Source: Terriglobales bacterium | GTDB lineage: Bacteria; Acidobacteriota; Terriglobia; Terriglobales; Acidobacteriaceae | NCBI GenBank assembly: GCA_035764005.1 | Contig: DASTZZ010000090.1 | Span: 1-42,127, forward strand | Reading direction: 5' to 3' | Length of the DNA stretch: 42,127 nucleotides | Shown here: one piece after another, positions 1-42,127 of the stretch | Position numbering within the stretch: position 1 is the first letter of the stretch | Layout of the letters: every line of letters begins with the position of its first letter | Notes under the pieces: model-generated | The model's input: only the letters and a program-made list of their open reading frames with translations | Database searches by the model: none | Told to the model about the DNA's origin: nothing | Position numbers and translations under genes: made by a program

Positions 1-203
1 CCGAAATGGAATTCGTGCGCCGTAATTCCTTCCCGTGGTTCAGATTTGCTGGTTGGCAATCATGCCGCACCATGCGCTAAGAAGCAACCACATCAGCAAC
101 TTAGAGGGTTATCAAACCTTTATCTCTCCTTCACCCACGCTGCATTGCCCATCGCCCTGCTATCGGCAATAACTGCTCCTCAATTTCGAATTGGAGGCTT
201 CAA

Positions 204-764
204 GTGATAAGCAGATGGTGGCATGTATTGCAACTAATAGTTGTGTTGTTGGCGGGATTTGGCGCCACCGCACAGGATGGCGTCCCTCAAAGACTCAGTG
301 GAACAATCAGCGACTATACGCCGGCGAACGTCGGTGGACCATGGGAGGTGCGCGGGCACTGGTCGCTACACATGCATGGCGATTCGGGTACCGCAGACTT
401 CACAGCCGCAGTGGCGATGGTCCATTCAGATTTAGGCGTAACCATGAGCTCCAATCCCAATTTGAACGATCCTAAGGCACGCAATGCCCACACTCACCAC
501 ATCACGCTTGTGGGCGGAACGGTTTCGCTGATTCCCAATGGCTTTCGCGTGAGTGGGCCGGCAACGGTTACCGCAAACGGAGCGTTTCCGCCTCCATTTG
601 GCCCATCATCAACCTTGCAGATCGATATCACGGGCGGCAACACCGTCGCGTTCTCAAATATTGCATTGACGTTCAGCGGCCAAGCTGCAGGACACTTCGG
701 TGCGAATCCGATTAACGGCGTGGTCGTGCGATCCAAAGATGACAAGGGGCACGGGAACGACTGA
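204..764 (+). CDS. Secreted hypothetical protein
   Basis: 186 residues from a GTG start, chosen because GGAGG lies at 193-197, six bases upstream. Residues 1-23 look like a signal peptide: an Arg near the start, a hydrophobic stretch (VLQLIVVLLAGFG) and an Ala-Thr-Ala-Gln cleavage region, so the product is probably exported. The mature part is rich in Gly, Thr and Asn with alternating hydrophobic residues, suggesting beta structure, and has a His cluster (AHTHHITLVGG, around residue 97) that could bind metal or merely be structural. I recognise no named domain. It stands alone, convergent with the thioesterase gene. A lineage-specific secreted protein is the safest description. Confidence 0.7.
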   Translation: MISRWWHVLQLIVVLLAGFGATAQDGVPQRLSGTISDYTPANVGGPWEVRGHWSLHMHGDSGTADFTAAVAMVHSDLGVTMSSNPNLNDPKARNAHTHHITLVGGTVSLIPNGFRVSGPATVTANGAFPPPFGPSSTLQIDITGGNTVAFSNIALTFSGQAAGHFGANPINGVVVRSKDDKGHGND

Positions 765-796
765 GCTGAATTAAGCTGCTGATCCGAAAAACTGGT

Positions 797-827
797 GCGG
801 CCGACCGATTCGCGATTGCTCGGCCGC
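797..827 (+). terminator. Possible terminator hairpin downstream of the secreted protein gene
   Basis: GCGGCCGA at 797-804 pairs perfectly with TCGGCCGC at 820-827 around a 15-base loop. It lies 32 bases after the stop of the upstream gene and between two convergent genes. No strong T-run follows, so intrinsic termination is only a suggestion. Confidence 0.35.
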
Positions 828-843
828 GTGCTGTTGTTCGCAA

Positions 844-869
844 CCGTTTATTCATGCCGTTTATTCATG
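844..869. repeat. Two tandem copies of a 13-bp unit
   Basis: CCGTTTATTCATG occurs twice without a gap (844-856 and 857-869) in the convergent intergenic space. It is a simple local duplication and no function is apparent. Confidence 0.8.
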
Positions 870-897
870 CCGTCGCGCCACAATAGGGTTTACCCAG

Positions 898-1374
898 CTA
901 CCGCTTGCGGTTCTGTCTTGAGAATTTGGCCTTCATTTGTTCTGGGTCGACGCCGATGAAGACGCCCTGGCTGCGCGCCAGCACCATGCCTTGCTCATCG
1001 CGAATCTCGGCGGTGTTGAAGTGGCGGCGTCCTTGGACGTCCTGCTCCTTGCCTTCGACGATGAGGGTCTTACCGAGCGGAACCGGTTTTACAAATTCGA
1101 CTGCCATTGACGATGTAAGCGCCACCACCGACCGCAATTTGTTCACTTTGCCCATTGCTTCGTCGAGAAGAGTAGCAATGATGCCGCCGTGAGCGTGTCC
1201 CGGTGGACCTTGGTATTTGGGCGGCAGCTTGAACTTGCACCAGGCGCGATGCTGACCGTCGTCGAAGAAGAACTTCAGGTGCATGCCGTCGGGATTGTCT
1301 TTGCCGCAGGCAAAGCAGTGATTCTTGGGAAGGGAAATGTGTTTCGTGTTGTGTCCGGCGAGGCGCTTGGGCAT
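898..1374 (-). CDS. PaaI-family acyl-CoA thioesterase (hotdog fold)
   Basis: The hotdog core is recognisable by PPGHAHGGIIATLLDEAMG, the conserved segment with the GG turn and catalytic-helix Asp/Glu, followed by the SSMAVEFVKPVPLGKTL strand pair. The family hydrolyses acyl- or phenylacyl-CoA thioesters in the cytoplasm; the substrate cannot be told here. The N-terminus has CFACGKDNPDGM, a Cys-x-x-Cys segment seen in some family members. I use the ATG at 1374 (158 residues) rather than the longer open frame from 1443, because the extra residues come from the palindromic repeat at 1404-1494. The gene is divergent from the VOC gene. Confidence 0.8.
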   Translation of the reverse strand: MPKRLAGHNTKHISLPKNHCFACGKDNPDGMHLKFFFDDGQHRAWCKFKLPPKYQGPPGHAHGGIIATLLDEAMGKVNKLRSVVALTSSMAVEFVKPVPLGKTLIVEGKEQDVQGRRHFNTAEIRDEQGMVLARSQGVFIGVDPEQMKAKFSRQNRKR

Positions 1375-1403
1375 GGTTTGAGCATTATACGAAGCTGGGG
1401 AAA

Positions 1404-1494
1404 GGCGAACACGAAGGTCACGAAGGCAAAACCGTAAGGTCACAAAGAATTGGTCGTGACCTCTTGTGTTGCCTTCGTGACCTTCGTGTTCGCC
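1404..1494. repeat. Palindromic element with 26-bp perfect inverted arms (CACGAAGG type)
   Basis: The arm GGCGAACACGAAGGTCACG... (1404-1429) is the exact reverse complement of 1469-1494. The 39-base centre has a further pair, AGGTCAC (1437-1443) and GTGACCT (1456-1462), so the whole unit can fold into one long hairpin. The arm words resemble the CACGGAGG arms at 11645, 33909 and 39164, so this is probably a divergent member of the same family. It separates two divergent genes and makes spurious in-frame extensions of both. Confidence 0.85.
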
Positions 1495-1595
1495 TCTCCC
1501 GGGTTCGCAGTTATCACGGACGCGCGTGCTCTATTTCAGATACACTCCGAAACCAGCAGTTTCGCAATTCGTCGGTGAATTATTGCGAGGACGCC

Positions 1596-2042
1596 ATGCA
1601 AGTAAATCCTGTTCCACCGGGATATCACACTGTCACGCCATATCTCACAGTTGCCAACGCCCGCGCGGAAATCGAATTCCTGAAACGGGCTTTTGGCGCC
1701 CAGACGACTGAGACGCTCTCGCAAGAATCCGACGGAACCGTCCGTCACGCAGAACTCAAAATTGGCGATTCCATGCTGATGCTGGGACAGGCGCGCGACC
1801 AGTGGACAGCACGTCCGACCGGGTTCTATCTGTATGTTGAGGATTGTGATGCCTGGTACAAGCGTGCTATGGCGGCTGGAGCCAAATCGCTGATGGAGCC
1901 GGCAGACCAGTTCTACGGCGATCGCAACGCCGGGGTCGAGGATCCGGAAGGAAACTACTGGTGGATAGGAACGCGAGTGGAAGATCTATCACCTGACGAG
2001 CTCAAGCGCCGGGCGCAAGCTGCATTTGCCCAGTCTAAGTAA
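1596..2042 (+). CDS. VOC-family protein (glyoxalase/PhnB-like)
   Basis: 148 residues with the vicinal-oxygen-chelate pattern: VTPYLTVANARAEIEFLKRAFGA near the N-terminus, the central HAELKIGDSMLMLG strand segment, and a C-terminal DPEGNYWWIGTRVED in the place of the usual 'DPFGHxW' ending. It is of the PhnB-like single-chain type, which includes resistance-like and uncharacterised proteins; the substrate is unknown. The ATG at 1596 has GCGAGGA (1585-1591) upstream and matches the family N-terminus, whereas the longer frame from 1464 is encoded by the palindrome. It is convergent with a small hypothetical gene 8 bases away. Confidence 0.8.
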   Translation: MQVNPVPPGYHTVTPYLTVANARAEIEFLKRAFGAQTTETLSQESDGTVRHAELKIGDSMLMLGQARDQWTARPTGFYLYVEDCDAWYKRAMAAGAKSLMEPADQFYGDRNAGVEDPEGNYWWIGTRVEDLSPDELKRRAQAAFAQSK

Positions 2043-2049
2043 CCCCGGC

Positions 2050-2250
2050 CTACGAGCGAATGCCTTCGCGCGGAGACTCGTTGCGCAGCTCCTGTTCGCC
2101 GTTGCGTATTACCTGTTCCGCGAGGTGGAGGTATCGCCGCGCTTCGCCGGGCATGTCGCGCTGGAACTTACGGTAGAACTCGTCTTCGAACTTGCGGAAG
2201 AATTCCTGCAGTTCGAAATCATCGATGCGGGATTGTTGTCTTCTTTCCAT
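2050..2250 (-). CDS. Small charged hypothetical protein
   Basis: 66 residues from the ATG at 2250; the frame stays open to another ATG at 2331 (93 residues). The sequence is rich in Glu, Arg and Phe (DDFELQEFFRKFEDEFYRKF) and should form an amphipathic helix. It lies about 90 bases downstream of the dehydratase gene on the same strand and could be cotranscribed. I recognise no family. It may be a real small gene, but support is only an open frame between two genes and a protein-like composition. Confidence 0.45.
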   Translation of the reverse strand: MERRQQSRIDDFELQEFFRKFEDEFYRKFQRDMPGEARRYLHLAEQVIRNGEQELRNESPREGIRS

Positions 2251-2343
2251 TGGGCCTCTACTTAAGTGGTCGGCGTTTGCTGGACGGGAAGCGCTGTACC
2301 GGCATTCTATTACGGTTGGACGGCGTTCCACGGCACCAAAGTG

Positions 2344-3300
2344 CTAGGTTGCGAGAATCTCGGTCAACATCTCTGGAGCGATGTTGCCGCCGCTTACGAT
2401 GGCGACCACCTTGCCGCTCGAAGGGAACTCGTTGCGATGGAACAGGGCAGCGGCCGTGGGGACTGCCCCGCTTGGCTCGGCAATCAAATGCGCATCGAAT
2501 GCCAGCCGCCGCACTGCTTGGCGGATTTCGTCCTCGCTTACGGTGATAAATCCGTCCACATACTGCTGAATGTGCTCGAAATTCAATTCGCCTACGCTTT
2601 GCGTCCGCAGGCCGTCCGCGATGGTGCGCATCGTTTGTTCGGCAGGAAAGGTGACTCGATGTCCGGCCTCAAAGCTCGCCTTGGCTTTCGCTCCCAGTTC
2701 CGATTCGACTCCATAGACCTTCGAACTAGGCCGCAGGTTCTTGACCGCCGCCGCGATGCCGCTGATCATTCCGCCACCTCCGACGCAGACCAGAACGACA
2801 TTCGCGTCAGAAAGATCGGCCAGGATTTCTAATCCCATGGTGCCTTGGCCGGCAATGATGACCTCGTCGTCGTAAGGCGGCACGAGAGCGAAGCCTTTGC
2901 TTTGAGCTAACTCTTCGGCTTTAGCTTTGCGCTCGTCGCTCGAGGAACCGACGATTACGACTTCGGCTCCCAGAGCCCGCGTCTTCTCCAGCTTGAGCGG
3001 CGGTGCATTCTCGGGCATCACGATGATCGCGTGGCAGCCGATGGCTTTCGCCGCATATGCTACGCCTTGTGCGTGGTTTCCGCTGGAATAGGCGATTACG
3101 CCGCGATCCTTCTGCCCAGCGGAAAAGGTCGCGATCTTGTTGTAAGCTCCGCGAAGCTTGAACGAGCCAATCGGCTGAAGACTTTCAGGCTTGAGAAAAA
3201 GTTCGCCTTCGCGGAAATTGGTTTTGACGAGCGGAGTGCGAACGGCAACGCCTCGAAGGCGCTCTTGTGCCTGCTGGATTTTTTCGAGAGTGACCAACAT
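2344..3300 (-). CDS. Serine/threonine dehydratase-like PLP enzyme
   Basis: 318 residues, fold-type II PLP enzyme of the threonine ammonia-lyase / serine racemase group. The Schiff-base lysine is K48 in IGSFKLRGA, the substrate loop is SSGNHAQG (72-79), and the PLP phosphate-binding tetraglycine is GGGGMISG (174-181). The length matches the short catabolic form without the C-terminal ACT regulatory domain, so feedback control by isoleucine is unlikely. Expected reaction: threonine to 2-oxobutanoate or serine to pyruvate plus ammonia; serine racemase activity cannot be excluded. No ilv gene is adjacent. Confidence 0.85.
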   Translation of the reverse strand: MLVTLEKIQQAQERLRGVAVRTPLVKTNFREGELFLKPESLQPIGSFKLRGAYNKIATFSAGQKDRGVIAYSSGNHAQGVAYAAKAIGCHAIIVMPENAPPLKLEKTRALGAEVVIVGSSSDERKAKAEELAQSKGFALVPPYDDEVIIAGQGTMGLEILADLSDANVVLVCVGGGGMISGIAAAVKNLRPSSKVYGVESELGAKAKASFEAGHRVTFPAEQTMRTIADGLRTQSVGELNFEHIQQYVDGFITVSEDEIRQAVRRLAFDAHLIAEPSGAVPTAAALFHRNEFPSSGKVVAIVSGGNIAPEMLTEILAT

Positions 3301-3415
3301 TAGCGTTCAGATGTGTGCATCGTGCAGAGATGTAGACCGAGAACCTTCACAGCAACTATAAACGACGCCTCGGGCATCATCGAGAAACCAAAGTGTAACT
3401 GCGCGTAAACTCTCG

Positions 3416-3988
3416 GTGGTGATCCGAACTCCTCGACTTCTACTACGACCATGGCGTGCTTCCGACCGGGAGCCCTTCGCAGCTCTGAACGCGGATCCAG
3501 AGGTAATGGAGTTCTTCCCCTCATGCCTGAGCCGTGAAGAGAGCGATGACGTGGCGGCTCGGATCGAGGCTCATCACCGGGAGCATGGATTCTGCTTCTT
3601 TGCTGCCGAATTGATTGGAATAACGCCCTTCATCGGGTTCATCGGGATTTCCAATGTGCGGTTTGAAGCAGCCTTCAGTCCCGCCGTCGAAATCGGATGG
3701 CGCCTCGCTCGGCCGTTTTGGAATCGTGGTTTGGCGACGGAGGGAGCTTCTGCAGTTTTGCAATACGCCTTTTCTGTCCTCCAGCTTCCCGAGCTCGTCT
3801 CGTTCACCGTCCCAGCCAACATCCGTTCTCGCCGCGTAATGGAGAAGATCGGACTGAAGCATGATCGAGCGGGTGATTTCGACCATCCGCGCTTGCCGGC
3901 CGACCATCCACTCAGGAGACACGTGTTGTATCGCATCGATCGAAATATTTTTGAACAGTTGATCACTCGCGAAGATCTTAGGACGTAA
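3416..3988 (+). CDS. GNAT-family N-acetyltransferase (RimJ/RimL type)
   Basis: 190 residues from a GTG start (a second GTG follows immediately). The opening VIRTPRLLLRPWRASD is the typical start of the RimJ/RimL branch, and the acetyl-CoA-binding region appears as IGWRLARPFWNRGLATEGA, with the late VPANIRSRRVMEKIGL motif also conserved. It should transfer acetyl from acetyl-CoA to an amine of a protein or small molecule; the acceptor is unknown. It is divergent from the dehydratase gene and precedes the PRC/MgtE_N gene by about 70 bases. Confidence 0.8.
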   Translation: MVIRTPRLLLRPWRASDREPFAALNADPEVMEFFPSCLSREESDDVAARIEAHHREHGFCFFAAELIGITPFIGFIGISNVRFEAAFSPAVEIGWRLARPFWNRGLATEGASAVLQYAFSVLQLPELVSFTVPANIRSRRVMEKIGLKHDRAGDFDHPRLPADHPLRRHVLYRIDRNIFEQLITREDLRT

Positions 3989-4058
3989 ACGCTTCGTCAT
4001 TTCCAATCCGAAATTAACAACGCAATTTTTCCATAATCCCGCTCTGCCTGCGAAGAAC

Positions 4059-5327
4059 ATGCGTTATTCTGCGTGCGTGACGATCACCAGCCTGGCGCTA
4101 TCTCGCTTACTCGGCTCTCGAGTGGCTGACGCGAGCGGCCGATTCATCGGCCGTGTGCGTGAAGTCGCGCTGCGTCCGCAAGAGGACCCGAATCGAGTTT
4201 CCGGCTTAGTGATCAAAACGCGCGACGGCGAGCGCTTCCTCACGCCGAGCATGATCCAGATCGACGAAGATTCCGAGCTGCGCGCGTCGCTTCCGCTGGC
4301 TGAATGGCCCAATGTAAATACGCTGGACGACTTCTTCCTGCTCGAACGCGACCTGCTCGACCAACAAATTATCGATGTCTATGGCAGAAAGGTCGTTCGT
4401 GTAAATGACGTCGATATCCATCCCGAAGCCGCGAATGGCGGTGTGAGTCTGAAGATCGCGGAGGTGGATGTTGGCTTGCGCGGTGCCGTGCGCCGACTGT
4501 TGAAAGGAGTGGCTCCATCAGGAGCAGTGGAAGCCGTCGTTCAGAAGCTGAAGCCACGCGTCATTCCGTGGGAATTCGTCGATCTCATCGAGACCGATCC
4601 AGCCCGGCGCGTGAAACTTCGTATCGAGCATGAGCGGCTCTCGCAACTTCATCCTGCCGACATCGCTGACATCGTGGAAGAACTCGCTCCGGCCGAGCGC
4701 GAAGCTGTATTCGAGACGCTGGACGAAGAAGTTGCGGCAGAAGCGCTGGAAGAGATCGATCTAGATATTCAGGTCTCCATCGTCGAATCGCTCGATTCAG
4801 AACGCGCCGCAGACATCGTCGAAGAAATGGATCCAGATGCTGCCGCTGATCTCCTCGATCAGCTCCCAGGCGAGACCTCCGAGGAAATCCTTGAAGAGAT
4901 GCAGCCGCAGGAGCGCGAGGAGGTCGAAGACCTACTCGAACACGGAGAAAAGACCGCCGCCGGTCGCATGACCACCGAGTATCTGGCAGCAGCGCCCGAT
5001 ACCACGGCCGAGGAAGCCATTGAGCTGTTGCGGAATTTTGAGGGCGGAGTGGAAAGCGTGGCGACGATTTATCTAGTCGACAACGAAGGCAAGCTGTGCG
5101 GTTCTGTGCCGCTGCAGCGAATCGTTCTCGCTCCGCCGGCTCAGAAGATCTCGGAGCTCGCTGCCAAGCCGCTGGTATTTGTCCGCGAAAACGACCAGCA
5201 GAAGAAGGTTGTTGAAGTCATGGAAAAGTACAACCTCTACACGCTAGCCGTGGTCGATGACGAGCAGAACCTCAAGGGCATCATTACTGCCGACGATGTA
5301 ATCACCCTTTTGCGCGAACAAGTATAG
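4059..5327 (+). CDS. Soluble PRC-barrel / MgtE N-domain / CBS-pair protein (cation sensor)
   Basis: 422 residues with no membrane segment. Order: PRC-barrel-like region about 10-75 (LLGSRVADASGRFIGRVREV), a second PRC-like stretch about 100-150, an MgtE_N superhelical domain about 185-300 built of repeats such as LHPADIADIVEELAPAERE, then two CBS motifs (GRMTTEYLAAAPDTTAEEAI and the last 60 residues ending GIITADDVITLL). In MgtE Mg2+ channels the MgtE_N and CBS domains bind Mg2+ and gate the pore; here the pore domain is absent. The next gene, 95 bases downstream, is an NRAMP-type permease, so I infer a separate sensor subunit or regulator for it. ATG at 4059; a GTG at 4077 is also possible. 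Confidence 0.85.
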   Translation: MRYSACVTITSLALSRLLGSRVADASGRFIGRVREVALRPQEDPNRVSGLVIKTRDGERFLTPSMIQIDEDSELRASLPLAEWPNVNTLDDFFLLERDLLDQQIIDVYGRKVVRVNDVDIHPEAANGGVSLKIAEVDVGLRGAVRRLLKGVAPSGAVEAVVQKLKPRVIPWEFVDLIETDPARRVKLRIEHERLSQLHPADIADIVEELAPAEREAVFETLDEEVAAEALEEIDLDIQVSIVESLDSERAADIVEEMDPDAAADLLDQLPGETSEEILEEMQPQEREEVEDLLEHGEKTAAGRMTTEYLAAAPDTTAEEAIELLRNFEGGVESVATIYLVDNEGKLCGSVPLQRIVLAPPAQKISELAAKPLVFVRENDQQKKVVEVMEKYNLYTLAVVDDEQNLKGIITADDVITLLREQV

Positions 5328-5379
5328 TTTTTCGTTTCCTTAAGCTGACTCGAATCAACTTCCCATTTATTCTGGAATG

Positions 5380-5395
5380 CTTCGCGTTCGCGAAG
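5380..5395. promoter_or_regulatory. Short perfect palindrome between sensor and permease genes
   Basis: CTTCGCG (5380-5386) and CGCGAAG (5389-5395) form a perfect 7-bp inverted repeat with a two-base centre, in the 95-base gap before the NRAMP gene. It could be a hairpin affecting readthrough or a protein-binding site; sequence alone does not decide. Confidence 0.4.
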
Positions 5396-5422
5396 TGAAT
5401 TCCCGCCATCTGTAAATAGCTT

Positions 5423-6703
5423 GTGGAGAAGCACATCGCTCATCGCCGGCGACTGTCGTTTGCCAGAACCTGGCAATTCCGCCTGCTTGCGTTCTTCGCG
5501 GTCTTTGGACCCGGGTTCATCACGGCAAATGTCGATAACGATGTCGGAGGAATCCTCACCTACTCGCAGGCCGGCGCAAAGTTCGGCTACGCACTGCTCT
5601 GGACGCTGATTCCGATCACGATTGCGCTCATTGTCGTTCAGGAAATGGCGGCGCGCATGGGCGCCGTCACCGGCAAAGGTCTATCGGACTTGATCCGCGA
5701 AGAATTTGGGCTCCGAATTACCGTGTTCACCATGCTGATTCTCGGGCTGGCAGACTTCGGCAACATCGCCGCCGAGTTCGCTGGTCTGGCCTCCGGCATG
5801 GGAATCTTCGGAGCCAGCAAATACATCGTGGTGCCGATCGGGGCAGCGCTGGTCTGGTTCGTAGTGGTTCAAGGAACCTACAGGCCGGTCGAAAAAATTC
5901 TGATTTTCTTTTCCCTGATCTATTTCACTTATATCGCTTCGGCATTCGCCGCTCATCCCGATTGGCGGGCGGCCGTGCAGAACACGTTTGTCCCCGTCGT
6001 GAACAGGAGCTCGGAATATCTCGTCATGCTGGTCGGGATCATCGGCACGACGATCACTCCGTGGATGCAGTTCTACCTGCAAGCCTCCATCGTGGAGAAG
6101 GGAATCGGCAAAAAGGAATACGCACTCTCGAAATGGGACGTCGTGCTGGGATGCATCATTACCGACGTAGTTGCATTCTTCATCGTCGTCGCCTGCGCAG
6201 CAACCCTGTATATAACTGGTCAGCACGACATTGGAGATGCTTCCGAAGCGGCGGTCGCGTTGCGGCCTCTGGTTGGTCAGTTTGCTTCGCTGTTGTTCGC
6301 TGTTGGGCTTGTGAACGCCGCGTTGCTCTCGGCCGCGATCTTGCCGCTCGCTACGGCGTACAACATCTGTGAGGGACTCGGCGTCGAGTCTGGAGTGAAC
6401 AAGCGCTTCTCAGAAGCCAAAGTGTTCTATTGGCTTTATACGGCTCTCATCGTCGGCGGCGCTGGTATCGTCTTGCTTCCGAAAATTCCTTTAATCAAAG
6501 TGATTCTGTTCTCGCAGGTGCTGAACGGCGTATTGATCCCGTTTGTTCTCATCTTCATGCTCAAGCTGGTCAATCGCGCCGATTTGATGGGCGAGTACAA
6601 GAACTCAATCACCGCGAACGTGATTGCCTGGAGCACCAGCATCACCATGATCATTCTGACTGGGGCAATGCTGTGGACACTCTATGCTTACCCACAGAAA
6701 TGA
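5423..6703 (+). CDS. NRAMP-family divalent cation permease, divergent type
   Basis: 426 residues, about 11 membrane helices, from a GTG start. The N-terminal FGPGFITANVDNDVGG aligns with the first NRAMP helix, but the usual DPGN ion motif reads DVGG (40-43): the Asp is kept and the Asn lost. In the sixth-helix region GTTITPWMQFYLQASIVEKG aligns with the usual MPHNLYLHS segment, so Met-Pro-His becomes Thr-Pro-Trp (212-214). Loss of the metal-binding Met is known in the NRMT Mg2+ transporters and generally reduces preference for soft transition metals, so Mg2+ or another hard cation is a reasonable guess. The upstream MgtE_N/CBS gene supports this. Transport of Mn2+ or Fe2+ cannot be excluded. 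Confidence 0.85.
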   Translation: MEKHIAHRRRLSFARTWQFRLLAFFAVFGPGFITANVDNDVGGILTYSQAGAKFGYALLWTLIPITIALIVVQEMAARMGAVTGKGLSDLIREEFGLRITVFTMLILGLADFGNIAAEFAGLASGMGIFGASKYIVVPIGAALVWFVVVQGTYRPVEKILIFFSLIYFTYIASAFAAHPDWRAAVQNTFVPVVNRSSEYLVMLVGIIGTTITPWMQFYLQASIVEKGIGKKEYALSKWDVVLGCIITDVVAFFIVVACAATLYITGQHDIGDASEAAVALRPLVGQFASLLFAVGLVNAALLSAAILPLATAYNICEGLGVESGVNKRFSEAKVFYWLYTALIVGGAGIVLLPKIPLIKVILFSQVLNGVLIPFVLIFMLKLVNRADLMGEYKNSITANVIAWSTSITMIILTGAMLWTLYAYPQK

Positions 6704-6721
6704 AGAGTGAGTTTCGCGGCG

Positions 6722-7141
6722 TCAGCTAGCCAGCAGCTTGCCTCCGGCAATCTGGCGGATAAGGCCTTGGTCCGCTTCAAGGAAATCAAATCGTGGAAGG
6801 TCGCGGCGATCGACCCAGCGGATCTGCTCAAAAATCTTGTTTTCCATTTCGCCTTCATACTCTTTGACGCGATAGAAGTGCAGCTCCACGGCTCCGCCGT
6901 TCTTGTAGTGGTGCTGAATCGAAGTCACCTTTTCGCCGATCGTAGCCGAAATCCCAAGCTCTTCTTCGAGCTCTCGACGCAAAGCCGCACGCTCTTCTTC
7001 GCCGGGTTCAATCTTCCCGCCTGGAAATTCCCATTTGAGCGGCATGGGCTGATCCTGCGTGCGCTGGCAGATCAGCAGCTGCTCGCCCCTCACAATCAAC
7101 GCCGCTACTACCTGCTTCAAATTGTCCCTCCACGGCGGCAC
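6722..7141 (-). CDS. Nudix hydrolase, MutT-like (8-oxo-dGTP diphosphatase type)
   Basis: 139 residues. The complete Nudix box runs from G42 to I64 (G-x5-E48-x7-R56-E57-L-x-E60-E61-x-G63), with the Glu residues that bind Mg2+. CQRTQDQPMPLKWEFPGG before the box is typical of MutT/NUDT1-like enzymes that hydrolyse oxidised nucleoside triphosphates to monophosphates. The length is normal for MutT. It converges on the NRAMP gene, with 18 bases between the stops. The exact substrate is inferred from family resemblance. Confidence 0.85.
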   Translation of the reverse strand: MPPWRDNLKQVVAALIVRGEQLLICQRTQDQPMPLKWEFPGGKIEPGEEERAALRRELEEELGISATIGEKVTSIQHHYKNGGAVELHFYRVKEYEGEMENKIFEQIRWVDRRDLPRFDFLEADQGLIRQIAGGKLLAS

Positions 7142-7289
7142 TCGGGGGCCACTGTGCGCAATCCGCGTTGCGCGCGATTGAAAATCGTCATTTTCTATTC
7201 AGAACTGCAAAAGGCAGGAAGTGCTCACGCACTGCAGCGGTGGAAGAGGAAGTCCCTGGCGAGCCCTGGCCTTAACGCCATCATAACAG

Positions 7290-8123
7290 TCACTTCGGCG
7301 AAGTGATGGCGGCGATACGACGCAAGCCGGGAGCTTCGCGATCGTGAATTGCCGCTTCGAGTGCGTGGAGGCCAGAGAGAAGCGATGGCCCCGGCGTGTT
7401 GAGATATTCGTCGTTGATGCAATAGACACGTCCACTCCGTACCGCGGAGAGCGACTGCCATCCGCCACGAGCTGCTATTTTTTCCAGTGGAACGCGGTCA
7501 CCCGCGCCGCACCAGGCGGCAATCACAATGTCAGCATCGGCGTGCCGGACTGACTCAGTGTCCGTCTGCTTGCCGGGATTTCCAACGAACTGGCCGCCCG
7601 CTGCTTCGATTAGCTCGGCAACCCAAGGTTGGGAATGGATTAAAGGCTTTCCCCATTCTTCGCAATAAACCTTCGGTCGGGGGGCGTTTGCTGCATTGCG
7701 CGAGCGCACGCGCTCGACCTCCATCTGCATTTCGCGGATCAGATATTGCCCGCGATTGGGCTCGTTCAGAATGCCCGCGATCGAGGAGATGTCGGAGTAG
7801 ATGTCGCGGAGAGTTCGCGGCGCAAGTCCCAGAAACTGCGCGCCGCATCTGAGAATTTCCGCAACTGCCTCGAGCTGATAAGGAACGGAGGCAATTACCA
7901 GATCGGGATTGACCGCGCGAATTTGCCCGGAGTCGGCAGTCCAGGAATCGTGGACGACGGCAATTCCAAGCTCCTTCACCCTGGGGCAAACCTCCGCGCA
8001 GTATTTGGTGCATGCGACCAACCGATCGAGCGCTCCGAGCCGTTCCATAATCGACGTAATCGACGGCTGCAGCGAGATCACGCGTCGTGGAGTAGAGTCA
8101 CCGAGCTTGGAAAAGGAAGACAC
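7290..8123 (-). CDS. Cobalamin/metal-chelate binding protein, BtuF-like, without signal peptide
   Basis: About 277 residues from a GTG at 8123. RRVISLQPSITSIMERLGALDRLVACTKYC and the late AVRSGRVYCINDEYLNTPGPSLLSGL match the helical-backbone periplasmic binding fold (BtuF-type). No signal peptide or lipobox precedes the domain in any plausible start, and no ABC permease or ATPase gene is nearby, so it may act in the cytoplasm or on a remote transporter. The frame stays open upstream to 8432, but that part is antisense to vapB; an ATG at 8186 would overlap vapB by 36 bases. I chose the GTG nearest the conserved core. Ligand not proven. Confidence 0.7.
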   Translation of the reverse strand: MSSFSKLGDSTPRRVISLQPSITSIMERLGALDRLVACTKYCAEVCPRVKELGIAVVHDSWTADSGQIRAVNPDLVIASVPYQLEAVAEILRCGAQFLGLAPRTLRDIYSDISSIAGILNEPNRGQYLIREMQMEVERVRSRNAANAPRPKVYCEEWGKPLIHSQPWVAELIEAAGGQFVGNPGKQTDTESVRHADADIVIAAWCGAGDRVPLEKIAARGGWQSLSAVRSGRVYCINDEYLNTPGPSLLSGLHALEAAIHDREAPGLRRIAAITSPK

Positions 8124-8138
8124 TATTGCGTGTGAATC

Positions 8139-8144
8139 TATAAT
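8139..8144 (+). promoter_or_regulatory. Perfect -10 hexamer for vapB, consistent with a leaderless transcript
   Basis: TATAAT ends seven bases before the vapB ATG at 8151, so a transcript started at the normal distance would begin on or next to the A of the start codon. No convincing -35 box and no Shine-Dalgarno sequence are present. Leaderless initiation is an inference. Confidence 0.45.
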
Positions 8145-8150
8145 TCTTGT

Positions 8151-8402
8151 ATGCCACTCAGGATAAACGACCCGGAAGTGGAGCATCTGGTTCGGGCTCT
8201 GGTTGAGAAAACAGGAGAAGCGCCCGATAAGGCTATTGCGAGAGCTCTCCGGGAGAGTCTTGAGCGGGTAGCAGACCACGAGCGTCCGACCTTGGCAGAT
8301 GAACTCGATGAGATCGGTAAACGCTGCGCGGCATTGCCTGATGTGGACACGCGCTCTCCAGATGAGATCCTTGGCTATGACGAGGATGGACTCCCAACCT
8401 GA
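8151..8402 (+). CDS. vapB: VapB-type antitoxin (Rv0623-like family)
   Basis: 83 residues. It opens with a short beta strand and helix (PLRINDPEVEHLVRALVEKTG, then KAIARALRESLERV) as in Rv0623/PSK-type transcription factors, the DNA-binding half of many VapB proteins. The acidic C-terminus (DVDTRSPDEILGYDEDGLPT) is of the kind that docks into the toxin's active site. Its stop shares one base with the vapC start (TGATG), the usual arrangement for autoregulated toxin-antitoxin pairs. Confidence 0.85.
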   Translation: MPLRINDPEVEHLVRALVEKTGEAPDKAIARALRESLERVADHERPTLADELDEIGKRCAALPDVDTRSPDEILGYDEDGLPT

Positions 8403-8806
8403 TGGTGATCGATAGCTCTGCCCTTGCAGCAATTCTCCTGGGCGAACCCGAACAGCACCGGTTTAACACTCTGATCGACAATGATCGGGTTCGACTCATC
8501 TCTGCAGCAACACTTGTCGAAATCTCCATTGTGATTGAGGCACGAAAAGGCGAGTTAGGGACTGCTCAACTCGACTTGCTGATTCGCCACGCTAAGATCG
8601 AGACGGTTCCGGTGACGGTGGAGCGCGCGCAAATTGCGCGCACTGCATACCGTAACTTTGGCAAGGGACGTCATGCTGCAAAGCTTAATTTCGGCGACTG
8701 CTTCGCCTATGCTCTCGCGAAAGCAACAGGCGAACCTTTGCTCTGCAAAGGACCGGAGTTTGGTCGAACTGACCTTTTGCTCGCCAATACGATCTCGGAT
8801 TCATAG
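8402..8806 (+). CDS. vapC: VapC-type PIN-domain ribonuclease toxin
   Basis: 134 residues, the normal VapC length. The acidic PIN residues are D4 (VIDSSALAAILLGE), E40 (TLVEISIV), D99 (LNFGDCFAYALA) and probably E119 in KGPEFGRTD, where many family members have Asp. FGKGRHAAKLNFGDC is characteristic of this subgroup. VapC toxins cleave specific tRNAs or rRNA and are held inactive by VapB; the target here is unknown. Intact catalytic residues suggest a working toxin. An IscU/NifU-like gene starts only five bases downstream. Confidence 0.88.
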   Translation: MVIDSSALAAILLGEPEQHRFNTLIDNDRVRLISAATLVEISIVIEARKGELGTAQLDLLIRHAKIETVPVTVERAQIARTAYRNFGKGRHAAKLNFGDCFAYALAKATGEPLLCKGPEFGRTDLLLANTISDS

Positions 8807-8811
8807 TTGCT

Positions 8812-9171
8812 ATGTATCCGCCCCAACTCCTAGATCATTTCGAGCACCCGCGCAATTCGGGAGCGCTGGATTCTCCCGACATAAGTGTTCAAGCCGAAAA
8901 TCCTGCCTGCGGAGACGTCATGAAACTTATGCTTCGCGTGAGCAACAATCAGATCGTCGAGGCCAAATATCAGACGCGCGGCTGCGTTGCGTCAATCGCC
9001 TGTGGATCTGTTTTAACCGAAGCCATTTCGGGAAAGAGCATCGATGCCGCGGCAGCCCTCAAGCGTGAAGATTTGGTAGATGCTGTTGGAGGTTTAGCCA
9101 ACGAAAGCTCGCACGCGAGTCATCTCGCAATGGACTGCCTTAAGCTCGCGCTCAAGCAGTTGAAGAAGTGA
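8812..9171 (+). CDS. Iron-sulfur cluster scaffold, IscU/NifU N-terminal type
   Basis: 119 residues with all three ligand cysteines of the scaffold: C33 in NPACGD (D35 also conserved), C58 in RGCVASIACGS, and C108 in MDCLKLAL. The family assembles [2Fe-2S] or [4Fe-4S] clusters from cysteine-desulfurase sulfur. It has no NifU C-terminal domain, and the usual IscU chaperone motif LPPVK is not evident, which suggests a SufU-like or short variant. It follows vapC by five bases with no clear ribosome site, so it may be translated by coupling. Its 3' end overlaps the convergent HAD gene by 20 bases. Confidence 0.85.
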   Translation: MYPPQLLDHFEHPRNSGALDSPDISVQAENPACGDVMKLMLRVSNNQIVEAKYQTRGCVASIACGSVLTEAISGKSIDAAAALKREDLVDAVGGLANESSHASHLAMDCLKLALKQLKK

Positions 9172-9886
9172 TCTTGGCAATTGCAGGCTGGTAAAAAGGC
9201 CAGCCACGCTGCTCGGCGATCTTGCGCAGGTCGTCATTCGGGTTTACCGCAAATGGATGCCGAGCCAGTTCCAGCATCTCCAAATCGAACATCGAGTTTC
9301 CGAAGCTAACCTCGAGTGGAGCTTTCAATACTTCGCGCAGCGCTCGGGCTTTGCCCGGGCCGGAAGTAATTTCGCCGAGACGATCGGTTGCAACGCCGTT
9401 CTCAATTGCCACGCGCACTGCGAGCACACGGTCGGCAGGAATGCCGACCTTCTTCACTGATTCCTCGATCACCCAATTATTGGTCGACGAGACCGCCCAC
9501 ACATCGCAACCCGCGCGACGTAGCTTTTCGACCAGCGACTCCATTTCAGGAAAGAACTGAGGCATCACGTTCGATTGCGCAAATCGCGCGGCGAATTCGC
9601 GGATCTTCTCCTCCGGAATCCCATGATGGATTTGCACCATCTCTCCGCACATCTGATCTTCGCTGACATTCTTGGCGAGATACTCGTCGTAGCGGCTCAT
9701 GATGGCCTGCGTTGCTTCCGTAGAGAGCAGGCCTTCTTCGATCTCCCAATATAGGAACTTCATTCCGGAATCACCGAACCAGAGCGTGCCGTCGCAGTCG
9801 AATGCGGCCACTCGCGGACTCAGCGCGACCACCGAATCGACGAATGCAGAGGGGCTGTCGAATGAGCCGTAATTGTGTTCGGTCAT
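9152..9886 (-). CDS. HAD-family phosphatase (phosphoserine-phosphatase-like, HAD-IB)
   Basis: 244 residues. Motif I is AAFDCDGTLW (nucleophile D30, acid/base D32), motif II is WAVSSTNNW, and the late acidic motif is SFGNSMFDLEMLEL. The large helical insert between motifs I and II fits the HAD-IB subclass (SerB-like). The substrate is unknown. Its ATG overlaps by one base the stop of the upstream MocA-like gene (TGATG), so the two are probably translationally coupled, hinting at a related task. Whether it is a true phosphoserine phosphatase is not settled. Confidence 0.75.
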   Translation of the reverse strand: MTEHNYGSFDSPSAFVDSVVALSPRVAAFDCDGTLWFGDSGMKFLYWEIEEGLLSTEATQAIMSRYDEYLAKNVSEDQMCGEMVQIHHGIPEEKIREFAARFAQSNVMPQFFPEMESLVEKLRRAGCDVWAVSSTNNWVIEESVKKVGIPADRVLAVRVAIENGVATDRLGEITSGPGKARALREVLKAPLEVSFGNSMFDLEMLELARHPFAVNPNDDLRKIAEQRGWPFYQPAIAKITSSTA

Positions 9887-10494
9887 CAGGTGGTTGGCAG
9901 AAGTGAGGAATAGTCTTCTGGAGTATTGATGTTCAGAACCACGCGCGAGTCGTCTACAGGCACGTAATGAATCCGGCTCTGATAGTGGTGCTCAACTTCC
10001 CGCGCATTGTGTGATGGATTGGCGCGAAGAAACACCTCCATCATCTCGCGTCCGAAGATCACAGGATGGCCGTGCTTGCCCTGAAACGCGGGAATAACAG
10101 CCCAGGTTTTCTCCGGCACAGTATTCATGAATTCAGCCTTCAGCGCAGAGAGCGTCTCAGGACGTGCTGGAGGCCGATCTACGAGCGTTACGCATGCGGC
10201 ATCGCGTCCTCGGTCGAGTACTGCCTGAAGCCCTTCGCGCAAAGAACTGAACTGTCCGCGCTCCGGATTCCAGTTATGCACCACATAAGCAGAATTCTGA
10301 TAGATCACCGGGCGCAGCAAATCAGTGTTATTGCCAGTTACCACAACTACGAAGTCACACGCGCTCTGGAGAAGCTGGATCGCTCCAGCAAGAAATGACC
10401 GTCCACCAAACTGCAGCAAGGCTTTGTCTTCACCCATGCGCGACGAAGCGCCTGCGGCAAGTACAACTCCGGCGAATGATGGAGAGCGGGGCAT
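9886..10494 (-). CDS. MocA/MobA-like nucleotidyltransferase for molybdenum cofactor
   Basis: 202 residues from the ATG at 10494. LAAGASSRMGEDKALL is the GT-A nucleotidyltransferase signature, and NPERGQFSSLREGL and GKHGHPVIFGREMM are the later conserved blocks of the MocA group, which adds CMP (or GMP) to molybdopterin. One oddity: the 'DxP' region that usually reads DQP or DMP is VDRPPARPETL, still with an Asp. The longer frame to 10740 runs through a palindromic repeat and is not coding. It lies downstream of the xdhC-like gene on the same strand, as expected for molybdoenzyme maturation. Confidence 0.8.
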   Translation of the reverse strand: MPRSPSFAGVVLAAGASSRMGEDKALLQFGGRSFLAGAIQLLQSACDFVVVVTGNNTDLLRPVIYQNSAYVVHNWNPERGQFSSLREGLQAVLDRGRDAACVTLVDRPPARPETLSALKAEFMNTVPEKTWAVIPAFQGKHGHPVIFGREMMEVFLRANPSHNAREVEHHYQSRIHYVPVDDSRVVLNINTPEDYSSLLPTT

Positions 10495-10554
10495 GAGAAT
10501 AGGGTACCGGGAACAGGTTACAGGGTACAGCTTATGCGGCGGATATCGAACGGT

Positions 10555-10721
10555 ACTGTCATCCCTCGCGCAGCAGCGATCCAGACAAAAGTACCGAACG
10601 TTGTTTGTGCTGCGCGGGGATCTGTTTTTGGTTTTGTCAGTCGCGACAGCAGATCCCCCGCGCCGCAAATCCCCTGTGATGAACATGCAAACAGATTCGC
10701 TGCGGCGCGAGGGATGACAGT
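10555..10721. repeat. 167-bp palindromic intergenic element, TGTCATCCC family, copy 1
   Basis: The termini ACTGTCATCCCTCGCGCAGC... and its reverse complement at 10697-10721 match over 25 bases with one mismatch. An inner pair (GCGCGGGGATCTG at 10612-10624 and CAGATCCCCCGCGC at 10650-10663) makes a second nested stem. Copies 2 and 3 are at 15961 and 39264 with nearly the same length. No open frame for a transposase exists within it. It sits between xdhC and the mocA-like gene. Confidence 0.9.
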
Positions 10722-10773
10722 CCTGAATTAATTGGATCACTGTGTTAGATGTGAGCCATTCCGGGCTTGCTCG

Positions 10774-11616
10774 TCAGCTTCTTCTTTGACTGTCCGAGCC
10801 CTCCAGGAAAGCAACAGCCTTCAGGCTGCGCTTGTGAGTCGCCGACGTGACCCCACGCCGAATCGCAATCATCTCCGCAACAATCGCAATTGCGATCTCC
10901 TCCGGTGTAATGGCGCCAATATCGATTCCGACCGGAGCATAGACGCGCGCCAGCTTTTCTGCCGAAATCCCCTCTTTCTCAAGCTGTTTGTAGATGGCGA
11001 TCACCTTGCGCTGGGAGCCGATCATACCGATATACTTCGCCGGAGTCTCCACGGCCCAGCGCAACACGCGCATGTCATCGCGGTGTCCTCGGGTGACGAT
11101 CACGAGATACGACGAATGGTTCGGAGCAAGCTGCGATAGAACGCGCTCGAAATCGTCGGCATAAACGTCTTTCGCTTCAGGAAACCGCTGACGATTCGCG
11201 TAGCTCTCGCGATCATCGACGACCACGACTTCAAAGCCGGCCATCCGTGCGGCGCGATAAACATTCACCGAGACGTGTCCGGCGCCAAACAAGTAAAGCG
11301 TCTGCACAGGCAGAATCGGCTCAAGGTAGATCTCGAGAGTGCCGCCGCAGACAAGGCCCGTGTCGTACTTGGGATCGTGATTCAGATTGAACGTAAGACT
11401 GCGCGGCTTCTCTTCTTCCATCACCTCGCGCGCCGCCTGCCACACTTCAGCCTCAACGCATCCTCCGCCGATCGTTCCCACAATGGTCCCGTCATCGCGA
11501 ATGAGCATCTTGGCGGATTCGAAAGAGGGAATAGAGCCGCGAGCGTGGACAATGGTCGCCAGCGCTCCGCGCCGTCCGGCACGTCTTAGATCGACGATCT
11601 CCTCGAAGATGTCCAC
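10774..11616 (-). CDS. XdhC/CoxF-family molybdenum cofactor insertion protein
   Basis: 280 residues. The N-terminal XdhC domain shows ATIVHARGSIPSFESAKMLI and GTIGGGCVEAEV, with CGGTLEIYLEP following; the C-terminal half is Rossmann-like (LYLFGAGHVSVNVYRAARMAGF, then VTRGHRDDMRVLRWAV and IGMIGSQRK). These proteins bind molybdenum cofactor, promote its sulfuration and deliver it to xanthine-dehydrogenase-family enzymes. No molybdoenzyme structural genes (large, FAD or 2Fe-2S subunits) are in this window, so the client is elsewhere. Likely cotranscribed with the MocA-like gene despite the repeat between them. Confidence 0.85.
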   Translation of the reverse strand: MDIFEEIVDLRRAGRRGALATIVHARGSIPSFESAKMLIRDDGTIVGTIGGGCVEAEVWQAAREVMEEEKPRSLTFNLNHDPKYDTGLVCGGTLEIYLEPILPVQTLYLFGAGHVSVNVYRAARMAGFEVVVVDDRESYANRQRFPEAKDVYADDFERVLSQLAPNHSSYLVIVTRGHRDDMRVLRWAVETPAKYIGMIGSQRKVIAIYKQLEKEGISAEKLARVYAPVGIDIGAITPEEIAIAIVAEMIAIRRGVTSATHKRSLKAVAFLEGSDSQRRS

Positions 11617-11644
11617 GCCTCTATTTCACCACGGAAAAGCGGAA

Positions 11645-11843
11645 TTGAACACGGAGGACACGGAGGGAACGGAGGTGGAGCATTGACGCTGAACATGCAT
11701 TGGGCGCCTCTGGGTTGTCTCAGATCTTCGCTGTGCTTGTTCTTTGATTCTTTGCTTGTCTCAATTCACCGTGGTTTCCACAACCATGCCGAGGCCGGCC
11801 GACAAGCCACCTTCGTTTCCTCCGTGCCCTCCGTGTTCGATTC
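11645..11843. repeat. Inverted pair of CACGGAGG arms
   Basis: The left arm 11645-11675 (TTGAACACGGAGGACACGG...) and the right arm 11811-11843 are inverted copies with about four mismatches in 33 bases, separated by about 135 bases of non-coding sequence. The right arm reaches into the stop codon of alaX. The arms match those at 33909/34014 and 39164/39503. They are built of a repeated unit of about nine bases (ACACGGAGG), so slippage may contribute. Confidence 0.85.
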
Positions 11844-13083
11844 AGCTTTTCAGCCGCGCAGCAGCTTCATTGAGCAGAGACTCGAGCTTTCCGGCATCGG
11901 GAATGCCGCCCTGGGCGAAGTCTTTGCCGCCGCCGCCCCGGCCGCCGGCCGTTGTGACCAGTTCGCGCAACAAAGTTCCCATATCAACACTCAGATCGGC
12001 AGAGCGGGCGAAAGCGACTGCTGGAGAAGGACTGGTTGCCGCTAACAAAGCGATGACGTTTTGACTACCGCGTGTCAATCGCTGAGCCAGCAGCTTCACA
12101 AAGCTCGCATCCCTATCTGGGAAGACCTGAACCACGAGCCGAGGTCCAAGATCGCCGGAAGGAGTCTTGCGCAATAGCTGTTCTGCTTTGAGCTCCGCGA
12201 ATTCTTCGAGAATGCGAGCTTCCCGTTTCTGAACAGCACGGAATTCCTCTCGCTGTTTGCCAATGTTGCCCGGCAGATCGGCAGGCGCGCAGGGATACAA
12301 GCCGGAGGCTTCGCCGAGAAGCTCAAAATCCTGCCGTGCAGTTCGCACAGCGCGCAGTCCGCAAACGAACTCGACTCGCACGCCCTGCTTTACTTTTTCT
12401 GTGCGGCGCAGCAACAATCCGCCGATCTGGCCGGTGGTGCGCGCGTGCGTGCCGCCGCAGGCATTGAGATCGAAGTCCTGAATATCAATCAGGCGAATCT
12501 CGCCTTCGCGCTCAGGAAGCTTGCTTACTCCCATGCTCTGCGCCTGCTCACGCGTGGCATAGCGAATCGCGATCGGCCGGTCTTCCGCGACGACTTCGTT
12601 GCTGAGCCGTTCAACCCGCGCGAGATCGTCGCGCGAAATAGACTGAATATCTAAGTCGATGGTCGAAATCTGCTCGCCCAAATGGAATGAAACGGTCTTC
12701 GCATTCAGGAGCTGAATGAACGCAGCCGACAGCAAATGCTGTCCTGTGTGCTGCTGCAGGTGGTCGCGCCGGCGCTCAGCGTCGATGATGCCGCGAACCT
12801 CGGCTCCTGGAGGAAGCACCTTGTTGAGCCGGTGCCACACCTCGCCGTGCTCGTCTTCATAAACATCCTCGACAGCAGCTTCGAGCGCCACGCCCGACTT
12901 GGACTGTGTGCTGATGGTGCCAATATCGAAAGGCTGCCCACCGCTGGTCGGATAGAACGCTGTGCGATCGAGCTTCACCGCCCAACTCGACTGATTGCCA
13001 TCGCGCCGAAGCTCCTGAACATCGAGCACGGTGGCAGTGAAGTCGAGGAGGAAGGAGTCGTTGTAATAGAGGCGTTGAGTCAT
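11842..13083 (-). CDS. alaX: Alanyl-tRNA editing protein AlaX with DHHA1 domain
   Basis: 413 residues. It holds the AlaRS-type editing domain with the zinc ligands H112 and H116 (HTGQHLLSA) and C209 and H213 (ACGGTHART), a coiled linker about 265-305, and a C-terminal DHHA1 domain ending GGRGGGGKDFAQGG. This is the long AlaX form. The family hydrolyses Ser-tRNA(Ala) (and Gly-tRNA(Ala)) in trans, protecting translation from serine misincorporation. All metal ligands are present. It is the last gene of a same-strand run after thrC, separated from it by a 223-base palindrome-bearing gap. Confidence 0.88.
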   Translation of the reverse strand: MTQRLYYNDSFLLDFTATVLDVQELRRDGNQSSWAVKLDRTAFYPTSGGQPFDIGTISTQSKSGVALEAAVEDVYEDEHGEVWHRLNKVLPPGAEVRGIIDAERRRDHLQQHTGQHLLSAAFIQLLNAKTVSFHLGEQISTIDLDIQSISRDDLARVERLSNEVVAEDRPIAIRYATREQAQSMGVSKLPEREGEIRLIDIQDFDLNACGGTHARTTGQIGGLLLRRTEKVKQGVRVEFVCGLRAVRTARQDFELLGEASGLYPCAPADLPGNIGKQREEFRAVQKREARILEEFAELKAEQLLRKTPSGDLGPRLVVQVFPDRDASFVKLLAQRLTRGSQNVIALLAATSPSPAVAFARSADLSVDMGTLLRELVTTAGGRGGGGKDFAQGGIPDAGKLESLLNEAAARLKS

Positions 13084-13095
13084 GAAAGAGCTTCT

Positions 13096-13303
13096 AGCTT
13101 CTAGCTACTAGCTGCTAGCCGAAGCTTGGGTGGCGCAGACATTGACGATTTTTGGGGACCGCTTTGGACTGTCAGTACCGCCCGCGGTGGCGGGTGGGTG
13201 TGTTTACCGACCCATCTGCTACGGCAGACGGTACCGACTATCTAAGAGCCGCCACGCTGAAGCCATGCTTTAGCTAGTGGCTAGCAGCTAGTAGCTAGCA
13301 GCT
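13096..13303. repeat. 208-bp palindromic element with CTAGCTACTAGCTGCTAG arms
   Basis: The arms 13096-13120 and 13279-13303 are inverted copies with one mismatch in 25. They are dense in TAG/CTA words. Imperfect complementarity continues inward (GCTTGGGTGGCG near 13123 against CGCCACGCTGAAGC near 13252). It occupies nearly the whole gap between thrC and alaX. No second copy is in this window. Confidence 0.75.
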
Positions 13304-13306
13304 TCT

Positions 13307-14581
13307 TTAGTACGGCCCAATAATTCCTCCAATGCGACGCTCCGTCGGTTTCGCGCCATTCCCGTTCGGCGACCGCGTGATGCCCATTGCTTTCGAGACC
13401 ACATCGATATATTTCAGGCCGGTTCCCGTGTTGAAGATTACAATTTCGTCGCTCGGCTTCAGGAATCCGCTTGCGATCAGCTTGTCGTATGCGGCCGTCG
13501 CGGCTGCTCCTTCGGGACAGAGGAAGATTCCTTCGTTTCGCGCCCAGTCGAGCATCGAGGCGAGCATCTCTTGGTCGGAGATAGCGATGGCAGTGCCGCC
13601 GCTGCGGCGCACGATGTCGAGGATGATGTAGTCGCCATAGGCTTTCGGAACGCGCAGTCCTGAAGCGAAAGTATGTGCGTCTTTCCAGGCTTCGGAAACG
13701 GGTTTGCCTTCAACAAAAGCTTTAGGAATAGGTGCGCATCCTGCTGCTTGGATGGCGATCATCTTTGGTCGCTTCTTGCCGGAGTCAAGCCACCCGAGCT
13801 GCTCAAGCTCATCGAAAGCTTTCCACATTCCAATCAGACCGACGCCACCGCCGGTTGGGTAGAAGATCGCGTCGGGCGCACGCCATCCGAGCTGCTCGGC
13901 GACTTCGAGTCCCATGGTCTTTTTGCCTTCGACTCGAAACGGTTCTTTGAGCGTGGAAACATCAAACCAGCCTTCCGCCTGCTTGCGTTCGCCGACGATG
14001 CGAGCGCAGTCGCTGATCAGCCCATCGATCAGATTTACGTCGCTGCCGTATGCCTTGCACTCAACCAAGTTTGCTTCCGGGACATCCTTCGGCATAAAGA
14101 TGTGCGACTCGAGTCCTGCAGCAGCGGCATACGCTGCCAGTGCACCTGCGGCGTTTCCTGCGGAAGGAATCGCCAGCTTCTTGAGTCCGTAGTGGCGGGC
14201 CATGGTCACGGCCATGCACAGGCCGCGTGCTTTGAACGAGCCAGTGGGATTTGCGCCCTCGTCCTTGATCCAGAGATTCGAGCGCCGACGGCTCGCCAGC
14301 ATTGGAGTGAATCCTTCGCCAAGAGTTACAGGAGCTACGTCCGGCAGCAGCTCGCGATATCGCCACATGCTGCGTGGACGTACGGTGATCTGATCACGTC
14401 TCACGCGCGATCGAACTGGACCGAAGTCATAGCGCACCCACAGCGAGCCCCCGTCTTTCGAACACACGGTCTGTGGTGTGTCGGCGGAAATGTGTTCGTG
14501 GCATTTCGAGCATTCGAAGTAGGCGATTGGAGTTCCGGATGGCGATGCGGAAGCAGCGGCCAGAGGCTGAGTCAGGGCCAT
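13307..14581 (-). CDS. thrC: Threonine synthase
   Basis: 424 residues, fold-type II PLP enzyme making threonine from O-phosphohomoserine. The Schiff-base lysine is K117 in NPTGSFKARG; IPSAGNAAGALAAYAAAAG and YPTGGGVGLIGMWKA are the substrate-loop and phosphate-binding segments. An N-terminal zinc-ribbon-like segment has C24, C27 and C40, but the expected fourth Cys reads Asp (CSKDGG), so zinc binding may be incomplete. Such an N-terminal extension occurs in bacterial/archaeal threonine synthases of this type. It lies upstream of alaX on the same strand and divergent from the SRP RNA gene. No homoserine kinase or dehydrogenase gene is adjacent. Confidence 0.9.
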   Translation of the reverse strand: MALTQPLAAASASPSGTPIAYFECSKCHEHISADTPQTVCSKDGGSLWVRYDFGPVRSRVRRDQITVRPRSMWRYRELLPDVAPVTLGEGFTPMLASRRRSNLWIKDEGANPTGSFKARGLCMAVTMARHYGLKKLAIPSAGNAAGALAAYAAAAGLESHIFMPKDVPEANLVECKAYGSDVNLIDGLISDCARIVGERKQAEGWFDVSTLKEPFRVEGKKTMGLEVAEQLGWRAPDAIFYPTGGGVGLIGMWKAFDELEQLGWLDSGKKRPKMIAIQAAGCAPIPKAFVEGKPVSEAWKDAHTFASGLRVPKAYGDYIILDIVRRSGGTAIAISDQEMLASMLDWARNEGIFLCPEGAAATAAYDKLIASGFLKPSDEIVIFNTGTGLKYIDVVSKAMGITRSPNGNGAKPTERRIGGIIGPY

Positions 14582-14620
14582 GTTTAAGAGTCTACCAATC
14601 CGAGGCAGCCTCCATTTGGT

Positions 14621-14679
14621 GATTTCGCGATTGTGTGATTTGGAGTTACGAAATCACCAAATCGCGCAATCGCGAAATC
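14621..14679. repeat. 59-bp palindrome of GATTTCGCGATTG words
   Basis: 14621-14643 and 14657-14679 are inverted copies with two mismatches in 23 and a 13-base centre. The arms consist of repeated octamer-like words (AAATCACC, AAATCGCG, CAATCGCG), a design like the CGGGTGAT palindromes near pdxT. It lies between the divergent thrC start and the SRP RNA gene, so it could affect either promoter. Confidence 0.75.
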
Positions 14680-14735
14680 CTGATGAAACGGACAGGGCGA
14701 GGCCCGCGGGTCGCTAAGCTGAATGTTAATATCGA

Positions 14736-14850
14736 GTTGTCAGGCTCCGGGTCCCACGCGATGTAATCTCGCGAACCCCGCCAGGTCCGGAAGGAAGCAA
14801 CGGTAGCGGGCCAGTGCATGCGCAGTGGGCTCCCCGGTGTCTGGCTACTA
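14736..14850 (+). ncRNA. ffs: Signal recognition particle RNA (small bacterial type)
   Basis: The universally conserved SRP domain IV loop is plain: CCAGGTCCGGAAGGAAGCAA (14782-14801) followed by CGGTAGCGGG. The flanks pair as a long helix: the 5' CAGGCTCCGGGTCCCACGCG side with the 3' CGCAGTGGGCTCCCCGGTGTCTG side. The ends are estimated from this pairing and may be off by several bases. The RNA binds Ffh and guides ribosome-nascent-chain complexes to the membrane. A TAATAT box (14728-14733) could be its -10. The gene stands 64 bases upstream of fabH. Confidence 0.92.
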
Positions 14851-14914
14851 GCGGCCTCGCCACGGACCGCCGTTCCCAGTCCTCCGGCGGCCGGATTCAG
14901 AACCGGAGACAAGT

Positions 14915-15916
14915 TTGAAACAGCTTCAGCGGGCCAAGATCAGCGCCCTCGGAACCTACGTCCCACCGCGTCTTCTCACCAACGCCGACCTGGAAACGAT
15001 GGTCGAGACCAACGACCAGTGGATCCAGGAGCGTACCGGCATTCGCCAGCGGCATTTGGTCGATAAAGGCGTAGCCACTTCGGACATCTCGTGCGAAGCA
15101 GCTCGTAAAGCGCTGGCCCAGGCTGGAGTTCATGCATCGCAAATCGAGGCCATCATCGTCGGCACGGTAACGCCGGACATGGTCTTTCCCGCGACGGCTT
15201 GTCTCGTTCAGAGCAAATTAGGCGCACCTGGAGCGTGGGGGTTTGATCTATCCGCAGCCTGCTCAGGATTCGTGTATGCGCTCCAATGCGGAGCGCAGCT
15301 GGTTCAAACCGGATCCCATAAAAAGGTTCTGGTCATCGGCGCGGACGTGATGTCGTCGATCATCGACTACACCGATCGCGCAACCTGCGTAATCTTCGGC
15401 GACGGAGCTGGAGCAGTGCTGCTCGAACCCGCAAAAGATGGTGAAAACGTAGGACTGATCGACTTCATGCATGAGGTCGATGGCTCTGGCGCCTGCTCGT
15501 TGAACATGCCCGCCGGTGGGAGTCTTCATCCTGCAACTCCAGAAACCGTGCAGAAGAAGATGCACTTCGTTCATCAGGACGGAGGCGCGGTTTTCAAGTA
15601 CGCCGTCCGAAAGATGGCGGAAGTCTCCGAGAAAATTCTTACCCGAAACGGATTCACGGGTACTGATGTCGCAGCCTTCATCCCTCATCAGGCCAACAAG
15701 CGCATCATCACCGCAACCGCCGAACGTCTAGGCATGCCAATGGATCGCGTGATCATCAACATCGGCGAATTTGGCAACACGACCGCCGGAACAATTCCGC
15801 TCGCCATGCAGACGGCGCTGGACGAAGGCAAGCTTAAGAAAGGCGATCTCGTTTTGCTGGCGTCAGTCGGCGCTGGATTCACCGTCGGCGCGACGCTGCT
15901 GCGCTGGGCGTTCTAA
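14915..15916 (+). CDS. fabH: 3-oxoacyl-ACP synthase III (KASIII)
   Basis: 333 residues from a TTG start, chosen because GGAG (14905-14908) sits six bases upstream and the next residues [17 protein letters not shown] match the family opening. Catalytic Cys is C116 in [13 protein letters not shown]; His is in [10 protein letters not shown] and Asn in [12 protein letters not shown]. It condenses acetyl-CoA (or a branched starter) with malonyl-ACP to start fatty acid synthesis. [16 protein letters not shown] is the usual N-terminal signature. It stands apart from other fab genes and may be transcribed together with, or just after, the SRP RNA. Confidence 0.92.
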
Positions 15917-15960
15917 ACGAGCCCTTCCTCTCTTGCGTCAGGTGCGACTCTTTTAAGAAT

Positions 15961-16124
15961 TGTCATCCCTCGCGCCGCAGCTTAACTGCCGTGGTACGAA
16001 GCCTGGCTTTGGGGCGCGGGAGACCTGCTGTTCGAGGGGATTCGAGTGCAAAAGCAGATCCCCCGCGCAGCGACAGCAGCTTTTGAAATTTCCCGGCTTC
16101 TTCGCGGCTGCGCGAGGGATGACA
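15961..16124. repeat. 164-bp palindromic element, TGTCATCCC family, copy 2
   Basis: The termini TGTCATCCCTCGCGCCGCAGC (15961-15981, listed as TGTCATCCCTCGCGCC in common) and GCGAGGGATGACA (16112-16124) are inverted. The inner CAGATCCCCCGCGCAGCGA block (16055-16073) is shared with copy 1. It fills much of the 425-base gap between fabH and the barrel gene; from 16125 to 16341 I see no further gene or clear signal. Confidence 0.88.
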
Positions 16125-16341
16125 GTGCAAATTGAATTGCTCGGTACAACATGAGCTCACAATTTCGTTAGTCCCTGTACTTCCGTGCTCGCGCGCAACG
16201 GAAGGGAATTCCCAATCTGATACCTACGTACCTTAATCTCTGCGCTTTGTAATCCCGATTCGGCGCTCGCTGCGGAACAATACTGCTGTTCATCTGCATT
16301 GGTGGATCCTATTGATTCTTTGAGCGAGAGAGGATACGAGC

Positions 16342-17451
16342 GTGAAACGTCGTGTGTGGATTGCAGTCGTTTCGGCCCTGCTACTGAATTCGTTTGCGCT
16401 AGCACAAACGACTTCCCATTTTGATCTTTCCGGCAACGTCATCTTCAGCGGAGCAAAGCTGGCGAATGCTCCCAGCGCAAGTACACAGTTAGACGCGTTT
16501 GGCTGGCAAACATCGGGAGTCACGCATTTGAATCGATGGCTGGCACTCACTAGCCAATTCGGAAGCAGCTATGCATCGTCGAACTCTCTGCAGCTGATTG
16601 GCTATACGGGTTCGGGCACGATCACGCATTACTCGATGCTCGTCGGTCCGAGAATCACCATCCCACTGCGCGGACGCGTGAGCCCGTTCATCGAAGGTCT
16701 TGCCGGTGGCGATCGCGCCAGCACAAAGCTGAACAGCAACGGGATTTCAGTTACCGGCCGGGAGATGCAACTCGCGTACTCAGTCGGTGGGGGCGCACAA
16801 GTGAACCTCAACCGTCGCTTCGGTGTAAATGTCGAGGCGCAATACCTCAACACCGAGCACACGCTCGCATTTACGGGCTGGCAGCCCGCGAATTTTCAGA
16901 TCTCGGCGGGTATCGTGATCCGGATGTTCTCACGCACTCCTCAGATCGCCGAGCGGAGTCCAATGCCTTCGCCGACCACAACCGAGAGCGCACAGCCAAC
17001 GATGACTGCATCTACGACGAGCACAACCGTAGAGCCGGCTTCTACACCTACCCCAGTTGCAAGCTTCCAACCGCCATCTGCTCCTGTCGTTGAACCGGTT
17101 GTTACGCCGAAGCCAACTGTGCTGGCGACCACAACTCCGCAACCGCAGCCTGTTACACCCGCAGTTGCTCCTGTGCCGGTCGTCGCCAGCAGTCCGGCTC
17201 CGGTTGTAACCGCGAAAGTATCGGTCCCACCGTCGGCAGTAGTCCCGCAGCCTGCACCGAAGCCGGTCGCGGCAGTTGCACCTGCTCCAGTTGCTACGGC
17301 TATGCCCGTTGCTGCCGCTCCGGTTGTTTCGCCTGCACCGCGCGTGATGGCACAAGCGCAACCGCAGCAGCAACAGCCATTGTCTCTGGGTGAATATGCC
17401 CGCCGTTTACGAGAGCAGAAGCAGCGTGAGCGTCAGCAGCAGCAACAGTAA
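16342..17451 (+). CDS. Outer-membrane beta-barrel protein with long Pro/Ala/Val-rich tail
   Basis: 369 residues from a GTG with GAGAGAGGA (16326-16334) upstream. Residues 1-22 are a signal peptide ending LAQ. Residues 23-197 resemble an eight-stranded OmpA/OmpW-size barrel with alternating strands and a terminal strand closing on ISAGIVIRMF. Then comes an unusual tail of about 150 residues rich in Pro, Ala, Val and Thr, and a last charged Gln-rich segment (SLGEYARRLREQKQRERQ). The tail may span periplasm or peptidoglycan, but no OmpA peptidoglycan-binding domain is present. Function unknown. Confidence 0.75.
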   Translation: MKRRVWIAVVSALLLNSFALAQTTSHFDLSGNVIFSGAKLANAPSASTQLDAFGWQTSGVTHLNRWLALTSQFGSSYASSNSLQLIGYTGSGTITHYSMLVGPRITIPLRGRVSPFIEGLAGGDRASTKLNSNGISVTGREMQLAYSVGGGAQVNLNRRFGVNVEAQYLNTEHTLAFTGWQPANFQISAGIVIRMFSRTPQIAERSPMPSPTTTESAQPTMTASTTSTTVEPASTPTPVASFQPPSAPVVEPVVTPKPTVLATTTPQPQPVTPAVAPVPVVASSPAPVVTAKVSVPPSAVVPQPAPKPVAAVAPAPVATAMPVAAAPVVSPAPRVMAQAQPQQQQPLSLGEYARRLREQKQRERQQQQQ

Positions 17452-17482
17452 TCGTTGCACAAATCCGAAGTAGGGAGTTTCC

Positions 17483-18361
17483 ATGGAGTGTCCGCGCTGC
17501 AAGAGGACAATTGATGCGAAGCAGCGCCGCTGCGGATGGTGCGGCGTTGACGTGCTACCCGGGCAGCACCTGCTCGAAGAGTCCGGTGTCGTTGTGCCGA
17601 TTCGCCCTGTGGCGGGCGAAGACAACGACTCAGCTCCTGCACGTCTTGCCAGCCTTGGTGACCGCTTCCTCGCTCTCATTCTCGACAGCATCGTAATCTG
17701 CGCCGCATGCTCTCTCATCGGATTATGGGCGTTCCTCAAATGGGGAGTTGTCTCGGGGGGCGAAATGCGCGTGACCCTTGCTTCCATTCTTGTGGGCGGA
17801 AGCTTAAGCCTTGTCTTCGCGTTTCTGTACGTCTGGATTCTCGAAGCAAGTCTGGGGAGCACTTTGGGAAAAGCCATTTTGGGAATCGGCGTAGTGAATA
17901 ACTCCGGACGCAGCGCCCTGGCGGCATCTGCAATCAGAAATCTCTGGCGTGTTGTCGATGGCCTGGCTTTTTATTTAGTGGGAGCGCTCGTCGCAAGCTG
18001 CTCGAAATTTCGGCGTCGCATCGGCGACCTCTGCGCCGGAACCTACGTGATTGAAGGCAATCTTTCTGAATTCATGCGCGCCGCAGCGGTGCTCGCGTGG
18101 CTGGCTTTGCTTGGTGGCGGAGCCTGGGCGTTTCCTCGTTTGTACAGACAGCCGAAAGCCACTGAACCTCCCAGACACTTCGCGCAAGTTGTGGTGGAAC
18201 TCGGCCGTGGCGACAAGTCGGTGCACCTGAGGACTCTCAATCACCGCATTGAGCTGTCGATGGCCGATGGCACGGTCGAGGCCAATGCGCGTCCCGTTTC
18301 GGAGCCCGAGACGAACAAGAGCAAGATGGATGATCAGGACGCGCTGCGGGCGTTGCCATAA
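17483..18361 (+). CDS. RDD-family membrane protein with N-terminal zinc ribbon
   Basis: 292 residues. It begins with a zinc ribbon (CPRCKRTI, then CGWCG), followed by an RDD domain starting LGDRFLALILDSIVI, with later conserved SLGSTLGKAILGI and RRRIGDLCAGTYVI. About four membrane helices are visible, the last near residues 195-212, followed by a soluble C-terminal stretch of some 75 residues with no recognised domain. RDD proteins are poorly understood; a few are linked to ion transport. It follows the barrel gene by 31 bases, and its stop codon directly abuts the stop of convergent uvrB with no base between. Confidence 0.8.
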   Translation: MECPRCKRTIDAKQRRCGWCGVDVLPGQHLLEESGVVVPIRPVAGEDNDSAPARLASLGDRFLALILDSIVICAACSLIGLWAFLKWGVVSGGEMRVTLASILVGGSLSLVFAFLYVWILEASLGSTLGKAILGIGVVNNSGRSALAASAIRNLWRVVDGLAFYLVGALVASCSKFRRRIGDLCAGTYVIEGNLSEFMRAAAVLAWLALLGGGAWAFPRLYRQPKATEPPRHFAQVVVELGRGDKSVHLRTLNHRIELSMADGTVEANARPVSEPETNKSKMDDQDALRALP

Positions 18362-20350
18362 TCAGGTAATCAGGATTTCCTTCGAGCGCAGGTCCTTAAT
18401 CGTATCCCGTATCTTCGCCGCCTTCTCGAACTCAAACTTCTTTGCCGCTTCGCGCATCTGCTCTTCGAGCTTGGCGATGTACTTATCGAGATCTTCCTGA
18501 GAGCTGAAGTCGGGCACTGATTCGATCGCCTCGGTTAGCTCGGTGGCATCGGGATCGACGATCTGAGCGAGAGAATACTCGAGAGGTCTAATGATCGATT
18601 CAGGCGTGATGCCGTTTTCTTCGTTATAGGCGCGCTGAATTGCGCGGCGTCGTTCGGTTTCATCCATTGCCCGCCGCATCGAGTCGGTGATGGTGTCGGC
18701 ATAGAGAATGGCGCGGCCATATAAATTGCGGGCGCATCGGCCAATGGTCTGAATTAACGACCCGCTGGAGCGCAGGAAACCTTCTTTATCAGCGTCGAGC
18801 ACTGCGACGAGGGAAACCTCAGGCAGATCCAATCCTTCGCGCAGGAGGTTGATGCCGATGAGCACGTCATATTCGCCACGGCGAAGATCACGGAGTATTT
18901 TGATTCGCTCTAGCGTCTCGACTTCCGAGTGCATGTACCGGCAGCGCACGCCGACTTCGCTGTAATACTCCGCTAGGTCCTCGGCCATGCGTTTTGTCAG
19001 CGTGGTCACTAATACTCGCTCTTTCCGCTCGACGCGCGCGCGAATTTCGTGCAGCAGATCGTCTATCTGACCTTTGACCGGGCGCACCTCAACTTCAGGA
19101 TCAACCAAGCCGGTTGGACGGATGATCTGCTCAATGACCACGCCCGCCGATTTCGTGAGCTCGTATGGACCGGGAGTAGCCGAGACATAAATTGCTTGAT
19201 TAACACGCGTCTCGAATTCTTCGAACTGCAGCGGACGATTGTCCATTGCCGACGGGAGCCTGAATCCGTAATCGACGAGAGTTGTCTTGCGCGAGCGATC
19301 TCCATGCCACATCGCGTGCAACTGCGGAACGGTCTGATGGGACTCGTCAATGAACAGAAGGAAATCGCGTGGAACGTAATCGAGCAAAGTTGGCGGCGCT
19401 TCGCCTGGGAGACGACCTGAGAAGTGCCGTGAGTAGTTCTCGATGCCGTGACAATAACCGACTGATTTGATCATCTCCAGATCAAATCGTGTGCGCTGAT
19501 GAACCCGCTGCGCCTCAACGACGCGCCCCTGCTGCTCCAACTCCTTTTCCCACCACGCCAGCTCTTCAAGGATCGATTCGATGGCGCGCTTCTTGCGATC
19601 GGGCTGAAGAACATAGTGGCTCTTTGGATAGATAGGAAGACGTGCGTACTTCTGCTTCACTGTGCCAAACAGTGGATCAATTTGGGAAAGCGACTCGATC
19701 TCGTCGCCGAACAACTCGATGCGGTATGCCATGTCATCGTAAGTAGGGAAGATCTCGATGACATCGCCGCGCACGCGGAAGGTACCACGTCGGAACTCGG
19801 ACTCATTGCGGTCGTAAAGAATTTCGACGAGCCGTCGGGTGATGTCCTCGCGTTTGATCTTCTGGCCTTTTTCGAGGAACAGCAACATGCCGTAGTACGC
19901 TTCGGGCGATCCAAGACCGTAAATGCAGCTCACTGAAGCAACGATCACGCAGTCGCGTCGTTCGAACAGCGAGCGCGTAGCTGACAGGCGAAGCTTGTCC
20001 AGTTCGTCGTTGATCGTCGCTTCTTTCTCGATGTAGATATCGCCGGATGGAATGTAGGCCTCAGGCTGGTAGTAGTCGTAGTAGGAGACGAAATACTCAA
20101 CCGCGTTATTCGGGAAAAATTGTTTGAATTCGTGGTAGAGCTGCGCAGCCAGCGTTTTGTTGTGGGCGAGTACCAGCGCAGGGCGATTGAACTTTTCAAT
20201 CACCTTTGCCATCGTGTAGGTCTTACCGGAGCCGGTGACGCCCAGCAGCACCTGATGCTTCTCTCCGGCGTAAAGTCCCCGCGAAAGCTCCTCGATGGCC
20301 TTGCCCTGATCGCCGGCAGGCTTGTAATCGCTGACGAGTTTGAAATCCAT
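18362..20350 (-). CDS. uvrB: UvrABC excision nuclease subunit B
   Basis: 662 residues, full length. Walker A is GVTGSGKT (37-44); the beta-hairpin region appears as [20 protein letters not shown]; Walker B is [12 protein letters not shown]; helicase motifs continue with [11 protein letters not shown] and [23 protein letters not shown], and QTIGRCARN is motif VI. The C-terminal UVR helix pair ([21 protein letters not shown]) that binds UvrC is present. UvrB verifies damage after UvrA loading and directs UvrC incision in nucleotide excision repair. No uvrA or uvrC gene is nearby. Confidence 0.97.
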
Positions 20351-20430
20351 GTACGGCCAGATTTACAGAAACAAAATTCGACGTGTGAGTATCTCTTTAT
20401 TGTGACACACGGAGCACCAACGGTGGCTCA

Positions 20431-21144
20431 TTATTGGTGAAGGACCTTGACAAGTTTCTTGCCGGTGAATAGTTCGCTCCATTCGTGTGGGCTATCGACC
20501 AGAACATCGGGAGGCGCGGCTTCCAGCGTGTGTGGGGCAAGTCCATACGTGCAGCCCACCGAATAAAGACCGGCATTTTGCGCCGTAAGCACATCCACAT
20601 CGGAATCGCCAATCAGTACCGTTTCAGAAGGCTCGACGTTGGCTTCGCGCAGCAACATGCGCGCGCCGAATGGATCGGGCTTCTTGGTCTCGAAGCTGTT
20701 CCCGCCGTACACCTGAAAGAAGAATGGATTCATTGCCAGTGCGTCGACGATCGCTCGCGAAGGTCCGACGGGCTTGTTGCTGAGTACCGCCATCTTGCGC
20801 GGAAAAGTTTCGGGCGAGGACAGAGCGCGCAATGCTTCGAGTACGCCGTCGTACACATGCGTGTAGTCCAGCTTGTGTTTGCGGTAGTAATCGAGGAAGA
20901 ACTGCAGCGCGACATGCACGAAGTGCTCGTCTTTGGGATCGCCGAGAGCGCGTCGCACCAGCATGGGAGCGCCATCGCCTATGTACGTGCCGATCACCTC
21001 CAGTGGCAGCTCGTGGCGGCCAAAGTGGCGCAGCATCGCATTGACGGAATTGCCGAGATCCTGCCGGGAATCGACCAAGGTTCCATCGAGATCAAAAATC
21101 AGCAGCCGCAGTTTCCGAACGGGAATCTCACGATTGATCTTCAT
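20431..21144 (-). CDS. gph: Phosphoglycolate phosphatase-like HAD hydrolase
   Basis: 237 residues. Motif I is LLIFDLDGTLVDSRQDL, motif II is MAVLSNKP, the lysine of motif III is in FETKKPDPFGARMLL, and motif IV is VLIGDSDVDVLTAQNAG. The DSRQDLGNSVNAML helical cap start and the length fit Gph, which removes phosphate from 2-phosphoglycolate formed during DNA repair. A related HAD phosphatase with another small substrate is possible. It is about 80 bases upstream of uvrB on the same strand, a pairing that would suit 2-phosphoglycolate salvage after repair, though this is inference. Confidence 0.82.
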   Translation of the reverse strand: MKINREIPVRKLRLLIFDLDGTLVDSRQDLGNSVNAMLRHFGRHELPLEVIGTYIGDGAPMLVRRALGDPKDEHFVHVALQFFLDYYRKHKLDYTHVYDGVLEALRALSSPETFPRKMAVLSNKPVGPSRAIVDALAMNPFFFQVYGGNSFETKKPDPFGARMLLREANVEPSETVLIGDSDVDVLTAQNAGLYSVGCTYGLAPHTLEAAPPDVLVDSPHEWSELFTGKKLVKVLHQ

Positions 21145-21206
21145 TATTCGGCAGTGTACCTGATGAAGTTATGCGGTTATCCGGGAAGAACAGGCCTGCG
21201 GTTTAG

Positions 21207-21238
21207 GGCTGAGAAGCTCAGCCGCTTAGAAGCTAAGC
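21207..21238. repeat. Two tandem hairpins with identical AAG loops
   Basis: GGCTGAG-AAG-CTCAGCC (21207-21223) is directly followed by GCTTAG-AAG-CTAAGC (21224-21238). Both stems are perfect. They lie between the phhB-like and gph genes on the same strand, downstream of the former. There is no T-run, so they are more likely RNA stabilising or regulatory structures than a strong terminator. Confidence 0.6.
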
Positions 21239-21247
21239 AGCTATCCC

Positions 21248-23109
<1,862 letters not shown>

Positions 23110-23128
23110 CGCTCCAAAGGATGTTTGT

Positions 23129-23659
23129 ATGAAACAAGCACTTGCGATTTACGTTCTTGTTCTGCTCAGCTCAATGGCAGCCGTGGCCCAGACTCCTGCT
23201 CAGAGATCCACAACGCAGGCGGTGCCGCAAACTGACGCCGAACGTGCCGCGAAGCGCGCCGACATTCGCAAGCTGATTGAACTCACGGGAGCAGCGAATA
23301 TTTCCGCTGATGCTCTTCAAAAGATGATTGAACCGTTGAAGGCGAGTTATCCGCAAGTACCAGAAGAGTTCTGGGACACATTCGTGCATGAAGTTCATTC
23401 CGATGAACTGGTCGATCTTGTGATCCCAATCTATGACAAGTACTACACCCACGAGGAGATCCAGGAACTGACGCACTTTTATCAAACGCCTGTGGGCCAA
23501 AAGACGATCAAGGTGTTGCCTAAGCTCTCTGCCGAAGCGATCGACGCCGGTCAGGAATGGGGACGCACGGTCGCCGATCGCGCTATGCGCAAGCTGCGCG
23601 AAAAGGGCTACGACAAAACGTCTTCGGCTACTGCGGAGCACATACCGACCGGACAATAA
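23129..23659 (+). CDS. Exported DUF2059-domain protein
   Basis: 176 residues from the ATG at 23129. Residues 1-20 form a signal peptide ending VAQ. The rest contains the DUF2059 pattern: a helical start ([20 protein letters not shown]), then [39 protein letters not shown], typical of the domain. Function is unknown; it is all-helical and probably periplasmic. It is placed between two glycolysis genes, 19 bases after eno and 8 before gpmI, so very likely cotranscribed. Confidence 0.82.
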
Positions 23660-23667
23660 TTCCCGAA

Positions 23668-25269
23668 ATGAAAAATACTCCCCTGGTTCTTACGATCCTC
23701 GATGGTTGGGGATATCGCGCTGAAACCAAAGCCAACGCCATTGCTCTCGCGCGCAAGCCCAATTACGACGCTTTGTTGCGCGAGTTTCCCAGCACGCTGG
23801 TCCACACCAGCGGCCGATACGTCGGCCTTCCGACCGGGCAAATGGGCAACAGCGAAGTCGGCCATCTGAACATTGGTGCCGGCCGCGTCGTCTACATGGA
23901 CATCACCAAGATTGACGTGATGATCGAGAACGGCGAGTTTTTCTCCAATCCCGCGCTGCTCGCGGCGATGAAGAATGCTCGCTCGGGCGGACGGCGACTC
24001 CACATCTTCGGCTTGCTTTCAGACGGCGGAGTGCATTCGCACCAAAATCATCTTTATGCACTGCTGCGGATGGCCAAGCAAAATAGCGTCGATCGGGTAT
24101 TCGTGCATGCCTTTATGGATGGGCGCGACACGCTGCCCACGAGCGGTGCGGGATACCTGGAGCAACTTCAGCAGAAGATGCGTGAACTCGGCTGCGGACA
24201 CGTTGCGAGCGTAAGCGGGCGCTACTACGCGATGGATCGCGACAAGCGCTGGGAGCGCGAGCGCAAGGCCTACGATGCAATGGTCAACGGCAAAGGCGAA
24301 GGCGGGACGTACATCGATGCCGTTCGTGGAGTCAAGGAATCGTACAATCGCGACGTAACCGACGAATTCATCGTGCCGTTCGCGTGCGTCGATAGCCGCG
24401 GCGAACCCCTGGGCGCCATTCGCGACGACGATAGTTGCATCAACTTCAACTTCCGCGCCGATCGCGCGCGGCAGATCACGCGCGTCCTGGCCCGCAACAG
24501 CGGAATCACCAAGCAGCAGGGAAGTGATCTGCCTGATGCTGAAGCGCTGGAGAAAGTGATTCCCGCCAGCGAGACTCCCAGAAAGCTCACTTACATCTGC
24601 ATGACTCGCTACGACAAACAGTTCGAGCTTCCGTTTGTCGTGCAACCAGATTCACTCACGAACATCCTTGCGAATGTCATGGGAGGCGAAGGTCTGCGCA
24701 ATCTGCGCGTTGCCGAAACGGAGAAGTATGCTCACGTTACGTACTTCTTCAACGGCGGCGTCGAGCAGCCCTTTCCCGGAGAAGAGCGCGTGCTCGTTCC
24801 TTCGCAGAAGGTCGCTACCTACGATCTCAAACCCGAAATGAGCGCCGAAGGCATTGCCGACGCGGTCGTGGACGCAGTAGAACGCGGCAGCTTTCAGGTG
24901 ATCATCGTCAATTTTGCGAACGCCGACATGGTGGGCCATTCCGGGAAAATCGAGCCTACGGTGAAAGGCGTGGAGACTGTCGATGCCTGCCTTGGACGAA
25001 TCTTCAAAGCCGTCAGGCAGAAGGGCGGATCAATGATTGTCACCGCCGATCACGGGAACGCGGAAATGCTCATCGACCCTGTAACCGGAGGTCCTCACAC
25101 TGCCCACACAATCAATCCTGTGCCGTTCATCGTTGTCAGCGACCAGAACAGCAATTTCCGATTACGTACAGAAGGGGCGCTTCAAGACATTTCGCCAACT
25201 GTGCTCGGAATGCTGGGAATCTCGCAGCCAAAAGAAATGACTGGCCATGACTTGAGGGTCAAAGGCTGA
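23668..25269 (+). CDS. gpmI: 2,3-bisphosphoglycerate-independent phosphoglycerate mutase
   Basis: 533 residues from ATG 23668, giving the usual opening [12 protein letters not shown]. Metal-binding D12 and phosphorylated serine S62 ([17 protein letters not shown]) are both at the expected positions, and the later metal-binding motifs NADMVGHSG and VTADHGNAE are present. It interconverts 3- and 2-phosphoglycerate using two Mn2+ ions, and its product is the substrate of enolase encoded two genes upstream. Length is slightly above the common 510 residues. Confidence 0.96.
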
Positions 25270-25301
25270 AAGGTCTCTAAGCTCAATCGAGACTGGGCTG
25301 C

Positions 25302-25320
25302 GTGCGAATCTCATTCGCAC
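25302..25320 (+). terminator. Possible terminator hairpin after gpmI
   Basis: GTGCGAAT (25302-25309) and ATTCGCAC (25313-25320) form a perfect 8-bp stem with a three-base loop, 33 bases after the gpmI stop. No T-run follows, so termination would be weak or Rho-assisted. Confidence 0.4.
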
Positions 25321-25404
25321 CTGAGAGCACCTTCCATCGCGGTTTCAGACTCGTGCTGTTTCACAGGCTCTAAACCTCCGCCTCAGCGGCATCACTGTTA
25401 ACTG

Positions 25405-25432
25405 TTTACCGTCTGTTCCAAGCTGCTAAAAT
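25405..25432 (+). promoter_or_regulatory. Candidate sigma-70-type promoter for pdxS
   Basis: TTTACC (25405-25410) and TAAAAT (25427-25432) are spaced by 16 bases. Each is close to consensus, and the pair lies about 60 bases before the pdxS ATG. GGAGGGAGAGG (25466-25476) provides a purine-rich ribosome-binding region. Confidence 0.5.
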
Positions 25433-25493
25433 AGAGATTCCCTTCCATCCAGTCGCTCAAGACCGGAGGGAGAGGTGCGTTTGGGAGAGTGCT

Positions 25494-26408
25494 ATGTCTG
25501 AAATGAACGGAAATGGTTTGCGGCTGAAGACAGGTCTGGCGGAAATGCTGAAGGGCGGCGTCATCATGGACGTGACCACCGCTCAACAGGCCGAAATTGC
25601 ACAGCGGGCAGGCGCCGCGGCAGTGATGGCGCTGGAGCGTGTGCCGGCGCAGATTCGCGCTGAGGGCGGCGTCGCCCGCATGGCGAAGATTGCCGTTATC
25701 CGCGAGATCATGAAGAGCGTTGACATTCCGGTCATGGCAAAGTGCCGCATCGGGCACTTCACCGAAGCACAAGTCCTGCAAGAGCTCGGCGTCGATTACA
25801 TCGACGAATCGGAAGTTCTCACTCCAGCCGACGAATCTCATCACGTCGATAAGCATGCTTTCAAAGTTCCTTTTGTATGCGGGGCTCGCGATTTGGGCGA
25901 AGCTCTGCGACGCATTGCCGAAGGCGCAGCCATGATCCGCACCAAAGGCGAAGCCGGAACCGGCGATGTTGTACACGCGGTGAAGCACATGCGGCAGATC
26001 GTGAAAGACATGCGCTCGCTTACCGTGCTCGGGGAAGAGGAGCTCTATGCAGCCGCGAAGGAGCTGCGCGCGCCATACGAATTAGTACGGATGGTTGCCA
26101 AAAGCGGAAAGCTCCCCGTTCCGAATTTCTCCGCAGGCGGTATTGCTACTCCCGCCGACGCGGCACTGGTTCGCCAGCTCGGCGCCGAAGCCGTGTTCGT
26201 CGGTTCGGGCATCTTCATGGCCGATTCCATCAACTTTGCTCCAGCGAAAGAAGCTGAGATTCGCGCACGCGCCATCGTGCGTGCGACTACGCACTTCGAC
26301 GATCCGAAAGTTCTGCTTGAAACAAGCGAAGACTGCACTGGCGCCATGAAGGGTCTAGCCGTAGCCGCGATGTCAGAAGCCGATATGCTGCAGAAGCGCG
26401 GTTGGTGA
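25494..26408 (+). CDS. pdxS: Pyridoxal 5'-phosphate synthase, PdxS subunit
   Basis: 304 residues. Key catalytic residues are in place: D26 (GGVIMDVTT), K83 ([10 protein letters not shown]), which forms the ribose-phosphate imine, and K151 ([12 protein letters not shown]). The phosphate-binding GSGIFMADS segment is also seen. With ammonia from PdxT it builds PLP from ribose 5-phosphate and glyceraldehyde 3-phosphate (DXP-independent route). The stop TGA shares bases with a GTG that begins an in-frame route into pdxT. PLP is needed by thrC and the dehydratase in this window. Confidence 0.97.
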
Positions 26409-26413
26409 AGGTA

Positions 26414-26511
26414 TCGGGTGATCTGGCCATCGGGTCATCGGGTGAAGTAAAACCAAGATGTGCACCTGGTGCTTCCACTTCACCCGATCACCAGATGACC
26501 CGATCACCCGA
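26414..26511. repeat. 98-bp palindrome of ATCGGGTGA words between pdxS and pdxT
   Basis: 35-base arms at 26414-26448 and 26477-26511 are inverted with four mismatches, around a 28-base centre with its own small stem (GCACCTGGTGC). The arms are made of the word TCGGGTGATC and variants. It starts six bases after the pdxS stop. The frame leading into pdxT stays open throughout the element. Confidence 0.88.
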
Positions 26512-26527
26512 TTTATCCCGACTTCCT

Positions 26528-27154
26528 TTGAAAAACTCTGATCTCAAAATAGGTGTCCTCGCCCTCCAAGGCGATTTCGATGCGCATCGGCAAACGCTCA
26601 ACTCGCTCGGCGTCCACACCGTTCTCGTGCGCAAGCCAGAAGAACTCGAAGGCATCGACGGTCTGGTGATCCCTGGAGGCGAGTCATCGACCTTTCTGAA
26701 ATTCCTGGAACGGGAGGGATTCCTCGGGAAACTGCGATCTTTTGTTTCACAAAAGCCGGCATTCGGTACCTGCGCCGGCGCGATCTTGCTCGCCAGGAAC
26801 GTGACCAATCCGCCGCAGGAGAGTCTTGGCGCGCTCGACATCACAGTGCAACGCAACGCCTACGGCCGGCAAATAGATAGCTCGATCATGGCTGCGCCGA
26901 CCAAACTCGGCGGGGAGCCGCTTGAGATGGTCTTCATCCGGGCTCCCCGAATTGAACAAGTCGGTCGCGATGTTGAAGTGCTCGCCGAACGCGAAGGCCA
27001 TCCCGTTTTGGTACGCCAGGGAAAGATCATGGCGGCGACGTTTCATCCCGAGCTTTCAAACGACACGCGAATACACCAAATGTTTCTCGATGTCGTTCGA
27101 CAGGGGCGAGGGAATCGGATCATCGGGTCATCGGGTGATCGGGTGATCGGGTGA
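26528..27154 (+). CDS. pdxT: Pyridoxal 5'-phosphate synthase, glutaminase subunit PdxT
   Basis: Class I glutaminase: oxyanion region IPGGESST, nucleophile Cys in FGTCAGAILLA, and His-Glu of the triad in TFHPELSND. It supplies ammonia from glutamine to PdxS. I use the TTG at 26528 (208 residues), which gives the family-like opening KNSDLKIGVLALQGDF; no clear ribosome site is present. Other in-frame starts are ATG 26495, TTG 26402 and GTG 26405, the last overlapping the pdxS stop as GTGA. The C-terminus is unusual: after FLDVVRQ, where the family normally ends, 13 residues ending IIGSSGDRVIG are encoded by the downstream repeat. Confidence 0.93.
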   Translation: MKNSDLKIGVLALQGDFDAHRQTLNSLGVHTVLVRKPEELEGIDGLVIPGGESSTFLKFLEREGFLGKLRSFVSQKPAFGTCAGAILLARNVTNPPQESLGALDITVQRNAYGRQIDSSIMAAPTKLGGEPLEMVFIRAPRIEQVGRDVEVLAEREGHPVLVRQGKIMAATFHPELSNDTRIHQMFLDVVRQGRGNRIIGSSGDRVIG

Positions 27155-27327
27155 AGTGAAAACCAAAACCGACGCGGATGCTTGCTACGCGGATAAATCC
27201 GGAAGGAGAGAGAACGTTCGCCTACCTTGCCACGCTGCGGTGATCGCAGGCCGCGTCGGTTTGGGTTTGAATTCAGATCGCCCGATGACCCGATGACCCG
27301 ATCACCCGATCACCAGATCACCCGATC
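27114..27327. repeat. 214-bp nested palindrome of CGGGTGAT/CGGGTCAT octamers
   Basis: The left arm 27114-27157 contains ATCGGGTC and ATCGGGTG units in tandem and includes the pdxT stop codon; the right arm 27276-27327 is its inverted counterpart with about six units. Inside lies another inverted pair, 27160-27177 and 27251-27268 (AAACCAAAACCGACGCGG type, one mismatch in 18). The same words form the element at 26414-26511, so pdxT is bracketed by them. Confidence 0.88.
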
Positions 27328-27355
27328 CTCCCCGCTGGCTTTCCCTCCTCAGTTC

Positions 27356-28135
27356 ATGATTCAATCGACAATGCAGGCGGCTCTTATGCCAGCAGTAAAA
27401 ACCACAGCTCCCCCGAGACCGAGCGCGCCTGATTCCGGCGGACGCGGTACCGATCACAAACTTCCTACCGGCGGAGGTGGGGAAGGCGAGTGGGGGGATG
27501 CGTCACCTCGACGCGGTCCGCGCGAACGACTCTACCGAGCGCGAGTCGGGCTCGCCATCATGATGTCCACCTCGCTCGGCCTCTTCGTCACCCTGGTCAT
27601 CGGCTATCTCTGGCGACGCCAGCAGCTGATCTTCGATCCCGTGGTTCATGCTTACGTTTCGGTGTGGAAGCCGATCGCGGTTCCTCCTCTGTTGTGGTGG
27701 AACACGCTGCTGTTGGTTTTAAGCAGCATCACTTTGGAGATTGCGCGGCAAGCCTACTTTCGCGAAGACCTCCTCATGGACGAATGGCTGGGCATTTCGC
27801 GTCCCACGCTGCGCAAGGCCTTGCCTTGGGAAATCCTGAGCTTCTTACTGGCTTCAGGTTTCGTGGTCGGGCAGCTCTATGCCTGGACGCAGCTTCGCGC
27901 TGAAGGGATTTACCTGGGCTCCGGGCCCAGCAGTCAGTTTTATTACTTTCTGACTGGCCTCCATGGTCTGCATCTGCTGGGCGGTATGCTGGTCTTGATC
28001 TGGGCGATGCTGACAGCTTTGGCGGGAACTGGCCTCGAATCGCGCCGCATCACCCTCGACATCACCGCATGGTATTGGCACGCGATCACACTGGTTTGGT
28101 TCGGGATCTTCGCCGCCTTGAAGCTGTGCGAATGA
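27356..28135 (+). CDS. Cytochrome c oxidase subunit III-like protein
   Basis: About 259 residues from ATG 27356 (ATGs at 27371 and 27386 are alternatives; the frame reads open further into the repeat). After a Pro/Gly-rich N-terminal stretch of about 55 residues, five membrane helices follow. FYYFLTGLHGLHLLGGMLVLI and AWYWHAITLVWFGIFAALKL are the conserved helices of heme-copper oxidase subunit III. The form has five helices, lacking the first two of the seven-helix type. No subunit I or II gene is next to it, so it is an orphan here. Location: cytoplasmic membrane. Confidence 0.82.
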   Translation: MIQSTMQAALMPAVKTTAPPRPSAPDSGGRGTDHKLPTGGGGEGEWGDASPRRGPRERLYRARVGLAIMMSTSLGLFVTLVIGYLWRRQQLIFDPVVHAYVSVWKPIAVPPLLWWNTLLLVLSSITLEIARQAYFREDLLMDEWLGISRPTLRKALPWEILSFLLASGFVVGQLYAWTQLRAEGIYLGSGPSSQFYYFLTGLHGLHLLGGMLVLIWAMLTALAGTGLESRRITLDITAWYWHAITLVWFGIFAALKLCE

Positions 28136-28338
28136 GCTGCAGAAAAACCTCTATTTCAGGTAATCCTGCAAGTCTTTCCAATTAAATCGTTCTTTTGACG
28201 ATCGATGCTGCTGAGCGCAGATCGCCGCTGACCCTGTCGCTTGGTAAGCTGGCCCAGTTCGCTTAGTAAAACGATTCACTTCAGCGTCTCACGAACTAAG
28301 TGATATGCCCAATGGAATGTGCAATATACAATTTTTCA

Positions 28339-28367
28339 TTGCTTTTTAGGGCAATTCTTCATAAAAT
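28339..28367 (+). promoter_or_regulatory. Candidate promoter for the 75-residue protein gene
   Basis: TTGCTT (28339-28344) and TAAAAT (28362-28367) with an exact 17-base spacer. The predicted message would have a leader of about 125 bases before ATG 28498. The leader has local inverted repeats (for example GCCTTGTTCGGC, 28410-28421). From 28136 to 28338 I see no other gene or clear signal. Confidence 0.5.
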
Positions 28368-28497
28368 CGGAGGTTTTACAGGCCCCTCTGGAGCTCTCAG
28401 GGAGCAACGCCTTGTTCGGCCAATCCGGCGTGCTTATCTGAATCCAAACGGGTTAGGAAGCATCGAAAGACTAATTATATAAAGGCAGGTAGAACTA

Positions 28498-28725
28498 ATG
28501 GCTAAGCGTCGTGGAAATCCAAACTGGGGAAAGCCGGAGCCGATCGGACCGGTAGTTCCCGTAGTTACGTCCTTTGAACAGGCCGTGAAGGAGTTCAAGC
28601 TTCTTCCCGACCAATACCTGCGTTCCACCCGCCTGCGCGAGTGGGCACGCAAAAATAAGAACTCCAAGTACATTCCGGAACCGCTGCTGGAAGCTTGGGG
28701 ATTCGAGATCGAATCGACTCTGTAA
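28498..28725 (+). CDS. Small conserved-looking protein of unknown function (75 residues)
   Basis: 75 residues. A basic, Pro/Gly-rich, probably unstructured start (AKRRGNPNWGKPEPIGP) is followed by a compact helical part (SFEQAVKEFKLLPDQYLRSTRLREWARKNKN) and a short end KYIPEPLLEAWGFEIEST. No Cys, no membrane segment. AGGCAGG (28483-28489) precedes the ATG. It is its own transcription unit, with a good promoter candidate, a leader and a 13-bp-stem terminator, which argues for a well-expressed real gene. I recognise no named family; the basic N-terminus suggests nucleic-acid or ribosome contact, which is speculation. Confidence 0.7.
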   Translation: MAKRRGNPNWGKPEPIGPVVPVVTSFEQAVKEFKLLPDQYLRSTRLREWARKNKNSKYIPEPLLEAWGFEIESTL

Positions 28726-28740
28726 GGAGAGCGAATCTGA

Positions 28741-28771
28741 GGAAAAGGCCGCCTGATCGGCGGCCTTTTCC
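28741..28771 (+). terminator. Strong intrinsic terminator
   Basis: A perfect 13-bp stem, GGAAAAGGCCGCC (28741-28753) with GGCGGCCTTTTCC (28759-28771), a five-base loop, and further T-rich sequence behind it. It begins 15 bases after the stop of the 75-residue protein gene. Confidence 0.9.
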
Positions 28772-28837
28772 TTTTCCAGAAACTCTCAACACACATTGAA
28801 GTGAGGATCTGGAAACTGGGAGATCGTGCTGCAGCAA

Positions 28838-28862
28838 AAAGCCCGCCAAGGAGGCGGGCTTT
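28838..28862 (-). terminator. Intrinsic terminator of the zinc-ribbon gene, possibly bidirectional
   Basis: AAAGCCCGCC (28838-28847) and GGCGGGCTTT (28853-28862) form a 10-bp stem with a five-base loop; an A-run at 28836-28840 reads as T-run on the minus strand. It follows the stop of the minus-strand gene at 28884 by 21 bases. Confidence 0.8.
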
Positions 28863-28883
28863 GCTTTCTGTCCTTTTACTGCA

Positions 28884-29183
28884 TTATGAAGCAGCCGCTG
28901 CGACCGCGCGGGCGAAGCGTTTCGGCATCACCGTCACGCCGTTCTCGCGGTCGAAGACGAGGTTCATGTGTTGCGAACACGGTCCGCAAAGCCAGAAGTG
29001 CTCCAGCTTGCGTCCGGGCTTGCGTGTTGCGACGAGGAACGGAACTTTGCTCCCGTCGGAAAGTTCAATCGTATCTTCCGAGGTTATCGGTGGCGTAATC
29101 TCAACTTCAATTTTGAAGATTTTGCCTTCCCGCAGATAGTGAAAGGGTGTGGAGCAGGCAGGATTCGCACACTTGGAAACCAT
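28884..29183 (-). CDS. Small zinc-ribbon-like protein
   Basis: 99 residues from ATG 29183. Two Cys pairs, CANPAC near residue 5 and CGPC near residue 73, could bind one zinc ion; between them is a beta-rich segment (FHYLREGKIFKIEVEI). The end RFARAVAAAAS is helical. The frame stays open upstream to 29501, but those 106 residues have no protein-like conservation that I recognise and lie in AT-richer sequence, so the short form is preferred. Function unknown; it resembles short Cys-rich proteins I associate with Acidobacteriota, from memory only. Confidence 0.65.
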   Translation of the reverse strand: MVSKCANPACSTPFHYLREGKIFKIEVEITPPITSEDTIELSDGSKVPFLVATRKPGRKLEHFWLCGPCSQHMNLVFDRENGVTVMPKRFARAVAAAAS

Positions 29184-29531
29184 GGAGCCCTCTACTTTCA
29201 GACGTTTTAGGGGGTTATTGTCTGTAGTCCGCCTGCTTACAACGGACTCACAATGCAAAGTAGATGCATCCAGAGTCTCTGGAAGTTGTTCTGTGGAAAA
29301 ACCCAGGACTTCTGAACACCAACTGCTGTGAGTGTACTTCAACTCCGCCCGTCTGTTTACGAATAAATTTTGAATTTCTTCAATCAGCTCTGCCAATACA
29401 CGCCAGCTACTCTGGTTTTGTGCAGAGTTGGTGCAGAATCGCGCTCCTAAGCCGCCTTTGTAAGACTCGCACCAGGTTGCTCCTTTTAGTCCGAAGTACA
29501 CGGCCGGATAGAATCGGTTCAGGAGCGATTT
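29184..29531. other. Intergenic stretch without recognised gene
   Basis: 348 bases between divergent genes, AT-richer than the surroundings. It contains AGGAG (29521-29525), the ribosome site of the aldehyde dehydrogenase gene, and a near-duplicate GTGCAGAGTTGGTGCAGAAT (29420-29439). Its divergent genes' promoters must lie here, but I cannot place them with confidence. The minus-strand open frame through it is probably chance. Confidence 0.5.
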
Positions 29532-31103
29532 TTGATCTTATTCAACTACATTTCTGGGGAATGGAAGCAGGGCAGAGGCGAAGGTGCTCCCCTGATCGAT
29601 CCTGTCAATGGCGAGCACCTCGCCTATGCCAACTCGGACGCTCTTAATCTTGCTGAAGCGCTTGAGTTTTCGCGGGAACGCGGGTCTCGAGTGCTGCAGC
29701 GGCTCACCTATCAGCACCGAGCGGAACTGCTGGCCAAGATCGCGGAAGTACTTAGCGGCCATCGCGACGAGTATTACGAAATCTGCCTGAGAAACATGGG
29801 AGCCACCAAAGGCGACGCCGCGTTCGATGTAGATGGCGCAATCTACACGCTCAAGCACTACGCCAAAGCGGGCCAAAACCTCACGGGTGAAATGATCAAA
29901 GATGGCAGTCCCGTGCCGCTCTCAAAAACCGGGGTGTTTCAAGGTCAGCATTTTCTGAAACCACTCGAAGGCACTGCCATTCTGATCAATGCGTTCAATT
30001 TTCCTGCCTGGGGACTTTGGGAGAAAGCAGCTCCCGCATTGTTATCGGGAGTCGCAGTGGTTGTGAAGCCGGCTACGCCGACCGCGTGGCTCGCCCAGCG
30101 GATGATCGACGACGTGATCAAAGCAGGTATTCTTCCTGACGGCGCTCTGTCGGTGATCTGCGGCTCCCCTGGCGACTTGCTGGATCATGTCACAGCGCAC
30201 GACATGATCGCATTTACCGGCTCGGCCGCGACGGCTGCAAAGATCAAGACGCATCCGGCGGTTGTCAGTCGCTCGGTCCGAGTAAACATCGAAGCCGATA
30301 GCTTAAATTCAGCCATTCTCGGAGAGGATGCTCCAGGCACCCAGCCATTCGAGCTTCTGGTGAAGGAAGTTCTTAAGGAGATGACCCAGAAAGCCGGCCA
30401 GAAATGTACGGCCATTCGTCGCATCTTTGTTCCGCGAAAAATCTTGGTGCCGGTGTGTGATGCCATTGCAAGTGCTCTGAAAGGTGTTCCTGTAGGGAAT
30501 CCGCGAAACGCAGCTGTGAAATGCGGGCCACTGGTAAACAAAGCTCAACAGAAAGCGGTGCTCGATGGCATCGCTGAGCTCAACCGAGAATGTAATGTCA
30601 TCTTTGGCGGAGATCAGGGCTTCCAACCAATCGATGCTGAACCGGGAAGCTCCTGCTTTGTTCAACCAACCTTGCTGCGGTGCGACGACCCGCTTCGAGG
30701 AAGAATTGTTCACGAAGTCGAAGTCTTCGGACCGGTAGCCACCGTAATGCCGTATGACACCATTGAAGAGGCGATCGAGCTGGCTCGACGCGGGCACGGC
30801 TCATTGGTCGCCTCCATCTACTCTGACGATGCCAGGTTCACAGAAGGAATAACGCGCGGATTGGCGACAACGCACGGCCGCATCATGGTCCTAAACAGCT
30901 CAGTCGGTGCTCAGCACACCGGGCACGGCAACGTGATTCCGAACTGCTTGCACGGAGGCCCTGGACGCGCCGGAGGTGGTGAAGAACTCGGCGGACTGCG
31001 TGCACTGGAGCTCTATCACCGCCGATTCGTCGTACAAGGCCCGCCGGAACTGCTAAGCAAGCTTTCTGAAAGCAGTGTTGATTTGGCAGCACTGCATAGC
31101 TGA
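29532..31103 (+). CDS. PaaZ/BoxD-type aldehyde dehydrogenase (ALDH domain only)
   Basis: 523 residues from a TTG with AGGAG six bases upstream. ALDH catalytic residues: N154-region INAFNFPAWG, general base E254 (VNIEADSLN) and nucleophile C292 (AGQKCTAIRR). The ending HGNVIPNCLHGGPGRAGGGEELGGLRAL is typical of the PaaZ/BoxD group, which oxidises ring-cleavage semialdehydes bound to CoA in phenylacetate or benzoate breakdown. PaaZ has a C-terminal MaoC-like hydratase domain; it is absent here, as in BoxD. No paa or box genes are adjacent, so the pathway is uncertain. gluQ begins one base after the stop. Confidence 0.85.
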   Translation: MILFNYISGEWKQGRGEGAPLIDPVNGEHLAYANSDALNLAEALEFSRERGSRVLQRLTYQHRAELLAKIAEVLSGHRDEYYEICLRNMGATKGDAAFDVDGAIYTLKHYAKAGQNLTGEMIKDGSPVPLSKTGVFQGQHFLKPLEGTAILINAFNFPAWGLWEKAAPALLSGVAVVVKPATPTAWLAQRMIDDVIKAGILPDGALSVICGSPGDLLDHVTAHDMIAFTGSAATAAKIKTHPAVVSRSVRVNIEADSLNSAILGEDAPGTQPFELLVKEVLKEMTQKAGQKCTAIRRIFVPRKILVPVCDAIASALKGVPVGNPRNAAVKCGPLVNKAQQKAVLDGIAELNRECNVIFGGDQGFQPIDAEPGSSCFVQPTLLRCDDPLRGRIVHEVEVFGPVATVMPYDTIEEAIELARRGHGSLVASIYSDDARFTEGITRGLATTHGRIMVLNSSVGAQHTGHGNVIPNCLHGGPGRAGGGEELGGLRALELYHRRFVVQGPPELLSKLSESSVDLAALHS

Positions 31104-31104
31104 A

Positions 31105-31941
31105 GTGACGCACTATCGCGGTCGCCTCGCGCCTTCTCCGACCGGACTTCTCCATGTCGGCCATGCGCGCACCTTCTGGATCGCTTCTCAACGTGCGAAA
31201 TCCCAGAATGGCACGCTAGTCTTCCGCAACGAAGACCTCGATCCGCAACGGTGCCGAACGGAGTTCGTCTCCGCCATGTTTGAAGATCTCAAGTGGCTGG
31301 GAATTCATTGGAGCGAGGGCCCGGATTGTGGCGGAGCATATGCTCCCTACTCGCAAAGCGAGCGGCGCCGCTGGTACCTCGAAACTTGGCAGCGATTGCG
31401 CGATGCGGGTGCGATCTATCCCTGCACATGTTCTCGAAAGGATCTTGCGCAATCCGCCAATGCTCCCAACAATGAGGCGGATGACGAACCTCTGTATCCG
31501 GGGACCTGCCGGAACCGCTCCGCCGATTCCTACTCATCGCCTTTGGGCGTGAACTGGAGGTTCCGTGCTCCAGACCGCGAGCCGATCACTTTCAGTGACC
31601 TGAATCTCGGCCCAAAACGGTACATTGCAGGCAAGGATTTTGGAGACTTTCTGGTGTGGCGCCGCGATGATGTGCCCGCGTATCAGCTGGCAGTCGTAGT
31701 GGACGACGCGGCCATGCGGATTACCGAAGTCGTTCGCGGAGCCGATCTGCTGAAATCGACGGCGCGGCAGATTCTTCTTTCTCAGGCTTTGAGATTGAAC
31801 ATCCCACACTATTTCCATTGCGAACTGGTGCGCGACGAACAAGGAGTGCGTCTGGCCAAGCGGCACGATTCGCTCAGCATCCGGCATCTGCGAGAGAGCG
31901 GATACTCTCCCGGGCAGGTGTTGGCGCTGGCCAAAGTTTGA
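31105..31941 (+). CDS. gluQ: Glutamyl-Q tRNA(Asp) synthetase
   Basis: 278 residues from a GTG one base after the preceding stop. RGRLAPSPTGLLHVGHART carries the class I HVGH motif (17-20); the second signature is RLAKRHDSLSIR. A zinc site is visible as CTCS followed by YPGTC. The anticodon-binding domain of GluRS is missing, as expected for GluQ-RS, which glutamylates queuosine at position 34 of tRNA(Asp). Start chosen because it gives the family N-terminus; the longer frame overlaps the dehydrogenase gene. Confidence 0.92.
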   Translation: MTHYRGRLAPSPTGLLHVGHARTFWIASQRAKSQNGTLVFRNEDLDPQRCRTEFVSAMFEDLKWLGIHWSEGPDCGGAYAPYSQSERRRWYLETWQRLRDAGAIYPCTCSRKDLAQSANAPNNEADDEPLYPGTCRNRSADSYSSPLGVNWRFRAPDREPITFSDLNLGPKRYIAGKDFGDFLVWRRDDVPAYQLAVVVDDAAMRITEVVRGADLLKSTARQILLSQALRLNIPHYFHCELVRDEQGVRLAKRHDSLSIRHLRESGYSPGQVLALAKV

Positions 31942-31967
31942 TTTTGCTGCGGTGGTCGGTGCCCGAG

Positions 31968-33821
31968 TTAGTGGCTGATGAACGCAGCCGTCTCAACGTG
32001 TCTGCGTTCCGGCTCAGGCTCAGCTACAAACGAGCGCAATTGTTTCAGCAACAGCACAAGACAAATCGTACCGACGATGAGCAGCACCGTTCCTCGAACT
32101 GCCTGTCCGAGAATCGCGTAACCGGATCCGAAAAGGAACGAGTACACCATCGCGCAACCGAGGAGCCAAAGACCGAGGTTGCGTCCGAGATCGCGCGTGG
32201 GCTTTATGTCGTGTGCGATGGCCGCGATGTGCTTCCACCCGCGCACGTCTGGACGAACGTGCCGGTAGAAAGTCACAAGAACTTCCTGACTCACCGGCTT
32301 GGTCAAATACGTAACAACGATCCAGGCGATGGTGGTCACGACCGTTGTAGTGCCGGCAGTCTTCGCGAATAGCACCGGCGCATTGCCGGTAAAGGGATTC
32401 GCAAAGCGCAGCAGCAGGGAAGTGACGAGGGCGACGATCATCGCCGTGATCTCGCTCCAGGCATTGATGCGCCACCAATACCAGCGTAGGAGATAGACCG
32501 CGCCTGTGCCCGCGCTGAGTTCAAGAACCCATTGCCATCCAGCCTGAATCGAAGCAAGCTGCGCCGCAACGAAAGCTGCGCAGATCACCAGGAAGACCGT
32601 GACTACCCGTGATGCGACAACATAGTGTTTCTGCGATCCTTCCGGCTTGATAAAGCGCTTGTAGAAGTCAGCTACAAGATAGGACGCTCCCCAGTTGAGC
32701 TGCGTGGCAATCGTCGACATGAACGCTGCAAGGAATCCGGCGACTGCGAGTCCGCGTAACGAAGCCGGCAAGTAATGCGTGAGCACCAGCATGTATCCGT
32801 CTTCCGGATGACGGCCGACCGCAGAGGCATCCAGATTCGGATACAGCACAATCGCAACCAGTCCGACCAGAATCCACGGCCACGGACGAATCGCGTAATG
32901 TGCGATGTTGAACCAGAGAACCGAGAGCAATCCTTCGCGTTCGTTCTTAGCGCTGAAGATGCGCTGCGCGATGTATCCTCCGCCGCCAGGCTCAGCACCG
33001 GGGTACCAGAATGCCCACCATTGCACGCCCAGGTAGATCAGCAGCGTAATGACTGGAAGAGTCCACCAGGTTTGTCCAGTGAGTCCATTAGCGAAGTCTG
33101 GGAAGAATTTGAGCGGATTGCCGTGTGCAATGCCGGAAGCAGGAGGTTGCGCCAGTTTCAATTTGCTGAGTAAAGCGTGCATGCCACCGGCGGCACTGAC
33201 TCCGTAGTAAGCGACGGCAATCACCACTCCCATTTTGAGAATGAACTGGAATAAGTCGGTCCACAGCACGCCCCAGAGTCCGCCGATGGCAACGTAGAGA
33301 CCCGTAAAGGGAACGATGATAAAAATGCAAATCGCCAGTGCTGTGTGCTCGCTCACCCCCATGACGACGCTCACAATGCTGATCATCGCCTTCGTCACCC
33401 AGCCAAGAATCAGGCAGTTCATCAGCAGGCCGATGTAGACGGCGCGAAATCCTCGCAGAAACGCGGCTGGCTTGCCGGAATACCGCATCTCCGCGAATTG
33501 AACGTCTGTGAGCAGGCCCGATCGTCGCCAGAGTCGAGCGAAGAGGAACACGGTCATCATTCCTGAAAGCAGGAACGACCACCACAGCCAGTTGCCGGCG
33601 ATGCCTTGCGTGTATACAAGTCCCGTGACGAGAAGCGGCGTGTCGGCGGAGAAGGTAGTTGCAACCATCGATGTTCCCGCCAGCCACCATGAGACCGAGC
33701 GCCCAGAGACGAAGTACTCTTCCAGGCTGCTGCCGGAACGGCGGCGGAAGTACAGCCCCATGAGAATCGTGATCGCGAGATAGCCGACGATTGCCGACCA
33801 ATCAAGCCAGGTGAGTTGCAT
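31968..33821 (-). CDS. Sodium:solute symporter (SSS family)
   Basis: 617 residues with about 14 membrane helices. It begins LDWSAIVGYLAITILMGLYF, then SLEEYFVSGRSVSWWLAGTSMVATTFSADTP, the classical SSS start with first-helix Na+ site residues. ATQLNWGASYLVADFYKRF is the eighth-helix family motif. The substrate may be a sugar, amino acid or carboxylate and cannot be told from sequence. It converges on gluQ with 26 bases between stops; upstream lies the CACGGAGG palindrome. Confidence 0.87.
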   Translation of the reverse strand: MQLTWLDWSAIVGYLAITILMGLYFRRRSGSSLEEYFVSGRSVSWWLAGTSMVATTFSADTPLLVTGLVYTQGIAGNWLWWSFLLSGMMTVFLFARLWRRSGLLTDVQFAEMRYSGKPAAFLRGFRAVYIGLLMNCLILGWVTKAMISIVSVVMGVSEHTALAICIFIIVPFTGLYVAIGGLWGVLWTDLFQFILKMGVVIAVAYYGVSAAGGMHALLSKLKLAQPPASGIAHGNPLKFFPDFANGLTGQTWWTLPVITLLIYLGVQWWAFWYPGAEPGGGGYIAQRIFSAKNEREGLLSVLWFNIAHYAIRPWPWILVGLVAIVLYPNLDASAVGRHPEDGYMLVLTHYLPASLRGLAVAGFLAAFMSTIATQLNWGASYLVADFYKRFIKPEGSQKHYVVASRVVTVFLVICAAFVAAQLASIQAGWQWVLELSAGTGAVYLLRWYWWRINAWSEITAMIVALVTSLLLRFANPFTGNAPVLFAKTAGTTTVVTTIAWIVVTYLTKPVSQEVLVTFYRHVRPDVRGWKHIAAIAHDIKPTRDLGRNLGLWLLGCAMVYSFLFGSGYAILGQAVRGTVLLIVGTICLVLLLKQLRSFVAEPEPERRHVETAAFISH

Positions 33822-33908
33822 GGCGAAAGCTTACTGAGAAAGTGCTATAGAGCGCAATGGAAATCGGCGATGGAAACTAGTTTGTCGCTTCCGCCGATCC
33901 CACAAATG

Positions 33909-34046
33909 ATTGAACACGGAGGACACGGAGGAACACGGAGGAGTGCTGGTGTTGATTGACTGCTGGTCGCCCAGTTCTAAGGAAATTGAGAGAACGACTA
34001 AAACTTGTTCTTATCCTCTGTGACCTCCGTGTCCTCCGTTTTCAAT
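33909..34046. repeat. Inverted pair of CACGGAGG arms, second copy
   Basis: The arm 33909-33942 (ATTGAACACGGAGGACACGG...) is inverted at 34014-34046 with few mismatches; the centre of about 70 bases has no gene. Arms match the pairs at 11645 and 39164. It lies between the symporter start and the ahcY terminator. Confidence 0.85.
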
Positions 34047-34062
34047 TTTCAGACGCGTTAGA

Positions 34063-34092
34063 AAAGAAAAACGCCGGACTCGACGTCCGGCG
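34063..34092 (-). terminator. Intrinsic terminator of ahcY
   Basis: On the minus strand CGCCGGAC (34092-34085) pairs with GTCCGGCG (34079-34072) around a five-base loop, followed by TTTTTCTTTT (34071-34062 region). It begins 20 bases after the ahcY stop. Confidence 0.88.
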
Positions 34093-34111
34093 CTGTTAAG
34101 ACGAAAACCGA

Positions 34112-35515
<1,404 letters not shown>

Positions 35516-36694
35516 CTATTTTGCGATTGCAGCGCTCTTTCCCGAAGCTGCAGCGCCCTTAAGAGCTGCGGCCTTGTCGGTCGCCTCCCATGTGAATTCT
35601 GATTCCTTGCGTCCGAAATGGCCGTATGCGGCGGTCTTCTTGTAAATCGGACGGCGCAGATTCAGCGATTCGATGATCCCTTTAGGCGTGAGCTTGAAGT
35701 GTTCGCGCACGAGATTCTCGATTTGGGACTCCGGCAGCTTACCGGTTCCGAAGGTCTGCACGAGCACGCTGACTGGATCAGCAATGCCGATCGCATACGC
35801 CAACTGCACTTCGCAACGATCGGCGAGGCCGGCAGCCACGATGTTTTTGGCGATGTAACGCGCCATGTAGCAGGCCGAACGATCAACCTTTGTCGGATCC
35901 TTGCCCGAGAATGCGCCGCCGCCGTGGCGACCCATGCCGCCGTAGGTATCGACGATGATCTTGCGTCCTGTGAGTCCGGTGTCTCCCATTGGTCCACCGA
36001 CTACAAAGCGTCCGGTGGGATTGATGTGGTACTTGGTATCGGCATCGAGAAGATGCTCGGGAATGGCAGCCTGGATCACCTGCTCCAGAACCTCGGAGCG
36101 AAGGCGGCGATTGTCGACCGTCTCGGAATGCTGCGTGGAGATCACCACCGCGTCTACGCGGACCGGCTTATGATTGGCGTCGTATTCGACTGTGACCTGG
36201 GATTTGCCGTCGGGTCGGAGGAAATCGAGAGAACCGTTTTTGCGAACATCAGAGAGGCGGCGGGTGAGCTTGTGGGCCAGTGAGATCGGCGTCGGCATGT
36301 AGTCGTCGTTCTCATTGGTGGCGTATCCAAACATCATGCCTTGATCCCCGGCGCCGCCGGGATCGACTCCCATCGCGATATCCGGCGACTGCTCGTGGAT
36401 CGACGAGATGACAGAACAGGTCTGCGAATCGAAGCCGAATGACGCGTCGGTATAGCCCACCGCTGTCACGGTGCCCCGCACGATAGAAGGAAAGTCGACA
36501 TAAGCTTTAGTTGTGATCTCACCGGCGATGAATGCCAATCCGGTGGTCAACAGCGTTTCGCAGGCAACGCGGCTGTATTGATCGTGCTCGAGACAAGCAT
36601 CGAGAATCGCGTCGGAGATCTGGTCGGCGATCTTGTCGGGATGACCTTCCGTCACCGACTCAGAGGTGAATAGGAAACGATTACGCGAAGACAA
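35516..36694 (-). CDS. metK: S-adenosylmethionine synthetase
   Basis: 392 residues. Signatures: [18 protein letters not shown] (ATP and Mg2+ site), [15 protein letters not shown], and [17 protein letters not shown]. It makes S-adenosylmethionine from ATP and methionine. The last 25 residues are Ala/Lys-rich ([16 protein letters not shown]), an ordinary variable tail. AGGAG on the minus strand lies close to the ATG. No SAM riboswitch could be recognised in the upstream 246 bases. Confidence 0.97.
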
Positions 36695-36848
36695 TCTGGT
36701 ACTCCTCCAGTGCTGATAATCGGCGGCTATTTGCGCCAGGGGAATCGAGCGTGGGAAGACTCACACGAGGGACGGTGACTTCTTGGCTGTCCTAAGTACC
36801 TTAACAAACCCCCGTGCCCTGCGCAAGAACTCTCTTTAGCCGTAAGTG

Positions 36849-36854
36849 ATTATA
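36849..36854 (-). promoter_or_regulatory. Candidate metK -10 box inside a small palindrome
   Basis: TATAAT on the minus strand, about 155 bases before the metK start. It is flanked by AAGTG (36844-36848) and CACTT (36857-36861), an inverted pair that could be an operator. No good -35 box. Confidence 0.35.
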
Positions 36855-36940
36855 AGCACTTCTACTTAGACTAGAGATGCAACATTCCATGTGCGGCGCA
36901 ATTTGGCTGCTGGACAGCAGAAAACAAACAGCGAACGGGG

Positions 36941-37843
36941 CTAGCGTTGGAGGCCTTCGGCGGTAAAGGTGAGCTCTTTGACTTCGTTCGGCTGCCCGTC
37001 CAGGTTCACTGGCTGGCCGTTAAACGAGATTTCAACTCCTCCGAGGTTCCCGATTTTCAGCCGTACTTCCTTCTGCGCGCGGATTGATCGCGTCTTCTGC
37101 GCGGTCAGAATTCCCTGTCCGAGATCCTTGCCGTCCGCAGAAACTGATAACCATGAATCCTCGCGGGCAAACACCTGTAACCGAATCGCCGCCGGCTGTG
37201 ACTTAGCGGGAGCAGCTGTGGACACCGGAGACTTGCTTGGGCTGACTTCAGCGGATGTGCCCGAAACTGTGGTCTTCGGCTCTGGCATTGACTGGTTTGC
37301 TGTCGGCGATTGATTCGCCTTCCCATTTTGAACCGGCTCCGAAGCAGGTGCACTCGGCACTTGGACTGCAGGATGATTCTGATTGATGTCGGAAGCCGAA
37401 GAGGACGTCGAGGTATCCGGCTGTGATGTCTGTGGAGCGACTACCTGAGGAGCGACCGCCCCTGGAGCGTGCATGCGCTGATAGCCGTACCATCCACCAA
37501 TTCCAGCGAAGACGATAACAAGAACGGAAATCCAACCCCAGCCCGAACTCGAGGGCCTGGTTTCCTCTTCTGGAACAGCAAACACCTGGGGAGTGCGCTC
37601 AGCCTCATATGCATTCCAGGCCTCCTCGAAGTCTCCGACAATCTGTTCTTCGTCGAGTCCGAGAAAACGCGCATAGGCGCGGACGAAGCCTTTGTTGAAA
37701 ATGCCGCCAGGCAGCTTCTCAAAGTCCTCATCCTCGATGGCTTTGAGCGATCGAGTGCCGATTTTGGTGGATTTTGAGATTTCCTCAAGCGAAACGCCGC
37801 GCATTTCGCGCTGTCGCCGAAGCCGCTCGCCAAAGCCACTCAT
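36941..37843 (-). CDS. RodZ-like helix-turn-helix membrane protein
   Basis: 300 residues from ATG 37843. Residues 1-75 are a helix-turn-helix of the RodZ type (GERLRRQREMRGVSLEEISKST, then LPGGIFNKGFVRAYARFLGL). A membrane helix follows at about 101-121 (GWGWISVLVIVFAGIGGWYG), then a Ser/Pro/Thr/Gln-rich linker of about 100 residues and a C-terminal DUF4115-like beta domain (RLQVFAREDSWLSVSADG). RodZ links MreB to the cell-wall machinery and sets rod shape; no mre genes are near. The longer frame to 37918 is not needed. Divergent from the diguanylate cyclase gene. Confidence 0.82.
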   Translation of the reverse strand: MSGFGERLRRQREMRGVSLEEISKSTKIGTRSLKAIEDEDFEKLPGGIFNKGFVRAYARFLGLDEEQIVGDFEEAWNAYEAERTPQVFAVPEEETRPSSSGWGWISVLVIVFAGIGGWYGYQRMHAPGAVAPQVVAPQTSQPDTSTSSSASDINQNHPAVQVPSAPASEPVQNGKANQSPTANQSMPEPKTTVSGTSAEVSPSKSPVSTAAPAKSQPAAIRLQVFAREDSWLSVSADGKDLGQGILTAQKTRSIRAQKEVRLKIGNLGGVEISFNGQPVNLDGQPNEVKELTFTAEGLQR

Positions 37844-38097
37844 TGCCGTCTCTCGTTGCACTATCTCTTTGTGATTCTTTAACTTACGCGTTATTTGCCG
37901 AGGCCAAACGGCCCGCAAGTCGCCCGATAATAGGAGTGCCCCCGGAATGTGTCAAACGGATATGCCAAGGTAATGTTTACTTTTCATGTAATGCAGGCTA
38001 TATCTCTTTTTGAGTCTAAAGGATAATGACGTTTATCTGAAGTGGAGGGAGCCGTCCTGCGAACTCGGTATGCCGGATTCTCCCCCGATCAAGAGCA

Positions 38098-39150
38098 ATG
38101 ACTGAGGCCACCGCTACCGACCGCAAACGGCAGATGGAAGAGATCAGCATCTTCCATGATGTCGCCAAAGCCCTCACGTCTTCGCTGAACCTCGATTCTA
38201 TTCTGCAAACCATCATGGAGAAGATGGCCGTCTTCTTCCGGCCCGACACTTGGTCGCTCCTGATGGTCGATGAGCAAAAAGACGAGCTCTACTTCGCCAT
38301 AGCGGTTGGCGACGCGGCCGACGCGCTCAAGAGCATCCGTCTCAAAGTGGGAGAAGGCATCGCCGGATGGGTCGCGAAACACGGCGAGTCGCTCCTCGTT
38401 CCGGATGTCTACAACGATCCTCGTTTCGCCAAGCGCATCGATGAAATGACCAAGTGGCAGACGCGCTCGATCATCTGCGTGCCGCTCAAATCGAAGCATC
38501 GCGTGCTCGGCGTGATCCAACTCATCAACTGCGCCATGGAGAGCTTCTCCGACAACGAGATGTTCTTTCTGCACGCGCTTTGCGACTACGCGGCAATTGC
38601 TATTGAAAACGCGCGCGCAGTCGAGAAGATCCAGGAACTCACGATCACCGACGATTGCACCGGCCTCTACAACGCACGACATCTGTACAAGACGCTCGAA
38701 GCTGAGGTCTATCGCTCGCATCGCTTCAACTACGAGTTCAGCGTCGTCTTCATCGACCTCGATCATTTCAAGCAGGTCAACGACACGCACGGGCACCTGA
38801 TCGGCAGCAAGCTGCTGGCCGAGATCGGCTACACCATCAAGAGCCACCTGCGCCTGATCGACTACGCTTTCCGCTACGGCGGCGACGAATTCGTCGTGCT
38901 CCTTCCCCAAACGGGAAAAGATTCGGCGATGGTGGTAGCCCTGCGTTTGCTCAACGTTCTACGCAGCTCCACGTTCCTCGAAGAAGAAAAGCTGAACCTC
39001 AACGTGCGCGCCAGCATGGGCGTTGCCACCTACCCCGAAGACGCGAAGAGCGCGCACGAAATCATTCGTCAGGCCGACGAGATGATGTACATGGTCAAGA
39101 ACTCCACCCGCGATAACATCGCCGTCGCCCAGCAGGGCATGCTGCAGTAA
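38098..39150 (+). CDS. GAF-GGDEF diguanylate cyclase
   Basis: 350 residues, cytoplasmic. A GAF domain covers about 25-175 (VGEGIAGWVAKHGESLLVPDV and SIICVPLKSKHRVLGVIQLIN). The GGDEF domain follows, about 185-340, with TDDCTGLYNARHL, FIDLDHFKQVNDTHGH and the intact RYGGDEF active-site loop. The I-site is present as RLID, five residues before GGDEF, so product inhibition by cyclic di-GMP is expected. It makes cyclic di-GMP from two GTP in response to an unknown GAF ligand. ATG 38098 gives a normal start. Confidence 0.93.
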   Translation: MTEATATDRKRQMEEISIFHDVAKALTSSLNLDSILQTIMEKMAVFFRPDTWSLLMVDEQKDELYFAIAVGDAADALKSIRLKVGEGIAGWVAKHGESLLVPDVYNDPRFAKRIDEMTKWQTRSIICVPLKSKHRVLGVIQLINCAMESFSDNEMFFLHALCDYAAIAIENARAVEKIQELTITDDCTGLYNARHLYKTLEAEVYRSHRFNYEFSVVFIDLDHFKQVNDTHGHLIGSKLLAEIGYTIKSHLRLIDYAFRYGGDEFVVLLPQTGKDSAMVVALRLLNVLRSSTFLEEEKLNLNVRASMGVATYPEDAKSAHEIIRQADEMMYMVKNSTRDNIAVAQQGMLQ

Positions 39151-39163
39151 GCATCTTCAAAGG

Positions 39164-39534
39164 TTGAACACGGAGAGCACGGAGGTCACAGAGGATCGAT
39201 GCTCTTCGAGGATGCCTACTCTGCTCCTCGTAAATTCTCTGTTGTGATCGCCAATTAGTTACCCACTGTCATCCCTCGCGCAGCCGCCAAACTGATAACG
39301 ACTCCAATACATTGTTTTCGCTGCGCGGGGGATCTGTTGTTGCGTTAGTTCTCGCGAACAGCAGATCCCCCAGGCCGCGCCATCGTTAACGAAACGTAAA
39401 CACTCAATCGGCAGCCTGAGGGATGACAGTGTCTATTGTTAGGAACGGTTACTTAAGCTGGAGCGCTTGCGAAGCACGCCAAGCTAGTTGCAGCCCACGA
39501 TTTCCTCTGCGCCCTCCGCGTCCTCCGTGTTCAA
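39164..39534. repeat. Inverted pair of CACGGAGG arms enclosing another repeat
   Basis: Arms 39164-39195 (TTGAACACGGAGAGCACGG...) and 39503-39534 are inverted with about five mismatches in 32. Between them lies a full TGTCATCCC-family element (39264-39431). The right arm ends five bases before the stop of the next minus-strand gene. The rest of this 388-base gap holds no gene that I can see. Confidence 0.85.
39264..39431. repeat. 168-bp palindromic element, TGTCATCCC family, copy 3
   Basis: Ends CACTGTCATCCCTC and GAGGGATGACAGTG are inverted, and the inner GCTGCGCGGGGGATCTG (39320-39336) and CAGATCCCCCAG (39362-39373) form the nested stem. Same length and plan as copies at 10555 and 15961. 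It is enclosed by the CACGGAGG arm pair. Confidence 0.9.
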
Positions 39535-39538
39535 TGCT

Positions 39539-40513
39539 TTACTTGGGTCGCGTATTCAAAGAAGGATTCGCAACCGGAGCTTTCCCCTTCGTGGCCTGAG
39601 GCACCCACGCCGTCGCATTCGCCGGGGCGTTTGGATTGACGCCGAAGTCCCACACGAACATGTTGATCGTTTTTGGATCAAGCATTTCGACCACTGCATA
39701 CTCGCCCGGCTCGAGCGAATGCTGAGGCGTGAGCTTCAGCCACTCGCCGCCGTTTACCTGTTCAGCGGTGGTTGGAATGATGTCTTCCTGATTGCTGACT
39801 TTCCCTAAAAGGGAAATCTTCACGTTGCTGACCACGCGCGTGTTCTTCTTCACCTGCACGCGCACGATCTTGAAGCGATCGGCTGAGTTCAGCTCGGAAG
39901 CCGTCTTGTTGTCCTGTGTGTCGGTAGAAGATGGCGTCACGTCGACGTAGAGCGTCGGCATATCTTCGTGAGCCTGCGCGTTCGCGTGCGCGCCTTTCAG
40001 ATCGATGCTCTGTTTCGAGCCAGTGGGAATGGGATTGATCACGGCGCGCATGATGTTTCTTCCCGTCTGCTTGTTCAACTCGCCGCCATTCTGAGGAATT
40101 TCGACGAGCTGCGGCTGCCCGCGATAGGTGTCGAAGAGAAAGACTCCGCCACTGTCCGGCAAACGCAGTCCAGGCGCGACCAGCGGACGCGCAGCTTCTT
40201 CCTTCTCGCGCTCCGCTTTCTCCTCCGCATCGACTTCTTTCACCTCGTCAGGGCTGACGTTTACGTTCGCCCCACGCGGATTCTGCTGGTTGAACTTGTT
40301 AGTCGCGTCCCAATCGACCAGACTCTTAGGAATGTCTTCCCAGTCGTAGCGCTCAGCGCTGTAGAAGTGAACGCGATCGCCATGAATCTCCCATTTCGTG
40401 GCGATCTGGTACGAGCCATCTTTGAGAATGAGGCGCTTGTTCTGCTCCTGCGCGTGCATGGAAGATATGCACGCCAGCAGCAAAAGCGGTAAAAGACAAA
40501 ACAGACGACGCAT
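39539..40513 (-). CDS. Secreted hypothetical protein, possibly membrane-anchored
   Basis: 324 residues from ATG 40513. The N-terminus RRLFCLLPLLLLACISSMHAQEQ is an export signal; cleavage could follow HAQ-type processing (SMHA|QEQ) or a weak lipobox (LLAC). A short segment LKDGSYQIATKWEIHGDRVHFYSAERYDWEDIP looks like a beta domain of the SHD1/'DGS' type seen in secreted Acidobacteriota proteins. A charged region (DAEEKAEREKEEAARP) and a later beta-rich domain follow. Function unknown. It starts 11 bases after the stop of the repetitive secreted protein gene, so they are likely one operon. Confidence 0.72.
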   Translation of the reverse strand: MRRLFCLLPLLLLACISSMHAQEQNKRLILKDGSYQIATKWEIHGDRVHFYSAERYDWEDIPKSLVDWDATNKFNQQNPRGANVNVSPDEVKEVDAEEKAEREKEEAARPLVAPGLRLPDSGGVFLFDTYRGQPQLVEIPQNGGELNKQTGRNIMRAVINPIPTGSKQSIDLKGAHANAQAHEDMPTLYVDVTPSSTDTQDNKTASELNSADRFKIVRVQVKKNTRVVSNVKISLLGKVSNQEDIIPTTAEQVNGGEWLKLTPQHSLEPGEYAVVEMLDPKTINMFVWDFGVNPNAPANATAWVPQATKGKAPVANPSLNTRPK

Positions 40514-40524
40514 AAATACCAAAT

Positions 40525-42127
40525 TCAAAACGCGCAATCGGAGCACTGTCGTTCTGCGATTCCAGACAAAACCGGCGGTGAGGCGGGAGAGCCTTGCCCC
40601 GGCGATAACAACAGGAATCGGTCGGCGCTGACGAAATACACATTGAACGTCAGCCCGGGAATCGAGATAGTGCCGACCGTTGCTCCAGGAATCGACGCTG
40701 TACCATGCTCGGTCGAGGTGTTCGAGATCGTGACCCCTGCGCCTGAGATTGGAAACGCAGTCAGGCTACTCCCGCCCCCATTCACATCCTGTGTTCCTGA
40801 CGATTGCCCAAAGCCGGCGATCGTAAGTTGAGCAGCTCTGGCTTGAACCGTGGCTCCGGTTGCATCCGTTCCTCCGACAGCGAGAGCAAAGCCCCCAGTA
40901 ACAGAGGGAATACCAGTCTGCTGCTGCAGCAACAGACCAGTTGCCGCCGGTCCGCCCGAATCGGCGGACATGATTACTCCCTGTTTTGAAGATGTCAGCC
41001 AGAAGATGAAGCTTGTATTCCCAGCCGAAGCTCCGGTGGAAAATATGCCGCGTCCGGTTGCGTCCACTGTGTAGGAAGCAGAAGACCCAAATTGGGAATT
41101 TGCGGGCGTTCCTCCCGCCGTCGTCACATCGAGGACGCCATTGATCAGTGTGCCTGCACTATTCGTATCGAAACGCCCTGCTTGCGCGTAAGCCTCTGGG
41201 GAGCTACCGCTGGTCACCCCGCTGACGATGTACGCGCTGGTTCCCAATGAAGCGTTGGAGAATGTTCCGGACTGGGCGTAAGCAACTCCTGCTAAATGAG
41301 TGCTGCCGGCCCCGGTGTTCAGGAGTACCAGCGTCGAAGCATCGACGACGTAGAGAACATAGCCCGTCCCATTGATCTGCAGGCCGCCGCGTCCGCCGAT
41401 ACCCAAACTCAAGTTTGAAATCGTAAGTGGAACACTGCTGATCGCGCCGTTCGTATTAAGGTCCTCCGTTCCACTGCTTGAGCCAAACGCAAGCTGGCCG
41501 ACCGCTGCTGCTGGACCTCCGCTGTCACCACTCATTGCGAACACATACGTTCCGGTCGGAGCACTTGCTGCGGCGGTCTGATCCTGCAGGCGAATGAAGC
41601 CGGACGTCACCGGACCGGAGTCGAAAGCGATGAGTTGACCGCGAGTATTGGAGGTCAGAGCGAACGAGAATGTATGTGTGCCGCCATCGTCACTGAACGT
41701 CAAAGAGCCGCGTCCGTCCGTGCCAACGGTGTACGACCCGCTACCCAGGGTTCCCGCCGTTCCTTGGGCGACATCGTTAATGCCTCCAGTGAGATTGCCC
41801 TTGCCATCGGCGACGAACGTACCAGCTCGATACTCGAATCCCGAACCGGAACTATCGCTGAGACGGCTGGCAAAGAACACATATGTAGCACTAGCACCAC
41901 TAGGGCCACCTAGACTTGCATTGCCAAACTGCACTGTAACCGGCGCTGATTGTGAAAATGCAGTGTTGGCTTGGGAGGTCGCTGTAACCGTGATTCCAGC
42001 TCTCGGCGGCGACAGCGGAGCTGTGTAGAGACCGTTGGCATCGATCGTGCCATGGATGGCGTCGCCGCCCTGCACCCCGTTCACGCTCCAGTTCACTGCA
42101 TTATTCGAGCTGCCGGTCACGGTTATG
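40525..42127 (-). CDS. Repetitive secreted Ig-like/beta-repeat protein, N-terminus beyond the window
   Basis: At least 533 residues; the frame continues through the window edge, so the start is missing. The first part VNWSVNGVQGGDAIHGTI and GLYTAP is a bacterial Ig-like domain common in Acidobacteriota surface proteins. Three to four repeats of about 130 residues follow, each with a Gly/Ser-rich beta pattern including phrases such as SYTVGTDGRG and SYTVDATGRG, GTFVADGKGNLTGGINDV and GTLINGVLDV, and FIRLQDQT/LLLQQQT. No catalytic motif is visible. A large exported or surface-attached structural or adhesive protein is likely; binding partner unknown. C-terminus ERQCSDCAF. Confidence 0.8.
   Translation of the reverse strand, partial: ITVTGSSNNAVNWSVNGVQGGDAIHGTIDANGLYTAPLSPPRAGITVTATSQANTAFSQSAPVTVQFGNASLGGPSGASATYVFFASRLSDSSGSGFEYRAGTFVADGKGNLTGGINDVAQGTAGTLGSGSYTVGTDGRGSLTFSDDGGTHTFSFALTSNTRGQLIAFDSGPVTSGFIRLQDQTAAASAPTGTYVFAMSGDSGGPAAAVGQLAFGSSSGTEDLNTNGAISSVPLTISNLSLGIGGRGGLQINGTGYVLYVVDASTLVLLNTGAGSTHLAGVAYAQSGTFSNASLGTSAYIVSGVTSGSSPEAYAQAGRFDTNSAGTLINGVLDVTTAGGTPANSQFGSSASYTVDATGRGIFSTGASAGNTSFIFWLTSSKQGVIMSADSGGPAATGLLLQQQTGIPSVTGGFALAVGGTDATGATVQARAAQLTIAGFGQSSGTQDVNGGGSSLTAFPISGAGVTISNTSTEHGTASIPGATVGTISIPGLTFNVYFVSADRFLLLSPGQGSPASPPVLSGIAERQCSDCAF

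Follow-up and report, generated by a model that had tools for sequence, protein, structure and literature searches.

Why should a soluble protein built from the regulatory domains of MgtE be encoded immediately upstream of a permease of an unrelated fold? The locus that raises this question lies in a contig of 42,127 bases, which was analysed as a whole and is called the window here, from a Terriglobales genome of 5.1 Mb that is 97.5% complete. The original prediction held that a PRC/MgtE_N/CBS protein without a pore directly precedes an NRAMP-fold permease, and this is what the open reading frames and their Pfam matches give (Table 1). The two genes share a strand, and a consensus scan, which is a weak kind of search, detected nothing resembling a promoter or a terminator in the 95-nt gap between them, so that their co-transcription is plausible from the sequence. 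No credible Rfam match to an M-box was obtained at the locus or elsewhere in the window's genome.

Table 1. Features of the sensor and permease genes, in positions of the window.
Feature	Position	Strand	Basis
Sensor gene, soluble PRC / PRC-like / MgtE_N / CBS-CBS protein, 422 aa	4059..5327	+	ORF list; Pfam; AF2; Foldseek
PRC barrel, residues 12-76	4092..4286	+	Pfam PRC residues 12-63, 26.5 bits, cut-off 21.2; AF2 strands
Second barrel-like domain, residues 95-176, PRC-like by inference	4341..4586	+	AF2 strands; invariant columns
MgtE_N domain, residues 197-297	4647..4949	+	Pfam; site mapping
CBS pair, end of chain, no plug helix	4956..5321	+	Pfam; site mapping; AF2 model
Intergenic gap, 95 nt, between sensor and permease genes	5328..5422	+	ORF list
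NRMT-type permease (NRAMP/SLC11 family), 426 aa, GTG start	5423..6703	+	Pfam PF01566; best PDB relative 7qia
Helix-1 ion-site motif D40-V-G-G43 (DxxG)	5540..5551	+	Alignment to EleNRMT D55-G58
Helix-6 ion-site motif T209-T-I-T212 (TxxT)	6047..6058	+	Alignment to EleNRMT; T209 = EleNRMT T224

The upstream protein, hereafter the sensor, matches MgtE_N (E 1.6e-27), CBS in two stretches (E 1.8e-17) and, more modestly, PRC (E 6.7e-6). Neither the MgtE pore (PF01769) nor any DNA- or RNA-binding domain was found in it by Pfam. The AlphaFold2 model, built from an alignment of 104 sequences, has a mean pLDDT of 91 and is laid out as a barrel (residues 12–76), a barrel-like unit (residues 95–176), the MgtE_N helices and the CBS pair. 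Once the last CBS helix is complete, the chain terminates with residue 422, just where the plug helix of MgtE would start. The top Foldseek matches of the model are MgtE structures, with an E-value of 8e-18 for the cytosolic domain 2yvy. The second unit may be PRC-like, its match to PRC, at 13.3 bits, being weak and below the cut-off; its invariant columns are D98, D101, Q103, D106, R114, D117, G139 and W171. All 104 members of the sensor family possess MgtE_N and CBS, and PRC is detected in 96 of them (E 0.01). The window sensor is 41–80% identical to its 103 relatives, with 20 invariant columns, several of them in the second barrel-like domain.

The permease matches Nramp (PF01566) with an E-value of 1.9e-100. 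Its closest solved structure is EleNRMT (7qia) at 346.6 bits, the runner-up reaching 113.1 bits. EleNRMT is described as an uncoupled Mg2+ transporter of the SLC11/NRAMP family (eLife 2022, PMC8806188), and the ion-site motif given there for NRMTs, DxxG-TxxA/T, is the one found in the window permease as DVGG and TTIT. The soft methionine of Mn2+/Fe2+ Nramps is absent, as it is from all 169 readable rows among 170 aligned permease rows. According to the same report, the T224A mutant of EleNRMT shows no detectable Mg2+ transport and keeps Mn2+ transport with a KM at least doubled; the equivalent threonine, T209, is present in the window permease. EleNRMT is also reported to bind Mn2+ with a Kd of about 100 μM and Mg2+ with one of about 400 μM. 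The two proteins thus have in common the family, DxxG and the threonine at position 224, and differ in that Ala227 of EleNRMT corresponds to Thr212 in the window permease; both residues fall within the published TxxA/T. By these features, the window permease belongs to the NRMT, Mg2+-transporting branch of the NRAMP family. It was correct to call it an NRAMP-fold permease, but next to a member of this branch a Mg2+ sensor is less of a surprise than first thought.

Indeed, the pairing itself has been in print since 2014, for Acidobacterium capsulatum among others, an organism that we take to be of the same phylum as the relatives of the window. Shin et al. (PMC4072509) named the NrmT branch, reported most of its members in context with a gene for the cytoplasmic half of MgtE, and described the pair ACP2976-ACP2977 of A. 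capsulatum and the Ca_c0685 operon of Clostridium acetobutylicum. In their account, a Mn2+ mutant was fully rescued by the permease of A. capsulatum, and a mutant in Mg2+ transport only when Mg2+ was in the low millimolar range. Co-expression of the sensor did not improve the Mg2+ rescue, and the role of the sensor was called unknown. They suggested for A. capsulatum a Mn2+ importer with a sensor re-tuned to Mn2+, and named chaperone activity of the sensor as an alternative (PMC4072509). The suggestion that similar pairs may exist in other genomes has held; a characterised pair, of which the original prediction was not aware, is the one that Shin et al. tested. The window locus resembles theirs in joining an NrmT gene to a stand-alone gene for the MgtE cytoplasmic domain (in the order sensor, 95 nt, permease) and in the missing M-box, an element that is reported upstream of a subset of NRMTs only, is not required, and is not found with the A. 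capsulatum pair (PMC4072509). Compared with the published description of that pair, the window permease has TxxT and is of a subtype mostly unlinked to the sensor (see below). A term search of the EleNRMT paper gave no match to "CBS" or "operon" (PMC8806188), and a literature search, judged from its entries, returned no further work on the sensor-NRMT pair. What we add here is the joint profile of the two genes, a near-exclusion with MgtE and an exchange of the permease.

The conservation of the pair was followed across the class to which the window belongs, in a sample of 151 genomes at least 90% complete and drawn evenly, with the permease called at E 1e-80 and the sensor at E 1e-50. The permease was found in 126 genomes and the sensor in 127; five of the 25 genomes lacking the permease and four of the 24 lacking the sensor were identified by deduction from other result lists. 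With kinship ignored, 126 genomes have both genes, 24 have neither, one has the sensor alone and none has the permease alone. In the single exception (G092), 174 bases separate the start of the sensor match from the end of the contig, and this is the end towards which the permease would lie. The 24 genomes without the pair include all sampled members of two families, f4 (six genomes) and f9 (ten), the rest coming from four genera of f6 (seven genomes) and from f1 (a single genome). The sampled genus mates of this f1 genome carry both genes.

Of the 126 permease-bearing genomes, 85 have the sensor as the immediate upstream neighbour, in the same orientation and no more than 600 nt away, and 25 have it within 0.7–6 kb, by which chance adjacency is rejected in the class sample. 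Together with three plasmid pairs from other phyla, described below, these counts answer the call for a conserved neighbourhood. In 14 genomes the two genes are on different contigs, and in two they are far apart on one contig, by about 200 kb or more. Some of the 14 splits may be assembly breaks, since at least two of the permeases, those of G115 and G141, are at a contig edge. Altogether 41 of the 126 pairs are not within 600 nt, so linkage alone does not explain the joint presence and absence. Across the sampled genomes of the class, sensor and permease are almost always kept or lost together, a pattern that points to one regulated Mg2+ importer. This profile and the conserved neighbourhood support the idea of a detached MgtE-type sensor that serves a permease built on an unrelated fold. 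As proof of contact we looked for a gene fusion, and no open frame with both matches was found among the loci examined. A read-through model of the pair (mean pLDDT 84, pTM 0.67) has its chains tied by the linker and comes with no interface score, so that it is no evidence on contact.

If the pair imports Mg2+, how is it distributed relative to other Mg2+ importers? The MgtE pore is present in 9 of 126 genomes with the permease versus 18 of 25 without it (Fisher 1.5e-11, kinship ignored): permease and MgtE nearly exclude each other in the class sample. Much of this signal is carried by families f4 and f9. CorA (28 of 126 with the permease versus 6 of 25 without) and MgtA (30 of 126 versus 6 of 25) show no exclusion. 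CorA or MgtE accompanies the permease in 36 of 126 genomes, or in 62 of 126 if MgtA is counted too. At the thresholds used, 90 of the 126 lack CorA and MgtE, and 64 lack MgtA as well, the window's genome being one of them: it gave no CorA match, no MgtE pore (PF01769) and no MgtA match over the cut-off. Two genomes, G092 and G097, have neither the permease nor any of the three. In the search controls, which comprised 14 genomes, MgtE was found in 9 and CorA in 12 to 14 according to the threshold. The window's genome holds three further Nramp-family matches, of which one is canonical (DPGN/MPH) and two have a helix-1 site that the pattern used did not read; the canonical Nramp is another likely route for Mn2+.

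The metal and ATP sites of the sensor were compared with those of TtMgtE as the reference (2zy9, 2yvy), using the site roles described in PMC5882242 and PMC5529423. Both proteins have MgtE_N and a CBS pair, and the window sensor keeps E59, D91, D95 and D247 of TtMgtE as E228, D260, D264 and D413, respectively. In contrast, D226, F227 and D250 are replaced by N392, L393 and T416. Among 151 aligned sensor rows, in which some genomes appear twice, D91 is kept in 123 and D247 in 126 (both Mg4), D95 (Mg6) in 143, and the E59 position (Mg7) is Glu or Asp in 110. The D226 position is Asn in 147 rows and the D250 position is mostly Ser, Ala or Thr; Mg5 is therefore lost in nearly all sensors. The residues of the MgtE ATP pocket are lost as well: the position of the ATP-stacking F227 is Leu in 145 of the 151 rows, and that of R187 is Ala in 89, the rest being mostly Gly, Val, Pro, Ser or Gln. 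This leucine is not peculiar to the sensor, for it also occurs in one acidobacterial MgtE (L140) and in 8gpv, both of which have D226. Unlike TtMgtE, the window sensor has neither pore nor plug helix, and it carries two additional barrel-like domains at its N-terminus. Thus, the recognition of MgtE-like sensor domains was right, whereas locking in the MgtE manner does not follow: lacking plug helix, Mg5 and ATP pocket, the sensor would be unable to close a transporter quite as MgtE closes its own pore. The acidic sites that it retains are among those described as bridging MgtE_N to the remaining cytosolic part in MgtE (PMC5882242), which suits a conformational sensor.

Do sensor and permease also share their descent? 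In the window's genus, the sensors of G000, G001, G003, G004 and G005 form one clade (SH-aLRT 100), with a second G005 sensor placed elsewhere. The permeases of G000, G002 and G005 fall in a clade called type B with those of G032, G034 and ten f2 genomes (SH-aLRT 100), those of G001 and G004 belong to type A, and that of G003, broken in frame, was left out of the permease tree. By the AU test, a permease tree with the window's genus held together is rejected (p 2.3e-51), and so is a sensor tree grouped like the type B permeases (p 2.3e-5). On these trees, the permease has been exchanged beside an inherited sensor in the window's genus, although hidden paralogy with differential loss may also lie behind the conflict. 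Type B permeases are encoded away from the sensor in 10 of 10 f2 genomes and in 7 of 7 f6 copies of the class sample, yet the f2 and f6 genomes with an unlinked type B permease still carry a sensor. In a named set of type B loci with at least 65% identity, 24 of 25 could be judged, some from an upstream stretch shorter than 4 kb, and the sensor lies alongside in one. The window permease is thus of a subtype mostly encoded away from the sensor, which counts against a two-protein importer.

The pair is also found on plasmids of Actinomycetota and Bacillota. In the three of 64 matching plasmid records that were examined (Cellulomonas, Alicyclobacillus and Leifsonia), a sensor homologue of the same size as the window sensor and not annotated as MgtE is separated by 10–46 nt from an Nramp gene, and either of the two may come first. 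Among the matches listed there are 12 others, 11 annotated as MgtE and one given without annotation. The helix-6 threonine is present in all three plasmid permeases; helix 1 reads DAGG in Alicyclobacillus and DAGA, not DxxG, in both actinobacterial ones. All three plasmid sensors have Asp at the E59 position, keep the D91, D95 and D247 positions and carry D226N with F227L. PRC is detected in the Alicyclobacillus sensor only.

We propose, with moderate confidence, that the pair is a two-protein regulated Mg2+ importer, consisting of an NRMT permease and a separate cytosolic feedback sensor. The permease would import Mg2+ and probably also some Mn2+. Cytosolic Mg2+ would bind to the sensor between its MgtE_N and CBS domains and change its shape, and the sensor may then act as an inhibitor on the cytosolic face of the permease, a control in trans like the one that the cytosolic half of MgtE exerts in cis. 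At high cytosolic Mg2+, a brake of this kind would be required for an uncoupled permease that runs on the membrane potential. The proposal is supported by the NRMT motif with its threonine T209, the residues of Mg4, Mg6 and partly Mg7, the joint presence and absence of the two genes, the rarity of MgtE where the permease occurs, the lack of matches to CorA, MgtE and MgtA over the cut-offs in the window's genome, the permease exchange and the plasmid pairs. Against it are counted the loss of Mg5 and of the ATP pocket, the missing gene fusion, the presence of CorA or MgtE in 36 of 126 permease genomes and the lack of exclusion with CorA and MgtA. A wider claim, to which we give somewhat less than an even chance, is that sensor and NRMT, class-wide and on plasmids, form an obligate feedback-gated Mg2+ importer that replaces MgtE, with a portable sensor working in trans from distant loci and through permease exchange.

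The A. capsulatum data, with Mg2+ rescue only in the low millimolar range, full Mn2+ rescue and no gain from the sensor, argue against Mg2+ import and for a permease that is mainly a Mn2+ importer with a sensor re-tuned to Mn2+ (PMC4072509). The tighter binding of Mn2+ than of Mg2+ by EleNRMT itself (PMC8806188) and the Mg5 and ATP-pocket residues lost from the sensor point the same way. However, the 90 of 126 permease genomes without CorA or MgtE, 64 of them also without MgtA, would then need another Mg2+ carrier, permease and MgtE nearly exclude each other, a canonical Nramp, with DPGN and the methionine, is already present in the window's genome, and this soft ligand is missing from every one of the 169 readable rows of 170. 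We regard the Mn2+ reading as unlikely. As for the co-expression result, we infer that it is silent on inhibition, since rescue was scored at low Mg2+, a condition in which a brake is expected to have no effect. The sensor might instead be a partner of the permease other than a gate: a metal chaperone, as in the alternative of Shin et al. (PMC4072509), a factor that uses its barrel domains in membrane assembly, or a protein that controls expression. The two barrel-like domains ahead of the MgtE-like half, the second with several invariant residues, would suit such roles, and a genome in which no M-box was found leaves space for another layer of control; but the retained acidic sites are among those bridging MgtE_N in MgtE, as fits a conformational sensor, and Pfam detects no DNA- or RNA-binding domain, and we consider these roles slightly less probable still. 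That the sensor is a decaying MgtE fragment kept by chance, as its missing pore and plug helix might suggest, is very improbable. Decay fits the co-occurrence poorly, as a single genome among the 151 shows the sensor without the permease, and its sensor is at the edge of a contig. It also sits badly with 41–80% identity to 103 relatives, 20 invariant columns and the MgtE_N-CBS proteins of equal size that are encoded next to Nramp genes on plasmids from other phyla.

Should the regulated Mg2+ importer be the right reading, the regulation by one Mg2+-sensing module would have been transferred between two unrelated transporter folds. The role of the MgtE-like protein beside NrmT, left open by Shin et al., becomes directly testable in culturable Acidobacteriota, given the joint presence and absence of the two genes, their near-exclusion with MgtE, and the lack of CorA, MgtE and MgtA matches in roughly half of the permease genomes.

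The helix-6 threonine is not constant. It was scored in 156 permeases out of 166 rows, after leaving out rows of low completeness without a positive match, the partial motif-less G021, duplicate copies of a single locus (G168) and rows shorter than 240 residues, and is replaced in 13 of them (11 Ala, 2 Ser). CorA or MgtE is present with 11 of these 13 versus 35 of the 143 threonine permeases (Fisher 2.7e-5), and CorA, MgtE or MgtA with 12 of 13 versus 61 of 143 (Fisher 6.9e-4). On the tree, the replacements reduce to four or five independent events, and the sign test gives no significant result. Threonine loss was therefore dropped as a sign that a genome has other importers, and its tracking of other Mg2+ importers is a hint only. 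Both permease types occur together in two genomes, in tandem in G168 and at separate places in G160.

In one relative (genome G168, contig C4, locus L257), the two NRMT-type permease subtypes, type A and type B, are encoded in tandem, and the sensor gene lies on the same strand about 6 kb from them. The unlinked sensor of f2, a family in the class sample, is located near genes that we take to be uppS, cdsA, dxr and rseP from their sequences; this gene order was read at six loci (L099, L100, L103, L105, L107 and L108).

On a plasmid of Alicyclobacillus fastidiosus (L339), the sensor‒permease pair is flanked by a recombinase and transposases, and therefore the pair may move as one unit. On a Leifsonia shinshuensis plasmid (L340), a permease‒sensor pair is followed by a gene of the MgtC/SapB family. 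An acidobacterial-looking pair of sensor and permease genes, with a permease identity of 60%, is encoded in L316 (CALQBJ020000045.1), a record titled Bifidobacterium breve that is probably a mislabelled bin.

The helix-1 Asp is described as universally conserved in SLC11 in the EleNRMT paper (PMC8806188). In two NRMT permeases, L253 (genome G158) and L251 (genome G144), this residue is replaced by Glu, the position equivalent to EleNRMT Thr224 is Ala or Ser, and CorA is present in both host genomes.

Within the window, a toxin‒antitoxin-like pair sits amid genes that are co-neighbouring in many relatives.

Position of the toxin‒antitoxin-like pair in the window
Feature	Position	Strand
PSK_trans_fac/PIN-domain pair, VapBC-like toxin‒antitoxin	8151-8806
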